Shown one piece after another: positions 1 to 64,000 of a DNA stretch of 64,000 bases. The notes beneath the pieces are model-generated. The model was not told the DNA's origin and did not search any database. It saw only the letters and a list, made by a program, of their open reading frames with translations. The stretch spans positions 1 to 64,000 of IMG/VR virus record IMGVR_UViG_3300008963_000002; one strand, written 5' to 3'. How positions within the stretch are numbered: position 1 is the first letter of the stretch; each line of letters opens with the position of its first letter. The DNA is from a virus. The translations under genes were made by a program, and so were the position numbers.

Positions 1-387
1 ACTCAATATGTAGAATTAGCTGCCAGAATGTTTGGTGGTTTTATCAACTATACTTTTAACCGTGTCACTAAAAAATTGACTATGGTTCGGTCACCTCGTG
101 GTAATGGCGAACAAGTTCTTCTATGGACTTATAACTTAAAACCAGAATTTGTATTATTGAGTGATTTTCAAATTTCTCAGTGGTTCAGAGATTGTGTGAC
201 TGCAGTTGCCAAAATGATTATTGGTGAAGCACGAGAAAAATTTGCCTCAATTGCTGGTCCACAGGGTGGTACGGCACTAAACGGTGCATCTATGAAAGCC
301 GAAGGTCAGCAGGAAGTTGATAAAGCCATTGATAATTTGAAGTTGTTTGTTGATGGTAGTGCTCCATTAACTTGGGTAATTGGTTAA
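1..387 (+). CDS. Virion structural protein, C-terminal part (5' end outside window)
   Basis: The frame is open from base 1, with in-frame codons before the first ATG at 28, so this is the 3' end of a longer gene and 28 is not its start. The visible 128 residues include a region with several Trp/Phe around a short helix (ISQWFRDC), then an Ala/Gly-rich stretch (EKFASIAGPQGG) and a hydrophobic C-terminus ending in LTWVIG. I associate this C-terminal pattern with a conserved virion protein of marine T4-like phages, possibly a neck or tail-junction protein, but I cannot assign a T4 gene number. The next gene starts immediately after its stop, so the two are co-transcribed. Confidence 0.6.
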   Translation, partial: TQYVELAARMFGGFINYTFNRVTKKLTMVRSPRGNGEQVLLWTYNLKPEFVLLSDFQISQWFRDCVTAVAKMIIGEAREKFASIAGPQGGTALNGASMKAEGQQEVDKAIDNLKLFVDGSAPLTWVIG

Positions 388-675
388 ATGCGAATTGACG
401 AGATAATCACTGAACATCGAATGGTTTGGAAAAGAAACCCACGAACAGGGCAAGTCAAAATGGCTTGGCGGTGCGAGGCTGGACCGAGAAAAAACAAAAC
501 AGTTCCTGATGTTCGGGACTGCTCTAAGCCACTGAATATCGCTCAGGCACAGCGGACTAAGTTAACCCGTGCCAGAACAAAGCCTCAGCAAGCCAGAAAG
601 TCTAAAAAAACAAAACGCGTAAATCCAGCCAGTCGTATTGCTCGTAATCTTAACAAAAGAATGCGTAAGCGTTGA
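388..675 (+). CDS. Small, very basic protein with capsid-targeting-like N-terminus
   Basis: 95 residues, extremely rich in Lys/Arg, especially residues 50-95, which end in MRKR. The ATG directly follows the upstream stop. The N-terminus MRIDEIITE resembles the T4 internal-protein capsid-targeting peptide (MKTYQEFIAE) and ends in an IxE tripeptide like those cut by the T4 prohead protease gp21. A conserved WRCEAGPRK segment and two Cys follow. I recall related small basic proteins in marine T4-like phages, function unknown. The charge and N-terminus suggest a DNA-binding protein packaged in the head; that is inference. Confidence 0.7.
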   Translation: MRIDEIITEHRMVWKRNPRTGQVKMAWRCEAGPRKNKTVPDVRDCSKPLNIAQAQRTKLTRARTKPQQARKSKKTKRVNPASRIARNLNKRMRKR

Positions 676-700
676 CAAACCTTTAATCTTGTAGTAAATT
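672..700 (+). promoter_or_regulatory. Putative sigma70 promoter for the DexA-like gene
   Basis: A perfect TTGACA at 672-677 is followed after 17 bases by TAAATT at 695-700 (4 of 6 match to TATAAT). It overlaps the stop region of the preceding gene and lies just upstream of the start at 710. It would give an early/middle transcript of the nuclease, membrane protein and gp1 kinase genes. Confidence 0.5.
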
Positions 701-709
701 AATACCATT

Positions 710-1237
710 ATGCATATAATGGTAGATATAGAAACCTTGGCAATCACTCCTGATGCATGCATTCTTACAATTGCAGCACAGCAATTTAGCCCGTTTGAAA
801 AGCGGAGCTATAGCGAGTTGCGACACTTTTATGCACGGGTCAGTATTGAAAGCCAGAAAGACAGGAATGTAGAAGAGCATACAGTTGAGTGGTGGGCAAA
901 TCAGTCTGAAATAGCAAAAGAAGAAGCATTTTCAGACAATGATCGTATATCACTCCCCGAAGCACTATCCGAATTGTCTCCATTAATATGGCAAAGTGAC
1001 TTTATGTGGATCAATGATCCAACATTTGAAGTTAATATTTTAGAAAATGCATACCAAAGTTATGATATGCCAATTCCATGGAAGTTTTATTTGGTTCGTG
1101 ATGCAAGAACGGTATATAGTTTGTATCCAGAATTAAAACGACCACAGACAACTCATCACGCATTGGAAGATTGTCGCCGACAAATTGAGATGCTACAACA
1201 AACTTTTACTGATTTAGGTATTGAAAAAATAATATGA
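710..1237 (+). CDS. DexA-like 3'-5' exonuclease (RNase H fold)
   Basis: 175 residues. The N-terminus has the DEDD exonuclease motif I, DIET (D6, E8), followed by a CILTIAAQQF strand as in Rv2179c/DexA-type nucleases. The last motif is present as HHALEDC (H149/H150, D154). The middle motif, usually FD, appears as DPTFE (D103, E107), so one acidic ligand may be substituted. T4 DexA is about 227 residues, so this is shorter. A second ATG three codons in (719) is possible. The expected role is single-strand 3'-5' exonuclease activity in DNA turnover or recombination. The next gene overlaps by 4 bases. Confidence 0.72.
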   Translation: MHIMVDIETLAITPDACILTIAAQQFSPFEKRSYSELRHFYARVSIESQKDRNVEEHTVEWWANQSEIAKEEAFSDNDRISLPEALSELSPLIWQSDFMWINDPTFEVNILENAYQSYDMPIPWKFYLVRDARTVYSLYPELKRPQTTHHALEDCRRQIEMLQQTFTDLGIEKII

Positions 1238-1665
1238 AACCCGAAGATATATCAGAATCGCCGGAAGCACAAAAGTTGGAGTCTGATGTTAAAAAAGAAA
1301 CAAAAGACAAATACGAAAAAAGCACTATGAGCAAGGCTGGCAAACTTGCCATGGAACTGGCCGAAGAAAAGCGGCGACTCAAGCAAGAGTTAGAAGAACT
1401 ACAGACCGAGTATGATGGTGTAAAACCAACCACACCAACCGGAACCCCTGACTGGTATGTCAAGTGGGGAGCAATGATTTTTGCAGTGGTTGGTGTATTT
1501 TTGATTTCTGCGGGATTGCCTATGCCGGGACAGGTAGCATATGTTGTATCAGGCATTGGATGGATCTATGTCGGTATGCAGTGGAGTGATAGAGCAATTA
1601 TGATAGGCTCTGCTATTACTTCTACTGCAGTAATGATGAATATTGTGGAAGTGTTGATTAAATGA
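1234..1665 (+). CDS. Small membrane protein with coiled-coil N-terminus
   Basis: 143 residues. Residues 1-62 are charged and helical, rich in Lys/Glu with heptad-like spacing around 35-60, and predicted to be cytoplasmic. Three hydrophobic segments follow at about 77-95, 100-115 and 121-141. No enzymatic motif is visible. ATG overlaps the stop of the exonuclease gene and its own stop overlaps gp1, so it is translationally coupled in an exonuclease-membrane protein-gp1 unit. Function unknown; it could alter the host membrane or anchor replication enzymes. Confidence 0.7.
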   Translation: MKPEDISESPEAQKLESDVKKETKDKYEKSTMSKAGKLAMELAEEKRRLKQELEELQTEYDGVKPTTPTGTPDWYVKWGAMIFAVVGVFLISAGLPMPGQVAYVVSGIGWIYVGMQWSDRAIMIGSAITSTAVMMNIVEVLIK

Positions 1666-2342
1666 ACGAAAAGAAAGTAATTGCACTGGTTGGATTGATT
1701 GGATCAGGTAAAGACACAGTTGCAGATTATCTGCAAAACATTCATCATTTTCGTAGAGAAAGTTTTGCCAGAACATTAAAGGATGCTGTCTCGTCTATTT
1801 TTGGATGGGATAGAGAAATGTTAGAAGGGCGGACTCAGCATAGTAGAGAGTGGAGAGAAGAAATAGATGAGTGGTGGGCAACTCGCCTTGAGATTCCCAA
1901 TCTAACTCCACGCTGGGTTCTTCAGCATTGGGGCACTGATGTATTAAGAAAACATTTTCATAATGATATATGGGTTGCCAGTTTAGAAAACAAACTCAGA
2001 TCCAACAAAGACAATGTTGTTATTACTGATTGTAGATTTTTGAATGAGATTTTTGCTGTTCAAAATCAAGGTGGTATCGTTGTACGAGTTCAACGCGGAA
2101 AAGATCCAGAGTGGTTATCGGTAGCAAAAACATACAATACGACAAATTCTGCAGAACAACAAGAAAAAGCCAAACAATATCTTGATGAAAATAATGTTCA
2201 TCAAAGTGAATCCGGTTGGGCAGGTTGCAAGTTTGATTACATTTTATATAACAACTTTACACTGACAGAATTATATGATCAGGTTAATGATCTGCTTGAA
2301 GATCACCAGATTTCCACACCGAATCGCCTTTCTGAATTGTAA
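1662..2342 (+). CDS. gp1: Deoxynucleoside monophosphate kinase (T4 gp1)
   Basis: 226 residues. A P-loop, GLIGSGKDT, lies at residues 11-19, followed by the DYL...F.R.SFA..LK pattern typical of T4 gp1-type dNMP kinases. An internal HWGTDVLR motif and a central ITDCRFLNE strand match the family. It phosphorylates dNMPs, including modified ones in T4, to dNDPs for phage DNA synthesis, complementing the nrdA/nrdB genes at the far end of the window. It overlaps the upstream gene by 4 bases, and its 3' end overlaps the convergent minus-strand gene by about 59 bases. Confidence 0.88.
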   Translation: MNEKKVIALVGLIGSGKDTVADYLQNIHHFRRESFARTLKDAVSSIFGWDREMLEGRTQHSREWREEIDEWWATRLEIPNLTPRWVLQHWGTDVLRKHFHNDIWVASLENKLRSNKDNVVITDCRFLNEIFAVQNQGGIVVRVQRGKDPEWLSVAKTYNTTNSAEQQEKAKQYLDENNVHQSESGWAGCKFDYILYNNFTLTELYDQVNDLLEDHQISTPNRLSEL

Positions 2343-2631
2343 TCGTGCAATTCAGACATACTGTCCGTAAATTACTTACTGATACATTCTCTAAATTTCC
2401 ATCTATGTGATACACAAGTGTTTGTGCAGAGTATTTTGCTCTGAATCCACAAACATCACATTTTGTTTTCTTTTTATATCCTGCCTTTTGCCATTTTGGC
2501 TGTGCTGGTTTTATACCACGCTTTTTGCGAATACACGCATAACATTTAGAACGATAATGAACAACATCGTTTTTAATATAGTTAACAGCAGCTAATTTTG
2601 ATTTGCATGCCTGACATAAAGGGCGATTCAT
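2284..2631 (-). CDS. Zinc-binding, degenerate HNH-like protein
   Basis: 115 residues on the minus strand. There are two pairs of CxxC at C6/C9 and C30/C33, then C58/C61 and C92/C95. Between the latter, the stretch HIDGN...N..NLRTVCLNC has the layout of an HNH nuclease core (H-D-N-NL-CxxC) but lacks the usual second His. I recall similar zinc proteins on the opposite strand in marine T4-like phages. It may be a nuclease or a DNA-binding protein derived from one. It is one of only two minus-strand genes here, convergent with gp1 and divergent from the tail sheath gene. Confidence 0.72.
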   Translation of the reverse strand: MNRPLCQACKSKLAAVNYIKNDVVHYRSKCYACIRKKRGIKPAQPKWQKAGYKKKTKCDVCGFRAKYSAQTLVYHIDGNLENVSVSNLRTVCLNCTITIQKGDSVWKSGDLQADH

Positions 2632-2659
2632 AATAATATTTATTAATCAAACCTTTGCA

Positions 2660-2678
2660 AAGGTGTCCCAAACACCTT
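2660..2678. other. Hairpin in the divergent gap before the tail sheath gene
   Basis: AAGGTGT at 2660-2666 pairs with ACACCTT at 2672-2678 around a 5-base loop. It overlaps a perfect 12-base palindrome CCTTTGCAAAGG at 2652-2663, so the two folds exclude each other. A modest T-rich tract follows. It could terminate read-through before the late gp18 promoter. Confidence 0.45.
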
Positions 2679-2694
2679 GTATTTTCGCATTTTT

Positions 2695-2702
2695 AATAAA
2701 TA
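2695..2702 (+). promoter_or_regulatory. Late promoter box for gp18
   Basis: AATAAATA, one mismatch from the T4 late -10 box TATAAATA, lies 28 bases before the gp18 ATG, with an AGAGGAA ribosome site between. The same box recurs before other structural genes in the window, which supports the call. A TATTTATT at 2637-2644 is the same motif on the minus strand, next to the start of the divergent gene. Confidence 0.65.
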
Positions 2703-2730
2703 ATATTAACCCAAACAGAGGAACAAAAAC

Positions 2731-5700
2731 ATGGCATTAATCAGTCCCGGAGTAGAAGTTTCGATTATTGATGAATCAAACTATCTTCCAGCCGCAACTG
2801 CTTCTGTACCGTATATTTTGATTGCAACAGCAGAGAATAAACTCGATCCGAGTGGTACGGCTATAGCGGCTGGCACACTCGCATCAAACGCAAACAACGT
2901 ATATCTTATTAGCAGCCAAAGAGAGTTAATTAACACATTTGGCAATCCAAATTTCTTTCAGACCGCTTCTGGTAGTCCAGTAAATGGTTTTGAATTAAAT
3001 GAGTATGGTCTTCTCGCCGCCCATTCAGTATTGGGAATCAGCAACCGTGCTTATGTACAAAGAGTTGATGTTGACCTCGATGAATTAACTGCTACACTAA
3101 CACGCCCAACAGGCGATGCACCCGATAATAGTTGGTGGTTTGATACAGCAGAAACAACTGTAGGTATTTTTGAGTGGAATGCATCAACAAACGAGTTTAC
3201 TTCTAAAGATGCTCTTTACATCACAGATGATTCAAACTTGTCTTTTGGTATTCCTGTAAGCAGTGTTGGTAGTCGTGGTGACTATGCTGTTGTAGCAATA
3301 AATGCTAATAATCCTGTTTATTTTAAAAATGCTAATAATGCATGGGTATTAGTTGGCTCTGATGCTTGGAAAATATCTTGGCCTACTGTTCAAGGTAGCG
3401 AAACAAACCCTGACCTTACCGTAGGTGACACAATTGAAATAAATGGAATAACAGTCCAAGTTCCATCATCACCTGATGATACGATTGATGGTTTATCAGA
3501 AGCTATAACTTCAGCAAGCATTACAGGTGTCTTTGCTGTTGCAATAAATGGACGCATAGAAATTTATGTTGATTCCACTGCAAGTTCAGATGGCAGCACA
3601 GAGGACGGTGCTATAGATATTTCCGGTAGTGTTTTGGCCGATCTTGGCATTGAAGCAGGAAGATATGTTTCTCCAGAATTACAACAATCACAGCACACAA
3701 AGGTACCAACTTGGAGAGCAAATAGTAAACCGACTGGTTCAGTTTGGCATAAAATTACTCCTGTGAATGAGGGTACAAATTTATCAGTCAAACAATATGA
3801 TGCGTCTTCTGCCGTTTGGAATCTAGTAAATGCTCCGCTGTACGATAGTTTTGTAGAATCTTACTTTAAGTTAGATCCTGCAGGTGGCGGTCGTAATTTG
3901 CCTATCAATACTTTATTCACATTTTACGATATCAATGAAAATAATACATTTACGAATAAATTGTATCGCAATTTCCAAGTGGGTGAAACGGTAATAACTG
4001 GCACAGCCGCTAACGCTACATTAGGTGTTACCAATGCTCAGTTTACTATTAGTGCTAGTCAGGCTGGCTCACAAACACTAACTTCTCCTGTTTCTGTTAC
4101 AGTAAGTGGTGATACCCCAAGTGATTTTGTTGCCGCATTTACTTCGGCTGGTGTAGAAAACACCCGGGCAGAGGTGACATCAGCAGGAACAGTTAGAATT
4201 TCACACACGCAAGGTGGAGTTATAAAGATTGTTGAAACTGTCGGCACAGCATTAAATGACCTTGGTATAACACCTGCAACAGCCGGTGTAGAAGCCGAGA
4301 TGCTAATGAATGGTGATATAGAATGGTACCTCTCTTCTTGGGATGCACTAGAATACACAGCAAGTTCTAATGAACCTGACCAAGCACCAAATGACGGTCG
4401 TAAGTGGTATTATTCTGACATCGGCGATATTGATATTATGGTTCATGATGGCACAACATGGCGTGGATACCGTAATGTCGTTGAAGATATACGGGGCGTT
4501 GACCTGAGTTTAACAGATACAGCCGGTCCTATAGTGTCAACAAATGCACCAACTCAGCAAAGTGACGGCAGTGACCTTGAGTATGGTGACATATGGCTAA
4601 ACAGTTCTGATTTAGAAAATTATCCAGATCTTTATCGTTGGACTTCCGTATTAGGAACAGACCAGTGGGTACCAATTGACAACACTGATCAAACAACGCA
4701 AGATGGTATCGTTTTTGCAGATGCCCGTTGGAGTACAGATAGCTCAGATGATCCAATAGATGATGATATTGCTTCAATTATTGATTTATTAGAGAGTGAT
4801 AATCTTGATCTTGATGCACCAGATCCAGATCTTTACCCATCTGGTACATTATTATTTAATACTCGCCGTTCTGGTTTTAATATTAAGGAATATCGGGTTG
4901 ATTACTTCAATTCCAGTGATTTCCCCGCATACACTGATGAAAACCCAGATGCATGGGTAACAGTTTCTGGAAATAGAAGTGACGGATCACCTTATATGGG
5001 TCGTTATGCAGTAAGAAAAATAGTTACAGACGCTATGAAATCTGCAATTGATAGCAACACAGAAATCCGAGAGGATCAGCGTCAATTTAATCTTATTGCC
5101 TCACCCGGATATCCTGAGTTAATTCCAAACATGGTTGCACTCAACAACGAGCGTGATAATACCGCTTTTGTTATTGGTGACACACCACTTCGTTTGTCAC
5201 CAGATAGCAACACTGTTCAGTCATGGGCTAATGGTGAAGATGCAGATGGATATGGAATTGATGAAGCATTGACGTCAAATGATCCATATCTTGGTGTATT
5301 CTACCCAGCATGTCAAACAAATGATTTGTCAGGTGCAACTGTAGTTCAGCCAGCAAGTCATATGATGCTTCGTACTATTGTTAGAAATGATAATGTTGCT
5401 TATCCATGGCTTGCACCAGCAGGTCCACGTCGTGGTACAGTAGATAATGCTGCAAGATTAGGATATGTTGATGTTGATACTGGAGAATTTGTACAATCAG
5501 GGTTAACCGGTGGTCTTAAGGATACGTTATACGAAAATAACGTTAACCCAATTACCTTGATTCCTGCTTCTGGTATCACAAACTTTGGTAACAAAACTAC
5601 ACAAGGCACACCAAGTGCTCTTGACCGTATCAATGTTGCTCGACTTGTCGCGTTCATTCGTGACAGATTGGGTGAAATTGGTAACCAATTCTTGTTTGAG

Positions 5701-5973
5701 CCAAATGACACAATCACAAGAAATGAAATTAAAGGTTCTGTAGAATCTTTGATGAATGATTTGTTAGCCAAGCGAGGAATATACGATTACCTTGTTGTTT
5801 GTGATAATAGCAACAACACACCAGAGCGTATTGATCGTAATGAGTTGTATGTTGATATTGCAATAGAGCCAGTAAAAGCAGTGGAATTTATTTTTATTCC
5901 GGTTCGGATTAAAAATACAGGCGAAATTTCCTCAGGGAATATTGCATCATCCAGAACAATTCAAGACACATAA
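2731..5973 (+). CDS. gp18: Contractile tail sheath protein (T4 gp18), very long
   Basis: 1080 residues against about 660 in T4. The N-terminus (MALISPGVEVSIIDES) and the first 110 residues are typical of sheath proteins. So is the C-terminal third, with its conserved domain containing RINVARL, FLFEPND and the LAKRGIYDYLVVCDN region. The extra length lies between about residues 130 and 760. It is rich in Gly/Thr/Ser/Asp and looks like several beta-sandwich insertions, with two segments sharing a 'GDT...I.G..' then 'DLGI' pattern. Such insertions would project from the sheath surface. Expressed from the late box at 2695, with a strong terminator after the stop. Confidence 0.93.
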   Translation: MALISPGVEVSIIDESNYLPAATASVPYILIATAENKLDPSGTAIAAGTLASNANNVYLISSQRELINTFGNPNFFQTASGSPVNGFELNEYGLLAAHSVLGISNRAYVQRVDVDLDELTATLTRPTGDAPDNSWWFDTAETTVGIFEWNASTNEFTSKDALYITDDSNLSFGIPVSSVGSRGDYAVVAINANNPVYFKNANNAWVLVGSDAWKISWPTVQGSETNPDLTVGDTIEINGITVQVPSSPDDTIDGLSEAITSASITGVFAVAINGRIEIYVDSTASSDGSTEDGAIDISGSVLADLGIEAGRYVSPELQQSQHTKVPTWRANSKPTGSVWHKITPVNEGTNLSVKQYDASSAVWNLVNAPLYDSFVESYFKLDPAGGGRNLPINTLFTFYDINENNTFTNKLYRNFQVGETVITGTAANATLGVTNAQFTISASQAGSQTLTSPVSVTVSGDTPSDFVAAFTSAGVENTRAEVTSAGTVRISHTQGGVIKIVETVGTALNDLGITPATAGVEAEMLMNGDIEWYLSSWDALEYTASSNEPDQAPNDGRKWYYSDIGDIDIMVHDGTTWRGYRNVVEDIRGVDLSLTDTAGPIVSTNAPTQQSDGSDLEYGDIWLNSSDLENYPDLYRWTSVLGTDQWVPIDNTDQTTQDGIVFADARWSTDSSDDPIDDDIASIIDLLESDNLDLDAPDPDLYPSGTLLFNTRRSGFNIKEYRVDYFNSSDFPAYTDENPDAWVTVSGNRSDGSPYMGRYAVRKIVTDAMKSAIDSNTEIREDQRQFNLIASPGYPELIPNMVALNNERDNTAFVIGDTPLRLSPDSNTVQSWANGEDADGYGIDEALTSNDPYLGVFYPACQTNDLSGATVVQPASHMMLRTIVRNDNVAYPWLAPAGPRRGTVDNAARLGYVDVDTGEFVQSGLTGGLKDTLYENNVNPITLIPASGITNFGNKTTQGTPSALDRINVARLVAFIRDRLGEIGNQFLFEPNDTITRNEIKGSVESLMNDLLAKRGIYDYLVVCDNSNNTPERIDRNELYVDIAIEPVKAVEFIFIPVRIKNTGEISSGNIASSRTIQDT

Positions 5974-5994
5974 GTTGTTGTTTATAAATGTAAA

Positions 5995-6020
5995 ACAGGG
6001 CCAAAAGGCCCTGTTTTTTT
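5995..6020 (+). terminator. Rho-independent terminator after gp18
   Basis: ACAGGGCC at 5995-6002 and GGCCCTGT at 6007-6014 form a perfect 8-bp stem with an AAAA loop, followed by a run of seven T. It separates the gp18 unit from the gp19 late promoter 14 bases downstream. Confidence 0.93.
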
Positions 6021-6033
6021 GTCTTTAGTTTTT

Positions 6034-6041
6034 GATAAATA
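6034..6041 (+). promoter_or_regulatory. Late promoter box for gp19
   Basis: GATAAATA, one mismatch from the T4 late box, lies 24 bases before the gp19 ATG and just after the gp18 terminator. A GGGAGACAAAA ribosome site follows. Its position between a terminator and a structural gene makes this one of the better-supported late boxes. Confidence 0.7.
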
Positions 6042-6065
6042 ATTGAGACAAGGGAGACAAAATAT

Positions 6066-6683
6066 ATGGCCGTTTCATCATTATCAAGAATGACAGTGCC
6101 TTTGGCAAGTGATCAGAGTGCTAATAACCAAGGACTCTTGATGCCAAAACTCAAGTATCGCTTTAGAGTGTTATTTGAAAACTTTGGTATTTCAACGCCA
6201 AAAACAGAACTAACCAAACAGGTTATGACATTTGACCGCCCAAACGTAGAGTTTGACGATATTACAATTGATCTATATAACTCTAAAATGCGTTTAGCCG
6301 GTAAGCATACGTGGCAGGACGTTACAGTTGAGATGCGTGACGACGCTTCTGGTACTATTGCCAGACTTGTTGGTGAGCAACTGCAGCGACAAATGGATTT
6401 CATGGAACAGGCATCAGCATCATCAGGTATTGATTATAAGTTCCTTACTCGTTGTGAAATGCTTGATGGCGGCAACGGTGCCAATGAACCACAGGTTCTT
6501 GAGACATGGGAACTTTATGGTTGCTATATAACCAGTGCCAACTATAACCAACTTGACTATGCTACAAGTGATGTACAAACAGTTTCAATGACACTTCGTT
6601 TTGACAACGCACTACAGACACCACTTGGTGATGGCGTTGGTTCAAGTGTTGGTAGAACATTGGGCGAAGTTGTAACTGGCTAA
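6066..6683 (+). CDS. gp19: Tail tube protein (T4 gp19)
   Basis: 205 residues, slightly longer than T4 gp19 (163). It has the family's pattern: KYRFRVLFENFG near residue 28, then FDRPNVEFDDITIDLYNSK, and a C-terminal half with YGCYI and the VQTVSMTLRFDNA strand. It polymerises into hexameric rings forming the inner tube inside the gp18 sheath. It has its own late promoter and is followed after 2 bases by a second tube-like gene. Confidence 0.9.
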   Translation: MAVSSLSRMTVPLASDQSANNQGLLMPKLKYRFRVLFENFGISTPKTELTKQVMTFDRPNVEFDDITIDLYNSKMRLAGKHTWQDVTVEMRDDASGTIARLVGEQLQRQMDFMEQASASSGIDYKFLTRCEMLDGGNGANEPQVLETWELYGCYITSANYNQLDYATSDVQTVSMTLRFDNALQTPLGDGVGSSVGRTLGEVVTG

Positions 6684-6685
6684 TC

Positions 6686-8005
6686 GTGTCATTTTTTCGT
6701 GACTTTTTTAGTGGGTTTGTCGCTCGGGATAACCTAAGAGACGCACAGCATGCTCATAAGACGTTTACCTCAAACAATTATGAGCTTGCTCCGCGTAATA
6801 AATTTCTATTTCATGTTTATTTTACTCTTAATACGGAGATTCCCGGGCTTCGTTCTGTCTTTGGGCAGGATGAACAATCTACAATTGGGCTATTAGTTAA
6901 AACAACTGATCTGCCAAGTTACGCAATAGACAGTGACACATACAACCAATACAATCGTAAGCGTATTGTTCAAAAGAAAATAGAGTATAATCCTATTGAA
7001 ATGACGTTTCATGATGATGCGTCAGACTTAACAAGACGGTTATGGTACAACTATTTCAGTTATTACTATCGTGACCCGAGCCAAGGTTATGGTAGTGCTG
7101 GTGCAATTTCAGAAGACCCCGGATTTACATACTCAGAAAGAGACATATATTCTCCAGAAAGAAAAGCAAATGATTGGGGTTTTTATGGCGAAGGGTTTGG
7201 TTCTGGTGGTGAGTTAATTCCAAAACCTGCATTTTTTCGTGATATAACAATCTATGGGTTTAACCAACATCGCTGGGCAAGTTATGTTTTGATAAACCCT
7301 CTTATTACTGAATGGAATCATGATCGGTATGATTATAGTGCAGGTGAAGGCATTATGGAAAATCGTCTGCGTGTTTCGTATGAATCTGTAAAATATTATT
7401 CTGGTTTGATTGGTGTAGACGGCAACTCTACAACGGTTCCTGGATTTGGCAACCCAACACATTACGACAAAGTTACGAGTCCCAACTCCAGACCCGGCGG
7501 AAATCAAACTGTGTTTGGTCAGGGTGGATTAGTAGATTCTGGTTTAAGTGTTGTAGATGACCTTGCTAATGGCGATATATTAGGAGCAATCCAAACCGCT
7601 GGGCGAGCAAGGGAAACATTCAGCGATTCCGACATTGGAGACATTGCAAAAGAAGAAGCAACCGCAGCAGCAATTTCCACTGCAACCGGCGTGGCCGCTG
7701 GTGTTGTTGGCTCAGTTGCACAAAGAACAAGCCAAAACAGTTCTGAAAGTTTTAATGTCCCCACCCCCAATTCTGATACGATAATACAACAATCAGACGG
7801 CACTTTTGTTAGAAAAGAGTCTGGTGGGGGGAGAACAGAATCGTTGGGGGCAAGACCTGAACCAACTGCGACAACCTCTCCTGCCCAAAATACGTCTGGA
7901 ACCACAACAACTCTTCCAATCGCTTTTCCGGCTGAGCCACCAGAAGATATACCAGAAGGTGAGCCCTTAACGCCATTAAATAATGCCAATGGTGAAAATG
8001 AGTAA
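6686..8005 (+). CDS. Second tail-tube-like structural protein with long disordered tail
   Basis: 439 residues, starting at GTG two bases after the gp19 stop. Residues 1-235 contain a gp19-like layout: an N-terminal PRNKFLFHVYF strand, the VKTTDLPSYAID segment and the KKIEYNPIEMTFHDDASD pattern. The remaining 200 residues are low-complexity (Gly, Thr, Pro, Ser, Glu) and probably disordered. I interpret it as a tube-related protein, perhaps at the tail end or baseplate junction as in other marine T4-like phages. T4 itself has no direct counterpart of this size. Confidence 0.75.
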   Translation: MSFFRDFFSGFVARDNLRDAQHAHKTFTSNNYELAPRNKFLFHVYFTLNTEIPGLRSVFGQDEQSTIGLLVKTTDLPSYAIDSDTYNQYNRKRIVQKKIEYNPIEMTFHDDASDLTRRLWYNYFSYYYRDPSQGYGSAGAISEDPGFTYSERDIYSPERKANDWGFYGEGFGSGGELIPKPAFFRDITIYGFNQHRWASYVLINPLITEWNHDRYDYSAGEGIMENRLRVSYESVKYYSGLIGVDGNSTTVPGFGNPTHYDKVTSPNSRPGGNQTVFGQGGLVDSGLSVVDDLANGDILGAIQTAGRARETFSDSDIGDIAKEEATAAAISTATGVAAGVVGSVAQRTSQNSSESFNVPTPNSDTIIQQSDGTFVRKESGGGRTESLGARPEPTATTSPAQNTSGTTTTLPIAFPAEPPEDIPEGEPLTPLNNANGENE

Positions 8006-8014
8006 ATTGGTACA

Positions 8015-8374
8015 ATGAATTCAGTAAATGACCGTAATCCACGAATTGATAACGCTGCAAGAGTACAAGATGCGTTTCGGGAATACTCTGTTAATGTAGA
8101 TGCTAATCAATATGACAGAGTCTTTAGTTTCTTTAAGAAAAGATTTCAAGCAGAAAAACCGGCAGCATCTTTTACAGCAGAATTGTTCAGAGTAGCAGAC
8201 ACCAATCAACGTTCTATTGATTCATTATTAGAAGAATTTGAAAAGAGTTCTGATGAACAAATACCAGTTCTTTTGGCTTTTTATTTAAACACTATCAGAA
8301 ATAAATCAACATATTTGGGCGTGTCCGCACAATTGGTGCCGCCAGTTGGAGTAGCACGTAACATCCGGGCATGA
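8015..8374 (+). CDS. Conserved structural-region protein, function unknown
   Basis: 119 residues, mostly alpha-helical by composition, with an aromatic/charged motif VFSFFKKRF near residue 42 and a hydrophobic C-terminal segment including LLAFYLN. I recall homologues beside gp4 in marine T4-like phages. No catalytic motif is visible. The stop overlaps the ATG of gp4 by 4 bases, and the gene sits between tail-tube and head-completion genes, so a minor virion or assembly role is likely. This is inference from position. Confidence 0.65.
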   Translation: MNSVNDRNPRIDNAARVQDAFREYSVNVDANQYDRVFSFFKKRFQAEKPAASFTAELFRVADTNQRSIDSLLEEFEKSSDEQIPVLLAFYLNTIRNKSTYLGVSAQLVPPVGVARNIRA

Positions 8375-8805
8375 CTAAGAAGTTTGCACAGGGAAAATAT
8401 CAAATTATTAACCCTGACAAATATGTTGGTAATCATACTCCACAGTATCGTTCATCGTGGGAACACGCATTTATGCGTTTCTGCGATACTAATGACAATA
8501 TTCTACAATGGGCAAGTGAAGCGATAGCAATACCATATAGAAATCCGCTGACTGGTAAAATGTCGCGATATGTTCCAGATTTTTTTGTTTCATACCAAGA
8601 TAAAAACGGCAACATAAAAGCCGAGATAATAGAAATCAAACCCAAAAAACAAAGTATGATGACAGAAAGAATGAGTACAAGAGATCGTGCTGCTGTTGCG
8701 GTTAACATGGCAAAGTGGGATCAGGCCACTCGATGGTGTAGAAAAAATGGTATGACCTTCCGCGTAGTAAATGAAGACCAAATTTTCCACCAAGGTAAAA
8801 GGTAG
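8371..8805 (+). CDS. gp4: Head completion protein (T4 gp4)
   Basis: 144 residues, close to T4 gp4 (150). Characteristic features are SSWEHAFMRFCD near residue 27, the IPYRNPLTGK..RYVPDFFV segment and the EIIEIKPKKQ strand. This is a PD-(D/E)xK-like arrangement (D69 region, then E and K) also seen in T4 gp4. The protein completes DNA-filled heads so they can join tails. It overlaps the upstream small gene. Confidence 0.88.
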   Translation: MTKKFAQGKYQIINPDKYVGNHTPQYRSSWEHAFMRFCDTNDNILQWASEAIAIPYRNPLTGKMSRYVPDFFVSYQDKNGNIKAEIIEIKPKKQSMMTERMSTRDRAAVAVNMAKWDQATRWCRKNGMTFRVVNEDQIFHQGKR

Positions 8806-8823
8806 TTCGCCTAAATAGTTGTA

Positions 8824-9357
8824 ATGACTAAAAAATTAGAACAATTACTAAATTTGCCTCAAGACGATAGTAAAGATCAAAAAAAGTCTGAGGTGTCTGA
8901 AGACAGAACTGATGAGTCTGAAGATACAAACGCTTCAGATGATTCTCAATTAACTATATCAACCTCTTTGGGTGAATTAGACAAGATTGAAGAAGCATTA
9001 CCAGCAGTGCGTGGTCTTGAGGCCAGCGACAAGGAAATGGACGAGTTAAGCGATAAAGCAACCTCCAGCTTTGATGACCTTATGGACTTGGGTATGAATG
9101 TTGATAGTCGCTATGCGGCAGACATATTCTCAGTAGCAAGCACTATGCTGGGCCATGCGGTTACAGCAAAAAATGCTAAGATAAACAAGAAGTTAAAGAC
9201 TATTGATTTACAATTGAAGAAAATGCGATTGGATCAACAGGCTCAAAAAAATGAAGATGAAGAAACAGAGCGTGGCACTGGCGTTGTTCTTGATCGTAAC
9301 CAATTATTAGAAAAATTATTAAACAAAGATGGTGATGACAGCAATACCAAAGATTAG
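8824..9357 (+). CDS. gp16: Terminase small subunit (T4 gp16), probable
   Basis: 177 residues. Residues 1-60 are acidic and disordered. A helical core (YAADIFSVASTMLGHAVTAKNAKINKKLKTIDLQLKKM, about residues 98-135, split here only for description) has the antiparallel coiled-coil character of gp16 subunits, and a short acidic tail follows. Size and position after gp4 and before gp17 support the call, although about 13 kb of other genes lies between it and gp17. Small terminases diverge strongly, so this rests on the helix pattern. It would recognise DNA and regulate the gp17 motor. A CTAAATA-like box ends only 6 bases before the ATG. Confidence 0.65.
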   Translation: MTKKLEQLLNLPQDDSKDQKKSEVSEDRTDESEDTNASDDSQLTISTSLGELDKIEEALPAVRGLEASDKEMDELSDKATSSFDDLMDLGMNVDSRYAADIFSVASTMLGHAVTAKNAKINKKLKTIDLQLKKMRLDQQAQKNEDEETERGTGVVLDRNQLLEKLLNKDGDDSNTKD

Positions 9358-9365
9358 CTGTTCAT

Positions 9366-9373
9366 AATAAATA
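9366..9373 (+). promoter_or_regulatory. Late promoter box before the head-protein block
   Basis: AATAAATA lies 18 bases upstream of the ATG at 9392, with an AGGATC ribosome site between. It would drive the long run of closely spaced genes from 9392 to the terminase. Confidence 0.6.
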
Positions 9374-9391
9374 CCTTATAGGATCAGAATT

Positions 9392-9958
9392 ATGAAAACA
9401 TTTGTAGATTATCTTGCTGAAAGCAAACAAACTTTTCAGTATCGCATTAAGATTGCGGGTGAGTTAGACAAGGACAAAGTCGATGAGTTAGAAAAGCGTC
9501 TTGAACGCTATGACTTAGTTAAAATGTCCGAACCCAAGAAAACTCCTGTTATGAAATCACCAGCAGGGTTTCCTGAACTGAATAATGAAGAAGTTCATAT
9601 CATTGATGTTGAATTTTCTTACCCTGCTTCTTCACAGGAGGTTACTGAAATGTGGCGTGAAATGGGCGGCAATCCGAATCATTTCCGTATGATGACCCCT
9701 GATTATGACGATACTGTATCTGATGAATTTGAAAAGCGTGAAGAAAGTCCAGTTTTAGAAAAGGATTATCCAACGCCACCAGATGCAGAATATGATACCA
9801 CAGACGAAGTTATAAAAAACTCAGCAAGTGATGCCAAATTTGAAATTGCAGGTGGTAAAACTGACCCAGCACAAACTACTAACGATCTTGAGCAAGGCAC
9901 CGATAGTGCTATACCCGGAACTAATAAGAGACCGGAACCAAAGAGCTTTGCACGATAA
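9392..9958 (+). CDS. Putative internal head protein with capsid-targeting peptide
   Basis: 188 residues. The N-terminus MKTFVDYLAES closely resembles the peptide shared by T4 internal proteins IPI-III (MKTYQEFIAEA), which directs them into the prohead and is cut after Glu by gp21. The first 90 residues look folded, with KIAGELDKDKV and a VHIIDVEFSYPAS strand. The rest is acidic and Pro-rich, probably flexible. It sits between gp16 and gp17 in a late-transcribed block. Function inside the head is unknown; DNA condensation or injection with DNA are possibilities. Confidence 0.75.
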   Translation: MKTFVDYLAESKQTFQYRIKIAGELDKDKVDELEKRLERYDLVKMSEPKKTPVMKSPAGFPELNNEEVHIIDVEFSYPASSQEVTEMWREMGGNPNHFRMMTPDYDDTVSDEFEKREESPVLEKDYPTPPDAEYDTTDEVIKNSASDAKFEIAGGKTDPAQTTNDLEQGTDSAIPGTNKRPEPKSFAR

Positions 9959-9967
9959 GGACAAAGA

Positions 9968-12481
9968 ATGAATAAACAGGATTTCATAACAAAAAAGCCA
10001 ACACTAAAAGAAGATACTATTGACAGACTTCGCTACATTGTTGATAACAACGATGCAAGACGTGTGCAATTTGACAATGGCGAATCAATGACAGTGGATA
10101 TGTTTACTGCCAGTGCAATTGTGAATCTTCATAATGCAGTTAATGACCAAAATAAAGCCAAAATAGAAGATACTATTGGCAAAAGTAAAGAAATGTTTTA
10201 CAAAATTGCTGACTTTGCTTTTTCTAATCTAAAAGAAAATGCACAAAGTGGTCGTGGTGATGTGTTAATAAATGATGACACCGAAACTGTCAAGATGACA
10301 GAAAGTGCATATGGTGCTAAGCCAAAATCAAGCAGAATAACAATCAAAGACCAGCCATATATCCTTATCAACAAGCCGGGCATTGGCGAAACTGCATATA
10401 GTGTTAAATTTACCAAGAATAATCCTATCTTAGAACAAAAAGAATTTGAAGCGGGAACTCGTGTACACGCTGGTGTTGGAAAGAAAGGTGGTGCTGGTAT
10501 TTCTGGTGTTGTTATGAAAGAAGAGAACGGATATGTTTTCTTTAAAAGTGACGAGGGCAAAAACTACAAAGCACCAAAAGCAAAAGTAATGCCTGTTTCT
10601 GATATTAAATTCAATGAAGGCAAAGATGTTCCCAGCAAGCACCAAGAAAAAATTGCCAAAGATACGGTCAAAAATCCAGATAAAGCACTTTTAGGTGGGC
10701 CATCAGAGGAAGAAGCCGAAAAAATGTTAAAAAATAAATTTGGTTACACCGATGCTCAAATAACGAAATTAAAAAAGACAGCCAATGAAGGCAAACACAG
10801 TAAAAGTCAAGCACAACAAGCAGCCATCGCAATCTCAAAGAAAGAAAAGAAAGAGTCAATCAATGAAAAATCTGTTTCTAAAGACCAACAGCAAGCTGCT
10901 GGTGCTGCATTAGCAGCCAAAAGAGGTGAAACACCGGTTTCTGAATTACAAGGTGCTTCAAAAGAAATGTATGATTCTATGACAAAGAAAGAATTAGAAG
11001 ATTTTGCTGGCACCAAGCACGCAGGATTACCTGAAAAAGTTGATGAAGCTAAAGATTATAAAGCAGAAAAAAATAGCGAGGGCAGATATACAATATGGAC
11101 TGTTGGTGAAACAGGAAGTCGTCAAGATATGGTTAAAGATGGTTTGACAAAAGCCCAAGCCAAAAAAATGATTGACAAATTATATTCAAAGGATTTGGGT
11201 CTAATAGATGAAGATAGTCTTGATGAAAATGCATTCAATCAAGCCGCTGCTGAAGCTGCTAAAGCAGGTAAAAAAGAATTTGAATTTGATGGAAAAACCT
11301 ATCCTGTAAAAATGGATAAGAGTACTGCTGAAAAACTTGATGATGATTTAGATCCAGTAGATGCAAAGCAAGCTCGTATGCCATTTAAACGCCGTAAAGA
11401 CAAAGATATTAATAATGATGGAGAAGTAGATTCTACAGATGAGTATCTTCATGCTCGTAGAAATGCTATTCAAACTGACATAGCATCGCCATTGGATGAG
11501 CAAGATATGGATATGGACATGATGAACCAGCCCCCAATGATGGACAAGGCAATGCAAGATCCTGATGATTATGGACCACAGGCTGGATCAGAGATGGCAG
11601 AGACACAAATTCACTATTTGGTATATGCTATTAGTGAAATCAAAGAAGCCATGAGAGCGGGGTACCATATGCCAGACTGGTTGCAGAATAAAATAAGTTC
11701 TGCTCACCAAGATATGCAAGGCATTCATAGTTATATGGAAGGAAGCCGTCTCAAGCGTCAAATGTGCGGTCCAATCTCAGAGGGCTATGTTGGTTCTGAT
11801 TATGGACCTGAAGCTGCAAGTGGTATGGCAAGAACACAACTTTCCTTTATGAAATACGCAGCAGAAGATGTTCTTAAGTGTATTTCAGCCGGAACACCAA
11901 TTCCTGAGTGGTATCAGAATAAAATAGCAAAAGTACATCGTGCAATAGAAACCATTTATGCTTACATAGAAGGGACCCGTCGTGCCGAAGAAGATGACGT
12001 TCCTGATATGACAACAAACACCGAGATGAGCACCCCTGCAAGCCAACCACCAATGAGCACAGGTACTATGTTTGCTGGTGGTGAAGAGGATTATATGGCT
12101 GAAAATAGAAAAAAATCAAAAAAATATCCACCCAAACTAAATGAAAACAAGAAAAGTGATTGGGATGTTGACAAGCAAGTCAAAAGAACACAAGCCTCAC
12201 CACTTTTTAAAGCAACAGAGGGCGACAAAGATCCTGAAGAGATCAAGCAAGATCTTCTTCAAGATAGAGAAAAGTTTGAGAAAAAACTCAGTGATGCTAT
12301 TTTCTTGCCAGTAAATGATTCAGTTGTGGCATTACAGGATCTGTTCCGGGATTCGTCTGGAACTATAGCTGCATACTTAAGTGATAATGAGAAAAAATTT
12401 CTTAAAGAATTTCATAGAGAATTAAAAAAATTACATGATAAGTTTGAAGAATCAAGCATAATATCTTCGGATTATCTATAA
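9968..12481 (+). CDS. Large modular virion protein with DUF3008-like and EF-hand-like segments
   Basis: 837 residues, very rich in Lys, Glu, Asp and Ala. Residues about 12-85 are a domain (DRLRYIVDN...NAVNDQNKAKIEDTIG) also present in the next gene. Residues about 300-360 match the small DUF3008 pattern (KDQQQAAGAALAAKRGE, then GLPEKV). At about 477-490 DINNDGEVDSTDEYL is an EF-hand or dockerin-like calcium loop. Two copies of a roughly 50-residue helical unit follow (about 541-593 and 617-669; AETQIHYLVYA and ARTQLSFMKYA). No enzyme motif is seen. Its position suggests a scaffold, core or internal head protein of marine T4-like phages. Confidence 0.8.
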   Translation: MNKQDFITKKPTLKEDTIDRLRYIVDNNDARRVQFDNGESMTVDMFTASAIVNLHNAVNDQNKAKIEDTIGKSKEMFYKIADFAFSNLKENAQSGRGDVLINDDTETVKMTESAYGAKPKSSRITIKDQPYILINKPGIGETAYSVKFTKNNPILEQKEFEAGTRVHAGVGKKGGAGISGVVMKEENGYVFFKSDEGKNYKAPKAKVMPVSDIKFNEGKDVPSKHQEKIAKDTVKNPDKALLGGPSEEEAEKMLKNKFGYTDAQITKLKKTANEGKHSKSQAQQAAIAISKKEKKESINEKSVSKDQQQAAGAALAAKRGETPVSELQGASKEMYDSMTKKELEDFAGTKHAGLPEKVDEAKDYKAEKNSEGRYTIWTVGETGSRQDMVKDGLTKAQAKKMIDKLYSKDLGLIDEDSLDENAFNQAAAEAAKAGKKEFEFDGKTYPVKMDKSTAEKLDDDLDPVDAKQARMPFKRRKDKDINNDGEVDSTDEYLHARRNAIQTDIASPLDEQDMDMDMMNQPPMMDKAMQDPDDYGPQAGSEMAETQIHYLVYAISEIKEAMRAGYHMPDWLQNKISSAHQDMQGIHSYMEGSRLKRQMCGPISEGYVGSDYGPEAASGMARTQLSFMKYAAEDVLKCISAGTPIPEWYQNKIAKVHRAIETIYAYIEGTRRAEEDDVPDMTTNTEMSTPASQPPMSTGTMFAGGEEDYMAENRKKSKKYPPKLNENKKSDWDVDKQVKRTQASPLFKATEGDKDPEEIKQDLLQDREKFEKKLSDAIFLPVNDSVVALQDLFRDSSGTIAAYLSDNEKKFLKEFHRELKKLHDKFEESSIISSDYL

Positions 12482-12493
12482 AGAGCAAATATT

Positions 12494-15370
12494 ATGAGAA
12501 AGACATCTAAGAATTCTAAAACAATTAAAGAAAACACTATGTCATCTGATGAGTTGGGGTTAGGAGATGCCGTTCATATCAAGTCACAGAATAAAACTGG
12601 TATGTACTATGGTGAAGAAAATGGCAAAATCAAAGTTAAAACACCAAGCGGTATGGAACTTGCTAGTGAAGATGATATTGAAGTAATTCCAGATGATGAT
12701 GATTTCATGGAAGAAAGTTCTCTTAATACTATTATTGGTGATATTGAACAGCGTCTATTAGAAGACGATGAACTAAATGAAAATATGCTTAAGAAAGCAG
12801 CATTGGCTACTATGCTGGGCTTGGGAACTTATGCTGGTTTAGAAGCAACTAGTATGGATAACACACCACTGGGACAGGCCATGCAAGATGCTGCTCAGCA
12901 AGGTGACGAGTATGCCGAGCGAGAGTTAGACAAACTTGATCTATATATAGATGCTGGTGACACAAGAATGATAAGAAAGTTATCAAATAAGTATTTGGGA
13001 CCAGTAGAAGATAGAACAATGAATGAAGCAACCAGTCGTCAGTCAGACCTTGATCCAGAAAAGAAAGTTGTTGTCAAGGGCGTCAAAGGAATGAATAGTA
13101 AATCATTTACCAAAACATTCCGTAATATGAAGTCTGCTGAAAAGTGGATGGATGACAACGAAGGTGATGTTGAAATCAAACAAATTGAAAACGAGGATTC
13201 TGTTGCAGAAGCCAAACACAAGGATAGAACAATGAATGAAACCAAATTAACAGAAGGCATTATTGACCGTCTTCGTAATATCGTAGATGACAGACAAATG
13301 TCTCGTATTACATTTGATAATGGCGAGACTCTAGAAGTTGATATGCAAACTGCAAATGCGATAGTAAGTCTTTACAACGCAGTAAACGACAAAAACAAAG
13401 CCAAGATAGAAGATAATATTGGTAAAAAAGAAATGTTTCAAAAGTTTGCTGATTTTGCTTTCCAGCAATCTAACAATAACACGAATGAAGACGAGATAAC
13501 AGAAAAAGACGAAGACGATCCTTGCTGGGATGGCTATGAGCAATATGGCACAAAAATGCAAGACGGCGAAGAAGTTCCAAATTGTGTGCCAGTCAACGAG
13601 GGCAGTCTTACAGAAGAAGAAACCCTTTTGGCTGCTATGAAAGATAGTACAGTTGCAGAGAGTGCAGGTATGACACCAGAAGAAGCAAGAAATGCTTTAC
13701 GGAACACTTATGGCTATGATGATCTTGCTATTGCCCGGGCACAACTTGATGAAACCACTTCTGCTGGCAGTGTTGCTGCAGTGTCTGCCCCAGTTGGCGA
13801 TACTAAAAAGAGAAGTATATTTGGAGAAGAAGAAGCAGACAGCAAAGATTCAGAATTTGATTCTGCTTGGTTTTATAAGAGTGTGGATGGCGAGGTAGAA
13901 GGACCATACAAGTCAGAAAAAGAAGCAACAGATGCTGCAAACAACTACGCTGATTGGGTTAAGCAAGGCAGCGAACTTGAGGAAGGCGACCGTCGTTTAG
14001 CAAAACGTGCATTCTTAATGAAGTCCTCGGTGGCGGAATCCAAGACAGTAAGCGAACTTGAAAAGAAATTCCGCTCACAACTCAATGAAGCCAAAGTAAA
14101 AACTCCAGTAGATGCGGCTAAAAAACTCGAAAGAGCGAGTAAAAACTTTGGTGGTTCAGATAAAAGGGCCCTTAAAAAATATGCAGATATGTTGAAAAAG
14201 GATGGTTACAACGCAATACCCAGCATTGAAAAAGACAAACGCGGTAAAGACACAATTATAAGAGACGAAGTTGATTCTGTGTTTGCTGATCTGCAGGATT
14301 CTCTTCTTACACAAAATGAAGAACTCAATGAAGCAATGGATATTAATGTAAGCGTTGATCCAACACAACCAGAAAGCAGAAGCATTTCAGTAACCGCATC
14401 AGAACAAGAGGCAGACGAGTTGGCTGGATTGCTATCCAATGCAGGACTTTTCTCAAGTCCCGGTTATGGTGAGGTACAGTTCCAAGAACCAACAGATAAC
14501 CCAGATCTTATGCATACTCAAGCACATGATATGCCAATGGAAGAAGATAGTGATTACAGCAATAGCCCAGAAGAAAAATATCAGGATATGGAATATATGC
14601 TTGATGTTGTTTCTGGCGGTCTTAACCGTGAGAAAAATTCTTATGACAAGGCTGAAGATGGCGACAATCCAATGGATGTGGTTAAGGAAGAGTTCTCCAA
14701 GCTTCTGGACGAGAAAGCAAACGCCGATAAAGAGGAAGCCGTCGAAATTATATCTAAATCTATTTCGATGAAGCCCTCAGTTGTCAAAGCAGCCTTAAAA
14801 GATGGGGGTCTTGACCCTGTTGCAGTGGTTACTGCGTTAAAAGGTAGAAAGACCATCAAGGCAAAGCAGTTGTCCGATTTTGTCATGGGGCACTCTTTTG
14901 GTGGGTCTGTAGACAAAAAAGATCTGGCGTCCATCAAAAAAGCCAGTGACAAAGCATTCCGTTCTATGAAGGAAGAAGAAGATACTGCTGTAGGCACTAT
15001 GGATGAATTTTATTCTTATGTCTTAGATTTCTATGGCCCTAATGGCATCTATGACATTGGTGCAACAGAAGAAGAAGTCAAAAAAGCAACTGAACTTGTT
15101 AAAAACGAAGTTGGAGATGATTTTGAGGGAGATTCTGTTGATAGAGAAAAAGTTCGTGATGTCATTCTTGACCAAATGAGAAGCGAAGAAGAAAGAGAAG
15201 AAGCCGAGAAGGCATTTAGATCAAGTGAAGAAGTTGATTATGACAAGATTAATGACATGATGTCTGATGTTCCTGATCCAATTCAAACACGTGGTGATGT
15301 TGATGATATGGACAGAATGCGTAATTTTAATGAAACAGACGAAGTTAAGCGATTAGCAGGACTTGTTTAA
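12494..15370 (+). CDS. Giant acidic virion/head-core-like protein
   Basis: 958 residues, strongly acidic with many Glu/Asp-rich linkers. Residues about 250-330 repeat the domain found at the start of the preceding protein (LTEGIIDRLRNIVDD, NAVNDKNKAKIEDNIG). A CWDGYEQYGTK...EVPNCVP segment carries a Cys pair, and a helical segment (EARNALRNTYGYDDLAIA) echoes FGYTDAQI upstream. There are many LTE, LNE and INE tripeptides of the prohead-protease type. The C-terminus is DEVKRLAGLV, a motif that recurs in neighbouring genes. Likely a multi-domain core or internal head component. Confidence 0.75.
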   Translation: MRKTSKNSKTIKENTMSSDELGLGDAVHIKSQNKTGMYYGEENGKIKVKTPSGMELASEDDIEVIPDDDDFMEESSLNTIIGDIEQRLLEDDELNENMLKKAALATMLGLGTYAGLEATSMDNTPLGQAMQDAAQQGDEYAERELDKLDLYIDAGDTRMIRKLSNKYLGPVEDRTMNEATSRQSDLDPEKKVVVKGVKGMNSKSFTKTFRNMKSAEKWMDDNEGDVEIKQIENEDSVAEAKHKDRTMNETKLTEGIIDRLRNIVDDRQMSRITFDNGETLEVDMQTANAIVSLYNAVNDKNKAKIEDNIGKKEMFQKFADFAFQQSNNNTNEDEITEKDEDDPCWDGYEQYGTKMQDGEEVPNCVPVNEGSLTEEETLLAAMKDSTVAESAGMTPEEARNALRNTYGYDDLAIARAQLDETTSAGSVAAVSAPVGDTKKRSIFGEEEADSKDSEFDSAWFYKSVDGEVEGPYKSEKEATDAANNYADWVKQGSELEEGDRRLAKRAFLMKSSVAESKTVSELEKKFRSQLNEAKVKTPVDAAKKLERASKNFGGSDKRALKKYADMLKKDGYNAIPSIEKDKRGKDTIIRDEVDSVFADLQDSLLTQNEELNEAMDINVSVDPTQPESRSISVTASEQEADELAGLLSNAGLFSSPGYGEVQFQEPTDNPDLMHTQAHDMPMEEDSDYSNSPEEKYQDMEYMLDVVSGGLNREKNSYDKAEDGDNPMDVVKEEFSKLLDEKANADKEEAVEIISKSISMKPSVVKAALKDGGLDPVAVVTALKGRKTIKAKQLSDFVMGHSFGGSVDKKDLASIKKASDKAFRSMKEEEDTAVGTMDEFYSYVLDFYGPNGIYDIGATEEEVKKATELVKNEVGDDFEGDSVDREKVRDVILDQMRSEEEREEAEKAFRSSEEVDYDKINDMMSDVPDPIQTRGDVDDMDRMRNFNETDEVKRLAGLV

Positions 15371-15371
15371 A

Positions 15372-16073
15372 ATGAATAATATAAATGATGATATCAGAAA
15401 CCTACTATCTAAGTTTGATTCTAAAGAGAAACCTACTCTAAAGGAATCAACCACATTTGCATCTAAAGAAAATGTTTCAGAAAGTAACACCAATGATGAT
15501 ATCAGAGATATGCTATCTAAACTTGATTCGGCTGACAAATCAGTATTAACAGAGAACACCACACCTAAATCCAAAAGCAAGATTCAAAAAGAATCAAAAA
15601 GTTTTACAGATTACTTGGGTGAAAGTGAAAGACAACAATCAGCACCAGTAACAGGTGATGTTCTTGAAATGATTGTCAATGAAGAAATTGTTATAGAGAT
15701 GCCAGTTGTAGGACACGATGAATCAAGTTATACACTTGGCACAGACAGCGTTGCTGAAAATTTCTTTTCTGCCTGTGGCTGCCAACTTGACGAAGCAGAG
15801 TATCAAGGAAAAGAGGTTGAATTAAATCAGCCAATGCGTGGCGATGTTAAAAAATATAAAGTATATGTCACTGACCCAGATACTGGCAATGTTAAAAAAG
15901 TTAATTTTGGTTCCAAAGAAATGGAAATCAAAAGAGATGACCCAGATGCAAGAAGAAGTTTCAGAGCACGACATAAGTGCGACCAAAAAAGTTCTAAAAA
16001 TGATAGAGATACCGCTGGGTATTGGAGTTGTAAATTTTGGTCCAGCACTCCGGTCAGTGAATTACTGAAATAA
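15372..16073 (+). CDS. Putative internal head protein with conserved basic C-terminal domain
   Basis: 233 residues; the ATG at 15372 follows the upstream stop, in preference to a TTG three codons earlier. The N-terminal 80 residues carry a duplicated unit, NDDIRNLLSKFDS and NDDIRDMLSKLDS. An internal FTDYLGES at about residue 78 resembles a capsid-targeting peptide with an LxE site, so the N-terminal part could be removed in the prohead. The C-terminal domain (GDVKKYKVYVTDP, RRSFRARHKCDQK, GYWSCKFW) is one I recall in many marine T4-like phage proteins, function unknown; two Cys and many basic residues suggest nucleic-acid or metal binding. Confidence 0.75.
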   Translation: MNNINDDIRNLLSKFDSKEKPTLKESTTFASKENVSESNTNDDIRDMLSKLDSADKSVLTENTTPKSKSKIQKESKSFTDYLGESERQQSAPVTGDVLEMIVNEEIVIEMPVVGHDESSYTLGTDSVAENFFSACGCQLDEAEYQGKEVELNQPMRGDVKKYKVYVTDPDTGNVKKVNFGSKEMEIKRDDPDARRSFRARHKCDQKSSKNDRDTAGYWSCKFWSSTPVSELLK

Positions 16074-16088
16074 CGAGGAAAATAAACG

Positions 16089-16337
16089 ATGACTGCTAAT
16101 GTATATACAACAGTGTCAAGTGTTACATGGAACACAGAAAAATGCCGACTTGCTACTGGTAATTCAGCCATAACTTATAATGTTCTCAACACAACAACAG
16201 ACGAAAACATCTATTCTCAGGCTAATCAAATCCCCCCACACACCATTACACATGTTTTTGTAGGTATTGGTAATGAATTGACAGTTACCGGAAGTGATTT
16301 CACTGCAACAGAAAGTGGCTCCAGCGGGAGAGCATAA
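16089..16337 (+). CDS. Small beta-rich structural protein, unknown
   Basis: 82 residues, rich in Thr/Ser/Val and beta-prone, with no charged clusters: VYTTVSSVTWNTEK at the start and HVFVGIGNELTVTGSD towards the end. An ACGAGGAAAATA ribosome site precedes the ATG. The composition resembles small decoration or fibre-accessory proteins, but I do not recognise the family. The next gene starts on the base after its stop. Confidence 0.6.
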   Translation: MTANVYTTVSSVTWNTEKCRLATGNSAITYNVLNTTTDENIYSQANQIPPHTITHVFVGIGNELTVTGSDFTATESGSSGRA

Positions 16338-16709
16338 TTGAGAGCCCGTGATTTTTTAAAAGAAAGTGGGTTTAACTATGGCCGTGCTACTCTAAAGCGT
16401 GGCGAAGCCCCACGTAATTTTAAAGATTCTACTGTAGGAACCATCCGTAATAATGGTTACTATGACCTTTACCGTGCGACATTAGCAATGGCTGGTCATC
16501 CTGACAATGAGCATGATGTTGATCCAGCCAGTTGGACTGGTGCTGATGGGTTTGTTCTTACATACACTCCCGAAGAACACGAAATGGCAAAAGCCGCGTT
16601 TAAAAAGATTGGATTAGAATACGAAGATGATGCACCCGGTCCCAGCCATGAATCCGATGCAATAAACAGCGAAAGTCCTGTAAAACCGTTTAAAGGATAT
16701 AAACGATGA
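16338..16709 (+). CDS. Putative internal head protein with targeting-like N-terminus (TTG start)
   Basis: 123 residues. The only plausible start is TTG directly after the upstream stop, giving MRARDFLKES, a capsid-targeting-like peptide ending in LKE. The rest is a small folded domain with YYDLYRATLAMAGH, EHDVDPASWTGADGFVLTYTPEE and an acidic, Pro-containing tail. No known enzyme motif. It overlaps the next gene by 4 bases, so translation is coupled. The TTG start should keep its expression low relative to its neighbours. Confidence 0.65.
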   Translation: MRARDFLKESGFNYGRATLKRGEAPRNFKDSTVGTIRNNGYYDLYRATLAMAGHPDNEHDVDPASWTGADGFVLTYTPEEHEMAKAAFKKIGLEYEDDAPGPSHESDAINSESPVKPFKGYKR

Positions 16710-18046
16710 CATCAGTGCCGCCTCCAGAAGATGTAAAACCATGGTATCTTCGTAATCTTACACAAGCACTTGCACTTAATAGTGACACGGGAAATGTATA
16801 TGTTCGCAGTCTAAGAGATGAAAGTGTTTTTACAAACTATAAAGGCAATGTTGCGGTAAGAGTAGATGATGACACGGTTCAGCATACTTCACGCAATCGT
16901 CGCAAAGTTTCCACAAACGAGCAAATTTTTTTCAACGCTTTTCAATACACCAAAGATGAACAGATTTGGGACGAAGCAGTCACAGGCACAGCATCATCAA
17001 CTTTTAACGAATATGAAGGTGGTGTGGTACTGGAAGTGGGTGGTGATGCAGGGGATGAAATTATACGCCAGACTAGAAATGTGATTCAGTATGTGCCGGG
17101 CAGGGCCAACGAAGCGATTTTTGCATTACGGTTGGATCCTTTTGAGACTGGCGTAAGAAAACGCTTTGGCATCTTTGATGAAACAAACGGTGTGTATTTT
17201 GAGAAAGGCGTGGATGACTATTATGTCGTGCTTCGCAAAGATACTCCTACAGGAATTGAAGAACAGCGTGTTCCTAGAGCAGAGTGGAATGTGGATCGGT
17301 TAGACGGAACTGGGCCATCTCTGGAATCATTCCAAGAAGACAAGATTCAAATGTTTACCATTGAGTATGAATGGTTTGGTGCTGGCGTAGTTGAATTCAA
17401 AATCATACTGGACAACAATGCACTTCCGCTTCATAGATTCGTGGCTGGTAATAACGACGAGATACCTTGGGCTAATTCGCCCTATAGACCTTTGAGGTTT
17501 GAATTGACAAATGTGGAAGGCGTTGCGGGAACCCACCAGATCCTACAGGGATCAAGTTCGGTATCATCAGAAGGCGAGGTTGGGCCGCTTGGTCGTGAGC
17601 AGAACGTGGCAACTCCGTTTGACGGAATTACAACCGGTAGTGCTGATGAGTTGAGGCCGGTACTATCAATTCGCCTTAGGTCCGATAGACTAAATGGTGT
17701 CGTTATACCCTTGGAGTTTCAGGCCGCGACTCTGGATAATACTGGTCTGTTCTACCGAGTAATCCGAGACACTACTCTGACTGGAGCAAGTTGGCAGAAC
17801 TCTTCCCCGGCAAGTTTTGCAGAGTTTGACTACTCGGCCACGGATTTTACTGGAGGAGATATACTTCAGACCGGATACATATCGCCAAATACTCAGGGAG
17901 AAATTCAAAAATTCCTCAAAGAAACTATCCTTCAGCTTGGGCGTAACAACATGGGAACGACACCGCAGACATTCACGATCCTTGCTGCTACAGTGTCATC
18001 AAACAAAGATGTTTTTGCTTCTCTGTCTTGGGTTGAAATAAGATAG
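16706..18046 (+). CDS. Virion structural protein (tail/fibre-associated type)
   Basis: 446 residues, mostly beta by composition. The N-terminus WYLRNLTQALALNSDTGNVYVR resembles a start that I recall in structural proteins of pelagiphage/cyanophage-like myoviruses ('NFTQALALD..TGNVY'). The middle has beta-sandwich-like strands (FGIFDETNGVYFE, FTIEYEWFGAGVVEFKI), resembling a lectin or concanavalin-like fold, and the C-terminus has FTILAATVSSNKDVFASLSW. It may be an adhesin or baseplate protein. GC content looks higher than in most neighbours. Confidence 0.65.
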   Translation: MTSVPPPEDVKPWYLRNLTQALALNSDTGNVYVRSLRDESVFTNYKGNVAVRVDDDTVQHTSRNRRKVSTNEQIFFNAFQYTKDEQIWDEAVTGTASSTFNEYEGGVVLEVGGDAGDEIIRQTRNVIQYVPGRANEAIFALRLDPFETGVRKRFGIFDETNGVYFEKGVDDYYVVLRKDTPTGIEEQRVPRAEWNVDRLDGTGPSLESFQEDKIQMFTIEYEWFGAGVVEFKIILDNNALPLHRFVAGNNDEIPWANSPYRPLRFELTNVEGVAGTHQILQGSSSVSSEGEVGPLGREQNVATPFDGITTGSADELRPVLSIRLRSDRLNGVVIPLEFQAATLDNTGLFYRVIRDTTLTGASWQNSSPASFAEFDYSATDFTGGDILQTGYISPNTQGEIQKFLKETILQLGRNNMGTTPQTFTILAATVSSNKDVFASLSWVEIR

Positions 18047-18049
18047 AGT

Positions 18050-18691
18050 ATGAAAGATTTAGTAAAATTACGGTTCTATTACGAACACATTCTTAGCCAA
18101 GTTTATGACGAAGGTGAAAGTCCCTTTCACAAGCAAATAACAGAAGATGTTGTAAAACAATTCTTTGATCCACTTGAATTGTCACTTGATTCTTATATTT
18201 TAGACTTAGGATGTGGCCCGGGTTTCTTTTTAGATGAAACCAAATCCAGAGGATATATCAACACAGTAGGTGTAACTTTAAGCACCGAAGATATTAAGTT
18301 ATGCGAACAAAAAGGACACAGTGTCAAGAAATCTGATATCAGTTTTTTAGATGATTTAGATGAAAGTGTTGATTTTATATTTTGCCGTCACGCCATAGAA
18401 CATAGTCCGTTCCCCTATATCACGCTGTTAGAATATAATCGTGTTCTAAAACCCAATGCAAAAATGTATATTGAGGTTCCAGCACCAGATTCAGACCGCC
18501 AACATGAACAAAATAAAAATCATTATAGCATTCTTGGTGATGCTATGTGGGCCAGCCTATTGGTAAGAAGTGGATTTGATGTTAGTAAATTCACTTACTC
18601 TTGTGAAGTAGAAAACGAAAAAGAAGAAAAGTGGATTGAGAAAAGCCTCATATATGTATGTGAGCGTCGTTTTCCTGTTGATGTTAAATAA
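18050..18691 (+). CDS. SAM-dependent methyltransferase, class I
   Basis: 213 residues with motif I LDLGCGPGF at 51-59 and an acidic end of beta-2 replaced by VGVTLS. A DFIFCRHAIEHSPFPY segment corresponds to motif IV/post-motif, followed by LEYNRVLKPNAKMYIEVP. This set is typical of small-molecule or sugar methyltransferases (Methyltransf_11 type) and common in marine T4-like phages. The substrate is not evident. It sits inside a head-protein block rather than with the glycosyltransferases, so it may be a stand-alone cargo gene. Confidence 0.85.
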   Translation: MKDLVKLRFYYEHILSQVYDEGESPFHKQITEDVVKQFFDPLELSLDSYILDLGCGPGFFLDETKSRGYINTVGVTLSTEDIKLCEQKGHSVKKSDISFLDDLDESVDFIFCRHAIEHSPFPYITLLEYNRVLKPNAKMYIEVPAPDSDRQHEQNKNHYSILGDAMWASLLVRSGFDVSKFTYSCEVENEKEEKWIEKSLIYVCERRFPVDVK

Positions 18692-18697
18692 TGTATT

Positions 18698-18928
18698 ATG
18701 GACTTAGAAGAATTAAAACGGTTAGCCGGTGTTAATAGTGGAGTATATGCAAATACTCCTGCTGGTGCTGCCCCTGAGGGTTCTAACATTAGCAAAACAG
18801 GCACAGAAAAGCGTGAAATAGAACGTGAAATGGGCCTCCGCCCCGGTGATCCAGAGTGGTTTGAACTGTGGTTCACCCGACCCTACCTAACTGACGCACT
18901 TCCTCCAAAATTTAGGGGTAGAAAATGA
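18698..18928 (+). CDS. Small protein with LKRLAG motif, unknown
   Basis: 76 residues. The N-terminus MDLEELKRLAGVN carries the LKRLAG motif also seen at the C-termini of the 958-residue protein (VKRLAGLV) and the protein after gp17 (LKRLLGIQK). The C-terminal half has PEWFELWFTRPYLT, aromatic and compact. Its TGA overlaps the ATG of the next gene. No function is known to me; the shared motif suggests binding to a common virion partner. Confidence 0.6.
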   Translation: MDLEELKRLAGVNSGVYANTPAGAAPEGSNISKTGTEKREIEREMGLRPGDPEWFELWFTRPYLTDALPPKFRGRK

Positions 18929-18999
18929 GATTTAGTGAGTTTTCCAAATTTACCATAAGACCACACTTGTTTGAAAACAAGCAGCAGTATAAGCAAATT
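18925..18999 (+). repeat. Direct repeat copy 1 (5' end of modular head protein A)
   Basis: About 75 bases from the ATG at 18925 match 20643-20717 with only a few single-base differences. This marks a recent tandem duplication or ongoing recombination between the two paralogues. Confidence 0.85.
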
Positions 19000-20643
19000 A
19001 TGGATACTATGGTTAATGCAGGTATTATTGACCAAGGTGCTGCTAATAGTGTTCTTGGCCAAGTAAAACAATCACTAAAACGAGCAGATCGTATCATCTG
19101 GTGGCTTCGCTGGTGGAGAATTACCACAGCACATCAAGTTATTGCACTTAAAATTGAGCAAGAAGAAAAAACTGCCGTTGGACCTGTTTCAGATGCAGAA
19201 AAACGCGAAAGCGAAGAAAAAATTCAAGAACTCAAAAGACTCTTTAAAAAAATAACTAAACGAGACTACGATACTATAGAGACAAGGTTAATTATTAGTT
19301 TTGAAAGACTATTTAATCTTCAGATTTTATTGACTCACTGGTCTACTATGTTTGAACAATCACCACAAGTCAATCAGGTTGAGTGGGAAGCAAATCTTGA
19401 ACCAATTGTTCTGCACGAAAAATTACAAGAAGCAGAAGAAGAGTGGGAACAAAAACAAGAACAAGAACTTGAGCCAGAACCCGACGACCAAATCATTATT
19501 GATTACGGCAAATACGCTTGGGTCAAATTAGACAGGGAATACTGTGATGCCGAGGGCAAGGCAATGGGCCATTGTGGAAATACCGGAACACCGCAGGAAG
19601 GCGACAGGATTCTAAGTTTCCGCACAAAAGTCAGCGATACAAGACAAAAGCCACATTTGACATTCATACTTGATAAAGATGGTTACCTAGGAGAGATGAA
19701 AGGACGTGGTAATGACAAACCCAGTGAAAAATATCATCCTTATATCATTGACTTGTTACAAAAAGATTTTGTAAAAGGCATCAAGGGTGGTGGGTATCTA
19801 CCCGAAAACAATTTTAGTTTATCTGATTTAGATGAAGAACAACGAAAAGCATTAATAGAACAAAAACCACAGTTAGGCACATCATATGATATTTTACAAG
19901 CAGATGGAAGCCCATCAGAAAGGTTTTATGAAAAATTGGAGGCTGAGTTAGACGCATATGATATGCCTCTTTCTGCTAAAAAAATTGATAAAAAAAATCA
20001 TTTAGTAATGTTAGATGCACCTGAAGGTTCTGCTGCTGATTTAGATATTATTAATAAAAATGTTGAAACCAATGCTATAGATGTAGCATCCAGATTAATG
20101 ACAGGGGATGCGAGTCTCGCAGAAGTATATGATTATCCCCGTGATTATATAAAAATGATTATGGATAATGTTGCTGATGATTTATTTCAATCACTGGATT
20201 CAGACTACAAATCTCAAATAGAAAAATTTGTCAAAGAAAATTATAGTGATGATGTAGATTGGGATGAGGATAGTTTAGAAGAAATAATTTCAAATGTTGA
20301 TGAATTAGAATCTGCATTTATGAGTGCCACAGTTACTGGGAAAGAGTTGGGCGATGAGACAGAAATTATATCTGATTTTGAAAGGTGGATGGACAGGAAT
20401 AATGTGCAATATACCCCAGATGAAACAGAATTTTCTTTTGCTTTACCATCTTCTGAAATTTCTGAATTTATTCACGACGCAATTAGAGCGGGAGCCGAAG
20501 ACGAAATGGCTGATTATATCGTTGAACAACTTGACATAGATAGTTTTGATGAACCATATGGCGGATGGGATGGCTTTGATACCGATGCAGCAAAAGAGCG
20601 GCTTCGTGACGAATTAGCCGACGAAGGCATTGTGGAAATATAA
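18925..20643 (+). CDS. Modular head-associated protein A: MGHCGN core with acidic C-terminal domain
   Basis: 572 residues. Residues 1-25 (MRFSEFSKFTIRPHLFE) are nearly identical to the next gene and resemble a capsid-targeting peptide. A WWLRWWR segment follows at 59-65, then a coiled-coil-like region to about 185. The core at 190-305 contains WVKLDREYC, MGHCGN (214-219), a LTFILDKDGYLGEMKGRGN strand pair and KGIKGGGYLPENNFS. The GxxMxHC pattern with a following beta hairpin recalls PcfJ-like proteins; that link is tentative. The last 250 residues are highly acidic and unique to this copy. The stop overlaps the start of its paralogue. Confidence 0.78.
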   Translation: MRFSEFSKFTIRPHLFENKQQYKQIMDTMVNAGIIDQGAANSVLGQVKQSLKRADRIIWWLRWWRITTAHQVIALKIEQEEKTAVGPVSDAEKRESEEKIQELKRLFKKITKRDYDTIETRLIISFERLFNLQILLTHWSTMFEQSPQVNQVEWEANLEPIVLHEKLQEAEEEWEQKQEQELEPEPDDQIIIDYGKYAWVKLDREYCDAEGKAMGHCGNTGTPQEGDRILSFRTKVSDTRQKPHLTFILDKDGYLGEMKGRGNDKPSEKYHPYIIDLLQKDFVKGIKGGGYLPENNFSLSDLDEEQRKALIEQKPQLGTSYDILQADGSPSERFYEKLEAELDAYDMPLSAKKIDKKNHLVMLDAPEGSAADLDIINKNVETNAIDVASRLMTGDASLAEVYDYPRDYIKMIMDNVADDLFQSLDSDYKSQIEKFVKENYSDDVDWDEDSLEEIISNVDELESAFMSATVTGKELGDETEIISDFERWMDRNNVQYTPDETEFSFALPSSEISEFIHDAIRAGAEDEMADYIVEQLDIDSFDEPYGGWDGFDTDAAKERLRDELADEGIVEI

Positions 20644-20717
20644 TGAGATTTAGTGAATTTTCCAAATTTACCATAAGACCACATCTGTTTGAAAACAAGC
20701 AGCAATATAAGCAGATT
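20643..20717 (+). repeat. Direct repeat copy 2 (5' end of modular head protein B)
   Basis: Near-identical partner of 18925-18999, starting at the same codon. Differences seen are scattered single-base transitions, mostly synonymous, for example GAG/GAA and CAG/CAA. Confidence 0.85.
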
Positions 20718-22190
20718 GTAGATTCGGTATTAAATTCTAATATAGCAAAAGGAATTATTTCTAAATCAGATTATGTACCTGATGGTGTTAGAAAAGATTT
20801 AAAGAGAGCGGATAGAATTACGTGGTGGCTTCGTTGGTGGAGAAAGTGGGCTCTTCAAGACGCAGTAAGAACTAAAACAGATAGAATTAAAGCCTCTGAT
20901 GATTTAACTCCAGAAGAACAAAATGACAAAATATTAGAGTTAGAAAAAGAATTTGAAAAAATTACTAAAACACCATTTAACATTGGTGTAGTCAATGATT
21001 CTTTGAGTCTTAAGGATTATTTCTCTCGTATTACAATGGACCATTGGAAGAGTATGTTTGAGCAATCTCCCCAAGTCAATGAGATAGAGTGGAAGGCAGA
21101 TATGACACCTATAGAACTCCACGCAAAACTACGAACAGCAGAAGAAGAGTGGAAAGAAAAACAAGAACAAGAACTTGAAATGGAGCCAGATGACCAAATC
21201 ATTATTGATTACGGCAAATATGCGTGGGTCAAATTAGACAGAGAATATTGTGAGTTGGAAGGCAGAGCAATGGGCCATTGTGGCAATACAGCAACACCCA
21301 AAGAAGGCGACCGTATATTAAGTTTCCGTACAAAGGTATCTGGAGAAAAACAACGCCCGCACCTTACATTCATACTTGATAAAAATGGATATCTTGGTGA
21401 AATGAAAGGCAGAGCTAACGAAAAACCCAGTGAGAAGTATCATCCTTACATTATTGACTTATTACAAAAAGATTTTGTTAAAGGTATAAAAGGTGGTGGC
21501 TATTTGCCAGAAAGTAATTTTTCTATCACTGACTTAGATCAAGAACAAATGAATGCATTAATTTCTAAAAAACCATCCCTAATGACACCTGAGGAAGCAT
21601 ACACATATGCTGTAGAAAAGGTTGGGGGCAGATGGCCAGAGGGTGAAGAAGTAATTGCACAGTCACCAAGATATGCTCTCTATTATGCTCAAGATTTTAT
21701 TAAAGAAAGATGGCCAGAGGGCGAAAGAGCAATTGAACAAAAACCAAATTACGCTTACATATATGCTCGCGACGTTATAGAAGGCAGATTTCCAGAAGCA
21801 GAGGATGCAATTCTACAAAAGGGGATATCGGGACCAATTGTCACTTACGCTAAAGATGTTATCGGCGGAAGATGGCCAGAAGCGGAAGATATTATCAAGC
21901 AAGATCCGGGGTATTCTTACATGTATGCCAACCGGGTCATTAATGACAGATGGCCAGAGGCAGAAGACATAATTAAAACAGAACCAGATGTGGCTTATTT
22001 GTATGCTAAAGATGTTGTTCAAGGAAGGTGGCCAGAAGGCGAGGAAGTGATTAAACAAGATCCGGATTCTGCTTATATGTATGCTAAAGATGTGATTAAA
22101 GGCCGATGGCCAGAGGCGGAAGATGTGATTAAACGTGATGAACCTCTTTGGGAATTATACAAAGGATTCGTAAAAAACAACGATGAGTAA
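20643..22190 (+). CDS. Modular head-associated protein B: MGHCGN core with 26-residue RWPEAE repeats
   Basis: 515 residues. Residues 1-25, the WWLRWWRKW segment (61-69) and the core at about 185-305 (MGHCGN at 210-215, GEMKGRAN, KGIKGGGYLPE) are paralogous to the preceding protein. The C-terminus differs completely: from residue 330 seven units begin with R-[WF]-P-E, spaced 26 residues apart (one gap of 28), each with a Y.YA.DVI helix. They probably form an alpha-solenoid binding surface. ATG overlaps the upstream stop, and the 3' end overlaps the terminase start by 8 bases, so it is tightly linked to gp17. Confidence 0.8.
   Translation: MRFSEFSKFTIRPHLFENKQQYKQIVDSVLNSNIAKGIISKSDYVPDGVRKDLKRADRITWWLRWWRKWALQDAVRTKTDRIKASDDLTPEEQNDKILELEKEFEKITKTPFNIGVVNDSLSLKDYFSRITMDHWKSMFEQSPQVNEIEWKADMTPIELHAKLRTAEEEWKEKQEQELEMEPDDQIIIDYGKYAWVKLDREYCELEGRAMGHCGNTATPKEGDRILSFRTKVSGEKQRPHLTFILDKNGYLGEMKGRANEKPSEKYHPYIIDLLQKDFVKGIKGGGYLPESNFSITDLDQEQMNALISKKPSLMTPEEAYTYAVEKVGGRWPEGEEVIAQSPRYALYYAQDFIKERWPEGERAIEQKPNYAYIYARDVIEGRFPEAEDAILQKGISGPIVTYAKDVIGGRWPEAEDIIKQDPGYSYMYANRVINDRWPEAEDIIKTEPDVAYLYAKDVVQGRWPEGEEVIKQDPDSAYMYAKDVIKGRWPEAEDVIKRDEPLWELYKGFVKNNDE
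21630..22142 (+). repeat. In-frame 78-bp repeats encoding RWPEAE units
   Basis: Arg codons starting each unit fall at residues 330, 356, 382, 410, 436, 462 and 488 of the protein, a 78-base period with one 84-base interval. Copies are diverged at DNA level but keep the amino-acid pattern, showing selection on the protein. Confidence 0.9.
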
Positions 22191-23757
22191 AACAATGGAA
22201 GGGGTTCTAATAAAGAACCCACATAAACAAGAAAGTTATTCAGAAGAACAGTTAATAGAGTTTGCCGCGTGTGCTGACCCCAATACTGGACCACAATATT
22301 TTCTTAAGAATTTCTTTTACATTCAGCATCCCACCAAGGGAAGAATGTTGTATGCCCCATTTGAGTTCCAAACCCGTTTGATTGATACCTATCATAATTA
22401 CAGATTTTCTATATCAATGCTCCCCAGACAATGTGGCAAAAGCACATGTGCTGCGGGTTATCTACTATGGTATGCAATGTTTGTCCCAGACTCAACAATA
22501 TTAGTTGCAGCACACAAATATTTGGGTGCTCAGGAAATAATGCAACGCGTTCGTTATGCTTATGAATTGTGTCCAGATCATATTAGAGCAGGTGCAACAA
22601 GTTATAACAAAGGCAGTATAGAGTTTGATAATGGTAGCCGAATAGTATCACAAACAACAACTGAAAATACCGGTCGTGGTATGAGTATAACACTATTGTA
22701 TTCTGACGAATTTGCATATGTCAGGCCAACTATTGCCAGAGAGTTCTGGACTTCTATATCACCAACACTCTCAACTGGTGGTAAAGCAATTATTACTTCA
22801 ACACCAAACTCAGATGAAGATCAGTTTGCTTACCTATGGAAAGGTGCTAACAAAACAGAAGATGAGTTTGGCAATAAAACAGAATTAGGCATAAATGGGT
22901 TTAAAGCATTCCGAGCATACTGGCAAGAACATCCTGATAGAGATGAAAAATGGGCGGCTGAACAACGTGCTGCACTGGGTGACGATAGGTTTGAGCGAGA
23001 ACATGAATGTTCTTTTTTGATTCAGGATGAAACACTTATTGCCCCCGCCAAGTTAATTGATTTAGAACCATCAGAACCACTATACAAAACTGGTGAAGTT
23101 CGTTGGTATCATCGCCCTAAAAAGGGTAATATATATGTAGTAGGATTAGACCCAAGTTTGGGTACAGGTGGTGATTTTTCTGCAATCCAAGTTTTTGAGG
23201 CAAATACCTCAACACAAGTTGCAGAGTGGAAAAACAATCGTACTGACATTCCTGAACAAATAAGAATTCTTGCTGATATATGCAAACATATTAATGAAAC
23301 GGTTAATGACGTCAATAGTATCTACTATTCTGTTGAGAATAATACCATTGGTGAAGCATCACTTATTTCTATTGCTGATTATGGCGAAGAGAATATACAA
23401 GGATATTTTCTAAGTGATAGCAAACAACCAAGCGGTAGTGGTGGTGGAAGAAGACTGAGAAAAGGATTTAACACCAGTAATAAACCAAAATTAGCAGCGT
23501 GTTCTAAATTAAAAACAATGCTTGAAGCAGAGAAAATGCAGATTTTTAGTCGGTCATTGATGAGTGAATTAAAAACATTTGTTGCACGTGGTGCAAGTTA
23601 TGCAGCAAAGCCGGGAGAGACTGATGACCTTGTAATGGCAACCGTATTGGTAGTCAGAATGTTACAACAATTACAGAACTACCACGTTGAATTAACCAGC
23701 CAAATGAGTGACCACGGTGAGCGGCGTGACCCAATGCCATTCATTGCAATGTTCTAA
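22183..23757 (+). CDS. gp17: Terminase large subunit (T4 gp17)
   Basis: 524 residues. ATPase domain: Walker A PRQCGKST at 81-88, Walker B TLLYSDE at 171-177, and a coupling motif TSTPNS near 207. Nuclease domain: VVGLDPSLGTGGD with D324, then E386 in SVENN and the D482/D483 pair in GETDDLVMA, the expected RNase H-like acidic set. It is the ATP-driven DNA packaging motor and headful nuclease at the portal. It overlaps the preceding repeat protein. A Cys replaces the usual Leu or Met in the Walker A loop, unlikely to matter. Confidence 0.95.
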   Translation: MSKTMEGVLIKNPHKQESYSEEQLIEFAACADPNTGPQYFLKNFFYIQHPTKGRMLYAPFEFQTRLIDTYHNYRFSISMLPRQCGKSTCAAGYLLWYAMFVPDSTILVAAHKYLGAQEIMQRVRYAYELCPDHIRAGATSYNKGSIEFDNGSRIVSQTTTENTGRGMSITLLYSDEFAYVRPTIAREFWTSISPTLSTGGKAIITSTPNSDEDQFAYLWKGANKTEDEFGNKTELGINGFKAFRAYWQEHPDRDEKWAAEQRAALGDDRFEREHECSFLIQDETLIAPAKLIDLEPSEPLYKTGEVRWYHRPKKGNIYVVGLDPSLGTGGDFSAIQVFEANTSTQVAEWKNNRTDIPEQIRILADICKHINETVNDVNSIYYSVENNTIGEASLISIADYGEENIQGYFLSDSKQPSGSGGGRRLRKGFNTSNKPKLAACSKLKTMLEAEKMQIFSRSLMSELKTFVARGASYAAKPGETDDLVMATVLVVRMLQQLQNYHVELTSQMSDHGERRDPMPFIAMF

Positions 23758-23758
23758 C

Positions 23759-23766
23759 AATAAATA
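23759..23766 (+). promoter_or_regulatory. Late promoter box after gp17
   Basis: AATAAATA lies 21 bases before the ATG at 23788; its first base is two bases after the gp17 stop. A weaker GGTAAATAA follows at about 23776. It would drive the structural gene downstream. Confidence 0.6.
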
Positions 23767-23787
23767 CTATATTGGGTAAATAACAGT

Positions 23788-25200
23788 ATGGCAGAACAAG
23801 AAAACACACCGAAACAACTATTTGACCTCTTAGTTAGCAAAAACTTTGATCCAAAAGCCCTGAACAGTCAAGGAAAGGCTACAATGGATCCAAGTGAGGC
23901 TGATATGTTCAGTTTCAATTTTGTGACGCCTGAAAAGAATTATGGCACAGTTGTAGTTCTGTTAGACTCTGATAGCAATTTAGAAGTTTTTTATGGTAAC
24001 AACATAGTAAATGCTATGACTGGAAAAGACAGAAACCGTTGGTATGATTTTCTTTATCAATTGCGTATGTTTGCCAAAAGCAACACCAAACAATTCGGAC
24101 TTAATAATCTAAACCGCCTAAAGTATAGAATGCAGTCAATGTCTGCTATACAAGAGAATTTATTTGAAGGTTATTATGGTACAAGAAAAACCAGTTACCA
24201 AGACCAACCACAAAAGACTCGTTTAATAATCAAACATTCTAAAAAGTTAGGCGACGAAGATGCACGATATAGAAATATTTCGTCACTATTTGTTGAGAAT
24301 GGTGAAGGTGAAAGATTTAAGTTACCTTTTAATAATCTATCTGCTGGTAGAGCAATGAGCCGCCACGTTGCAGAAGGTGGCAATCCGTATGACCCATTTG
24401 GTCAGCATATTTCTGAGATGGTTTCGCAAATTAAACTATTAAGTGGATTTACAAGAGCCAATCGTAATCGTGAATTGACAGAAGATGCACAGAATCTTTA
24501 CGAGTTGGCAGAAGAATTTAAGAATAGATTGCAAAAGCGTGTTAAACGTATGGCCAGTCGTCGTGGTTATCACAAGTATATTGAGGGTTGGCAACCAAGT
24601 GACATTGAACCACAAGAAGAAGTGGTTGAAGCAGTTAGAGAAATGTTTGCGGTACCACGTGTTGATCAGAGAATTGAAAATGCTGCACCTGTGTTAGCAA
24701 AATTAAAGCAAGAAGAAGAAATGCGTGAGTTAAACGAATTTGAAGAATGGACACAACAGGTCACTGAAGGAACATGGGATCTTCCAGAAAGTCGTCGTCA
24801 GCAAGAAGAACTGCGGCAAATGTTTAAAAACGAAATAACAGTCGGTCCTGATGCAATAAATGCAACTGAGCGGTTGTATAATATTATTGGTGATGATAAA
24901 CTATATGATGACTTGGCAGAATTAGCAAGAAAGACCCCAGATGCTGATGCCAGACCACTAATTCAAAATCGTCTTAAGGAGTTTGGTATTCAAATTTCTG
25001 GTGTTACAGATGTCAAAGTTGATAACATTGATGAAGAACATGACCTTGATACTGGTGATGTGATTACATCAGACCGCGACAAAGATGATGAAAAAAATTA
25101 TCTCCAACCAAAATCAGATCCAGAATTAGAGGAAGATGTAACTAATCCCGAAGACAGCGGATTAGAAGATCTTAAACGTCTTCTCGGTATTCAAAAATAA
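23788..25200 (+). CDS. Conserved marine T4-like virion-type protein, unknown
   Basis: 470 residues. Recognisable segments are FDLLVSKNFDPKALNSQGKA, DMFSFNF, NYGTVVVLLDSD, FEGYYGTRKTSYQDQPQKTRL, RYRNISSLFVENGEGERFKLPF and HVAEGGNPYDPFGQHIS. I recall this family in several marine myoviruses but know no function. It lacks the portal protein's features, so it is not gp20 despite following gp17. The last 80 residues are acidic and end in LEDLKRLLGIQK, the motif shared with other genes here. A late box precedes it, which suggests a virion or assembly role. Confidence 0.75.
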   Translation: MAEQENTPKQLFDLLVSKNFDPKALNSQGKATMDPSEADMFSFNFVTPEKNYGTVVVLLDSDSNLEVFYGNNIVNAMTGKDRNRWYDFLYQLRMFAKSNTKQFGLNNLNRLKYRMQSMSAIQENLFEGYYGTRKTSYQDQPQKTRLIIKHSKKLGDEDARYRNISSLFVENGEGERFKLPFNNLSAGRAMSRHVAEGGNPYDPFGQHISEMVSQIKLLSGFTRANRNRELTEDAQNLYELAEEFKNRLQKRVKRMASRRGYHKYIEGWQPSDIEPQEEVVEAVREMFAVPRVDQRIENAAPVLAKLKQEEEMRELNEFEEWTQQVTEGTWDLPESRRQQEELRQMFKNEITVGPDAINATERLYNIIGDDKLYDDLAELARKTPDADARPLIQNRLKEFGIQISGVTDVKVDNIDEEHDLDTGDVITSDRDKDDEKNYLQPKSDPELEEDVTNPEDSGLEDLKRLLGIQK

Positions 25201-25223
25201 TACCAAAATCTTTTAAAAAACAC

Positions 25224-25252
25224 TTGACTTAATAAATAGGATTGTATATACT
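25224..25252 (+). promoter_or_regulatory. Sigma70 promoter for gp32
   Basis: TTGACT at 25224-25229 and TATACT at 25247-25252 are separated by exactly 17 bases. A late-type AATAAATA box at 25231-25238 lies within the spacer, so gp32 may be transcribed both early and late. The leader to the ATG is about 70 bases. Confidence 0.75.
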
Positions 25253-25270
25253 ACGAAGTGGTGTATGCAC

Positions 25271-25300
25271 AGGCATATTACTAGGCATAACACTAGGCAT
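25271..25300 (+). repeat. Three 12-base-spaced AGGCAT repeats in the gp32 leader
   Basis: AGGCAT occurs at 25271, 25283 and 25295, each within the longer pattern AC(T)AGGCATA. The repeats lie between the promoter and the ribosome site (AGAGGAAAA) of gp32. T4 gp32 represses its own translation by binding its leader, so these may be part of an autoregulatory site; that is inference. Confidence 0.65.
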
Positions 25301-25326
25301 TTACAAGGCTAATAGAGGAAAACTTA

Positions 25327-26298
25327 ATGACATCACTAGCAGAAATTCGTCAACGACTCCAAGCCGCAGAGTCAAAACAAGACGGTCAAACCACCAGCGG
25401 CGACAACGTAATTTACCCACACTGGAAAATGGAAGAAGGCGGCAGCAGTTTGCTTCGTTTCTTGCCTGACGGTGACGACAAAAACACATTTTTTTGGGCA
25501 GAACGGCAAATGATCCGACTTCCGTTCAATGGTATCAAGGGTCAGGCTGACAGCAAAAACCTGTATGTACAGGTACCTTGTGTAGAAATGTGGGGAGATT
25601 CTTGCCCAATTCTAGCAGAAGTTAGAACTTGGTTTAAGGACGCATCACTTGAAGATATGGGACGCAAATATTGGAAAAAGCGTAGCTATGTTTTCCAAGG
25701 ATTTGTTCGCGAGAACGCACTCGCAGATGACACACCGCCTGAGAATCCAATTCGACGGTTTATTATTGGCCCACAGATTTTTAATATTATTAAAAGTGCA
25801 TTGATGGACCCAGAACTAGAAGAGTTGCCAACCGATCTTGACGCTGGACTTGATTTCCGTATTAACAAGACATCAAAGGGCGGATATGCTGATTATTCTA
25901 CTTCCAAGTGGTCACGCAAAGAAACACCACTAACTGAAGAAGAACAAGCGGCAATTAATACTTACGGGTTATTCAACCTTTCTGATTTCTTGCCGAACCG
26001 ACCATCTGAAGAAGGTCTTCGCGTTATGAAGGAAATGTTTGAGGCCAGCGTTGATGGTGAGGCATACGATCCAGATCGTTTTGGTGCATACTACCGACCA
26101 GCAGGAATGTCTGCTCCGGCTGGAAACAGTGCCCCTTCAGCACCAGCACCAGCATCCACTTCTACCCCAGAGCCAGAGCAGACTGCATCAGAACCTGATC
26201 CTGCACCAGCAGAAGCTGATGCAGAGCCAAAGTCTGATGGCGGAACTCAAAAAGCAGAAGATATCTTAGCAATGATTCGGTCTAGACAGTCTAGTTAA
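25327..26298 (+). CDS. gp32: Single-stranded DNA-binding protein (T4 gp32)
   Basis: 323 residues, close to T4 gp32 (301). The N-terminal LAEIRQRLQAAESKQ is the basic cooperativity region. The core starts with WKMEEGGSSLLRFLPDGD and contains VPCVEMWGDSCPIL, whose Cys residues fit the zinc site, and KYWKKRSYVFQGFV. The C-terminus is acidic and Pro/Ala/Glu-rich, as needed for contacts with UvsY, primase and polymerase. It coats ssDNA in replication, recombination and repair. A promoter and a terminator flank it as a single-gene unit. Confidence 0.93.
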   Translation: MTSLAEIRQRLQAAESKQDGQTTSGDNVIYPHWKMEEGGSSLLRFLPDGDDKNTFFWAERQMIRLPFNGIKGQADSKNLYVQVPCVEMWGDSCPILAEVRTWFKDASLEDMGRKYWKKRSYVFQGFVRENALADDTPPENPIRRFIIGPQIFNIIKSALMDPELEELPTDLDAGLDFRINKTSKGGYADYSTSKWSRKETPLTEEEQAAINTYGLFNLSDFLPNRPSEEGLRVMKEMFEASVDGEAYDPDRFGAYYRPAGMSAPAGNSAPSAPAPASTSTPEPEQTASEPDPAPAEADAEPKSDGGTQKAEDILAMIRSRQSS

Positions 26299-26312
26299 AC
26301 TAGATCAGCAAC

Positions 26313-26353
26313 AGGGCTATGTTGAAAATAATCATATAGCCCTAATTATTTTT
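26313..26353 (+). terminator. Terminator after gp32
   Basis: AGGGCTAT at 26313-26320 pairs with ATAGCCCT at 26336-26343 (8 bp, 15-base loop), followed by AATTATTTTT. It ends the gp32 transcript 15 bases after the stop. Confidence 0.8.
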
Positions 26354-26358
26354 CACGA

Positions 26359-27306
26359 ATGATAGAAAACCAAAAATATATTTCAAAAATAAACAAACAT
26401 ACTGATGCAGTATTAGATGTTACATTGTCTGACCATATTCATGGGTTTGATATTAATTACTATAATGAATTGCTGTATCATTTAAATAATAGATCAGAAA
26501 AAGTCATTGTAAGAAGTGAGTATATATTTGATGATATCATTAAAGACAAGTATTCAAATATTAAATTTATATTTGATATTAATCTTTGTATTAGTGGCAA
26601 CTTTTATAATGATTTTATAAATTACAATAATCATCCGGAAATAAATTTTAAAAATTTTGTTTGTAGTTTCAATGGCTCTGATCATGTTAGTAGACAACTA
26701 TTAGCTGCAATTTTGAATAATCAAGGGATTTTCAACTTTGATTTTTCGAGTAAAAACTTTTCATATAGTAACGATTGGGTAGTTGGTCAGTTAGAATATC
26801 TAGATTTGAGTAATGATGAAATAAAATTTTACACCGCATTTTTCAAAAATCTTGATGATTTTAACAACAAAATTTATTCTTTTGGGCATGTTCAATATAA
26901 CCATGGAAAAAACATCTATAACTTAGAAAATCAACTTACACAAAGTTTTTTGCATATAGTTTCTGAAACTATGGGAACAAGTTATTATCCTTTTATAACC
27001 GAAAAATTTTTATACAGTGTTGTTACTAGGGGGTTATTTTTAAGTTATGCACAACCAATGTGGCACCAGCACTTAGAAAAATATTATGGATTTAAAAAAT
27101 ATGATAAAATCTTTGATTACGAGTTTGATTTAATTGAGAATCCAGTAAAAAGATTAGTTAAATTGATAGAAATGATATCTAAGTTTAAAAATTTATTATT
27201 TGATGATTGGAGAGATTTATATTTAATGGAACAAGATACAATTGAATATAACTACCATCATTATTTTAGCGGTGATTATTTAAAACATCTTGTTCAATTT
27301 GAGTAA
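26359..27306 (+). CDS. Putative glycosyltransferase (GT10/fucosyltransferase-like C-terminus)
   Basis: 315 residues, strikingly AT-rich and Asn/Ile/Tyr-rich compared with gp32 and UvsX on either side. The C-terminal half has FLHIVSETMGTSYYPFITEKFLYSV, then a LFLSYAQP strand, a CxHLxxYGF-like turn and an acidic D-x-x-x-x-F segment. This is the donor-binding layout of alpha-1,3-fucosyltransferase-type enzymes in phages, resembling the C-terminus of the gene at 44716. The acceptor is unknown. It is inserted between gp32 and uvsX and has no recognisable promoter of its own. Confidence 0.6.
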   Translation: MIENQKYISKINKHTDAVLDVTLSDHIHGFDINYYNELLYHLNNRSEKVIVRSEYIFDDIIKDKYSNIKFIFDINLCISGNFYNDFINYNNHPEINFKNFVCSFNGSDHVSRQLLAAILNNQGIFNFDFSSKNFSYSNDWVVGQLEYLDLSNDEIKFYTAFFKNLDDFNNKIYSFGHVQYNHGKNIYNLENQLTQSFLHIVSETMGTSYYPFITEKFLYSVVTRGLFLSYAQPMWHQHLEKYYGFKKYDKIFDYEFDLIENPVKRLVKLIEMISKFKNLLFDDWRDLYLMEQDTIEYNYHHYFSGDYLKHLVQFE

Positions 27307-27318
27307 TTATAATATAAT
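27290..27318 (+). promoter_or_regulatory. Putative sigma70 promoter for uvsX
   Basis: Two overlapping TATAAT hexamers occur at 27308-27313 and 27313-27318. A weak TTGTTC at 27290-27295 is 17 bases before the second. The -10 is perfect and the -35 poor, so an activator may be needed. Confidence 0.5.
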
Positions 27319-27351
27319 ATACCACAAACAAACTACAAATTAGGAAAAACC

Positions 27352-28428
27352 ATGCCAAAGCCATTTGACGTTTCAAAATTTAGAAAGCAAATTACAAAGT
27401 CTATTGACGGACTTTCAATTGGGTTCAATGACCCCACTGACTGGATCAGCACAGGAAACTATGCTCTAAACTACCTTATTTCAGGCGAGTTTGATAAAGG
27501 AGTTCCTCTTGGAAAGGTCACCGTGTTCGCTGGAGAAAGCGGCAGTGGTAAGAGTTACATGTGCTCAGGAAACATCGCTCGCCATGCTCAGGAGCAAGGA
27601 ATTTATGTAGTTCTTATTGATACAGAAAACGCTCTTGACGAGACTTGGCTACAAGCACTTGGTGTTGATACGGGTGAAGATAAATTACTTCGTCTTAGTA
27701 TGGCTATGGTTGATGATGTTGCTAAAACTATTAGTACATTCATGGCTGATTACAAGAATCTTCCAGATGAAGAAAAGCCAAAGGTTCTTTTTATCATTGA
27801 CTCTCTTGGTATGATGCTTACGCCCACTGATGTAAACCAGTTTGAATCGGGTGATATGAAGGGCGATCTTGGTAGAAAGGCAAAGAGCCTAACTGCACTT
27901 GTCCGCAACTGTGTTAATATGTTTGGTGCATACAATGTAGGAATGGTTTGCACAAACCACACCTATGCAAGTCAGGATATGTTTGACCCAGATGACAAGA
28001 TTTCTGGTGGGCAAGGTTTTGTTTATGCTTCAAGCATTGTTGTTGCAATGAAGAAGATGAAACTCAAAGAAGATGAAGAAGGCAACAAGATTTCTGATGT
28101 AAAGGGCATTCGTGCCGGGTGTAAAGTAATGAAGACTCGTTATGCGAAGCCTTTTGAAAGTGTTCAAGTAAAGATTCCTTATGAGTCAGGAATGAACCCC
28201 TACTCCGGACTTGTAGATCTTGCTGAAAAGAAAGGGTTGCTTGAAAAAGATGGTAATAAACTAAAATTCACCACACCAGACGGAGAAGAAATTAAGCAAT
28301 TCCGCAAAGCTTGGGAACGGAACGATGATGGTTGTTTGGATAGTCTAATGCAACATTTCGTTAAAAAAGAAGAAGTGCTAAGTACTGACGTCATTGACGA
28401 GAACACGGAGGAAAGTGATGTCGATTGA
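27352..28428 (+). CDS. uvsX: RecA-like recombinase UvsX
   Basis: 358 residues. Walker A GESGSGKSY is at 61-69 in the expected UvsX context (GKVTVFAGESG), Walker B is KVLFIIDSLGM, and a TNHTYASQDMFDP segment and a GGQGFVYASSIVV strand correspond to the RecA L2 region and core. It forms filaments on ssDNA and catalyses strand invasion for recombination-dependent replication, with UvsY as mediator and gp32 as competitor, both encoded nearby. The C-terminus is acidic. Confidence 0.95.
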   Translation: MPKPFDVSKFRKQITKSIDGLSIGFNDPTDWISTGNYALNYLISGEFDKGVPLGKVTVFAGESGSGKSYMCSGNIARHAQEQGIYVVLIDTENALDETWLQALGVDTGEDKLLRLSMAMVDDVAKTISTFMADYKNLPDEEKPKVLFIIDSLGMMLTPTDVNQFESGDMKGDLGRKAKSLTALVRNCVNMFGAYNVGMVCTNHTYASQDMFDPDDKISGGQGFVYASSIVVAMKKMKLKEDEEGNKISDVKGIRAGCKVMKTRYAKPFESVQVKIPYESGMNPYSGLVDLAEKKGLLEKDGNKLKFTTPDGEEIKQFRKAWERNDDGCLDSLMQHFVKKEEVLSTDVIDENTEESDVD

Positions 28429-28672
28429 TTTAGCAAATGATTTGTGGACAGAGTTAAAGAATTATATTGACAGGGCTGAAAGAGATGATGCTGCTAAAGT
28501 TGTAGTGGATCTGCTCGGTGATTATGATTTTTCTGCTGACGAGATAGTAGCAGCGTTTAAATCAGATTCGTATGTTAAAGAGGTTATTCAACGAGAACAT
28601 CCAGAAATTGATCTAGATATTGACGAATTAGAAGAAGATGATTACTTTTTTAATGATGAAGACGAAGAATAA
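28418..28672 (+). CDS. Small acidic protein between uvsX and uvsY
   Basis: 84 residues starting at the ATG at 28418 inside the uvsX 3' end, chosen because ACGGAGGAAAG precedes it; a start eight codons earlier would lack this site. It is helical and very acidic, ending in DDYFFNDEDEE. No motif is recognised. Its position in the uvsX-uvsY operon suggests an accessory role in recombination, possibly as a DNA mimic or a regulator of UvsX. Confidence 0.65.
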   Translation: MSIDLANDLWTELKNYIDRAERDDAAKVVVDLLGDYDFSADEIVAAFKSDSYVKEVIQREHPEIDLDIDELEEDDYFFNDEDEE

Positions 28673-28675
28673 CCT

Positions 28676-29128
28676 ATGTGGTATAACCGTGTAACAAATG
28701 ACCTTGGACAACTTCCGAATTTCATTGCTCATTATGAAAAAGAGTTGGAAGAGGCAAAATCTGAGTGCAAACTTTCTGGAATGGTTGAAAGAAACATCAA
28801 AGATCTTCCGGGAATAACAGAGCACAGATTTAATCAATTGCAAGAAATTGAAGCGGTATTAAGTTATCTCAACATAGAATTGAAACGTGTTCGCCGCCGT
28901 CATTTCCAAAAGTATCTAGAAAACTATGCACGTGCCCTAACGAGTAGAGATGCAGAAAAATATGTTGATGGTGAAGATGAAGTTGTTGATTTTGAAACAC
29001 TGATCAATGAAGTTGCTCTAATGCGTAATCGTTGGCTTGGAATAATGAAAGGTTTAGATAATAAAAGTTTTCAAGTAACAAACGTAGTAAAATTAAGAGT
29101 TGCGGGTATGGAAGATATACAGGTTTAA
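28676..29128 (+). CDS. uvsY: Recombination mediator UvsY
   Basis: 150 residues, near T4 UvsY (137). It is mostly helical with the family pattern: an N-terminal LxxLPxFIxxYEKEL helix, a basic RRRHFQKYLENYARALTSRDAEKY helix and the NRWLGIMKGLDNKSFQVTNVVKLRVAGMED C-terminal region (given in parts). It loads UvsX on gp32-coated ssDNA. It is three bases downstream of the small acidic gene. Confidence 0.85.
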   Translation: MWYNRVTNDLGQLPNFIAHYEKELEEAKSECKLSGMVERNIKDLPGITEHRFNQLQEIEAVLSYLNIELKRVRRRHFQKYLENYARALTSRDAEKYVDGEDEVVDFETLINEVALMRNRWLGIMKGLDNKSFQVTNVVKLRVAGMEDIQV

Positions 29129-29130
29129 TA

Positions 29131-29892
29131 ATGTACAAACCATTTACTAGCCCAAAACAAAGTCATGAACATAGTTTGCAAACATTGCGTTTATTGTATG
29201 AATTTGATGATTTTATGGAGAGTGTTGAAACTCTTGCCGATATGGGCTGTGGCGAAGAGGGCTTTGATCTTGAATGGTGGGCAACAAGAACTACACGAGA
29301 TGAAGATAGCCCAGAACCATTAGATATTAAATGTACTGGCATTGATTTAGTAAAAACAACTCGATCTGCGAGAGATCATAAGAACATAGTATATCTACAA
29401 AGAGATTTTGAAAATTTTGATGATGAAAAGAAATTTGATGTCATCTGGTGTCACGATTCTTTTCAGTATGTTTTGAACCCCCTTAAAACCCTTGCTGAAT
29501 GGTGGCATAAAATGACACCGAGTGGGATGCTGGTCTTAATTCTTCCACAATTTACCAACGTGGAGTTTAATGAGTTGGCATTTGATCAATGGCCCGGTTG
29601 TTATCATAATCACACTGTGGTTTCTTTAATTCACCAATTAGCAGTTAATGGATTTGACTGTCGTGATGGGTTTTTTAAAAAAGGCGTTAATGATCCATGG
29701 CTCCACGCAATAGTTTATAAAAGCGAACAACCACCAATGAATCCAAGAACGACAACGTGGTATGATTTGGATGAATGTGAATTAATACCAAAAACAGCAT
29801 CTAAAAGTTTAAAACGGTTTGGGCATGTTAGGCAGCGAGACTTAGTGTTACCATGGCTGGATAAAAGTCTTACATGGTTCGGACAACATTAA
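29131..29892 (+). CDS. SAM-dependent methyltransferase
   Basis: 253 residues. Motif I is LADMGCGEEG at about 35-44, the beta-2 acidic residue appears in GIDLV, and KFDVIWCHDSFQYVLNPL is motif IV with the following helix. MTPSGMLVLILPQ is the usual post-motif strand. The type is similar to methyltransferases found beside glycosyltransferases in marine phages, so a sugar or small-molecule substrate is likely. It starts two bases after uvsY and overlaps the gap before the next glycosyltransferase, placing a surface-modification cluster directly behind the recombination genes. Confidence 0.8.
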   Translation: MYKPFTSPKQSHEHSLQTLRLLYEFDDFMESVETLADMGCGEEGFDLEWWATRTTRDEDSPEPLDIKCTGIDLVKTTRSARDHKNIVYLQRDFENFDDEKKFDVIWCHDSFQYVLNPLKTLAEWWHKMTPSGMLVLILPQFTNVEFNELAFDQWPGCYHNHTVVSLIHQLAVNGFDCRDGFFKKGVNDPWLHAIVYKSEQPPMNPRTTTWYDLDECELIPKTASKSLKRFGHVRQRDLVLPWLDKSLTWFGQH

Positions 29893-29894
29893 AA

Positions 29895-30911
29895 ATGAAA
29901 ATATTATTATTGTCACCCAAATCAGGCATTCCAAAAAGTAAAAAAGAGGTTAATAGTTTTACATCAGTATGGTGCTATTATCTATATCATGAATTAAAAA
30001 CATTTGATATTGAGATAGATTTTTTAGCAGTCCCGCCATTTGATTCTGATGAAGAACTTTCTCAATGGTTTGAAAATTTAGATGTTGAAAAATATCATGG
30101 CATAGTCGCATTAGGTCTTAGATACTTTAGTCAGTTGCCACAAGCAATCGGACAATCTTTATATGATCGTTACCAAGGCATTCTTTGTCAATTATATGAC
30201 GGCAGTCGCTTAGATTCAGATCCCGTAGATGTGACATTTACCTTTAGGGATGATGATTGGAGATATCCTCTTGGATCTTCAAACAATAGATATCAAAGAC
30301 ATCATGATAACAATGTTTTGATAGGATGGGCTGCAGATTCACGATTAATAAAAAGCAAACAACCACGCAAGAAACTTAGCATTCTCGTAGATCATTCTGC
30401 ATTTAATCACAATGCATCAGATCGCTCATTTGATACTCTTATGAATATCAGAAATTTAATACATTCTGGTGTGTATAAGGATCACGGGTTTGATTCAGTT
30501 GAAGTCAGACGATTTGTTTCTGGTGAAGTAGAAATTGTTGATATAGATAATTTTATTATAGAGCGGTATGATAGAAAAGGAATATCATATGTAGATGCTT
30601 GCAAAGAATACTCAAAGTCACATATTTTCTGTGTTACGCATGAAGAAAGCGTTGGACAAGCTATAATTGAAAATGCAACATCCGGTGCGTTAATTCTTAG
30701 CCCTAGAGGGTTGGTGAATAAAGATCGTTTAAACACGACCAGACACATTGAGTGGGATTCTACAATCAACTGGCAATCTACACTGGATGCAATTGATATA
30801 AAAAAATCCAGACAAAAAGCACTTGAAAATTCTTGGCATGATATCAGTAAAAAAATAATTGATACCATTGAAACTCGTTACAATCAAAAACATTCTGGGG
30901 AATCTCTGTGA
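29895..30911 (+). CDS. Glycosyltransferase, GT-B type (putative)
   Basis: 338 residues from the ATG at 29895, preferred to one seven codons upstream that lies inside the previous gene. The N-terminus MKILLLSPKSG is a typical GT-B first strand, and a second Rossmann-like strand begins at KKLSILVDHS. The C-terminal EYSKSHIFCVTHEESVGQAIIENATSGALIL matches the donor-site E-x7-E region of family 4-like enzymes. Acceptor and sugar are unknown. Its stop overlaps the GTG of the next glycosyltransferase. Confidence 0.7.
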   Translation: MKILLLSPKSGIPKSKKEVNSFTSVWCYYLYHELKTFDIEIDFLAVPPFDSDEELSQWFENLDVEKYHGIVALGLRYFSQLPQAIGQSLYDRYQGILCQLYDGSRLDSDPVDVTFTFRDDDWRYPLGSSNNRYQRHHDNNVLIGWAADSRLIKSKQPRKKLSILVDHSAFNHNASDRSFDTLMNIRNLIHSGVYKDHGFDSVEVRRFVSGEVEIVDIDNFIIERYDRKGISYVDACKEYSKSHIFCVTHEESVGQAIIENATSGALILSPRGLVNKDRLNTTRHIEWDSTINWQSTLDAIDIKKSRQKALENSWHDISKKIIDTIETRYNQKHSGESL

Positions 30912-31609
30912 TTAAAATAATTTGTTTAAAGTGGGGTGACAAGTATGGACCAGAATATGCCAATAGATTATACAATGGTATTAAAAGAAACTGTACGCTG
31001 CCATTTGAACTTCATTGTTTCACAGATGATAAAACAGGAATCAATCAAGATATTATAACCCATGATCTTCCATATTCAACGACAGTTGCATCATGGTGGA
31101 ATAAAATATGGTTATTCAGTGACGAAGTACCATTTAAAAAAGATGAAAGAGTATTTTACATTGATTTAGATACCTTAATTACAGGAAATATTGACTATCT
31201 ACTAATGGACAACACAGGTGGGTTGATTATGCTTCAAGACTTTTATTGGGGCTTGGCAAAAACAGCCACACAATCTGCTTCTGGTGTTATGTCATGGAAC
31301 GCGGGAAGATTTACTCATATTTGGAATAGCTTTATTACAGATCCAGAAGCGGCAATGCAATCAGTTCATCCACATGGAGATCAGGTATTCATTGGTAATA
31401 TTGTAAAAAACGAGGTTAAATATTGGCAAGACTTATATCCCGAGCAAATAGTAAGTTTTAAAGTGCATTGTAATCAAGGATTGCCACAAGGTGCAAAAAT
31501 TGTTTGTTTTCATGGTGAGCCGTCTATACCAGATGCAGCAACCAAAGGGTGGAAGTCATGGAAGTACCAAGGAGACCCACAGTCTTGGATAATGGATTGT
31601 TGGAGATAA
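30908..31609 (+). CDS. Glycosyltransferase, GT-A type with DxD motif (copy 1)
   Basis: 233 residues starting with GTG overlapping the upstream stop. The N-terminal CLKWGDKYGPEYANRLYNGIKR is followed by a YIDLDTLI strand, whose D86-x-D88 is the metal-binding DxD motif. A C-terminal KIVCFHGEPSIP segment provides a His typical of GT8-like enzymes. It is paralogous to the protein at 32346. Probably transfers a nucleotide sugar to a glycan or virion protein. Confidence 0.8.
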   Translation: MIKIICLKWGDKYGPEYANRLYNGIKRNCTLPFELHCFTDDKTGINQDIITHDLPYSTTVASWWNKIWLFSDEVPFKKDERVFYIDLDTLITGNIDYLLMDNTGGLIMLQDFYWGLAKTATQSASGVMSWNAGRFTHIWNSFITDPEAAMQSVHPHGDQVFIGNIVKNEVKYWQDLYPEQIVSFKVHCNQGLPQGAKIVCFHGEPSIPDAATKGWKSWKYQGDPQSWIMDCWR

Positions 31610-31612
31610 GCA

Positions 31613-32311
31613 GTGAGTAAAGAATACAGAGTTGTTTCTGTTAATATACCAGCCAAGCAAATTTTTGGTATGGTTGGGCGTTGTGGCGGCGGACATAACT
31701 CTGTATGGACAGACTGGTCACCGGTAGGAAGAGTAAAAAGAAAAAAAATTATTGCAGAATTTGAAGCAGGTCTTGATAAAATATGCGGTCACTATGAAAG
31801 ATTAGAAAAAAGCATATTAGCAGAAGGTTTTCGCAATCCAATTACAATAACATGTGGTCCGCCAAGAAAACGATCATGGGATTGCGTCCCCCCAGAAATG
31901 CACAAAACTGATCCAAAGAAACTTCTTTTTCTAGAAACTACTGTTGGCGGTAGTCGTTTGTGGATTGCACAAAAGTATAATATGACTATTCCTTGTTTAA
32001 TAAATGATTGGACAGGAAGGTTTAGCAGCCATGAAGAATTAACTGATGTTGAACAAATAAAAAAACTGTACGCAGATCCGCCTAAAAAGTTGAATTTTGA
32101 TAGCAGATTAGGACTTATTGAATCCTTTGATACAAAAAAAGTTGGACATCACCTTGGATCTGAGTGGAGCGAAGACAAATTAGTGATTCAACGGGCACCG
32201 TTGTGGGTTGGTATAATGAACAAGTATGGGTACAAGGTTGATAATCTTCCTTCCTTCGTTAATAAAATACTTCTTGACGCTGGAATTGATCAGTCTAAAC
32301 TGTCAAAATAG
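31613..32311 (+). CDS. ParB-like domain protein
   Basis: 232 residues, GTG start three bases after the previous stop. Residues about 60-125 contain YERLEKSILAEGFRNPITI and a GGSRLWIAQKYNMTIPCLI segment. This follows the ParB/sulfiredoxin-like fold order (helix, 'G..nPI.V', GxxR). The N-terminus has a Gly/Cys-rich GRCGGGH loop. ParB-like folds in phages can be nucleases, CTPases or adaptor domains; no further assignment is possible. It lies between two paralogous glycosyltransferases, so it may act in the same pathway, for example on a nucleotide-linked precursor. Confidence 0.6.
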   Translation: MSKEYRVVSVNIPAKQIFGMVGRCGGGHNSVWTDWSPVGRVKRKKIIAEFEAGLDKICGHYERLEKSILAEGFRNPITITCGPPRKRSWDCVPPEMHKTDPKKLLFLETTVGGSRLWIAQKYNMTIPCLINDWTGRFSSHEELTDVEQIKKLYADPPKKLNFDSRLGLIESFDTKKVGHHLGSEWSEDKLVIQRAPLWVGIMNKYGYKVDNLPSFVNKILLDAGIDQSKLSK

Positions 32312-32345
32312 TCAGTTAATATTAAAAAGATAACTTAAAGAATTT

Positions 32346-33047
32346 ATGATAAATGTTATCTGCGTCAAGCACGGCACTCGTTATGGTCCTGAATATGTAA
32401 ATAGACTCCGCAACATGGTGTCTCGTCACCTCATTTTTGATCATAGATTTGTTTGTTTTACAGAAGACAGTAACGGACTAGCATCAGACATTGATGTTAT
32501 TGACTTACCAACAAAACCCGATATTGCAGGTTGGTGGTGCAAACCATACATTTTTTCTCCTGATTTTTTTTCTAAAGGTGAAATTAACTTGTATTTTGAT
32601 TTAGATATGGTTATAGTTAATAATATAAACCATTTTATACGATATGAGCCTAGTAAATTTGTGGGGCTACAAGACCTTGCAAGAATATTTCGGCGTAACT
32701 GGATTAAACTTGGAAGTGCTGTTATGCGTTGGCCAGCACAAAAATATACCGACGTGTGGACAGAATTTGAAAAAAATCACACTGCTATAATAAAAAAATT
32801 TCGCGGTGATCAAGATTGGATTTGGCACTTGTATCGTAATGATCTTCGGTTTTTTCCTGAACAATGGATTCAAAGTTATAAGTGGCAAATACGGCATCGC
32901 AATGAATTAGAAAAAACACGATTTGGATTGCGATTTGCCAAATCAAGAAACCCTGTTATACCTTCAGATACGGCTGTTTTAGCTTTTCATGGCACACCAG
33001 ATGTTGCAGATGTTAAAGATCCAGTGATTGTTAAAAACTGGTGTTAG
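32346..33047 (+). CDS. Glycosyltransferase, GT-A type with DxD motif (copy 2)
   Basis: 233 residues, the same length as the protein at 30908 and sharing its N-terminal pattern (CVKHGTRYGPEYVNRL), the YFDLDMVI strand with D85-x-D87 and the C-terminal AVLAFHGTPD with its His. The middle region has diverged, as expected for a different sugar or acceptor. A 34-base AT-rich gap precedes it. Confidence 0.8.
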   Translation: MINVICVKHGTRYGPEYVNRLRNMVSRHLIFDHRFVCFTEDSNGLASDIDVIDLPTKPDIAGWWCKPYIFSPDFFSKGEINLYFDLDMVIVNNINHFIRYEPSKFVGLQDLARIFRRNWIKLGSAVMRWPAQKYTDVWTEFEKNHTAIIKKFRGDQDWIWHLYRNDLRFFPEQWIQSYKWQIRHRNELEKTRFGLRFAKSRNPVIPSDTAVLAFHGTPDVADVKDPVIVKNWC

Positions 33048-33051
33048 ACTG

Positions 33052-33080
33052 TTGCATTTCTTTCACTCTGCTGATATAAT
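33052..33080 (+). promoter_or_regulatory. Sigma70 promoter for the AAA ATPase/uvsW unit
   Basis: TTGCAT at 33052-33057, 17-base spacer, then a perfect TATAAT at 33075-33080 preceded by TGA. It lies 33 bases before the ATG at 33113. Confidence 0.75.
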
Positions 33081-33112
33081 ACTTTTTCATTCATCGTCAC
33101 AGGGATATTACT

Positions 33113-34117
33113 ATGACACAAGTTCTAGTACATCAGGGCACATATCGTAATTTTACTATTCAGAATCAAGCATTTGATCTGGTAAAAGAGTACAAGGAAG
33201 GAAAGCGAGGCGGTTTTGTCACTGTTCGTAGCAATGGATATTTTGGCTCAGAACACGATGTTGTTCGCATCCGGGTTGATACTCCTGAAAATATTGAAGT
33301 GGGTGAGTTTGATACTGATGTAAATGCTTCATTTAGTCAGCCACAGGAAAGCGATGAAGAGGTGATCAATAGGATTGCTGAGCGTTTTGATATCCTAGAC
33401 AATATGACTCGTGCCACTGTAAACGGTGATGTTCGTGCAATGATTGTTTCTGGTCCTCCCGGCGTTGGCAAGAGCTATGGAATTGAAAAGCAATTGGAAA
33501 AGGCTGGTCTTTTTGACACCATTAGTGCCAAGGAGCAGAAGTACGAGTTTGTCAAAGGTGCAATGACGCCTATTGGTCTTTATTGTCAATTGTACAAGCG
33601 TCGGGAATCAAATAACGTTATTGTATTTGATGATTGTGACAGTGTTTTGCTAGACGATCTCTCTCTTAATATTTTAAAGGCAGCATTAGATACAGGCAAA
33701 ACTCGTCGTATTCACTGGAATGCTGATAGTCACAAACTACGCTCAGAAGACGTACCCAATAATTTTGAATTTCGTGGCAGTGTAATTTTTGTCACTAATC
33801 TGAAGTTTGAAAATGTTCGTAGTAAAAAGTTAGCAGATCACCTTGATGCTCTACAGAGTCGTTGTCACTATCTTGACCTAACTCTGGATACTATGCGGGA
33901 TAAAATTCTGCGTATTCGACAGATTTACCGCAAGGGCGATTTGTTTCAGGACTATGATTTCTCTGCGGATATGGGTGAGGCAATTATTGATTTTATGCAG
34001 GAAAATTGCAATCAACTTCGCGAAGTAAGTCTGCGAATGGCATTAAAGATTGCAGATCTCACAAAGATTTCTAATGATTGGAAATCTCTGGCTAGAAACA
34101 CGTGTATGAGTAAATAA
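33113..34117 (+). CDS. AAA-family ATPase
   Basis: 334 residues. The N-terminal 95 residues are a small beta-rich region. Walker A GPPGVGKS is at 114-121, Walker B is NVIVFDDCDSV, and sensor 1 is GSVIFVTNLKF. A SRCHYLDL arginine segment fits the Arg finger. The C-terminal helices contain NQLREVSLRMALKIADL. It is a stand-alone AAA+ protein conserved, as far as I recall, in marine T4-like phages and distinct from clamp-loader gp44. Its substrate is unknown; linkage to uvsW on one transcript suggests DNA or protein remodelling in replication. Confidence 0.8.
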   Translation: MTQVLVHQGTYRNFTIQNQAFDLVKEYKEGKRGGFVTVRSNGYFGSEHDVVRIRVDTPENIEVGEFDTDVNASFSQPQESDEEVINRIAERFDILDNMTRATVNGDVRAMIVSGPPGVGKSYGIEKQLEKAGLFDTISAKEQKYEFVKGAMTPIGLYCQLYKRRESNNVIVFDDCDSVLLDDLSLNILKAALDTGKTRRIHWNADSHKLRSEDVPNNFEFRGSVIFVTNLKFENVRSKKLADHLDALQSRCHYLDLTLDTMRDKILRIRQIYRKGDLFQDYDFSADMGEAIIDFMQENCNQLREVSLRMALKIADLTKISNDWKSLARNTCMSK

Positions 34118-34125
34118 TTCTTTAT

Positions 34126-35586
34126 ATGAAAGAAGCAACGATTATAGTAAAAGATGAAGTCAATATTAAAATTGAAGGGTTAGATCTTGATACCAGAAGG
34201 CGTCTAACCAATCAATTTAAGTATGAAATTCCCGGGGCTCGTTATATGCCAGCAGTTAGATTGGGTCGCTGGGATGGTAAGGTAGCATTCTTTCAACTCG
34301 GTGGGTCATCGTTCGTTAATTTAATTCCTGAAATCATTCCTATATTAATAGAAGAAAATTACGAAATTAAATTAGACGACCGTCGGGACTACCAAATAGA
34401 TTATAATTTAGAAAAGGTTGATGAACAATCTTTTTCTGACAGGAAGTGGCCTTCAACACACCCTGCTGCTGGTGAATCTATAATGCTGCGTGATTATCAA
34501 GTAGAGATAATCAATAACTTTTTAAAAACCCCTCAATCAATTCAAGAGATAGCTACCGGCAGTGGTAAAACGATAATGACTGCGGCGTTAAGTCAGCGGG
34601 CAGAAAAGCATGGCCGAAGCATAGTTATTGTCCCTAATAAAAGCTTGGTAACACAGACTGAAAAAGACTATACTAACATGGGACTTGATGTTGGTGTATT
34701 TTATGGTGATAGAAAAGAATTTGGTCACCAGCATACAATATGTACTTGGCAAAGTCTTAATGGTTTAATGAAAAACACCAAGAATCAAACTGCCGATATT
34801 TCTATTGGAGAGTTTTTAGAAGACGTTGTTTGTGTAATTGTTGATGAGGTACATAGTGCAAAAGCTGATGCATTAAAAACTCTACTAACAGGTGCAATGG
34901 GACATATTCCAATACGATGGGGATTGACTGGCACGGTACCGAAAGAAGATTATGCATATCAAGCACTACATGTGAGTCTTGGACCAGTTGGGTCACAGTT
35001 ATCTGCATCTGAACTTCAACAGCGTGGCGTATTGGCAAACTGTCATGTGAATATCGTTCAAATGATAGATCATGTAGAGTATAATAATTACCAGAGTGAG
35101 TTAAAGTATCTTCTTGAAGAGCCAGAAAGATTAGATACAATGAGCCGAATTATTAAAAGTGCAAGCGAATCTGGTAATGTTCTTGTGCTTGTTGATAGAG
35201 TTACCGCAGGAAAAGAATTGGAAGCGAGGTTAGATAATTCAGTATTCATTTCTGGCAGTACAAAAGCCACCGATAGACAAGACCATTATGACCAAGTAGC
35301 AGACTCTGAAGGAAAGATTATAATAGCAACTTATGGCGTTGCTGCTGTGGGAATTAACCTTCCTCGAATTTTCAACCTTGTTCTTGTTGAACCGGGTAAG
35401 AGTTTTGTGCGTGTTATCCAGTCCATTGGTCGTGGAATAAGAAAAGCAGAAGACAAAGACCATGTACAGATATGGGATATAACTTCAACGTGTAAGTTTG
35501 CCAAGAGACATCTCACAAAACGAAAACGTTTCTATAAAGAAGCCCAATATCCTTTTTCAATAGAAAAATTAGATTGGCAAAATTAA
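34126..35586 (+). CDS. uvsW: Recombination and repair helicase UvsW
   Basis: 486 residues, near T4 UvsW (503). The N-terminal domain (residues 1-115) is the substrate-binding part, with the R-M/Y-M..VRLGRWDGKVAFFQ pattern. Helicase motifs: Q-like LRDYQVEII, motif I ATGSGKT, motif II DEVH, motif III TGT, and motifs V-VI with VGINLPRI and QSIGRGIRKA. It unwinds branched DNA and drives fork regression, and in T4 it switches origin-dependent to recombination-dependent replication by removing R-loops. Confidence 0.93.
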   Translation: MKEATIIVKDEVNIKIEGLDLDTRRRLTNQFKYEIPGARYMPAVRLGRWDGKVAFFQLGGSSFVNLIPEIIPILIEENYEIKLDDRRDYQIDYNLEKVDEQSFSDRKWPSTHPAAGESIMLRDYQVEIINNFLKTPQSIQEIATGSGKTIMTAALSQRAEKHGRSIVIVPNKSLVTQTEKDYTNMGLDVGVFYGDRKEFGHQHTICTWQSLNGLMKNTKNQTADISIGEFLEDVVCVIVDEVHSAKADALKTLLTGAMGHIPIRWGLTGTVPKEDYAYQALHVSLGPVGSQLSASELQQRGVLANCHVNIVQMIDHVEYNNYQSELKYLLEEPERLDTMSRIIKSASESGNVLVLVDRVTAGKELEARLDNSVFISGSTKATDRQDHYDQVADSEGKIIIATYGVAAVGINLPRIFNLVLVEPGKSFVRVIQSIGRGIRKAEDKDHVQIWDITSTCKFAKRHLTKRKRFYKEAQYPFSIEKLDWQN

Positions 35587-35587
35587 A

Positions 35588-35615
35588 TTGACAAAAATAT
35601 AATAGGTAGTATAAT
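35588..35615 (+). promoter_or_regulatory. Consensus sigma70 promoter after uvsW
   Basis: TTGACA at 35588-35593 and TATAAT at 35610-35615, both perfect, with a 16-base spacer. It starts two bases after the uvsW stop and lies just before the ATG at 35624, giving a very short leader. Should be active early. Confidence 0.82.
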
Positions 35616-35623
35616 AGTAAATT

Positions 35624-36124
35624 ATGAAAATATTAACACTTGAAGACGGTGCATACGAATTAGATACAATTCCAGAAGAAATAGACGATATACGGTTTGC
35701 AATCTTAGACAATTCTGACCCCTCTAATCCAGATTATTTTTTTATTCCTCTAATCTTTTTAGAAAGTTTCAACGCACCAGCATTGGTCTTACGCATAGGT
35801 GACCAGACAATTAAAATGCCCATGGATTGGCATATCTTGATTGGTGAAGAAGAATTAGGTGACCTTGAGATGTTGCCAATGACTTCTATCAATGACCGGG
35901 GGTTTCGCACATTTGTCTTTAATCCGCTAACTAGTTTCAGTGCAGAATTTTCTGATGTTGAAATTGTGGATGTTTATCACGAGGTTACATGGTATGCACC
36001 AAAATTAAAGAACGGACAGATACTATGCGTACCAATAGAGTCAGGCAGCAACCCACGCTGTATCTATTTTGCTAAAGATATTAGCAGAAATTGTGAGGTA
36101 GTGGATTATCGCAATGCGTGGTAA
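35624..36124 (+). CDS. Conserved marine-phage protein, unknown
   Basis: 166 residues, acidic, mostly beta. Notable segments are DDIRFAILD, DYFFIPLIFLESF, IKMPMDWHILIGEEELGDLEMLPMTSINDRGFRTFVFNP (in parts) and WYAPKLKNGQILCVPIESG. I recall this family in marine T4-like phages, without known function. A near-perfect sigma70 promoter precedes it, so it is likely made early or in the middle phase with replication genes. The alternating FFxP/MPxDW pattern suggests a compact single domain. Confidence 0.7.
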   Translation: MKILTLEDGAYELDTIPEEIDDIRFAILDNSDPSNPDYFFIPLIFLESFNAPALVLRIGDQTIKMPMDWHILIGEEELGDLEMLPMTSINDRGFRTFVFNPLTSFSAEFSDVEIVDVYHEVTWYAPKLKNGQILCVPIESGSNPRCIYFAKDISRNCEVVDYRNAW

Positions 36125-36131
36125 GTAATAT

Positions 36132-36941
36132 ATGAAAAAAATCTTAGTTTCTGGATGTTCATTTACTATGGGCCATGGGCTTATAGATGAAAAAAATAAT
36201 CCAAACTTATGGGTTAATCAACTTTTTGAACAAAAAAACACTAAAAATATTGCTTTAGCAGGAAGAAATAATCATAGTATTTTTATTAATACATTGAGTG
36301 AATTATTTTTTAATGATTATGATTTAGTAATAGTTGCGTGGAGCATAATACCAAGATTTAATTTTAATATAAATCTTGAAACTTATGAAACATTAACCAA
36401 ATTGACAGATGAATTTGATATTAATATTAACAATAATGTCACAATTGAAAAAAAATGGCTAAAACAGGTCGGCGATTCACTGTTAAAAATTCATCATGAT
36501 CATTGGGATATACTTTATCTAATTTGTTATTTGAATGCTTTAATAAAAATTCACGAAGTTAAAAACACTAGTAAACAAATGTTTTTTGTAAACACTTATA
36601 GCCCTTGGTCTGACAACTTTTTTGAGTATAAAAAACTTACAGAACCTAATGAATTAGGTGGGTATGAAAAAGAGTTTTTAGATGTAGAAACAAGAGGTGA
36701 TAATGAAATTTTCGAATTATATGATAAAATACACGTTGATTATCAAAACCATGGTGGTATTAAAACTGATCACTGGTTAAACTTATATAGTTCTTTCAAA
36801 AAAATGAAAGTAGATAATGCATCTACCATAGACACTCACCCGGGATTAAAAAGTCAACAAATATACTCTAAATATTTGTTCAATAGTTTAAAATCTATGC
36901 TCAATGATAATAATATAAAATATTTAAAACCCTTGTTGTAA
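36132..36941 (+). CDS. SGNH/GDSL-like hydrolase (copy 1)
   Basis: 269 residues, very AT-rich. The N-terminal block GCSFTMG provides the nucleophile S10. An LAGRNNHS segment gives the Gly and Asn blocks, and a C-terminal DTHPG near residue 235 supplies the Asp-x-His dyad. This is the standard phage SGNH layout, acting as an esterase or acetyl-hydrolase on glycans. It may remove O-acetyl groups from polysaccharide, or modify phage glycans made by the glycosyltransferases. It starts 7 bases after the upstream gene. Confidence 0.78.
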   Translation: MKKILVSGCSFTMGHGLIDEKNNPNLWVNQLFEQKNTKNIALAGRNNHSIFINTLSELFFNDYDLVIVAWSIIPRFNFNINLETYETLTKLTDEFDININNNVTIEKKWLKQVGDSLLKIHHDHWDILYLICYLNALIKIHEVKNTSKQMFFVNTYSPWSDNFFEYKKLTEPNELGGYEKEFLDVETRGDNEIFELYDKIHVDYQNHGGIKTDHWLNLYSSFKKMKVDNASTIDTHPGLKSQQIYSKYLFNSLKSMLNDNNIKYLKPLL

Positions 36942-36948
36942 GTTATTA

Positions 36949-37389
36949 ATGATGAACAATAAATTAACTATTCAGAATGAAATGAAAATGTTCGATCAAA
37001 AGAACAGAGAGTTTTATGATGAATTGAGCGAAGAAGAAAAGAAAAAGTTTTCAAACTACCTAATGATTAGGTGGGGTAGTTCTGTCCGAGGCTCGTCTGA
37101 ATTACAAGAATATTATCTCCATGCGACAAACCAGCGATTAAACAAGAATTTTTTTGAAATAAACAAACATCCAAAGTTACAATGGCTTTGTGCTACTACA
37201 ATTAGCCCGGGAATGGGGACACATCATCATGAATGGATTGGATTTAAGAAAAAAGATTCTGATGAAAGTAATAAAATTAAAAAACTAAAAGAAATGTATC
37301 CAAACTTGAAGTTAGATGACATTGAAGTGCTTTCAAGTATAGTCGATAAAAAAGAAATATCTCATATGCATAAAAAATACAATACATAG
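36949..37389 (+). CDS. Clamp-loader small subunit-like protein (gp62-type), tentative
   Basis: 146 residues, helical. The pattern LTIQNEMKMFD, LSEEEKKKFSNYLMIRW, EYYLHATNQRLNKNFFEINKHPKLQWL and SPGMGTHHHEWIG matches a protein that I recall as the clamp-loader gp62 counterpart in marine T4-like phages. Similarity to T4 gp62 (187 residues) is not evident by eye. gp44 and the clamp gp45 are not in the window. If correct, it would help load the sliding clamp. It sits in an AT-rich stretch between an SGNH hydrolase and an Asn-synthase-like gene. Confidence 0.5.
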   Translation: MMNNKLTIQNEMKMFDQKNREFYDELSEEEKKKFSNYLMIRWGSSVRGSSELQEYYLHATNQRLNKNFFEINKHPKLQWLCATTISPGMGTHHHEWIGFKKKDSDESNKIKKLKEMYPNLKLDDIEVLSSIVDKKEISHMHKKYNT

Positions 37390-37452
37390 TTATATAAAAT
37401 CAATGTACAAGCATTGTAATATGAATTGATATACTAATACTAATACTAATAA

Positions 37453-39060
37453 ATGAATTTCACAATTACGACAAACCCAAATTTAACATCCGGAATCCCA
37501 TCTTTTAATAAATTTGGAAAATATTATTATTATTTTGATTCTAGAACAGAGATTAGTCACAAAAACAACTCACTATATTTCTGGTTTGGGGTGAGTTGGC
37601 CAGTGCCTCTTTCAGAAGCCAATTTTGACAATATATCCGAGCAAAACGGCAGTTGGTTTTATGGCCGCATTTATGAAAATTGTATTGAGATCTATACTGA
37701 TATTCATAGTGATTATCCCATCTTTTATTCAAAAAGAAACAATGAAATAACAATTACAACAGACTTAATTTCTTTTTCGTCTAAATATTTTTCTCTTAAT
37801 AAAACATGGTTGGTAAATGCATTTAATAGACAGATATATGATTCTGAGTACTTAAGCCCGGTTGAATATAATCCCGTAAATCCATTCCTTATTTTTGAAA
37901 GCAACAAAACTATACTCAAAAATGTTTTCAGATTGCCAGCAGCAGGAAAACTGGTTGCTACTCCCTCTCGTTTAAATGTAAAAAGATATTATGACAGGGT
38001 ATGTGATTATCATTATAAAAAAACTCTGCCCAAAATATCAAATATAGACGAATATGTGCATAAAAAGATTGATAATAATATTAGTTCTATTATCAATCAA
38101 AATCCTAACTCAAAAGTTGGAGTACAGGCATCGACTGGTATTGACAGTTTAACTGTTGTTGAGGCTTTATTGAAAAAAGGTATTAATTTTGATGTGGCAA
38201 CATATTGCTTTCATACTGACAAAACACTTCAAAAATGGGCCAAAAATGCTGAAAACTTACATGAGTACCTTAATAAGAAAAATATAAACACTTATTTTGA
38301 AAAGTTTTTTATAGAAGATTTTTTTTCACATTTCCTGCCAGAAATATGGTCATATCCCACAAAAAATGTGGATTTATTTCATGATATTTTTGTTGCTAAA
38401 AAGTATTTAAAACATTGCGATTACTTTATTAAGGGAACAAATGGGGATGAGTGTTTTCTGCATACTCAACGACATGCAACAGTGATACTGTCAAAATTAA
38501 AAATGGCAAAAACACTTGAAGACGCCAATAAAATAATTTCTAAGTCATATTCTTACCAAGGAAATTATGCATTTACAGATTTAATAGATTATGACAACTT
38601 ATTGACAGGAAAATATAAAAATCCTACGATAGATTTATGGTCACTAAAGCCAAGTACATATTTGTCGTCAGATCAATCTAACTTAAAAAAGCCAGTATAT
38701 AGTCCATATTGCGATAGAGATCTGATAACAATCACTGCAAGAATGACTAATGATGATTTGTATAACTCAAGTTTAGAAGCACAACAACAAAAAAATTATT
38801 TAAATGAAACAGCATCATTTTTGAATCGGTATAAATCTGGTGAAGAAGAAATATTTGATTACTTTTTTCCTATAAACCAAAGTTCTATTGATATTATTCA
38901 ATGGGCATGGGGGTATCTGAAAACTACTGGTATTCATAGACACACAAAAAACATTTTTTCAAAATATCTTAATTGCAAAAATAATGATACTGTTTCTTAC
39001 GATTCTATACATCTATTGCAACTTTGTGCTTGGATTAAAAACTGGCATGAATTAGGTTGA
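37453..39060 (+). CDS. Asparagine-synthase-like protein lacking the glutaminase Cys
   Basis: 535 residues, very AT-rich and Asn/Lys/Tyr-rich. The C-terminal half has the ATP-binding PP-loop as ASTGIDS at 226-232 and a KGTNGDE loop at 327-333, both typical of the AsnB synthase domain. The N-terminal 200 residues keep a glutaminase-like layout (YENCIEIYTD.HSDYPIFY) but the protein starts MNFT, without the catalytic Cys2. It could use ammonia, or activate another carboxyl, as in beta-lactam-synthetase or amidotransferase relatives. Its neighbours suggest a role in surface-glycan or metabolite modification. Confidence 0.72.
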   Translation: MNFTITTNPNLTSGIPSFNKFGKYYYYFDSRTEISHKNNSLYFWFGVSWPVPLSEANFDNISEQNGSWFYGRIYENCIEIYTDIHSDYPIFYSKRNNEITITTDLISFSSKYFSLNKTWLVNAFNRQIYDSEYLSPVEYNPVNPFLIFESNKTILKNVFRLPAAGKLVATPSRLNVKRYYDRVCDYHYKKTLPKISNIDEYVHKKIDNNISSIINQNPNSKVGVQASTGIDSLTVVEALLKKGINFDVATYCFHTDKTLQKWAKNAENLHEYLNKKNINTYFEKFFIEDFFSHFLPEIWSYPTKNVDLFHDIFVAKKYLKHCDYFIKGTNGDECFLHTQRHATVILSKLKMAKTLEDANKIISKSYSYQGNYAFTDLIDYDNLLTGKYKNPTIDLWSLKPSTYLSSDQSNLKKPVYSPYCDRDLITITARMTNDDLYNSSLEAQQQKNYLNETASFLNRYKSGEEEIFDYFFPINQSSIDIIQWAWGYLKTTGIHRHTKNIFSKYLNCKNNDTVSYDSIHLLQLCAWIKNWHELG

Positions 39061-39085
39061 CATGTGCAAAAGTCTAAAATATAAT
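39057..39085 (+). promoter_or_regulatory. Perfect sigma70 promoter for the zinc-finger/DnaE-like pair
   Basis: TTGACA at 39057-39062 and TATAAT at 39080-39085 with exactly 17 bases between. It overlaps the stop of the Asn-synthase-like gene. The sequence AGTCTAAAATATAAT around this -10 is repeated as AGTCTAAGATATAAT at 39102-39116, immediately before and into the next ATG. Confidence 0.88.
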
Positions 39086-39114
39086 CATAAATTAATTTTA
39101 TAGTCTAAGATATA

Positions 39115-39792
39115 ATGTCTAAAAATATATGCAAATATTGCGGTAAAAGTTTTGTAAAGGAATCCACGCTGGCGGTTCATATGTGCGAATTAAAGCGTAG
39201 ATATCAAGATCGTGATCATAAAGGCGTTCAGTTGGGAATGAATGCTTATTTGCGTTTTTATGAAAAGACACAAGGATCGGCTAAACTAAAAACATTTGAT
39301 GACTTTGCTCGTAGTCAGTATTATCGTGCTTTTGTAAAATTTGGTTATTACATGATGCGAATCCGAGCAATAAATCCACCCCGGTTTATTGATTGGGTTA
39401 TAGACAACAATAAAAAAATAGACCATTGGTGCAGAGATAAAATTTATTCTGAATATCTTCATAATTATCTTCGTACAGAGGCCCCACGGGATGCACTTGA
39501 AAGAGCTATTGAGTACAGTATTGAATGGGGAGAAGAAACCGGCTGCCCACCACATGATATTCTACGATATGGAAACACTAATAGAATGTGTTATGCGGTA
39601 TCTACTGGCAGAATAAGTCCTTGGGTGGTCTATAATAGTGAAAGCGGACAAGAGTTTTTAAATAATTTAAACCCAGAACAGGTATCAATTGTGTGGCCTT
39701 GGATTGATCCAGAGTACTGGCAACCAAGGTTTTCAAAGTATCTATCGGATCAGACATATATACAAGAAATCTTAAAACAGGCTGGGTGGTAG
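39115..39792 (+). CDS. Zinc-finger protein, conserved in marine T4-like phages
   Basis: 225 residues. C6-x2-C9 then H22-x-C24 forms a small zinc finger of the C2H2/C2HC kind. The body is helical with FVKFGYYMMRIRAINPPRFIDWVI, KIDHWCRD, a TGRISPWVVYNSESGQEFL segment and an aromatic C-terminus (YWQPRFSKYL). I recall it as a conserved hypothetical of marine T4-like phages. It is the first gene after a perfect promoter and six bases upstream of the miniature DnaE-like gene, so the pair probably acts together, perhaps as DNA-binding and catalytic partners. Confidence 0.75.
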   Translation: MSKNICKYCGKSFVKESTLAVHMCELKRRYQDRDHKGVQLGMNAYLRFYEKTQGSAKLKTFDDFARSQYYRAFVKFGYYMMRIRAINPPRFIDWVIDNNKKIDHWCRDKIYSEYLHNYLRTEAPRDALERAIEYSIEWGEETGCPPHDILRYGNTNRMCYAVSTGRISPWVVYNSESGQEFLNNLNPEQVSIVWPWIDPEYWQPRFSKYLSDQTYIQEILKQAGW

Positions 39793-39798
39793 TAAAGT

Positions 39799-40377
39799 AT
39801 GACAGCAGATGTTGATATAGACTTTGCAGACAGAAAAAAGATACTTGATTTGCTTGATCATATTCCTGCAAGACAAGAAAACAATGGTGAAATACAAAAA
39901 CATAATTCTGGTGTATATGTAACAGACATCCCCTATGATCCAATGAATGATTGTGCGGCTATTGATTACCGGGTAGCAGAGGAAAGAGGGTACTTTAAGA
40001 TTGACTTTCTCAATGTATATGTATATTCACTTATAAAAAACACAGAACACTATAATTGGGTTTTGAATCAATCAATTCCTTGGGACAAATTAAACAACAG
40101 TGAGTTTGTTGAACAGATTGTTCATCTGGGTAACCATTATTATAATATGCAAAAGATGCCAGAACCAATTGACTCTATAGAGCGATTGTCTATGTTTTTG
40201 GCTATTATACGCCCCGGAAAAAATCACTTAATTGGAAAACCATGGAAAGAAGTAGCAGAAACTGTATGGGAAGCCACTGATGATGGGTATACATTTAAAA
40301 AGAGCCATGCTGTTGCTTATGCCCATCTTGTTTCTTTACATATGCGATTAATCTATTTTTCTGACAAGGGTAATTGA
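39799..40377 (+). CDS. Miniature DnaE-like (DNA polymerase III alpha) protein
   Basis: 192 residues. Its motifs follow, in order, the catalytic-core landmarks of bacterial DnaE: DVDIDF (D6, D8) like DnaE DFDVDF; KHNSGVYV like HAGGVVI; GYFKIDFLN (D69) like LVKFDFLG; LAIIRPG like ALYRPG; and FKKSHAVAYAHL like FNKSHSAAYALV. The three Asp fit the DnaE palm triad. DnaE is about 1,160 residues; PHP, tau-binding and OB regions are absent. Whether it polymerises, or is a decoy or regulatory derivative, is unknown. Its 3' end overlaps a convergent gene by 30 bases. Confidence 0.72.
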   Translation: MTADVDIDFADRKKILDLLDHIPARQENNGEIQKHNSGVYVTDIPYDPMNDCAAIDYRVAEERGYFKIDFLNVYVYSLIKNTEHYNWVLNQSIPWDKLNNSEFVEQIVHLGNHYYNMQKMPEPIDSIERLSMFLAIIRPGKNHLIGKPWKEVAETVWEATDDGYTFKKSHAVAYAHLVSLHMRLIYFSDKGN

Positions 40378-40725
40378 TCGTCTCTTGCCTTTTCTGGCAG
40401 CAATCTCAGAAAGACAGCACTCAGGTCCATGTAATATTTCAAGATCTCTATTATTAAAGGTCTTAAGGTATGGTCTAAATTTGTCCCAATCTCCCTTTAA
40501 AAATATGTTAATAGGAATCATTCTATTTGACTCCCACCACCACGTGCTTCCTAATTCCAAAAACTCAATTTTTAAATCAGGATTTACAATATCACCAAAA
40601 TCATAGATGGTAGTGATTGTTGAATCTCTGTTTTGGATTATTCCAAGGTATTCCTGTCCTGCATAACGACAGACTGATATAAAAGGATACTTTTCAGCTA
40701 GTTTTTCAAATAACTCAATGCTCAT
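40348..40725 (-). CDS. Conserved minus-strand protein, unknown
   Basis: 125 residues on the minus strand. Segments: YPFISVCRYAGQEYLGIIQNRDSTITTIYDF (in parts), GSTWWWESNRMIPINIFLKGDW and a basic KGKRRSITLVRK end. I recall this family, also on the minus strand, in marine T4-like phages; function unknown. Its fold looks like a small beta-rich domain. It converges on the DnaE-like gene, and its start codon overlaps the late box of the next structural gene on the other strand, so late transcription would run away from it. Confidence 0.72.
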   Translation of the reverse strand: MSIELFEKLAEKYPFISVCRYAGQEYLGIIQNRDSTITTIYDFGDIVNPDLKIEFLELGSTWWWESNRMIPINIFLKGDWDKFRPYLKTFNNRDLEILHGPECCLSEIAARKGKRRSITLVRKID

Positions 40726-40730
40726 AAATA
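40723..40730 (+). promoter_or_regulatory. Late promoter box for the BppU-like gene
   Basis: CATAAATA, one mismatch from TATAAATA, lies 16 bases before the ATG at 40747. The CAT is also the complement of the start codon of the divergent minus-strand gene. Confidence 0.6.
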
Positions 40731-40746
40731 CTTTAGGTGATCAAGA

Positions 40747-41592
40747 ATGTACTCGACTCAGGCATATTTATACCAACAAAATACTCGCATAATAATCAGT
40801 GAGGTCGATACAGACTTTGATACAAAGAGGTCAACAATAGTGTATGCAAAACCATTTCGCGTAAGTCGTGGAGTTGATAATAATTTACTTTTTGAATTCC
40901 AAAATCAAGAACAACGTTCTTTTGATTTAACAGGCAGTAATTTAGTTTTTAGAGCCATCAGCAGAGATGGCAAAGAGTTGCTTCTTGAAAAAGAAGTTGT
41001 TGTACTAAACGCGAAATCAGGTCGTGCAAGAGTCACTGTCACCGCCGCAGATTTAGACAATGTTGAGCCTCAAGATGCTAACTGGTCAGTTACACGACAC
41101 TCAGGAATACTTACAGAGCCCGTATATATGGACGAACAGGCTGGCTCTCGTGGTGAACTTGAAATACGTGATGCTGTTTTTCCTGATTATGTTCACACTG
41201 CAGAAATCACAATGCCCTCACAATCAGAATATATTGGTAGTGATCGTGCATCAAATTCTCCACCAGCAGACCCAATGACACAATACAGCAGTTGGACTCG
41301 TGGCAGAGACGTAGATCAATCAACTTTTCAGATAACTTTAAAAGATTTTACCGGTATAATAGAAATACAAGGTGCTATGGATAACGATGATATATGGTTT
41401 GGAAAGACAGAATATCCATGGTTTGAAGTTGACTTTTCACTTGCTGACGACAATAATAATACAAAGGTGTCAGAATTAGAATTTGAAGACAGCAGTGAAA
41501 CATTCGCTATCAATATTACTGGATATTATCCGTGGTTGAGAATTTATGGCAAAGTTTCTGATGGTTCTATTGAAAATATCCTATATAGATAG
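40747..41592 (+). CDS. Baseplate/tail structural protein, BppU-like N-terminal domain
   Basis: 281 residues, beta-rich. Residues 1-140 have an Ig-like layout: KPFRVSRGVDNNLLFEFQNQEQRSFDLTGSNLVFRAIS (in parts), then conversion of input to 'KEVVVLNAKSGRARVTVTAADLDNVEP' strands, resembling the N-terminal domain of BppU/DUF2479 baseplate proteins. Residues 190-280 look like a second beta-sandwich, with FTGIIEIQGAMDN and YYPWLRIYGKV. I recall such proteins as virion components in marine T4-like phages. A late box precedes it and an SGNH hydrolase gene directly follows, possibly part of a receptor-contact module. Confidence 0.68.
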   Translation: MYSTQAYLYQQNTRIIISEVDTDFDTKRSTIVYAKPFRVSRGVDNNLLFEFQNQEQRSFDLTGSNLVFRAISRDGKELLLEKEVVVLNAKSGRARVTVTAADLDNVEPQDANWSVTRHSGILTEPVYMDEQAGSRGELEIRDAVFPDYVHTAEITMPSQSEYIGSDRASNSPPADPMTQYSSWTRGRDVDQSTFQITLKDFTGIIEIQGAMDNDDIWFGKTEYPWFEVDFSLADDNNNTKVSELEFEDSSETFAINITGYYPWLRIYGKVSDGSIENILYR

Positions 41593-42318
41593 ATGTTTAA
41601 GAAAATAGTAGGATTTGGTGATTCGTGGATATATGGTGACGAATTACTAGATCCACAGTATGCACAAAAAAACAAAAACGCACATTCTACCGATACTGAA
41701 AATAAATCATATCGCGAAAAAAATTGTTTCCTTGGTTTACTTGGTGAATATTATGATATTCCTGTAGAAAATTTTGGCATACCCGGAGGCAGTCTACAGA
41801 GTTGTTTGTGGACATTTCTTTGGTGGTATGAGAATGAAAAAGATTTTGATTTATCCGAGTGCTTAATTCTTGTCGGACATACTGATTCAGATCGTGCAAG
41901 TTTTTATAATCCAGAGCATGTTGTTTGCAGCGATGATCCACCGTGGAACAGATTTGTCCATAGTTCATGGGTAGAATATGGATTCATGGGTATATCAGAA
42001 GAAATGCGTGAAATGGCAAAAATGTACACAGTGTTGACTGATAGTTCAAAACTGCGACGCTTGAATTATATGCAGAGTGCATTATTTTTTGATGGCGTTG
42101 CCAATAGTCACAATCTGCAAATGTATCAATTTAATATAATGCCAGCAGAAATAAAACTAAACCTCAACACTATAATTTGGGATAATGAAGATACAGTGAC
42201 TTGGTTTAGAGATCACCCCGGCAATCAAAAAGAACAAATAATTAAATCTGGTGGGCATCCCAATGAAATCGGCCATGAAATGATTAAAAATCGGTTGATT
42301 TCAAGCATCGAAAAGTGA
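41593..42318 (+). CDS. SGNH/GDSL-like hydrolase (copy 2)
   Basis: 241 residues, starting on the base after the upstream stop. The nucleophile block is GFGDSWIYGD with S11, the Gly/Asn blocks are in NFGIPGGSLQS and LVGHTDSDR, and the C-terminal GGHPNEIGHE supplies the acid and His. This is a second SGNH enzyme, diverged from the one at 36132. Co-transcription with the BppU-like gene from a late box suggests it acts on a surface glycan at infection or on virion glycans. Confidence 0.8.
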   Translation: MFKKIVGFGDSWIYGDELLDPQYAQKNKNAHSTDTENKSYREKNCFLGLLGEYYDIPVENFGIPGGSLQSCLWTFLWWYENEKDFDLSECLILVGHTDSDRASFYNPEHVVCSDDPPWNRFVHSSWVEYGFMGISEEMREMAKMYTVLTDSSKLRRLNYMQSALFFDGVANSHNLQMYQFNIMPAEIKLNLNTIIWDNEDTVTWFRDHPGNQKEQIIKSGGHPNEIGHEMIKNRLISSIEK

Positions 42319-42324
42319 TATAAT
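42295..42324 (+). promoter_or_regulatory. Sigma70 promoter for primase/helicase
   Basis: TTGATT at 42295-42300 and a perfect TATAAT at 42319-42324, 18 bases apart, overlapping the end of the hydrolase gene and just before the primase ATG at 42332. It allows gp61/gp41 to be made early although the upstream genes are late. Confidence 0.62.
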
Positions 42325-42331
42325 CTAACTA

Positions 42332-43324
42332 ATGATGGATGTTAGACAATATCTTCCAGCCAATGCCAAAACCACTCCATCTGGGTGGATTAGTTTTTCG
42401 GGACCGTGCTGTATTCACAATGGCGAAACCCCTGATACTAAAAATCGTGGTGGATTAATCACCACAGAGGAAGGTTGGACCTATAACTGTTTTAATTGTG
42501 GATTTAAGTGTGGCTTTAAAAATGGCCGTAACCTAAACTTTAAAGCAAGAAGTTTTCTTCAGTGGTTGGGCGTTGATGCTACAGAGATTGATAGAATCAA
42601 TTTAGAAAGTTTGAAATATCGTTCTATGAATGATATTGTGGCTACAATAAATTATAATCAGCCAAAGAAAAAACAGATTAACTTTGAATCTAAAGAATTG
42701 CCTGAAAACATTGAACTGATCAACGCCAAACATTTAAATCACAAAGAGTATCTGAATAGCAGATGTATCGACGACTCATATCCGCTGATGGCAATTGATT
42801 CTAATGAATATGGTCGTGAAGGAATACTAGTACCATTTACCCACGATGAAAAAACAGTGGGATATTCAATTAGATTTCTTGACAATCGTAAACCAAAGTA
42901 TCTTTCAAACAGCCAACCCGGATATGTGTTTGGTATAGACTTACAACAAGAAAATTGGAAATATGCCATTGTTACCGAAGGCATTTTTGATGCACTTTCC
43001 ATTGATGGCCTGTCGGTAATGCATAGCACGGTTTCACCACAACAAGCAGAGTTGATCAATCGGCTTCGGCGTGAGGTCATTGTAGTTCCTGACCACGATA
43101 AAGCAGGAATGAGTATGATAGACCGAGCATTAGAACTGGGATGGTCGGTAAGCATTCCACTTGAATGGCCAGACGGGTGTAAAGATATAAATGATGCTGT
43201 CAGAAAAATAGGGCGTCTATCAACAATAATAACTATTATACAAAATGCAGAACATAGTCGGATCAAAATAGAGATGAATAAGAAGAAACTCAAGCGAAAA
43301 TTAGAGGTATCCATTGCCACTTAA
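42332..43324 (+). CDS. gp61: DNA primase (T4 gp61)
   Basis: 330 residues, near T4 gp61 (342). Zinc-binding N-terminus: C26/C27-x-H29 and C53-x2-C56 with CGFKCGF. TOPRIM catalytic region: VTEGIFDALS with E216, and VVPDHDKAG with D254 and D256. It makes RNA primers for lagging-strand synthesis as part of the primosome with gp41, encoded immediately downstream. A second ATG one codon in is equally possible. Confidence 0.93.
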   Translation: MMDVRQYLPANAKTTPSGWISFSGPCCIHNGETPDTKNRGGLITTEEGWTYNCFNCGFKCGFKNGRNLNFKARSFLQWLGVDATEIDRINLESLKYRSMNDIVATINYNQPKKKQINFESKELPENIELINAKHLNHKEYLNSRCIDDSYPLMAIDSNEYGREGILVPFTHDEKTVGYSIRFLDNRKPKYLSNSQPGYVFGIDLQQENWKYAIVTEGIFDALSIDGLSVMHSTVSPQQAELINRLRREVIVVPDHDKAGMSMIDRALELGWSVSIPLEWPDGCKDINDAVRKIGRLSTIITIIQNAEHSRIKIEMNKKKLKRKLEVSIAT

Positions 43325-44714
43325 AGAATATGGACCAGAAGTTCAACAATTATTTCTAGAAATGCTTCTTTATGATGCAGAACTTTATGTGCGTATTCAG
43401 AATATATTCAATCCACTAAATTTTGACCAGCAATTGCGACCAGTTGCCGAATTTATACAAGAGCATTGTGACAAATACTACACAATGCCAGAGCGTGAGC
43501 AGATTTCTGCAACCACTGGTATCAAATTGCAGCCAATTGACGGGCTTAATGATGGACATTTTGATTGGCTATTAGAAGAATTTGAAGCATTTACACGTCG
43601 TCAAGAATTAGAGCGAGCGATACTAAAGTCTGCTGACTTGTTAGAGAAAGGTGATTATGATCCTGTAGAGAAACTTATAAAAGATGCGGTTCAAATAAGT
43701 TTAACCAAAGATATGGGTCTAGATTATTTTGACGATCCACGTGCAAGGTTGACTGCCCTTAAAGAAAATAATGGGCAAAACTCGACTGGGTGGTCAGCGT
43801 TAGACAAAGTGTTATATGGCGGCTTTAATCGTGGTGAATTACAGATTTTTGCTGGTGGTTCTGGCTCAGGCAAAAGTTTGTTTATGCAAAACCTATCTGT
43901 CAATTGGATAGAAGCCGGATTAAATGGCGTTTATATAACCCTAGAACTTTCCGAAGGGTTGACTGCTATGCGTCTTGATGGTATGTTGACTAATACTGGT
44001 TCTAAAGAGATTTTTAAAGACCTTGACACTGTAGAAATGAAAGTCAAGATGATGTCTAAGAAGTCTGGCACATTGCAAATAAAGTATATGAATGCACAGA
44101 GCACAGTTAATGACATCCGTGCATATGTAAAAGAACTATCAATAAAGACTGGTAGGCAAATTGACTTTATTTGTGTTGATTATCTTGACCTACTAATGCC
44201 AGTAAGTGCGAAAGTTTCTCCTAATGATTTATTTGTTAAAGACAAGTATGTTTCAGAAGAACTGCGGAATCTTGCAAAAGAATTGGGGGTTCTTTTTGTG
44301 ACAGCTTCACAATTAAATCGCTCAAGTGTCGATGAGATAGAATTTGATCATTCACATATTTCAGGTGGTATTTCTAAAATAAACACTGCAGATAATGTAT
44401 TTGGTATTTTCACTAGTCGTTCTATGCGTGAGCGTGGTCGGTACCAAATACAGTTAATGAAAACACGCTCAAGTTCCGGTGTTGGTCAAAAAGTCGATTT
44501 AGAATTTGATATGGAATGCCTAAGAATTAGTGACTTAAGTGAAGCAGAATCATCATCATCACAGCCCAGTATTTTAAACTCTCTTAGAGACAGAGATAGT
44601 ACTGGAAATTCTACAGGAGTAATAGATTCTGAATCATCCGAGTCGGGAAAAATTGACGCTGATGTGCAAAGTACAAAATTAAAGCAAATGCTTAATCAAA
44701 TAAAAAGTCAATAG
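43314..44714 (+). CDS. gp41: Replicative helicase (T4 gp41, DnaB-type)
   Basis: 466 residues, near T4 gp41 (475). Start is TTG at 43314 inside the primase 3' end, with AGAGGT as ribosome site. The N-terminal helical domain mediates hexamer contacts. The RecA-like domain has Walker A GGSGSGKS at 181-188, Walker B FICVDYLDLL, a TASQLNRSS segment (H3-type) and QLMKTRSSSGVGQ. It unwinds the lagging strand ahead of the polymerase and stimulates gp61. The C-terminus is Ser/Glu-rich and flexible. Confidence 0.93.
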   Translation: MPLKEYGPEVQQLFLEMLLYDAELYVRIQNIFNPLNFDQQLRPVAEFIQEHCDKYYTMPEREQISATTGIKLQPIDGLNDGHFDWLLEEFEAFTRRQELERAILKSADLLEKGDYDPVEKLIKDAVQISLTKDMGLDYFDDPRARLTALKENNGQNSTGWSALDKVLYGGFNRGELQIFAGGSGSGKSLFMQNLSVNWIEAGLNGVYITLELSEGLTAMRLDGMLTNTGSKEIFKDLDTVEMKVKMMSKKSGTLQIKYMNAQSTVNDIRAYVKELSIKTGRQIDFICVDYLDLLMPVSAKVSPNDLFVKDKYVSEELRNLAKELGVLFVTASQLNRSSVDEIEFDHSHISGGISKINTADNVFGIFTSRSMRERGRYQIQLMKTRSSSGVGQKVDLEFDMECLRISDLSEAESSSSQPSILNSLRDRDSTGNSTGVIDSESSESGKIDADVQSTKLKQMLNQIKSQ

Positions 44715-44715
44715 T

Positions 44716-45831
44716 ATGAAAAGTTACCAAGTAATAGCCCCTGATACTGAAAAATTATATGATGTTGATTTTTACATTAATACTGATCATGTTCCTACTG
44801 CTGAAAATATAGTAGAAGACTCAGAAGTAACACTAGAAGAAAAAAGAGATGCATTAGTTGGCAAGAACACACTGCTAGAATTATTTAAAAAGTTTAATAT
44901 TGATTATGAAAACAATATAATAATTGACACGACCGGAAATCAATTCTCTAGCACTTTTTCTAGTCTGTTTTGTAGTTTTTTTGTTATAAGAGAATGCAAT
45001 TTGTATTCTTATCAAATGAAAATTGCCAATACTTCAAACATTTTTGAAAAAAAAACATGTGCTTTTAATATTGTAATGAACAAGATTCGACCTGATAGAC
45101 TCTTGACAAGTTGTTGGCTTAATAACAACAAACAACATTATGATTTTTTGTATACACAATCATGGAATCAGGCGGATGTGACTCACCAATTATATGAATT
45201 ATTACAGATTGGAGGTATTACAGATTATAAAAATAGTTCAAATATAACGATTGAAACAATGCCTAAAAAATGGATCGGATCTGAATATGCTGGTGGTAAT
45301 GCAACAAATTTTCAGCAAAATGTATCAGACGTATTTTATCAAAGTGTGTTTTCTATTGTCTTAGAGCCTGTGTTTTGGGAAAATGATTGTAATATCACTG
45401 AAAAATATCTAAATGCTTTATATGGTTTGACAATACCTATAGTAAGTGGATATAATTCTTGTAATTTTTTAAAGAGTATGGGATTTGATGTATTTGATGA
45501 TATAATCGATACTTCATATCAGCATATTGAGAATGCATCTACCAGATCATGGCAAATGATGGAATTAAATAAAACCGTGTTTAGTGATGCAAAAACCATC
45601 ATTAAAGATAAAACCGTTCAGCAAAGAATTATTAAAAATTTAGAGTGGGCAAGACAACCCCGAACACTTTTTGAAACTGCTTTTCTTAACTTAAACAGCG
45701 TAAAAGAAAAACAGTTTTTTATTGACAACTACCATGATATCAAAGAAATATTACTCGTTGAACAACCAGAGTCAATGGCTATTGTTGATTTAGATAAAAT
45801 GTACAGTTTGTTACAATTTGAATTGAAATAA
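44716..45831 (+). CDS. Putative glycosyltransferase (GT10/fucosyltransferase-like)
   Basis: 371 residues, AT-rich, one base after gp41. The C-terminal half carries FSIVLEPVFWENDCNITEKYLNALYGLTIPIVSG (in parts), where N-I-T-E-K-x-L..L matches the conserved 'ITEK' donor loop seen at 26359, followed by SMGFDVFDDIIDTSY. This layout is typical of fucosyltransferase-like enzymes in phages. The N-terminal region does not resemble known domains. It is separated from the other glycosyltransferases by the primase-helicase pair. Confidence 0.62.
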   Translation: MKSYQVIAPDTEKLYDVDFYINTDHVPTAENIVEDSEVTLEEKRDALVGKNTLLELFKKFNIDYENNIIIDTTGNQFSSTFSSLFCSFFVIRECNLYSYQMKIANTSNIFEKKTCAFNIVMNKIRPDRLLTSCWLNNNKQHYDFLYTQSWNQADVTHQLYELLQIGGITDYKNSSNITIETMPKKWIGSEYAGGNATNFQQNVSDVFYQSVFSIVLEPVFWENDCNITEKYLNALYGLTIPIVSGYNSCNFLKSMGFDVFDDIIDTSYQHIENASTRSWQMMELNKTVFSDAKTIIKDKTVQQRIIKNLEWARQPRTLFETAFLNLNSVKEKQFFIDNYHDIKEILLVEQPESMAIVDLDKMYSLLQFELK

Positions 45832-45834
45832 ATA
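45827..45834 (+). promoter_or_regulatory. Late promoter box before head-protein block 2
   Basis: AATAAATA overlaps the stop of the glycosyltransferase and lies 19 bases before the ATG at 45854, with AAGGATT as ribosome site. Confidence 0.6.
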
Positions 45835-45853
45835 TCTAAAAGGATTCCTAAGT

Positions 45854-46129
45854 ATGCAAAAACACACTCGCAGCATTCTGGACGAGTTAGAGTCTATCTA
45901 TCAAGAAAAGCACTCTGGTCGTGATCAAAATTATATCATTGAAAGTCGTGCCAGAAATGTGATAGCAAGTGCTGTGCGTTTGATTGAACAAATTGAAGAA
46001 TCTTACACAGAAGAAGAAGCCGAAAACCTAACACGAAAATTTTTAAACGCCATTCGTAACCGTGACGCTAATAAGTTTGCACGAATGTTACGAAAGGCCA
46101 CCCCACGAGGAACAGACGATGGGCGGTAA
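45854..46129 (+). CDS. Small helical conserved protein
   Basis: 91 residues, almost entirely alpha-helical: an N-terminal ILDELESIYQEK, a central VIASAVRLIEQIEESY and a basic C-terminal LTRKFLNAIRNRDANKFARMLRK. I recall similar small proteins next to ligase-like genes in cyanophage-type genomes, function unknown. Its 3' end overlaps the next gene's start by 11 bases. Likely a virion or assembly factor given the late box. Confidence 0.65.
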   Translation: MQKHTRSILDELESIYQEKHSGRDQNYIIESRARNVIASAVRLIEQIEESYTEEEAENLTRKFLNAIRNRDANKFARMLRKATPRGTDDGR

Positions 46130-47963
46130 TGTTTTTAAAATGCCCGGTGGTAAGCCACTAACTCAGCCAATTGACCAAGATCAAGTACAACCCACGGTAA
46201 AGTGGTTAGAGGGGTTAACTGGCCTGCCGCTAACTGATTATCAACTTGGTAGCACCGGACAAAAGCCTAAATCAGGCGACATAGACTTGGCAGTTGATTC
46301 CACTAAAATAGAAAAGCAACAACTTGCTGATATTCTTTCTCGTGCAGTAATTGAGCAAGGAGAGAATCCAGATCATTGGGTTAAAAAGACTGGTGATTCT
46401 GTACACTTTCGGGCACCAATTATGGGCAATCCCAAGTATGGATTTGTTCAAGTTGATTTTATGTTTTTTGAGCAGCCCGACTTTGCCAAATTCTTATTCA
46501 GACAGGATGCAGATACTGTTTATCGTGGTGCCACCCGAAATATTCTCATCAACAGTATTGCAAAAGCACTGGGATATAAATTAACTCCACATCAAGGTAT
46601 TACTGACAGAGATACAGGCAAACTGGTTTCCAATGATCCAGATCAGATTGCAAAAATTATCATAAACTCTAATGCCACTGCCGATGATTTAGGAAGTGTA
46701 GAAAAAATTCTTGCACATCTTAAAGATGATCCAGAGCAGGAAAATAAGATGGAAGCATTCAAAGAATATGCTGACAAAAATGGTATTACATTTGAATTCC
46801 CTTCTGATTCGGTGGACGAAAGCAATACAAGTTTTTTAGCCAGACTGCGTGATAGAATTGTCAATCATGGAATGCAAGTTATAGTTGAAAATGCTCGCAT
46901 TGACCACCCAGAAGACTTGGTGTTTGATCATGGCTCTGCCGGATTAAAACGAGCCCTTGATGGGCTAAAGTCTGTAGTAGAAGACCCACAAAATACCACT
47001 GTAAAGTGGGATGGAATGCCAGCAATTATTTTTGGTAGAAAGCCAGACGGTCAGTTTATTCTAACTGATAAGAGTGCGTTTAACTCTAAAAGTTATGACG
47101 GTCTTGCAACTAGTCCTGAAGATATAAAAAGAATTATGGACAACAGAAAAGGCGATAGAGCAGATCTTATACGCCTTTACGCTAATCTGTTTCCACTATT
47201 GGAGCGGACTATTCCAAAAGACTTTGAAGGGTATGTTAAAGGAGATTTATTGTACTCTGCCCGACCTGCAGTAGTAGACGGTGCATTTGAGTTTACTCCT
47301 AATACAGTGACATACAGAATACCAACAGATGGTGACTTAGGAAAAAAAGTTGCCAATAGTCAAGTTGGTATTGCCATCCATACATATATGCCATACCCGG
47401 GTGGTGGTTCCTCGCCAATCACCTCTGATGTTTTGCAGCCCTCTAAAGGCGTTCTTATCTTAGATCCAACTATCAAAGAGCCACGGCAGATTGCATTAGA
47501 TAGCAAAATACTTTCAAATGTTGAGAAAATTCTTAGTGAGCGTAGTGAGCAAATTGATCGTTTGTTTAACCCACAAGAATTGCGTAACCGTAAGATTACT
47601 AACCTTCCGGCACTAATGAAACAGTATATCAACTCTCGTGTCCGTGAAGGAAGTTTAGAAAATCTTATTGCTGAATTTCCAGATTGGATCAGAGAAAAAG
47701 AGAGCACTGGCAAAGTTTCTCGCATTTTTGATTGGTTAAAAGAAAACCGATATGGACTGGTATCAGCAATGCGGTCATTTGCAGAAATAAGCAAACTTAA
47801 AAATGATGTTGTTAGACAGTTGGACAGTCAAGCAAACGAAGTAAAAGCCACTATCAATGGCAAGCCCGGACATGAGGGGTATGTTAATGATGGTTTGAAG
47901 TATGTTGACCGAATGAGATTTTCTGCTGCTAACTTCCAAAAGAATGCGGATGGGGTGTCATGA
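46119..47963 (+). CDS. Nucleotidyltransferase fused to KxDG ligase-like domain
   Basis: 614 residues from the ATG at 46119 (ACGAGG ribosome site); a start 19 codons earlier lacks a site. N-terminal domain: GSTGQKPKSGDIDLAV at 44-59 with D54/D56 and a third Asp in QVDFMFF (D113), the polymerase-beta-type nucleotidyltransferase triad. From about 235 a SFLARLRDRI...ENARIDHPEDLVF segment resembles a capsid-targeting/linker element. The C-terminal domain has KWDG (296-299), the ligase motif I Lys, then IIFGR, TDKSAF and FEGYVKGDLLY in the motif III position. Possible roles are end repair, tRNA-type modification or protein nucleotidylation. Confidence 0.72.
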   Translation: MGGNVFKMPGGKPLTQPIDQDQVQPTVKWLEGLTGLPLTDYQLGSTGQKPKSGDIDLAVDSTKIEKQQLADILSRAVIEQGENPDHWVKKTGDSVHFRAPIMGNPKYGFVQVDFMFFEQPDFAKFLFRQDADTVYRGATRNILINSIAKALGYKLTPHQGITDRDTGKLVSNDPDQIAKIIINSNATADDLGSVEKILAHLKDDPEQENKMEAFKEYADKNGITFEFPSDSVDESNTSFLARLRDRIVNHGMQVIVENARIDHPEDLVFDHGSAGLKRALDGLKSVVEDPQNTTVKWDGMPAIIFGRKPDGQFILTDKSAFNSKSYDGLATSPEDIKRIMDNRKGDRADLIRLYANLFPLLERTIPKDFEGYVKGDLLYSARPAVVDGAFEFTPNTVTYRIPTDGDLGKKVANSQVGIAIHTYMPYPGGGSSPITSDVLQPSKGVLILDPTIKEPRQIALDSKILSNVEKILSERSEQIDRLFNPQELRNRKITNLPALMKQYINSRVREGSLENLIAEFPDWIREKESTGKVSRIFDWLKENRYGLVSAMRSFAEISKLKNDVVRQLDSQANEVKATINGKPGHEGYVNDGLKYVDRMRFSAANFQKNADGVS

Positions 47964-48532
47964 AGTTTATCAAAGAACTCAACGAGGCACGATTAATACG
48001 CAGATTAGACCGTATTGATGGCAAAGACATTGATGAATTGGGTCGTACTCTTTTTAATCATTTGCTGGCTTTGCGGCTATTGTATTATGAAGATTCAAAA
48101 GCCGCTGCGAAGTATGCAAAAGCAATAATGAGACATCCACAATTTAATGGTTTTCGGGTAACAAGCCCAGATATTTTCAACCTTGTTGTATTCATTCAAA
48201 ATAAAAATCGGTTTGCAGATAAAATAGAAATTGATAATGCTCTAAGTGTTCCTGAAATGCGGCTGAGACGAAATCTTCGTGAACTTGAAAGTGGAAAACT
48301 TAATGCAAATGATTATGAAAAGATGATGTTAATTCTGCAAAGACAACTTGGTGGTCTTGGCTCCGCACACTATCAATTACGTAGAGAAACAAATGATTAT
48401 CCAAAGTTACCAGATAACCAAAAAGTTCAGGTAATCAAGAGGTTACTGCTACTAATTCGTAATCCAGTATTCTTCAGTGACCTTCATATGATTCTAAAAA
48501 GAGTGGCCCAAAATAAAGGATATGTTGTTTGA
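47960..48532 (+). CDS. Putative internal head protein with targeting-like N-terminus
   Basis: 190 residues, overlapping the ligase-like gene by 4 bases. MKFIKELNEAR is a capsid-targeting-like start ending in LNE. The body is helical: LFNHLLALRLLYYEDSKAAAKYAKAIM, FRVTSPDIFNLVVF, and a LQRQLGGLGSAHYQLRRE segment. No enzymatic motif. It is transcriptionally and translationally coupled to the nucleotidyltransferase-ligase gene, so the two may be packaged together or act as partners. Confidence 0.68.
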   Translation: MKFIKELNEARLIRRLDRIDGKDIDELGRTLFNHLLALRLLYYEDSKAAAKYAKAIMRHPQFNGFRVTSPDIFNLVVFIQNKNRFADKIEIDNALSVPEMRLRRNLRELESGKLNANDYEKMMLILQRQLGGLGSAHYQLRRETNDYPKLPDNQKVQVIKRLLLLIRNPVFFSDLHMILKRVAQNKGYVV

Positions 48533-48568
48533 ATTTTCTGCAAAGTATCTCTAATAATTTCTCTTTTG

Positions 48569-48576
48569 TATAAATA
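48569..48576 (+). promoter_or_regulatory. Late promoter, exact T4 consensus
   Basis: TATAAATA is a perfect match to the T4 late box, the only exact one noticed. It precedes a single gene by 43 bases. The leader contains GGAC (48583-48586) pairing with GTCC (48593-48596) and a strong TAGGAGAT ribosome site, suggesting very high late expression. Confidence 0.82.
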
Positions 48577-48619
48577 CTTGTAGGACAACAAAGTCCAATT
48601 ATTATTAGGAGATATTAAA

Positions 48620-49027
48620 ATGGCAGGAGTTACAAAAGTAAATCCACAATCAGCAACAGTTAACCCACAGAATCCAAGTGAGAACCAGTGGGAAGTAGTC
48701 GGTAAGAACATTGGTTTCTTCACCGTTGATTACATCAATGACGTTAGCGAGTCACTAGGACCAAATGGTGCAGTAGACTCTGTTTATCGTGCAATTCAGC
48801 AGTTTACAACACTAGTTGCTGCTGGTCCGTTATTTGACGGTGGCACACAGCAGACATTCGCCGCCGAGCCTCTTTTGCTCACCGGTTCTGCTGACCCAGC
48901 CGAGAACGACCAGATCACACAGCTTCAAACTGCTATTCAGGATCTTGGCACTGTTGATGGTGTTGACCTTAGTTCAGCAACTGTTACAGCAACAGGTCTA
49001 GCAATCGCTACAGCCGACGCTGTCTAA
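48620..49027 (+). CDS. Highly expressed small virion protein (monocistronic)
   Basis: 135 residues, low in charge, with GFFTVDYINDV in the first half and a C-terminal part rich in Thr/Ala/Val/Ser. It has no Cys and no enzyme motif. It has a perfect late box, a structured leader, a strong ribosome site and its own terminator. Codons look more GC-rich and regular than in neighbouring genes. These features fit an abundant virion component such as a head decoration or minor tail protein, but the family is not recognised. Confidence 0.68.
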   Translation: MAGVTKVNPQSATVNPQNPSENQWEVVGKNIGFFTVDYINDVSESLGPNGAVDSVYRAIQQFTTLVAAGPLFDGGTQQTFAAEPLLLTGSADPAENDQITQLQTAIQDLGTVDGVDLSSATVTATGLAIATADAV

Positions 49028-49054
49028 AACACAATTTAATTTTAATTGTTTAAG

Positions 49055-49083
49055 CCCCGAGTTTAATCGCTTGGGGTTTTTTA
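49055..49083 (+). terminator. Terminator after the monocistronic virion gene
   Basis: CCCCGAG (49055-49061) pairs with CTTGGGG (49070-49076), 7 bp with one G-T pair and an 8-base loop, followed by TTTTTTATT. Confidence 0.88.
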
Positions 49084-49100
49084 TTGCTTAAATAAAGCAT

Positions 49101-49550
49101 ATGTTTACCAGCATCAATTGCTACACGCTGTTTGATATAACAGATACGGGAATACGCAGTCATATTCGTGCAGCACAGTTTCCAATGAAAGATAAACACG
49201 GAAATGTGATAAACAATGAAAAAGAATGGATTCGTGCCAGAAACCAACAAAGGAACTGTGAAACAATTCTTCAAATAATATCATTGCGTTCTCAACCATT
49301 AAGAATAATCGGTCCTCGCAAAGTAGATGTTAATTGGAAGACCGAAAACAAAAAAATCAATGCATGGAAATTTAATTTTGAAGTTGAGCACGCTAGTGTT
49401 TTTTACAGTAAAAACAATGAGTTGGGTGCTCTCGTAGATGATGCAACTGGTGTTCCTATGTTAACAGGATTAAATGAATCTATTGAATTAACTCCATATC
49501 TTGTGACAAACGGTAATTTACTCAACATATATTTTGAAATAGCAGAATGA
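49101..49550 (+). CDS. Conserved structural-region protein, unknown
   Basis: 149 residues. The N-terminus MFTSINCYTLFDITDTG and segments RNQQRNCETILQIISLRSQPLRI, WKFNFEVEHASVFYSKNNELGALVDDATGVPML (in parts) and LLNIYFEIAE form a recognisable family that I recall in marine T4-like phages, function unknown. Short spacing after the previous terminator leaves room only for a weak TTAAATAA box. Probably a late gene and minor structural component. Confidence 0.7.
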   Translation: MFTSINCYTLFDITDTGIRSHIRAAQFPMKDKHGNVINNEKEWIRARNQQRNCETILQIISLRSQPLRIIGPRKVDVNWKTENKKINAWKFNFEVEHASVFYSKNNELGALVDDATGVPMLTGLNESIELTPYLVTNGNLLNIYFEIAE

Positions 49551-49613
49551 TAATTACTACTAGAAAGGCAGTATGAACATAATGTTCTTTATGCGTATGG
49601 AGGAGCGGCGACC

Positions 49614-49898
49614 ATGCATCGACCAGAGAAATCAGCAATGGAACCAACAGACTTAGAAAAAAAGAGTTTAGAGACACACGTTGACTTATGTGCAGCCAGA
49701 TACCGTTTTTTAGAAGAAAAAATGGCAACGGTTGAAGAAAAAGTTGATGACTTAGAAAAATTGACTAAACAAATACACGAATGCATTATAAGAAGCAACG
49801 AACGACGAAGCGATCAAATACTAAAATGGGCTGGAGGAGTAATAGCAGTTCTCCTAGCAGTATCTGGATGGGCAATAGGAACACTGATATTAGGGTGA
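49614..49898 (+). CDS. Small coiled-coil protein with C-terminal membrane segment (holin-accessory-like)
   Basis: 94 residues. Residues 12-62 are helical with heptads (RFLEEKMATVEEKVDDLEKL), and 71-93 form one hydrophobic segment (WAGGVIAVLLAVSGWAIGTLILG, in parts). The layout resembles XhlA/haemolysin-type holin-accessory proteins of phages. The ATG at 49614 follows GGAGGAGCGG; a Met nine codons in is possible. A perfect palindrome GAACATAATGTTC (49575-49587) lies in the leader. A role in lysis is inference; no endolysin is seen nearby. Confidence 0.62.
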   Translation: MHRPEKSAMEPTDLEKKSLETHVDLCAARYRFLEEKMATVEEKVDDLEKLTKQIHECIIRSNERRSDQILKWAGGVIAVLLAVSGWAIGTLILG

Positions 49899-50368
49899 AT
49901 ACGTTAACTGACCGGGTAATAACTAATCTTAAACAACTGCGGGATAGTTCTCGCAGTTTTTTTGACCAAAAACTTTTTACAAAAAATGGTGATTTTTGGG
50001 AGTTGCCCGGCAAATTTAAACTACGCAACAGCGAACACGGTGTAAATGTTTATAAAATGAATGAGTATGTGGATACTTTTTCAAATAAACGTTCTGCAAC
50101 TGCGTGGTGCATTCTGGTTTATAATCAAAAAAGAGAAGAATCACGTTTGTTGAAGCATTATGACAGTAAAAAAACACTGTTAGAAAACAACATTTTGGTT
50201 GATAAAAAACGTTTTTCTCAATGTGACAGTCAAGATGACAAAGACATTGTTAGTGCTAGGTTGTCAGATGATTACCAAAAGCTAAATTCGTCTATAAAAC
50301 AAATAGATAAATTAATTAACTTGGCTAAATACTTTCAAACACGAGGATTTGAACATGAAGCTTTTTGA
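49895..50368 (+). CDS. Conserved marine-phage protein, GTG start
   Basis: 157 residues from a GTG overlapping the upstream stop. An earlier ATG in the same frame would lie wholly inside the membrane-protein gene and is unlikely. Segments: SFFDQKLFTKNGDFWELPGKFKLRN, HGVNVYKMNEYVDTFSNKRSATAWCILVY (in parts), and a basic helical C-terminus. I recall homologues in marine T4-like phages, function unknown. Its 3' end overlaps the next gene. A terminator-like hairpin lies within its first 25 codons. Confidence 0.65.
   Translation: MNTLTDRVITNLKQLRDSSRSFFDQKLFTKNGDFWELPGKFKLRNSEHGVNVYKMNEYVDTFSNKRSATAWCILVYNQKREESRLLKHYDSKKTLLENNILVDKKRFSQCDSQDDKDIVSARLSDDYQKLNSSIKQIDKLINLAKYFQTRGFEHEAF
49935..49963 (+). 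terminator. Terminator-like hairpin inside a coding region
   Basis: AACTGCG (49935-49941) pairs with CGCAGTT (49952-49958); extended with a G-T and two pairs inside, it makes a 10-bp stem with a TAGT loop, followed by a run of seven T. It falls 40-68 bases into the gene at 49895. Confidence 0.6.
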
Positions 50369-51587
50369 ACTAGATGCACCTAAGAGTAAACGCGTTGCGT
50401 CAGTTATGTCATCACATTTTGGCAAAACAGTAGATTTTGACAAGGTTACTGTACAGGAGGCAAAAACAATGCTTCCCAGAGTCAATAAAATGCTAAAAGA
50501 GCATCGCAAAACCCCAAAATTCCATTCTAGTGAAAAGAATCCTGCATATCTTGAACTTGTTATGATTGAACAAGCTCTCCGGGACAAAGTTAACGAAGAA
50601 GATTTAGAAGAAATTGCCCCTCTGGCGGGTGTAGCAGCAAGGGCAGCAGGTGCGGCAGCCAGGACCGCTGCTGTAAATAAACTAACAAGCAGCAAACATA
50701 GAAAAAAGCAACACAAAGAAATAGAAGAACAGGACACAATTCCTATTGATCTAGCCGCTCCAGAAACTCAATCAGTATTAGATAAACTTGAGCGTGGACA
50801 AACACTAAACACAGACGAACAGAAGATAGCAAATGCCGTAGCAGCAAAGTCAGCCGATAGTCAAATATCCGAGGCTGGAGCAAAGGAAAGTTTCTCGGTT
50901 TATAAGTCATTGCCGCCATCAGCGGGCAGATCCCTTTCAAACAAGGTTATGGTCAAGGCTTTTAAAACCAGAGATGATATGGGCAAATTTCTTTCTAAGG
51001 GAAGCAATGCATTGCATTGGAAAGAAACTGGCGTAGAGGGACTTAAGTCAGGTCAATATAGACTTAACATGGTTCGTGGAGAAGACGGCAAACCTGCTAG
51101 AGAGTTTGTTAAGGTAACGGAGTCATTGCAGTCTGGTAGACCTACTCGTCGTCTTGATGAAAGCGACATTGAACAAGCACAAGTTGTTCTCGCTGCCAAA
51201 GACTTAGTTGATCGTGTTCAAAAAATGATTGAAGATGTTTCAGAAGTTCAATACAAAGACCTCCCTGCACTTGTTGATCAAGCCAGAACAGATTTAGGTA
51301 CAAGTGAAGCAGATTCTTTTCAGCAAAATATTGGTCCAGCACTTGATGAACTAATACAGTCTCTTCAGAGCACAAAAGAAAAAATGAATAATGGATTGTC
51401 TGCTCTTACTGGTGAAGAAACACTGTCTGTCCCCGGCGAAGAAGACGAAATGGATTCAGACTTAGATACAGATCTCGGTGATGATGATATTGATTTAGAT
51501 CTTGATGATGAAGACACCCCAGATCTAGATCTAGGTGATACCGAAGAGACTGATATAGACGCTGACCTTGGCCGAGAACGTCGATAA
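50355..51587 (+). CDS. Head-core-type virion protein with acidic C-terminus
   Basis: 410 residues; the ATG at 50355 is chosen over an upstream TTG. N-terminal MKLFELDAPK is short and targeting-like. Helical segments KVTVQEAKTMLPRVNKML and NPAYLELVMIEQALRDKV follow, then EDLEEIAPLAGVAAR, and a conserved AQVVLAAKDLVDRVQKMIEDVSEVQYKDLPALVDQ block (in parts). The C-terminal 60 residues are almost all Asp/Glu/Leu and end in GRERR. I recall this family as a conserved virion protein of cyanophage-like genomes. Probably a prohead core or internal protein. Confidence 0.75.
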   Translation: MKLFELDAPKSKRVASVMSSHFGKTVDFDKVTVQEAKTMLPRVNKMLKEHRKTPKFHSSEKNPAYLELVMIEQALRDKVNEEDLEEIAPLAGVAARAAGAAARTAAVNKLTSSKHRKKQHKEIEEQDTIPIDLAAPETQSVLDKLERGQTLNTDEQKIANAVAAKSADSQISEAGAKESFSVYKSLPPSAGRSLSNKVMVKAFKTRDDMGKFLSKGSNALHWKETGVEGLKSGQYRLNMVRGEDGKPAREFVKVTESLQSGRPTRRLDESDIEQAQVVLAAKDLVDRVQKMIEDVSEVQYKDLPALVDQARTDLGTSEADSFQQNIGPALDELIQSLQSTKEKMNNGLSALTGEETLSVPGEEDEMDSDLDTDLGDDDIDLDLDDEDTPDLDLGDTEETDIDADLGRERR

Positions 51588-51919
51588 TGAAAATAAATGA
51601 AGTTACTGCACCAAGTACTTCAATCGCCAAACTTACTGCACTTGCACAATTTGTTTCCGAAAGAAGCAAAGAAACCAATGCAGAAATTGGTATAAGCATA
51701 GATGCATTTATTGAACTAGCTCATGGTATGGGCGTTTCTATGGCTCGCGATGATTTATATGATCTTGTTGAACAACCTCCGTTAAACAACTTAATAAAAG
51801 ATATCTCAAAGGGTAAAGTTATTTTTCAAGGACAAGACTCTGAGCAAGCAGAAGAAATGCCAGCAGATGAAGCTGAAAAAATTGTTAGTAAGATGGCCAA
51901 AAGGGCCTCAAAAATATGA
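51587..51919 (+). CDS. Small conserved partner of the head-core protein
   Basis: 110 residues; its ATG shares one base with the upstream stop. Segments: MKINEVTAPS, a targeting-like start; IAKLTALAQFVSERSKETNAE; ISIDAFIELAHGMGVSMARDDLYDLVEQPPLNNLI (in parts). The QPPLNNLI motif is one I recall in T4-like cyanophages, always close to the preceding gene. Acidic, helical C-terminus. Likely binds the preceding protein or is packaged with it. Confidence 0.7.
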   Translation: MKINEVTAPSTSIAKLTALAQFVSERSKETNAEIGISIDAFIELAHGMGVSMARDDLYDLVEQPPLNNLIKDISKGKVIFQGQDSEQAEEMPADEAEKIVSKMAKRASKI

Positions 51920-51966
51920 CAAAAATAAAATCTCTTCCTTAAAATTTTTCTGGTAAATATTGGTTA

Positions 51967-52293
51967 ATGATTAATTTAACAGACCAAGCAAAAACCAAAC
52001 TTCAAGAGAAGATCAATCAACAGCCAAATTCTACCGGCGTAAGAATAGGTATAAAAAAGTCTGGCTGTACAGGATATGCATATGTTATGGAGTATGTTAA
52101 TCTTGAAGAATTATCATCTTTGACCAAACATCAAATAGATGGGGTAGATATATACATTGATCCCAAGCACGATGTTTTTTTAAAAGGAATGACTCTTGAT
52201 TTTCAAAAAAAAGGAATCAATGAGTCATTTGAATTTATTAACCCCAATGAGTCTGCAAGGTGTGGTTGCGGAGAAAGTTTTACTATAGAATGA
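51967..52293 (+). CDS. IscA/HesB-type iron-sulfur assembly protein
   Basis: 108 residues, the usual A-type carrier length. The three cluster ligands are present: C34 in KSGCTGYAY and C99/C101 in ARCGCGESF. The fold pattern VRIGIKKSGCTG, YIDPKHDVFLKGMTLDF is typical of SufA/IscA/ErpA. It would bind and deliver a Fe-S cluster. Possible clients in this window are the radical SAM protein at 53040 and the Cas4/RecB-like nuclease immediately downstream, if that carries a cluster. Its 3' end overlaps the nuclease start by 4 bases. Confidence 0.88.
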   Translation: MINLTDQAKTKLQEKINQQPNSTGVRIGIKKSGCTGYAYVMEYVNLEELSSLTKHQIDGVDIYIDPKHDVFLKGMTLDFQKKGINESFEFINPNESARCGCGESFTIE

Positions 52294-53027
52294 AATTATT
52301 AAATTTTAAATTTGAATATCAAAGAATTACACGAGTCAGTATTGACAACATCCGATATTACGAAACCCCTACAAAAGATCGTGTTCCCAGTGTTACTAGT
52401 ATTCTTGACCGCACAAAAAGTGAAGAAAAAAAGTTAGCATTAGAGAATTGGAGAAAAAAAGTAGGGCATAAACAAGCTGCCGCCATAACAACTGAAGCAG
52501 CAAATCGTGGAACTCGACTCCACAACTATCTTGAAGACTATGTTACAGATGGCGTTTTAAAAGACCGAACAAGCAACCCTTACAGTTGGCCTAGTCATTC
52601 AATGGCAGAAGTTATAATTACAGAAGGACTTAAAAACGTAGATGAGGTTTGGGGAGTAGAAGTTCCTCTTTACTTCCCCGGAGTTTATGCTGGTACCACA
52701 GATTCAGTTGGTGTTCATAATGGAGAACCAGCAATAATGGATTATAAACAAAGCAATTCACGCAAAAAAGAAGAATGGATTGATGATTATAAATTACAAT
52801 TAGCGGCATATGCTACAGCACATAATGAGGTATATGGCACCAATATTCGTAAAGGTGTCATTATGATGGCTGTTAAACCAGAGATTGATAAAGATGGTAA
52901 TGTCATATCAAAACCAGAGTACCAAGAATTTATTTTAGAAGATGGTGATTTTGATTACTGGCAGAGAAAGTGGTGGAAAAGGTTAGAAGAATACTATAAA
53001 TCTATCTCAGTAATAACTCAAACATAA
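52290..53027 (+). CDS. PD-(D/E)xK exonuclease, Cas4/RecB-like
   Basis: 245 residues from ATG at 52290. Motifs of the RecB/Cas4 nuclease family: GTRLHNYLE with H78, E124 in GVEVPLYFPG, D138 in GTTDSVG, and IMDYKQS with D151-x-K153, followed by QLAAYA (motif QxxxY). A Cys cluster for Fe-S is not obvious, unlike classic Cas4. A similar exonuclease occurs in other marine T4-like phages. It could process DNA ends during recombination or repair, or degrade host DNA. Coupled to the IscA-like gene. Confidence 0.82.
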   Translation: MKLLNFKFEYQRITRVSIDNIRYYETPTKDRVPSVTSILDRTKSEEKKLALENWRKKVGHKQAAAITTEAANRGTRLHNYLEDYVTDGVLKDRTSNPYSWPSHSMAEVIITEGLKNVDEVWGVEVPLYFPGVYAGTTDSVGVHNGEPAIMDYKQSNSRKKEEWIDDYKLQLAAYATAHNEVYGTNIRKGVIMMAVKPEIDKDGNVISKPEYQEFILEDGDFDYWQRKWWKRLEEYYKSISVITQT

Positions 53028-53039
53028 TAGAAGGTTTTT

Positions 53040-54692
53040 ATGGTATTGAACAAAAAAGATTTAACTTTTGTCATTGATGATCTAAAAAAAAGTTATGACT
53101 TAATTGGGGATATTATTTATTTTTCTAAATTCTTGGAAAAAAATGGACAAGAAGAAATATTTAATTATTTAAATTCAATACGAAAAGATCCGTTTCTCCC
53201 AAAAGAACGTATAATAGTCGTTCAAGATTGTATTGATGAATATAATTATGATATATCAGATGATACACCCGGTGAGCATCTAATTTTAGTTCAAAAATAT
53301 CTAGAGAAAATAGATATAACAAACTGTTTCGTGATAATAATATCTTCAAATTTAAATATCAATAAAGAAATAGTATCTGTTAACAAAAGTTATTCTAATA
53401 ATGACGATACTTTTATTAATTTTATTAATATAGATGGCAATTACAAAAAAGAATTATCTAAACAAGATACTTTCTGTGTACTTCCATGGAAAGAAATATT
53501 TTTAAAACCAGATGCAGATGTATTACCATGCTGTTCTTATACTAGACCACACAGCCTTGGTAACTTAAAAAACAACCACATTACTAATATACTACATGGA
53601 AAAGAACTAAAAACACTTAGAAAAAATATGCTTAACGACATAAAATCTCTCGGCTGTCAAGGATGTTATTATGAAGAAAAACATGGATTAGAAAGTCGGC
53701 GTCAGTACCATAATAAAAAATCAGATTTTTCAAAGACAGACGCGATAAAAATGACCTCTTCTGACGGTGATGTTAAAAATAAAGACTTGTTTTTTGATTT
53801 TGTTGAACTGTCTTTAGATAGCACATGCAATTTAAAATGCCGCTGTTGTTCTGGTGATTCAAGTACACTTATAGCAATAGAAGAAGAAAAAATTTTTGGA
53901 TTGAGTTATAACAAAAATAAAATTTTGAATAGCCAAGAAAAAGAAACGATTGTAAAAAATTTGGGAGAATGGCTGAATGATAAGACAAATGTAATAAAAT
54001 TTGCTGGTGGTGAACCAACTCTTCAGAAAGGACATTATCAAATTTTAGATAGTTTAATTGAAAACAATAAAGAAAAAACCACAAGAATTGAATATGCCAT
54101 TAATGGGAGCAATTTACATTATAAAAATAAATCAATATTAGACTATTGGAAAGTATTTAAGAATGTTAGTATTGTAGTTAGCATTGACGGTCACGAAAAA
54201 ACGTTTGAATACTTAAGACATGGGGCAAGTTGGGAGAATACTAAAAAAAATATTCAATTAATAAAGCAGACATGTCCTCATGCCATCCTAGAAGTTAGTT
54301 CAGTGATAAGTTCATTATCAATAGAATCAACAATGTTACTTCAAAAAAATTTTCACATAGAGGGCATACTGTTAGGAAACTCATTTAAAATGCAAACAAT
54401 TAATGGACATGATGGATCTTATGGTGTACAGACTTTGCCTTTGCATCATAAAAAAAGAATAGCAGCAATGATAGACAATCATTGTTCTTGGTTAAACTCA
54501 GAAAATCAAACAATTTTATCAGAGAGGTGGAGACAAATTAAAAATTACATGTTGTCTTCTGATAAAACACACAAACTAAGTCAGGCAAGGCGAGATATTA
54601 TGTTAATCGACTCTTTTAGAAAAGAAAATTTTTTTGAAGTGTTTCCAACACTGTCTGATATATTTGACAATATTCAAGACACAGTCAACTAA
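53040..54692 (+). CDS. Radical SAM protein with N-terminal SPASM-like Cys cluster
   Basis: 550 residues, very AT-rich. The radical SAM site is C263-x3-C267-x2-C270 in STCNLKCRCC, with a SAM-binding AGGEP motif further on and an INGSN strand. Before it, C146, C164/C165, C206 and C209 in FCVLPWKEIF, LPCCSY and GCQGCYYEE look like a SPASM/twitch auxiliary cluster, here on the N-terminal side instead of the usual C-terminal side. The first 130 residues are unique. The reaction is unknown; such enzymes modify peptides, sugars or tRNA. It is close to iscA. Confidence 0.78.
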   Translation: MVLNKKDLTFVIDDLKKSYDLIGDIIYFSKFLEKNGQEEIFNYLNSIRKDPFLPKERIIVVQDCIDEYNYDISDDTPGEHLILVQKYLEKIDITNCFVIIISSNLNINKEIVSVNKSYSNNDDTFINFINIDGNYKKELSKQDTFCVLPWKEIFLKPDADVLPCCSYTRPHSLGNLKNNHITNILHGKELKTLRKNMLNDIKSLGCQGCYYEEKHGLESRRQYHNKKSDFSKTDAIKMTSSDGDVKNKDLFFDFVELSLDSTCNLKCRCCSGDSSTLIAIEEEKIFGLSYNKNKILNSQEKETIVKNLGEWLNDKTNVIKFAGGEPTLQKGHYQILDSLIENNKEKTTRIEYAINGSNLHYKNKSILDYWKVFKNVSIVVSIDGHEKTFEYLRHGASWENTKKNIQLIKQTCPHAILEVSSVISSLSIESTMLLQKNFHIEGILLGNSFKMQTINGHDGSYGVQTLPLHHKKRIAAMIDNHCSWLNSENQTILSERWRQIKNYMLSSDKTHKLSQARRDIMLIDSFRKENFFEVFPTLSDIFDNIQDTVN

Positions 54693-54762
54693 AAATAGTC
54701 ATTTCAGAACATATTGCGAGATATTTGTGATAATATCTAATGACCACTACAACAAAATTAAA

Positions 54763-54770
54763 ACTAAATA
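54763..54770 (+). promoter_or_regulatory. Late promoter box for the fibre gene
   Basis: ACTAAATA lies 23 bases before the ATG at 54794 in an otherwise empty 100-base gap. An AT-rich hairpin GATATT/AATATC at 54720-54737 sits upstream and may weakly terminate the radical SAM transcript. Confidence 0.55.
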
Positions 54771-54793
54771 CTAGATAATTGGAATTATCATAA

Positions 54794-56428
54794 ATGGCAA
54801 TAGTTCAAATATCTAGAATTACACACCGAAAAGGACTTAAAGAAAACCTCCCTCAATTGGATGGTGCTGAGTTTGGTTGGGCAACTGATGCCCAAGAACT
54901 CTATATAGGCAATGGCACAATAGATGAAGGTGCACCAGTAATAGGAAATACACGTGTTCTTACTGAACGTGATGATTTATTAAGTTTTGCCAAAAGTTAC
55001 ATTTATCAAGGGGATGCTGGTGGTTACACTGTAGAAACTGGTCCAGATGCAAACGAAGACACTGAACGTTCCTTACAAAGAAAATTAGATGATTTTGCAT
55101 CAGTAAAAGATTTTGGTGCTTTGGGCGATGGTGTTACTGATGACACTGCTGCTATAAACCGAGCATTGTTTGAATTGTATTGTCGTGATACTGATCCCCG
55201 GGTTCGCAGGTCATTATTTTTTCCGGCTGGTGTTTATCGTGTAACAGACACTGTATTAATACCTCCATATGCAAAAATGTTTGGAGAAGGTTCAGAAAGT
55301 TCTATAATTGAATATAAAAGTGATGATTCTTCGCTTGCAGAAGTAGTAGCCAGAACGTGCGGGAATAATCAAGAAATAGGAATCAATATTCCTACCAGTG
55401 ACGTTACTCCAAAGTATATTGAAATTGATTCATTAACTTTTAAAACCACTGATGATATTTCTATATTTTTAGCAGACAGAGTTCAACATCTTAATTTTTC
55501 AAATGTTGTGTTTAAGGGAGAAAAAAATACTGGTGATTTTGAAGAGACAATATCAGAACAATCAGCATTGACTTTTGACAGTGGCATTAGTAACAACACC
55601 ACAGTAAAAGATATTGTTGTAGACCAGTGCGGATTTTATAATTGTAATTATGGTGTTCGCGTTTTCGGAATAATTGAAAAAATAGAAAACATAGTAGTAA
55701 CAAATACTGAATTTGATATACTGTATTCAGGTATTGAACTAAACCCAAGTAGTTCAGATAGTGAATTCTGGCCAGAAGGATTTCGTGTTGCGTCAAACAG
55801 TTTTGACCGAATTTATGCTACTGGTATAAATTTTGCCCGTACTCAATATAGTGTCTCTGTTGGTAATATCTTTTTTGATGTTGGTAATGAATTAAAAACA
55901 AATATTGACCCACTCGATGCAGTTTTTCCTGTAGTTGATATTGCTCAAACAAATAATGTCAGTTGGGGAGACATATTCAAACGCAATAGTAACGCTGCTT
56001 CTGAAAGAGTTGCAATAGCAGAAGATGCGAGAGTTATAGCCAGTGAGTCTGGTGATCGTATTCGTTTGGGACAACTCTCACAAGAAAGCACAATTGATGT
56101 AGAAATACCCAGTGATACTTCAACAGTAGATGCTGCTACAATTAACGTTACTGATATTGATTCGGTTAGTATCCGTTATAGAGTAAGAATACCAAATGAA
56201 GGTGTCAAGACTGGTGTGATATCAATTACTAAAGACTTTTCAGGTACCTCTCCAATCTACAATGATGAATACCAAGAGTCTGGCGATACCAGAGGATTTT
56301 ATTTTGTTGTTGAACAACAGCAAACAGTTGAATCATCTACCATTACAGATGAAATTGTTGTCAAATTTTCTACGACAGTGTCAGGAACAACTGGCAACTT
56401 CCGTTATTCACTTAGTTATTTTGATTGA
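54794..56428 (+). CDS. Tail fibre/spike with pectate-lyase-like beta-helix
   Basis: 544 residues. The N-terminal segment MAIVQISRITHRKGLKENLPQL, with GAEFGWATDAQELYIGNG, is a virion-attachment pattern that I recall in marine phage fibres. From about 105, VKDFGALGDGVTDDTAAINRAL marks the pectate-lyase/GDSL-type right-handed beta-helix superfamily, with repeated strand-rich segments (IVVDQCGFYNCNYGV, NIVVTNTEFDI, FRVASNSFDRI). The C-terminal 130 residues look like a beta-sandwich. It probably binds or degrades host polysaccharide. Confidence 0.82.
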   Translation: MAIVQISRITHRKGLKENLPQLDGAEFGWATDAQELYIGNGTIDEGAPVIGNTRVLTERDDLLSFAKSYIYQGDAGGYTVETGPDANEDTERSLQRKLDDFASVKDFGALGDGVTDDTAAINRALFELYCRDTDPRVRRSLFFPAGVYRVTDTVLIPPYAKMFGEGSESSIIEYKSDDSSLAEVVARTCGNNQEIGINIPTSDVTPKYIEIDSLTFKTTDDISIFLADRVQHLNFSNVVFKGEKNTGDFEETISEQSALTFDSGISNNTTVKDIVVDQCGFYNCNYGVRVFGIIEKIENIVVTNTEFDILYSGIELNPSSSDSEFWPEGFRVASNSFDRIYATGINFARTQYSVSVGNIFFDVGNELKTNIDPLDAVFPVVDIAQTNNVSWGDIFKRNSNAASERVAIAEDARVIASESGDRIRLGQLSQESTIDVEIPSDTSTVDAATINVTDIDSVSIRYRVRIPNEGVKTGVISITKDFSGTSPIYNDEYQESGDTRGFYFVVEQQQTVESSTITDEIVVKFSTTVSGTTGNFRYSLSYFD

Positions 56429-56859
56429 TGTACTGGGCACAGCAGTTCGAAGATCGCCTCCGAGAATGGAACGACCTTAGACAACAGTGTCAAACTCTAT
56501 CATTATATGATTGTTTGCTTGAAGTAAACAATTGGTGGATGCAAGCACCTCTTTCCACACAACACATCGCTTGGGAAGATTGGGATGACTGGCCCAGTCC
56601 TTGGGATCTTCTTTCTGATAATACATGGTGCGAACTAACCCGATCTATGGGAATAGTATATACTTTAGGATTGCTTTTTCGGGCCGACATAGAAAGCGTA
56701 TACGTTATTGATTCTAATGAAGGTATTATGGTTGAGGTACTTCCTGCTAAATATTTTCTAGGTTACTGCTATAGTGATCTTAATGGTGTTGACATACAAG
56801 ATCTAGTAGTTGATCGTAAAATCAACGCAAAAAATCTCAAGCACTACAAAAATTATTAA
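56428..56859 (+). CDS. Conserved marine-phage protein, unknown
   Basis: 143 residues from the ATG overlapping the fibre stop. Trp-rich: EWNDLRQQCQTLSLYDCLLEVNNWWMQAPL, then WDDWPSPWDLLSDNTWCELTRSMGIVYTLGLL (in parts). I recall this family downstream of the fibre-like gene or before nrdB in marine T4-like phages. No catalytic motif. Its position after the fibre and before ribonucleotide reductase fits neither module clearly. The following 88 bases before nrdB have no convincing promoter. Confidence 0.66.
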   Translation: MYWAQQFEDRLREWNDLRQQCQTLSLYDCLLEVNNWWMQAPLSTQHIAWEDWDDWPSPWDLLSDNTWCELTRSMGIVYTLGLLFRADIESVYVIDSNEGIMVEVLPAKYFLGYCYSDLNGVDIQDLVVDRKINAKNLKHYKNY

Positions 56860-56947
56860 GTATCTTGCTTGTTGTTGCTCGTCTATAGGACATGGAACAA
56901 TATCCAAGAAACCCGAACTATGCACTAAAATCAGGAGAATCAGAATT

Positions 56948-57919
56948 ATGCTATTTGAACAACAACTATCAAGAAAACCCGACCACTATCCTTGGACAAA
57001 ACAATTTATTGACGCAATTTGGAGCGGATTCTGGACTCCAGATGAGTTCAACTTCAGATCAGATTATAGTCAGTTCAAAACTGACCTTACAGAACAAGAA
57101 CAAGAAGTAGTAGTAAGAGCACTATCAGCAATAGGTCAGATTGAAGTTGCCGTAAAATCATTCTGGGCAAATGTTGGAACACATCTTCCTCATCCTTCAA
57201 TCAATGATCTTGGTTATGCTATGGCAAACTCAGAAGTGATCCATAATATGGCTTACGAAAAATTATTAGACGTTCTTCATCTTACCCATGTGTTTGAAGA
57301 AAACCTCAACGAAGAAGTTATTCGCGGCAGAGTCAATTATCTCCGCAAGTATAATGAAAAAGTTTATGAGAATGATCGCAAGCAATTCATTTATTCAATA
57401 ATTCTCTTTACTCTGTTCGTTGAAAATGTCTCATTGTTCTCACAGTTTTATATTGTTATGCATTTCAACAGAAACCGTGCAGTTTTAAAGGACGTAGCAC
57501 AGCAAGTACAATATACTCGTAATGAGGAAATGCTACACAGTCAGGTTGGTATCAAACTTATTAATACTCTTCGTGAAGAGTACCCAGAACTTTTTGATGC
57601 TGAATTAGAAGAAAGAATTGCACACGAATGTTTAGAATCAATTAAGGCTGAGGGAAGAGTAATTGATTGGATGGTAGGCGATTATGCTATAGAAGGATTG
57701 GACAAAGATATCCTTAAGGCGTTTGTTGCTAAGCGAATGAAAGATTCTCTTGACCAAATAGGTTTTGATAGTTCAATGGTAAAGTATGATAAATCCTTAG
57801 CAGACAAAACATTTTGGTTTGATGAATCAACATTAGGTTCAACAATGACAGATTTCTTCCAAAAACGACCAGTTGAATATTCTAAAGGTCAAGGAATTTC
57901 TGCTGACGAACTTTTTTAA
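56948..57919 (+). CDS. nrdB: Ribonucleotide reductase, class I beta subunit
   Basis: 323 residues from the ATG at 56948, with AGGAGAATCA as ribosome site; an in-frame start 46 codons upstream lies inside the previous gene. The diiron ligands are visible: E in GQIEVAVKSFW (in place of the usual Asp), E and H in NSEVIHNMAY, E in FVENVSLFSQF, and E/H in NEEMLHSQVG. The radical Tyr is the Y of HNMAY, four residues after His as in NrdB. It generates the radical passed to NrdA. T4 NrdB is 388 residues. Confidence 0.92.
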   Translation: MLFEQQLSRKPDHYPWTKQFIDAIWSGFWTPDEFNFRSDYSQFKTDLTEQEQEVVVRALSAIGQIEVAVKSFWANVGTHLPHPSINDLGYAMANSEVIHNMAYEKLLDVLHLTHVFEENLNEEVIRGRVNYLRKYNEKVYENDRKQFIYSIILFTLFVENVSLFSQFYIVMHFNRNRAVLKDVAQQVQYTRNEEMLHSQVGIKLINTLREEYPELFDAELEERIAHECLESIKAEGRVIDWMVGDYAIEGLDKDILKAFVAKRMKDSLDQIGFDSSMVKYDKSLADKTFWFDESTLGSTMTDFFQKRPVEYSKGQGISADELF

Positions 57920-57980
57920 TTGGAACGCATAATATAAAAGAATGAACTATTTTGACTATAATAAAACAAAGGAGATACAC

Positions 57981-59660
57981 ATGGGGTTTGACTGGTTAAA
58001 CAAAGATGCACGGACATTTTTGTCTCGTGGATATCTGTCGAAAGGACAATCGGCAGAAGATCGTATTAGAGAAATTGCAGACACTGCTGAGAAATTTCTT
58101 GATGTAGAAGGATTTGCAGATAAATTTTACGATTATATGGGACGTGGATTTTATAGCCTGTCATCCCCTGTGTGGTCTAATTTTGGAAACAACAAGGGAC
58201 TTCCTATTTCTTGTAATGGGGCATATGTTGGTGATGAAATTTCTAAAGTAATGGATAAAGCCAGTGAAGTTGCAATGCAAACCAAGCACGGAGCCGGTAC
58301 TAGCGGTTATTTTGGTGACATACGCCCACGTGGATCAAAAATAAAAACAGGCGGTACTGCTGATGGGCCTGTTCATTTTATGAATATTTTTGAAACCGTC
58401 ACTGATGTTATTAGTCAGGGCAATGTCCGACGTGGTTCTTTTGCTGCTTATTTGGATATTGAACACCCTGATGTTGAAGAATTTTTAGAAATTCGTGAAG
58501 TTGGTCATGCTATTCAAAATATGTCAATTGGCATTTGCATTTCAGACGAATGGATGGAAAGCATGATAGCAGAGGGCGAAGCAGTTAAAGCAAAAGAAAT
58601 GGCCTCAACTGATGCTAAAAAACTTCAACTATGGGCACGTGTTATGCGTAAGCGTCGCGAGTCAGGCTACCCTTATCTTTTCTTTACTGATAATGTTAAT
58701 AATAACAAACCCAAGGTTCTAAAAGATCGGAACCTACCAGTATATGCATCAAACCTCTGCTCAGAAATCTGCTTACCTTCTAACAGCGAGGAATCATTTG
58801 TATGTAACTTGGCATCTATGAATCTTCATACCTATGACGAGTGGAAAGACACGGATGCTGTCAAAGTTCTAACCTATTTCCTTGATGCTGTCATGACAGA
58901 TTATATTGAAAAAACTGCAGATATTGATTTTATGCAAGCCCCTCATAACTTTGCTAAGAGATGGAGAGCAATTGGCATTGGCCAACTTGGATGGCACACA
59001 TACCTTCAATATAAGATGATTCCATTTGAATCATTTAACGCTATCAATCTTGCAACAGAGATTTCAAAGCATATTGATGAAGAAAGCCTTAAGGCATCAA
59101 AAGAAATGGCAGATCGTTATGGTGAGCCAGATGGTCTTATTGGATATGGTGAGCGTAACTTGACAAGATGTGCAATTGCACCTACAACAAGTTCAAGTTT
59201 TATTCTTGGTCAGGTATCACCTTCCATTGAGCCACTGCGTTCAAATTATTTCACAAAAGATTTGGCAAAGGGACAATTTACTTTTAAGAACCCGTACCTT
59301 GCTCGCGTACTTGAATCATATGAAAAGAACGATGATGAAACATGGATGTCAATTTTGACAAACAATGGGTCAGTGCAACATCTTGATTTTCTTGGAGAAA
59401 CTGAGAAAGAGGTGTTTAAGACTTTTGACGAAATTACTCCAATCACAATCGTTCAACAAGCAGCAGCAAGACAGCAGCATATTGACCAGAGTCAAAGCCT
59501 TAACTTGATGATTCCGCCAGAAGCACCAGCCAAGGATGTCAATCAGTTGGTTATTGAAGGCTGGAGAATGGGAGTCAAGACTTTCTATTACCAGCGTAGT
59601 TCTAACCCATCATTAGAGTTAGTTCGTGATATAATGAATTGTTCTGCATGTGAGGCATAA
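57981..59660 (+). CDS. nrdA: Ribonucleotide reductase, class I alpha subunit, short
   Basis: 559 residues from ATG 57981 preceded by AAAGGAGATA; an earlier ATG at 57942 has no such site. Redox C78 (PISCNG), radical-site N258-x-C260-x-E262 in SNLCSEICLPS, C275 (VCNLASMNL), Y-Y pair in KTFYYQRS and the C-terminal CSACEA pair are all present. It lacks the N-terminal ATP-cone (T4 NrdA 754 residues), so overall activity control by dATP should be absent. Reduces NDPs to dNDPs for phage DNA, using glutaredoxin encoded downstream. Confidence 0.93.
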   Translation: MGFDWLNKDARTFLSRGYLSKGQSAEDRIREIADTAEKFLDVEGFADKFYDYMGRGFYSLSSPVWSNFGNNKGLPISCNGAYVGDEISKVMDKASEVAMQTKHGAGTSGYFGDIRPRGSKIKTGGTADGPVHFMNIFETVTDVISQGNVRRGSFAAYLDIEHPDVEEFLEIREVGHAIQNMSIGICISDEWMESMIAEGEAVKAKEMASTDAKKLQLWARVMRKRRESGYPYLFFTDNVNNNKPKVLKDRNLPVYASNLCSEICLPSNSEESFVCNLASMNLHTYDEWKDTDAVKVLTYFLDAVMTDYIEKTADIDFMQAPHNFAKRWRAIGIGQLGWHTYLQYKMIPFESFNAINLATEISKHIDEESLKASKEMADRYGEPDGLIGYGERNLTRCAIAPTTSSSFILGQVSPSIEPLRSNYFTKDLAKGQFTFKNPYLARVLESYEKNDDETWMSILTNNGSVQHLDFLGETEKEVFKTFDEITPITIVQQAAARQQHIDQSQSLNLMIPPEAPAKDVNQLVIEGWRMGVKTFYYQRSSNPSLELVRDIMNCSACEA

Positions 59661-59661
59661 T

Positions 59662-59901
59662 ATGGCATATATTACTGAAGTAGCACAAGAACGCCCCCTT
59701 TCTGAGGGGGACCAAATTAAGGCAGCAATTAGAGAATTATTCTGTGAATCAAGAAACGGTGCAGTCTATACAAAAGACCAACCTTTAATAAAATTGATAG
59801 GCAACGTAAACGGCAGTGGTGCTACAAAGATGCTGTGTCTGTTTAAGCATCCGGATATATATGGTGCTGTTGTTATGTGGTATGAAGACCAAAAAGAATA
59901 A
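59662..59901 (+). CDS. Small conserved protein between nrdA and glyA
   Basis: 79 residues from ATG 59662, two bases after nrdA. Pattern: EGDQIKAAIRELFCESRNGAVYTKDQPLIKLIGNVNG (in parts), then a beta-strand LCLFKHPDIYGAVVMWY. Not recognised. Near its start the DNA has CCCCCT (59694-59699) pairing with AGGGGG (59705-59710), a stable hairpin within the coding region that could modulate transcript flow from nrdA to glyA. Confidence 0.6.
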   Translation: MAYITEVAQERPLSEGDQIKAAIRELFCESRNGAVYTKDQPLIKLIGNVNGSGATKMLCLFKHPDIYGAVVMWYEDQKE

Positions 59902-59915
59902 AAACTGAGCCATTG

Positions 59916-61067
59916 ATGAATTACGATATTGAACAAATTCTCAACAAAGAAACCAAAAGACAAGACAGCACTATAGAATTAATTGCAAGTGAAAACTTTG
60001 CATCAGATGATGTTAGAAGTCTTTGTGGGTCAATATTTACTAACAAATATGCTGAGGGATATCCCGGTGCTCGTTACTATAATGGTTGCGAACATATGGA
60101 TGAAATTGAAACACTCGCTATTGATTTAGTTACTAACCTCTATGGTGCAAAGTTTGCCAATGTTCAGCCGCATTCGGGTGCTAATGCAAACACAGCGGTA
60201 TATCAAGCATTCTTAAAACCCGGTGATGTAATATTAGGCATGGATTTGGCATCAGGCGGTCATCTTTCTCATGGTGCTAAAGTTAATATATCAGGAAAAG
60301 TATATAAATCATATTCTTATGGTGTAGATGAAAACGGGTTTCTTGATTATGATGCAATAGAAAGCATTGCTAATGAAGTGCATCCACATATTATAGTCGC
60401 AGGTGCATCTGCATATCCTAGAGAAATTGACTGGAAGCGGTTTAGACAGATAGCCGATGACGTGGGTGCATATCTGCTAGTGGATATGGCTCATTATTCT
60501 GGGCTAATTGCTGGTGGTGCTTATCCAAATCCAGTTCCATACGCTGATTTTTTGACTTCAACTACACATAAAACTCTTCGTGGTCCCCGTGGCGGTATGA
60601 TATTGTGGAACAATGAGGAATACAGTAAAAAAATAAACTCCGCCATATTCCCCGGCACACAAGGTGGTCCTCTTATGAATATTGTGGCTGCTAAAGCACA
60701 GTGTTTCTCAGAGGCATTAGATGTATCATTTCAAGATTATAGTAAAAAAGTCATTGAAAATGCAAAGGCGATGTGTGATGTTTTTAGGGATAAGGGAATA
60801 AAGACACTAACTGATGGCACTGATAGTCATATTATTTTGCTTGATTTATCAGAAACACAATGGTCTGGCAAGGCTGCTGCTGATCTCTTAGAATCTAATG
60901 GAATCACGGTAAATAAGAATGGCATACCAAATGACCCAAGAAATTTTTTAGAAACATCTGGTATACGAATTGGAACAGCCGCTGAAACTACCAAGGGACA
61001 TGATGCCCAATGGTTTAGAGAATTAGCAAGCCGTATTGCAGATATCCTAAACAACAAAGAGGGATAA
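59916..61067 (+). CDS. glyA: Serine hydroxymethyltransferase
   Basis: 383 residues from ATG 59916 (a TTG one codon earlier is possible). SHMT signatures: ELIASENF, GYPGARYYNG, NVQPHSGANAN, VDMAHYSGLIAGG (D190, H193) and TSTTHKTLRGPRGG with the PLP Lys at 219. Slightly shorter than bacterial SHMT (about 415). It makes 5,10-methylene-THF from serine, the one-carbon donor for thymidylate, so it fits beside ribonucleotide reductase in nucleotide supply. It is followed after 4 bases by cydA. Confidence 0.95.
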   Translation: MNYDIEQILNKETKRQDSTIELIASENFASDDVRSLCGSIFTNKYAEGYPGARYYNGCEHMDEIETLAIDLVTNLYGAKFANVQPHSGANANTAVYQAFLKPGDVILGMDLASGGHLSHGAKVNISGKVYKSYSYGVDENGFLDYDAIESIANEVHPHIIVAGASAYPREIDWKRFRQIADDVGAYLLVDMAHYSGLIAGGAYPNPVPYADFLTSTTHKTLRGPRGGMILWNNEEYSKKINSAIFPGTQGGPLMNIVAAKAQCFSEALDVSFQDYSKKVIENAKAMCDVFRDKGIKTLTDGTDSHIILLDLSETQWSGKAAADLLESNGITVNKNGIPNDPRNFLETSGIRIGTAAETTKGHDAQWFRELASRIADILNNKEG

Positions 61068-61071
61068 CCCA

Positions 61072-62391
61072 ATGGACTTTTTGTCTGACCCACTAGCACT
61101 ATCAAGATTGCAATTTGCATTCATAGTAACATTTCATGCTGTATTTCCGGTATTTTCTATCGGTCTTGCATCGTTTATTGCGTTGCTTGAAGGACTGTAT
61201 TATAAAACAGGTAACGCAGCGTATCATGCATTAGCGGGGTTCTGGACAAAAGTTTTTGCCATTGCATTTGGCATGGGGGTTGTATCTGGCATAGTAATGT
61301 CATTTCAGTTTGGCACTAACTGGAGCAACTTTTCGCAGATGTCAGCTAATTTTCTTGGACCAGTGCTGAGTTATGAGGTTATAACTGCATTCTTCTTAGA
61401 GGCTGCGTTCTTGGGTGTGTTGTTATTTGGTAGGGATAAAGTCCCTGCAGGAACACATTTATTTGCAGCAATTATGGTTGCTGTTGGCACGTTCGTTTCT
61501 TCTTTCTGGATTTTGGCTGCTAACTCTTGGATGCACACACCAGCAGGAATAGAAGTAATCAATAACACAATTCATGTTGTTGATTGGAGTGCTGCCATTT
61601 TTAATCCATCATTTCCTTATCGTTTTGTACATATGGGAATTGCCAGTTTCTTGACTGGTGCATTTGTCGTGGGCGGCGTAAGTGCTTGGTTTATAATGAA
61701 AAATAAGGATGTTGAAATACACAAAAAAGCATTATCAATGTGTATGTGGCTAATTTTATTTGCAGCACCTGCTCAGATTATTGTGGGTGATTTTCATGGG
61801 TTGAATACATTAGAATATCAACCCCCTAAGTTGGCTGCGATGGAGGGCAACTGGGAAACCTCAGGAAATGTCCCTCTCTTACTATTTGCAATTCCAGATC
61901 AAGAAAATCAAACTAACCACCTTGAGGTTGGGATACCTAGTTTAGCAAGTGTCATATTAAAGCATGACCCCGACGGTATTGTTCCCGGGTTAGATCAAAC
62001 ACCGAAAGAAGAACAGCCTTGGGTTTTTGGTGTATTCTGGTCATTCAGAGTTATGGTTGGAATTGGTGTATTAATGGCACTGGCAGCAGTGATGTCACTT
62101 GGTTTGCGTATGACAGGAAAGTTATATACTAACAAATTATTTCATAAATTCTTGGTATTAATGATTCCAGCCCCGTTTGTTGCAGTTATTGCTGGGTGGT
62201 TTGTCACAGAAATTGGTAGAGCACCTTGGTTAATACATGGAATTATTACACATGCAGACGCATTAACTCCATCTTTAACAGGACCAATGGCACTCACCAG
62301 TTTAATTGGTTATATATCAGTATATGCAATTGTATATGCCGCTGGACTACACTATATTTTAAAAACAGTAAAGGCTGGGATTGTAGATTAA
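61072..62391 (+). CDS. cydA: Cytochrome bd (CIO-type) quinol oxidase subunit I
   Basis: 439 residues, about nine hydrophobic segments, ribosome site AGAGGGATA. CydA residues are conserved in order: H22 (E. coli H19, haem b595), E102 and E110 (E99, E107), H187 in YRFVHMG (H186, haem b558), K253 and E258 in PPKLAAMEGNWET (Q-loop K252, E257), M328 in FWSFRVMVG (M393), and E380 in GWFVTEIGRAPW (GRQPW region, Gln replaced by Ala). The short Q-loop fits the cyanide-insensitive (CioA) branch. It reduces O2 with quinol at the inner membrane. No cydB follows. Confidence 0.95.
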   Translation: MDFLSDPLALSRLQFAFIVTFHAVFPVFSIGLASFIALLEGLYYKTGNAAYHALAGFWTKVFAIAFGMGVVSGIVMSFQFGTNWSNFSQMSANFLGPVLSYEVITAFFLEAAFLGVLLFGRDKVPAGTHLFAAIMVAVGTFVSSFWILAANSWMHTPAGIEVINNTIHVVDWSAAIFNPSFPYRFVHMGIASFLTGAFVVGGVSAWFIMKNKDVEIHKKALSMCMWLILFAAPAQIIVGDFHGLNTLEYQPPKLAAMEGNWETSGNVPLLLFAIPDQENQTNHLEVGIPSLASVILKHDPDGIVPGLDQTPKEEQPWVFGVFWSFRVMVGIGVLMALAAVMSLGLRMTGKLYTNKLFHKFLVLMIPAPFVAVIAGWFVTEIGRAPWLIHGIITHADALTPSLTGPMALTSLIGYISVYAIVYAAGLHYILKTVKAGIVD

Positions 62392-62394
62392 TTA

Positions 62395-63039
62395 ATGCCA
62401 AAGCCAGCAGACTTATCTAAGATAAGTAATTGCGTGGAAACAAGAAAAAAATATATATTGGGACTCGGACATCCAAGAACAGGGACTAGATTTACTAGTA
62501 AAATTCTTAAAAAGTGGGGGCTGGATGTTGACCATGAAAGATTCGGAGATGATGGTATAGTCGCTTGGCAGTTAATAAAAGAACAAGGACCATATCCCTA
62601 TACAATACAAGTTGGTTGCAGACCAAATTTTGATTTCTTAATTTATAATGTTAGGAATCCTTATTATTCCATCCCATCTATAGTCTATACTGAAGATAAT
62701 AAAGAAAAGTCATTTGATTATAGAAAGAAAATTCTTGGATTATCTGATTCTGATAACCCAATAGAAAATGCCATTTTAAGTTTGTGTCTTTATGATTTAA
62801 AAGTTGTAGAAATGAATCCTGATGTCACATTTAGAGTAGAAGATGAGCAATTAAAACTTTTTGAATCTTTAAGTAAAAATGGCATTTCTGCAAAATTTTC
62901 AGTACATGACAAAAAAGAAAACACAAGAAAACATAAAAATTTTGACGAAATGATAGAACAATTTGCAGAAGTTTCAGAGGATGTAAAGAAATTAATTAAT
63001 AAGTTTTCTGAAAAGTATGGATATGAAAAAGTGTTTTAA
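62395..63039 (+). CDS. Sulfotransferase-like P-loop protein
   Basis: 214 residues, AT-rich, three bases after cydA. GLGHPRTGTRF at 23-33 is the PAPS-binding 5'-PSB-like loop of sulfotransferases, and YNVRNPYYSIPSIV resembles the 3'-PB motif (R-x-P). The C-terminal part is Lys-rich and helical. It may sulfate a glycan made by the phage glycosyltransferases, though kinases share the P-loop shape. The neighbour downstream is a glycosyltransferase, overlapping by one base. Confidence 0.68.
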   Translation: MPKPADLSKISNCVETRKKYILGLGHPRTGTRFTSKILKKWGLDVDHERFGDDGIVAWQLIKEQGPYPYTIQVGCRPNFDFLIYNVRNPYYSIPSIVYTEDNKEKSFDYRKKILGLSDSDNPIENAILSLCLYDLKVVEMNPDVTFRVEDEQLKLFESLSKNGISAKFSVHDKKENTRKHKNFDEMIEQFAEVSEDVKKLINKFSEKYGYEKVF

Positions 63040-63620
63040 TGACTATTGTAACTTCTTTCTATACACCAGAATGGAAATATCCAGAATATGCCACTCAATT
63101 ATCTTTAGATTGTGAGAGATTAGGCTTAGATTATCATATTGTAGAGAAGAAATCATATGATGACTATCGTAAAAATTGTAATATAAAACCTCTTTTTATT
63201 AGAGAAACACTTGAAAAATTTAAGAAACCAATATTCTGGATGGATGTTGATGGCGGAATAATTACTAAACCTGATTTGCTGTTTAGTGATGACATTATGA
63301 ATTACGATATCGCAGCAAATCATTCGGTAAATCAAGTAGATAGAATTCATGTTGGTTCAATATGGTTTAATTATTCTAAAAGAACAATGAAATTTGTCAA
63401 TGCATGGTGTGATGAAATTGCAAAAGGTGGAATAGATGATGGTATATTCAATATTGTATGGAAAAAATTTTCAGAAGAATTAAAACTTTTTGAATTACCC
63501 TCAAATTATTTTGTTTTATTAAAAATCCCCGGAGAACCAATACCAGAAGATGCATGTATAATACATCGGCTTTCTGATTCCTTACTCAAATCTAAACATA
63601 AACAACGGAGAAAAAAATGA
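63039..63620 (+). CDS. Putative glycosyltransferase, GT-A like
   Basis: 193 residues. YATQLSLDCERLGLDYHIV and IFWMDVDGGI with D69-x-D71 (DxD) resemble a small GT-A domain, and IHVGSIWFNYS gives the acceptor-side strand. The C-terminus ends HKQRRKK, probably basic and flexible. It overlaps the next gene by 4 bases. Sugar and acceptor are unknown. With the sulfotransferase-like gene it may form a small surface-modification pair inside the metabolic module. Confidence 0.65.
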   Translation: MTIVTSFYTPEWKYPEYATQLSLDCERLGLDYHIVEKKSYDDYRKNCNIKPLFIRETLEKFKKPIFWMDVDGGIITKPDLLFSDDIMNYDIAANHSVNQVDRIHVGSIWFNYSKRTMKFVNAWCDEIAKGGIDDGIFNIVWKKFSEELKLFELPSNYFVLLKIPGEPIPEDACIIHRLSDSLLKSKHKQRRKK

Positions 63621-63865
63621 GTGCAATAATCTGGACAAAAAATCAATGCATTTATTGTGAATGGGCTAAGAAACTTCTTCAAGATAATGAAATTGAATTT
63701 GATGAAAGAAACATCAATACAGATTATACTAAAGATCAAATGGTTGATTGGCTTACAGAATATCATGATATTAATCCAGAAGAAAAAATTACGATGCCAC
63801 AGATAATTGTTGCTGGGCATTATGTTGGTGGCTTTACCGAGTTAAAGCAGCATTTAAAATCTTAA
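63617..63865 (+). CDS. Glutaredoxin
   Basis: 82 residues with the CIYC active site at C11-C14 and the TMPQI cis-Pro loop and GG of VGGFTEL near the end, a standard glutaredoxin. It can reduce the NrdA C-terminal Cys pair, as T4 NrdC does for its reductase, so it completes the nucleotide-reduction set in this region. Confidence 0.92.
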   Translation: MSAIIWTKNQCIYCEWAKKLLQDNEIEFDERNINTDYTKDQMVDWLTEYHDINPEEKITMPQIIVAGHYVGGFTELKQHLKS

Positions 63866-63912
63866 TGTTTTAGCAATGTAATAACTACATATGTTCACAT
63901 AAAGGCAAAATT

Positions 63913-64000
63913 ATGAAAATAGAAAAAAATGAAATTTACACCATTAAACTCGCATCGGGTGAAGAAATTGTTACAAAAATTGTTGATCAAACCGATGACT
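63913..64000 (+). CDS. Start of a small protein running off the window
   Basis: An ATG at 63913 opens a frame to the window end (29 codons): MKIEKNEIYTIKLASGEEIVT, then KIVDQTDD. The IYTIKLASGEEIV strand pattern resembles small Sm/SH3-like beta-barrel proteins that I recall near nrd genes in marine phages. Truncated, so no further call. Confidence 0.6.
   Translation, partial: MKIEKNEIYTIKLASGEEIVTKIVDQTDD

Follow-up and report, generated by a model that had tools for sequence, protein, structure and literature searches.

Two adjacent paralogues at the terminase gene

We analyzed a 64,000-nt window of DNA from a large marine phage (IMG/VR record IMGVR_UViG_3300008963_000002, positions 1 to 64,000) in which two adjacent plus-strand open reading frames, P0001 (18925-20643, 572 aa) and P0002 (20643-22190, 515 aa), encode paralogous proteins built from the same series of parts. 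Residues 1-17 of each (P0001 18925..18975, P0002 20643..20693) are predicted to be a propeptide for capsid targeting, with the expected cleavage site, LFE|N, at its end. In the AlphaFold model of P0001, residues 1-16 are unstructured (pLDDT under 50), and the fold begins with a helix at residue 18. A helical domain with a conserved WWLRWWR segment follows (P0001 residues 18-182, 18976..19470, from high-pLDDT AF2 helices at 18-177 and alignment A3; P0002 20694..21176, from alignments A1 and A3), and then a core carrying the motif MGHCGN that appears related to PcfJ (P0001 residues 183-322, 19471..19890, motif at 19564-19581, supported by 78 family loci, hhalign and a Foldseek search of BFVD; P0002 21177..21596, motif at 21270-21287). 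P0001 ends in an acidic domain (19891..20640; 249 aa with 27% Asp+Glu; AF2 mean pLDDT of 87.7 for residues 179-572) and P0002 in a tail of 26-residue repeats (21585..22187; direct-repeat family D1, 78-nt spacing).

The two proteins are identical over residues 1-25 (25/25, with 93% DNA identity), at 14 of the 15 residues 51-65 that hold WWLRWWR, and at 106 of the 124 residues (85.5%) from 187 to 310, which include MGHCGN. The segments in between are only 25-30% identical, except for residues 141-186 adjoining the core (70%), and the tails are unrelated (26%). Identical residues used identical codons at 20/25 positions in the N-terminus versus 65/106 in the core (Fisher p = 0.10); the N-terminus thus gives no significant indication that its DNA was copied recently. 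These results uphold the preliminary description of a shared N-terminus in protein and DNA, a W-rich segment, a common MGHCGN core and an acidic C-terminal domain in P0001; of its repeat solenoid in P0002, the repeat stands and the solenoid shape itself is only suggested by the periodicity. Taken as a whole, that observation of the pair is confirmed, and the interpretation attached to it, injected effectors with variable C-termini, is partly supported.

P0002 overlaps the gene for the large subunit of terminase (22183-23757, plus strand; phrog_36964, E = 3.5e-109). Placement beside the packaging motor gene had been noted as a feature of the pair; it is true of P0002 but not general, since a terminase ORF occurs in 6 of the 74 loci examined (window included) and none lies near L003 or L004, the closest single-copy relatives. 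We therefore dropped the idea that the family always sits beside terminase. Other plus-strand genes in the window encode a virion structural protein (16706..18046; phrog_1645, E = 4.8e-111), a 188-aa protein with the T4-internal-protein-like start MKTFVDYLAES (9392..9958; phrog_14802, virion structural, E = 4.8e-6) and a head closure protein of the same late module (8371..8805; phrog_218, E = 6.3e-44). A 76-aa ORF upstream of P0001 (18698..18928, plus strand), with the start MDLEELKRLAGV, has a homologue in the tagged-gene island of locus L012. Neither a gp21-type S77 protease nor a gp23-type capsid protein was found in the window's contig, a 65.8-kb fragment, and Rfam and tRNA searches gave no result.

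A prohead-protease motif in the N-terminal tag

The MGHCGN core recurs in about 100 stretches of viral contigs, often contigs of 200-560 kb, with 1-4 copies per contig and a patchy presence. Among phage isolates, a single record, Salicola phage SCTP-2, matched at E 1e-5 and 0.01; five more matched only at E 3-7. The capsid-targeting-like start proposed for the window proteins proved to be a family-wide motif. Of the 65 distinct members whose 5' end is present, 45 have an L/I-x-E site: stand-alone members have it, followed by N, A, G or S, within residues 6-34 in 41/48 cases, and large or fused members mostly lack the tag (4/17). We aligned 46 members (alignment A3, which excludes near-duplicates, large and multi-core members, and those without a usable start: L059, L062, L065, L075 and L087). 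The glutamate is invariant in all 46 rows, the P3 residue is L in 36, I in 7 and F in 3, and P1' is most often N (11), A (10), G (10) or S (8). Residues 6-34 contain the pattern [LI]xE[ANSGQKD] in 42 of these members, and three segments further along contain it in only 5, 4 and 2 of the 46; the N-terminal motif is conserved among homologues.

The motif matches the specificity of the T4 prohead protease gp21, which cleaves after L/I-X-E according to the accessible text of PMC9026906. The same text gives T4 scaffold and capsid proteins as gp21 substrates, and since T4-like proteases cut structural proteins too, the tag is no proof of ejection. P0001 and P0002 might instead be tagged and trimmed but serve the head itself, as structural or scaffold-core proteins that work in head assembly or DNA compaction and not in the next host. 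The logic of tag and protease fits such a role equally well. In keeping with it, the window genes have a late structural setting, and in L037 a head maturation protease is joined to the core (phrog_1028, 1.7e-10; L038 and L039 have the same protein length and ends). Against it, the patchy presence, the 1-4 copies per contig and the swapped tails look like cargo, as does the joining of the core to enzyme-type domains described below, and we consider this role unlikely.

The tag also extends beyond the family. Neighbouring proteins without BLAST similarity to the family carry the family's genome-specific tag (z = 7.7, 0/5000 permutations, 53 loci), and four controls gave z = 0.25, 0.11, -0.12 and 1.78. 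This test omitted the giants L040, L042, L045 and L052, also L059, L086 and L087, every locus whose 5' end is open, 8 loci that were duplicates or near-duplicates, and any neighbour that matched a family member by BLAST at E below 1e-3. Two family starts (L033 and L034) were shifted to an internal methionine. In the first 200 kb of SCTP-2, the motif occurs in 10/31 M[KR] starts versus 4/143 internal M[KR]. One of these 10 starts belongs to gp31, the family member of this cultured phage, whose predicted cut, LFE|S, falls between residue 8 and Ser9.

Sharing of an N-terminus reveals a tag and not where it leads, so the motif could be another sorting signal, directing proteins for example to a compartment built by the phage, or a shared leader that no protease cuts. 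The exact L/I-x-E match speaks against this, as do the head genes of the carriers. Of the 37 carrier contigs, 17 encode a gp21-type protease (Peptidase_S77) and 18 a gp23-type capsid protein, SCTP-2 having both, and in G030 (L067) the core gene, the protease and the capsid gene follow in succession. In 13/15 distinct capsid proteins of carrier contigs, L/I-x-E lies 10-45 residues ahead of the conserved, mature part. Within the window, residues 1-39 of the 188-aa protein match the internal head protein phrog_2667, weakly (E = 0.0088). We judge another sorting signal or an uncut leader very unlikely. Presence of the tag and of S77 showed no significant association across 35 contigs (15/1 vs 14/5, p = 0.19) or among contigs of at least 100 kb (14/1 vs 6/4, p = 0.12).

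The MGHCGN core is a probable distant relative of PcfJ

The PcfJ superfamily is known chiefly as an uncharacterised protein of conjugation systems and phages. The resemblance of the core to PcfJ-like proteins, noted earlier from the motif, held up at a distance: hhalign paired the core with PcfJ (PF14284) at a probability of 90.9 (P = 1.1e-6), scoring 51.3 versus at most 18.6 across 30 column shuffles, in a comparison made without L087, L118 and L119 and with some PcfJ rows lacking the HC motif. L087 is a bridge protein that scores to PcfJ, and PcfJ-like proteins were among the best viral structure matches in the Foldseek search of BFVD. No PF14284 match reached the Pfam gathering score for P0001, P0002 or six cores of alignment A2, and Pfam and PDB sequence searches with P0001, P0002 and the core gave no result. 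The core consensus, W..L..C..Eg.AMGHCGN...ilSlR...TF...GEMKG..N.KP, shares with PcfJ the motif order E..AM.HC, S.R, T, (Q/E)..G..N; unlike PcfJ, the family adds GN after HC, KP..YHPYI..LL, GGGY..NNF, the tag and the helical N-domain. Sequence profiles and models together point to a divergent relative of PcfJ, a relationship that we take to be real but distant. We found no earlier description of the MGHCGN family or its fold in the literature searched for PcfJ-type terms.

The core may also have a GNAT/MYST-like fold, for which the structural matches are weak. With a second model, all 50 of the 50 listed VIA matches were GNAT, MYST, HAT1 or ESCO structures, the best Z being 7.1, lower than the value of 8 below which the tool itself advises caution. 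The best Foldseek E for a GNAT/MYST match was 0.2, and neither model matched the PDB at E = 0.001. The classical acetyl-CoA loop motif is Q/RxxGxG/A. Unlike GNAT/MYST acetyltransferases, whose match to the core is below significance, the family has MGHCGN as its core motif and does not strictly contain this loop, and acyltransferase-like chemistry seems rather doubtful.

Tails and fusion partners

The pair had been described as polymorphic effectors with swapped C-termini, the design of toxins in which a conserved delivery part precedes a hypervariable toxic end. The tails of P0001 and P0002 do differ, and several tail types occur in the family. The tail survey weakened this reading: among 74 tails longer than 60 aa (31 acidic-tail matches and 43 non-matches), the acidic tail of P0001 is the commonest module, present in 31, even in the giant L040. 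Pfam scans of P0001 and P0002 found no toxin domain, repeats are an interaction-type module, and an unsystematic look identified no immunity gene. With the P0001 tail a family-wide module, we rejected the polymorphic-toxin reading as highly improbable. In a core tree, P0002 groups with L011, P0001 lies just outside and L009 is more distant (supports 100/96, 100/82 and 100/95; bootstrap values that the tool itself calls rough). L009 shares the acidic tail with P0001 and L011 the repeats with P0002, so that, given this order, the repeat tail is the derived state.

In L040, L042 and L052, proteins of ~3000 aa, the core is joined to ART-PolyVal and other effector-type domains; across these, L064 and L078, its fusion partners include ART-PolyVal, deoxyribosyltransferase, RNA-ligase, NUDIX and GNAT domains. 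These giants resemble the polyvalent proteins that phages and conjugative elements encode (Iyer et al., 2017; accessible text of PMC5512222, in which "PcfJ" occurs 0 times). Unlike polyvalent proteins, P0001 and P0002 are small and tagged, consist of one core and a tail, and have no Pfam effector domain.

A predicted role as head cargo

We propose that the first 17 residues would serve as a capsid-targeting sequence of the T4 type, by which the protein docks in the prohead core, and that a gp21-type prohead protease would cut after Glu17. The trimmed protein would remain beside the DNA inside the head and then be ejected into the next host; head packaging with injection is the best-supported reading of the pair. 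In that host, the PcfJ-related core would act on a host or DNA-associated target, possibly as a GNAT/MYST-like transferase whose site contains Cys and His, and the acidic domain or repeats at the C-terminus would pick the partner or target. We put the probability that P0001 and P0002 are head cargo (capsid targeting, cleavage after Glu17 and retention in the head) at about 0.68. Ejection into the next host we give an even chance; the enzymatic activity and target of the core are speculative.

This predicted role has precedents. Like T4 IPI-IPIII and Alt, the family has a short N-terminal propeptide ending in L/I-x-E that is common to otherwise unrelated proteins, and it sits in phages with gp21/gp23-type head genes. 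Unlike the T4 internal proteins, to which we found no sequence similarity beyond the tag, it has a PcfJ-related core and tags that vary by genome; sequence features place it beside them, and its presence in virions is predicted. The SPN3US/phiKZ ejection proteins gp53 and gp54 are paralogues with identical N-terminal residues that the prohead protease cuts after Glu (accessible text of PMC5694885 and PMC10052503). P0001 and P0002 are likewise paralogues with identical N-terminal residues and a predicted cut after Glu, although the SPN3US/phiKZ protease recognizes A-x-E or S-x-E and the proteins are different.

It is a tentative extension, falling somewhat short of even odds, that large phages of the gp21/gp23 type each use an N-terminal tag of their own to pack an arsenal of unrelated proteins into their heads, with the MGHCGN domain as a recurring cargo enzyme whose GNAT/MYST-like fold would, as far as the literature searched shows, be new for PcfJ. 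Since most giant phages are uncultured, little is known of what they carry apart from DNA. A genome-specific tag that is detectable in sequence and linked to a known protease motif makes the cargo question testable. If this extension is true, the tag alone would suffice to recognize, in sequence, the proteins that a phage injects. For the PcfJ superfamily, the analysis also offers a likely route of delivery and an initial hypothesis on the fold.

Among the tagged neighbours, five proteins with YHGT-type starts (in L012, L018, L046 and SCTP-2) had been read by eye as ADP-ribosyltransferase-like. This reading is unsupported by PHROGs for all five and by Pfam for the four scanned (all except the SCTP-2 protein). 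A PDB search of three of the five, leaving out the L012 protein and L018 16963-17862, returned nothing relevant for L018 18250-18729 and the SCTP-2 protein, and a weak match to RNA 2'-phosphotransferase for the L046 protein (E = 0.075).

Adjacent paralogues in a late structural module

P0001 (18925-20643, plus strand, 572 aa) and P0002 (20643-22190, plus strand, 515 aa) had been described from the sequence as adjacent proteins that share an almost exact N-terminus, a W-rich segment and an MGHCGN core, but end in different modules. This account, including the coordinates, was confirmed: residues 1-25 of P0001 are identical to those of P0002, the W-rich segments agree at 14/15 residues and the cores at 106/124, and the tails are unrelated, that of P0002 being a repeat of 26 residues. 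Genes for a tail sheath (start 2731), tail tubes (6066 and 6686), a head closure protein (8371), a virion structural protein (16706) and terminase (22183) lie on the same strand of this 65,824-base viral record, which places the pair within the late structural module.

Two large adjacent proteins (9968-12481 and 12494-15370) have in common a segment resembling (I)IDRLR.IVD and carry many L/I-x-E and MNE-type sites; judging from these sequences, they are possibly core proteins cut at multiple sites. Several late proteins have a short LxxLAG[IL/V] motif at either terminus (6 terminal occurrences in 1391 ORFs versus about 1.8 expected from interiors), including the product of 18698-18928, the C-terminus of the 12494-15370 product, and proteins in loci L021 and L030; the motif is present in the L012 homologue of the 18698-18928 product as well.

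A conserved N-terminal tag with a prohead protease motif

Conservation of the N-terminal peptide among homologues was one of the points on which the preliminary description had made its proposal depend. Across 46 aligned N-terminal modules, Glu17 is invariant, the only such residue ahead of the folded part apart from the start. Two residues before it stand Leu (36 rows), Ile (7) or Phe (3), and in 39/46 rows it is followed by Asn, Ala, Gly or Ser. The strict motif falls within residues 6-34 in 42/46 modules, compared with 5, 4 and 2 for three later stretches, and occurs in 45 of the 65 distinct members whose 5' end is present (41/48 stand-alone members versus 4/17 large or fused ones). In an AlphaFold model of P0001 built from 46 sequences (mean pLDDT 90.3), residues 1-16 have pLDDT below 50 and the first long helix begins at 18.

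T4 gp21 cleaves at the motif L/I-X-E (PMC9026906). Of 37 carrier contigs, 17 have Peptidase_S77, the gp21-type protease, and 18 have a gp23-type capsid protein; many of the others are fragments. Among 15 distinct capsid proteins from carrier contigs, 13 have an L/I-x-E site 10-45 residues ahead of the conserved part. The association between tag and S77 across contigs was in the expected direction and not significant.

Tag sharing with unrelated neighbours

If the N-terminal start is an address, it should also appear on unrelated proteins of the same phage. For 53 loci, we scored family starts against those of neighbours lacking BLAST similarity to the family, both within a locus and across loci. 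Same-locus scores summed to 1260, versus 1046 +/- 28 when permuted, and none of 5000 permutations scored as high. The excess disappeared when either side was replaced by later residues (z 0.25, 0.11 and -0.12); comparing residues 41-64 of both sides gave z 1.78, which hints at a few remaining relatives that escaped detection. In L053, the family start MRSKDQIILEE accompanies neighbour starts MKSKDQIKLES and MRDKDTIILES; in L043, MNFYEFYQLLNEN is paired with MNFYQLYNLINEN; and in L012, MRFSEFSNINEN stands on a neighbour unrelated to the family. In the window, the 9392-9958 product starts with MKTFVDYLAES, and its residues 1-39 weakly match a PHROG internal head protein (E 0.0088). A looser comparison agrees, with the motif in 41/233 neighbours starting with M[KR] (or V/L with K/R) versus 34/750 internal M[KR], the former count including a window-type family copy in L008 and a truncated relative in L061, and counting L053/L054 twice.

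The best reading is that family proteins are capsid-targeted, protease-trimmed cargo, as predicted from these patterns; their injection, also a prediction, is likely. The tag logic is already known in T4; the literature searched yielded no account of its genome-specific sharing around this PcfJ-related family.

Runs of genes with near-identical short tags and different bodies occur in L053/L054, L046, L018, L041 and L061, and are candidate head-cargo islands. In L061, a truncated second family copy (11188-11679) with an identical tag directly follows the full copy, a further tandem duplication.

Relationships of the core

The suggested resemblance to PcfJ-like proteins holds for the family as a distant relationship, with no PcfJ match to P0001 or P0002 themselves in a Pfam search. 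Aligning 77 cores with 19 PcfJ proteins by hhalign gave probability 90.9, P 1.1e-6 and score 51.3 (top score of 30 column-shuffled controls, 18.6); an Aureimonas protein (L087) matches both Pfam PcfJ (1.6e-7) and the core; and ranks 2, 4, 5, 7 and 8 of a viral structure library search are labelled PcfJ-like.

Neither the model above nor a second one, of P0001 residues 179-572, had a significant match in a PDB structure search. For the second model, Foldseek placed MYST acetyltransferases in rows 1, 2 and 4 (E 0.2-0.3, probability 0.69-0.89). By VIA, all 50 of 50 rows were GNAT, MYST, HAT1 or ESCO (Z 5.4-7.1). These folds hint at a GNAT/MYST-like activity. Judging from the secondary structure, the strand-loop-helix containing EMKGRGN...YHPYI may occupy the position of CoA binding in GNAT enzymes. 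The GNAT/MYST resemblance is taken as a lead.

Family extent and architectures

Searching viral contigs with a six-row core alignment yielded 118 pattern-matching stretches, 100 of them encoding relatives; the best 80 of these 100 were retained, representing 78 distinct loci, many on viral contigs of 200-560 kb. Relatives were found in only 2/224 candidate stretches from bacterial and archaeal genome contigs, and Salicola phage SCTP-2 was the sole match among sequenced phages at E 1e-5. A renewed search of 37 contigs gave 1-4 core matches per contig. In a 72-row core tree, P0002 groups with L011, followed by P0001 and then L009; since P0001 and L009 have the acidic tail and L011 has repeats, this order makes repeats the newer tail state.

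The survey of C-terminal modules that had been proposed revealed several tail and fusion types in the family. The P0001 type accounts for 31/74 tails longer than 60 aa; LRV/HEAT repeats, NUDIX or GNAT occur in further relatives, and some reach about 3000 aa with domains of the types ART-PolyVal, Nuc_deoxyri_tr2, 2'-5' RNA ligase and GNAT. The core gene of L067 is followed by the genes for the S77 protease and the gp23-type capsid protein, and in L037 the core is fused to a head maturation protease. The order in L037, L038 and L039 is head maturation protease, MGHCGN core, HEAT repeats. One 1822-aa ORF (L025) contains three tandem MGHCGN cores, with a fourth copy upstream on the same contig.

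Follow-up and report, generated by a model that had tools for sequence, protein, structure and literature searches.

An apparently solo gene for cytochrome bd-type quinol oxidase subunit I recurs in T4-like phages

Through psbA and psbD, cyanophages contribute one subunit to a multi-subunit electron-transfer complex of the host, a likeness to the phage cydA gene described here, although that complex is photosystem II and not a respiratory oxidase. CydAA′ systems, attributed to Murali et al. 2021, reportedly have a CydA-type protein without CydB in the form of two diverged CydA paralogues; the phages considered here likewise have no detectable CydB, but we found only one CydA in the 65.8-kb phage record. 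The plastoquinol terminal oxidase PTOX consists of one subunit with a di-iron centre and is not related to CydA. Carried by cyanophages (PMC3037559), it resembles phage cydA in being a phage-encoded quinol-to-O2 oxidase of T4-like phages with a sporadic distribution, but differs in acting in photosynthetic hosts. A bd-oxidase in a viral contig has been reported for a hydrothermal-vent virus (Langwig et al. 2025, PMC12043954), which however has both subunits, cydAB, whereas the phage group here has cydA only, recurrently and in syntenic T4-like contigs. Among the reads listed by a virome survey in 2013 are some of cydA (PMC3877843), and our literature search, which left subscription journals and preprints mostly uncovered, returned no report of recurrent solo cydA in T4-like phages. 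Bacterial CioAB of Marinobacter, Halomonas, Methylohalomonas and Ectothiorhodospiraceae share with phage CydA 64-70 % identity, the same fold, the same haem, quinol and arginine residues and the same short Q-loop, and differ from it in the two respects considered below, an adjacent cydB and a longer C-terminal tail.

The window, by which we mean the whole stretch of 64,000 nucleotides that was analysed, belongs to a 65,824-bp virus contig (IMG/VR record IMGVR_UViG_3300008963_000002) that is identified as viral by its T4-type terminase, tail sheath, tail tube and replicative helicase, supporting the claim of the preliminary description that cydA is phage-encoded. Among phage isolates, even the nearest are only distantly related T4-like phages (terminase 54 %, NrdA 58 %). 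The cydA ORF starts with ATG, 5′ of which lies the purine-rich run AAAGAGGGATAACCCAATG, and its neighbours are listed in Table 1. The ORF directly 3′ of cydA occupies the place that cydB has in bacteria; it had been called sulfotransferase-like, a label that remains unproven as the ORF has no significant Pfam match. The glutaredoxin gene, 3′ of cydA in the window, sits between nrdA and glyA in other cydA phages.

Table 1 Features of the cydA region of the window and predicted D-amino acid dehydrogenase genes of sister phages
Feature	Position	Strand	Remarks
nrdB, ribonucleotide reductase small subunit	56948..57919	+	start inferred by comparison with relatives; reading frame open from 56810
nrdA, class I ribonucleotide reductase large subunit	57942..59660	+	same operon as cydA; synteny
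small ORF between nrdA and glyA	59650..59901	+	83 aa
glyA, serine hydroxymethyltransferase	59913..61067	+	PF00464 E=4e-146; usual 5′ partner of cydA in the phage group
cydA/cioA, cytochrome bd-type quinol oxidase subunit I	61072..62391	+	439 aa; haem and quinol-site residues intact; shortened C-terminal tail
ORF directly 3′ of cydA	62395..63039	+	function unproven; not a CydB
ORF of unknown function	63039..63620	+	
glutaredoxin	63617..63865	+	PF00462 E=2e-10
D-amino acid dehydrogenase	L106:7767-8936		
D-amino acid dehydrogenase	L096:10434-11603		
D-amino acid dehydrogenase	L092:9921-11207		
D-amino acid dehydrogenase	L102:6861-8093		

Pattern scans of IMG/VR identified eleven further contigs with cydA, the products of which are 67-76 % identical to the window protein, making 12 cydA phage contigs in all, eleven of which derive from eight IMG/VR source ids. 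Most have a nucleotide-metabolism operon with the gene order nrdB-nrdA-grx-glyA-cydA as far as the contig extends, and in several relatives T4 RNase H is among the genes 3′ of cydA, again a T4-like context. A search for the gene in other T4-like marine genomes had been suggested; the eleven contigs bear out the T4-like setting, while a marine one could not be confirmed, and a literature search by IMG id retrieved no publication on the sampling sites. One contig (L004) has reductase genes of another lineage (NrdA 49 %, NrdB 35 %) yet retains glyA-cydA, another (L002) lacks glyA with cydA still present, and a third (L090), with an NrdA 92 % identical to that of the window, has neither glyA nor cydA at the same site, patterns from which we conclude that the glyA-cydA module is recurrent but optional. 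The arrangement at L004:3630-6572 suggests replacement of nrdAB beside the kept glyA-cydA pair. A 110-aa ORF adjoins cydA or glyA in two phages (L002:3526-3858, L011:905-1237), that of L002, without a Pfam match, occupying the place of glyA.

Most other viral contigs containing CydA are cydAB pairs or contig-edge matches, some of them beside an integrase-like gene, and on this pattern the locus could be taken for host DNA contamination, a prophage flank or a chimeric assembly. The 12 contigs however have phage context, usually share the same glyA-cydA junction, form one clade and are without an identified cydB, and the base composition of the window copy is that of the phage; with independent syntenic contigs and composition in agreement, we consider such an origin ruled out for practical purposes. 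A chimeric join at the locus, named in the preliminary description as an outcome that would refute it, is excluded because several independent contigs have the same glyA-cydA junction. The other CydA-containing viral contigs were not counted as additional examples, since cydA in these is next to a cydB or at the edge of the contig. Three contigs (L170, L171 and L176) end in cioA right after an integrase-like ORF (ORF at approximately 6692-7834; cydA from 7989 or 7917), a layout suggestive of temperate phages integrated beside a host cioAB operon. Two contigs of >300 kb with cydA, CAKLQH020000001 and CAKLQF020000001 ('Acinetobacter phage MD-2021a'), look bacterial although filed as phage.

A match to PF01654 (Cyt_bd_oxida_I) spans residues 10-436 of the phage CydA (E=2.4e-156), a full-length domain, and the closest solved relatives are subunit 1 of E. 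coli bd-II and bd-I and Geobacillus CydA. On alignment to E. coli CydA/AppC, the window residues H22, E102, E110, H187, M328, E380, R326 and R383 correspond to H19, E99, E107, H186, M393, E445, R391 and R448 of the haem-ligand/active-site set, K253 and E258 to K252 and E257 of the quinol site, both present, and W386 to W451. The preliminary description had judged the protein intact from H22, E102, E110, H187, K253, E258, M328 and E380, each of which thereby finds its E. coli counterpart. All 11 aligned key residues are kept in each phage copy that reaches the position, which rules out a loss of catalytic residues, and no phage cydA copy has a premature stop codon; neither a lost haem ligand nor stop codons in relatives, both put forward beforehand as grounds for refutation, were encountered. 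The textbook GRQPW motif reads GRAPW in the window protein and GRSPW in the remaining phage copies, but A or S at this position also occurs in 21/73 bacterial relatives, so that the departure cannot be considered a phage-specific loss or defect. No column conserved in ≥ 93 % of bacterial relatives is altered in the window protein. An AlphaFold2 model (pLDDT 91.7) meets the criterion of a nine-helix CydA fold as predicted; bd-oxidase chains of CydA type account for all of its best PDB matches (TM 0.92 to 5doq_A), and CydB chains follow as the next structural matches. The phage protein lacks the C-terminal Q-loop insert and groups with short-Q-loop (CioA-like) bacterial proteins, and from its sequence it is of the short-Q-loop/CIO (CioA) subtype, as first described, although cyanide-insensitive activity itself is not shown.

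Phylogenetic trees of CydA from phages and bacteria recover a single phage clade (support 100/99) nested within gammaproteobacterial CioA, surrounded by proteins from largely halophilic or marine genera, including Marinobacter, Halomonas, Chromohalobacter, Methylohalomonas and Ectothiorhodospiraceae. The larger tree places the clade beside an Ectothiorhodospiraceae MAG (99/95), while the smaller leaves the exact sister unresolved. GC3 of the window cydA is 0.31, compared to 0.20-0.30 for other genes of the same phage and 0.63-0.93 for bacterial cioA, suggesting long residence in the phage; the contigs of the other phage copies are higher in GC, and the copies agree with them in composition. 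As dS was saturated for most pairs, dN/dS was taken only from the two least diverged pairs with dS <1 over the full gene, giving 0.053 and 0.085, with similar values for nrdA. The selection claimed in the preliminary description is thus supported, and the gene is inferred to be under strong purifying selection (dN/dS 0.05-0.09). Patchy presence, and the absence of glyA-cydA from the same site in the close relative L090, would be expected of a recently captured, non-functional passenger; low dN/dS, intact reading frames throughout, deep divergence of the phage copies and the retained operon order argue strongly against it and leave it very improbable. Being host-derived, virally flanked and under purifying selection, cydA meets on sequence grounds the criterion for a viral auxiliary metabolic gene, although expression and an effect on host metabolism are not shown.

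Of chief importance, and given little weight in the preliminary description, is the apparently missing partner. cydB adjoins cydA in 73/73 bacterial relatives but in 0/11 phage contigs with at least 700 bases 3′ of cydA, and the criterion for a complete CydAB, cydB next to cydA, is not met. No match to PF02322 was present in any of the 12 virus records, and when IMG/VR was scanned independently with an alignment of gammaproteobacterial CioB, no CydB of this type was detected in the cydA phage group. The scan matched only four contigs, at 46-52 % identity, of which three are cydAB pairs outside the group and the fourth has its match near one end of the fetched stretch. A hidden cydB is rejected on these results, although a divergent cydB elsewhere in the genome is not fully excluded because all phage records are partial. 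The phage cydA is therefore apparently solo, the catalytic half without the CydB half. Its product also ends 7-13 residues past the last lysine of helix 9, compared to 13-50, mostly 25-50, in bacterial relatives, so that the phage protein is not identical to a host subunit.

The absence of cydB and the shortened tail could indicate that phage CydA works without CydB, as a monomer or homodimer in the way suggested for CydA systems that have no CydB, perhaps as a haem-based scavenger of O2, H2O2 or NO and not as a proton-motive oxidase; a CydA-CydA pair is conceivable because the folds of CydA and CydB are homologous, CydB chains being the next structural matches to the model (PMC6853902). The sequence is however conventional CioA throughout, down to the unaltered ≥ 93 %-conserved columns, and no relaxation is seen in helices 2 and 3, which putatively face CydB; we regard this explanation as unlikely while retaining it. 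In E. coli bd-I, CydA contacts CydB through helices 2, 3 and 9 (PMC6853902). Among the phages helices 2 and 3 are 98-100 % identical compared to 81 % for the protein overall, whereas conservation of helix 9 is no higher in the phages (0.70) than in bacteria (0.68). Conservation of helices 2 and 3 is consistent with retained pairing with host CydB but is no proof of binding, since both helices also carry haem-site and proton-path residues.

As no cydB was found in the phages, we infer that phage CydA probably combines with host CydB during infection. The conservation of helices 2 and 3, consistent with such pairing, is why we favour, as the probable reading, a working CioA/CydA that pairs with host CydB as a hybrid quinol oxidase, with expression, activity and host all untested, over function independent of CydB and over a dominant-negative or decoy. 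In the last case phage CydA would displace host CydA or soak up CydB and haem, shutting down respiration or blocking a competitor; a solo subunit with a shortened tail could serve this purpose, but a decoy would not need the catalytic and quinol-site residues, all of which are kept, and with strong purifying selection protein-wide, including the quinol site, we think it improbable, more so than function without CydB. The preliminary description had proposed that the gene either maintains redox balance or quinol oxidation during infection or replaces host CydA in its complex; since no cydB was detected in the phages, the latter has the stronger support, while the function itself is inferred. 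Jointly with the working hybrid oxidase, we likewise hold it probable that the phage lineage captured cydA from a cioAB operon of Gammaproteobacteria, in the simplest case in a single event, and has retained it in the absence of cioB. In the proposed hybrid mechanism cydA would be expressed together with nrdA/glyA during infection, and its product would insert into the host membrane, bind host haems and join host CioB via helices 2, 3 and 9. The hybrid oxidase would then move electrons from quinol to O2, so that NADH/quinol turnover continues and proton-motive force is maintained during dNTP synthesis by the phage, and would also limit O2/ROS or sulfide inhibition, by analogy with the role ascribed to cyanophage PTOX and psbA in maintaining electron flow in the host.

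Contigs of L092, L094, L096, L101, L102 and L106, sister phages in which glyA-cydA is absent, carry a predicted D-amino acid dehydrogenase gene (Table 1). The L106 copy scores 519.5 against a curated D-amino acid dehydrogenase cut-off of 494, and the other copies are 81-95 % identical to it. Matches in the phage collection to this dehydrogenase were restricted to bacterial-looking 'Acinetobacter phage MD-2021a' contigs with dadA, sisters of the cydA-containing MD-2021a records named above. cydA and D-amino acid dehydrogenase occurred together in no record examined, the records being partial. Since the electrons released by D-amino acid dehydrogenases enter the quinone pool, both phage groups may act on the same pool. 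Somewhat short of an even chance, in our estimate, is the wider proposal that one T4-like phage lineage remodels terminal respiration of the host by exchanging the catalytic subunit alone, giving a chimeric bd oxidase of phage and host, and that its sisters act on the input side of the same quinone pool via D-amino acid dehydrogenase. Photosynthetic electron-transport genes of phages are well known, whereas hardly any documented case exists of phages controlling the aerobic respiration of heterotrophs. From a conserved catalytic subunit without its partner one would predict a phage-host hybrid oxidase that sets the O2 consumption and proton-motive force of the infected cell, and if both the subunit swap and the input-side enzyme of the sister phages are confirmed, respiratory control in lytic infection would be a recurrent phage strategy in heterotrophs.
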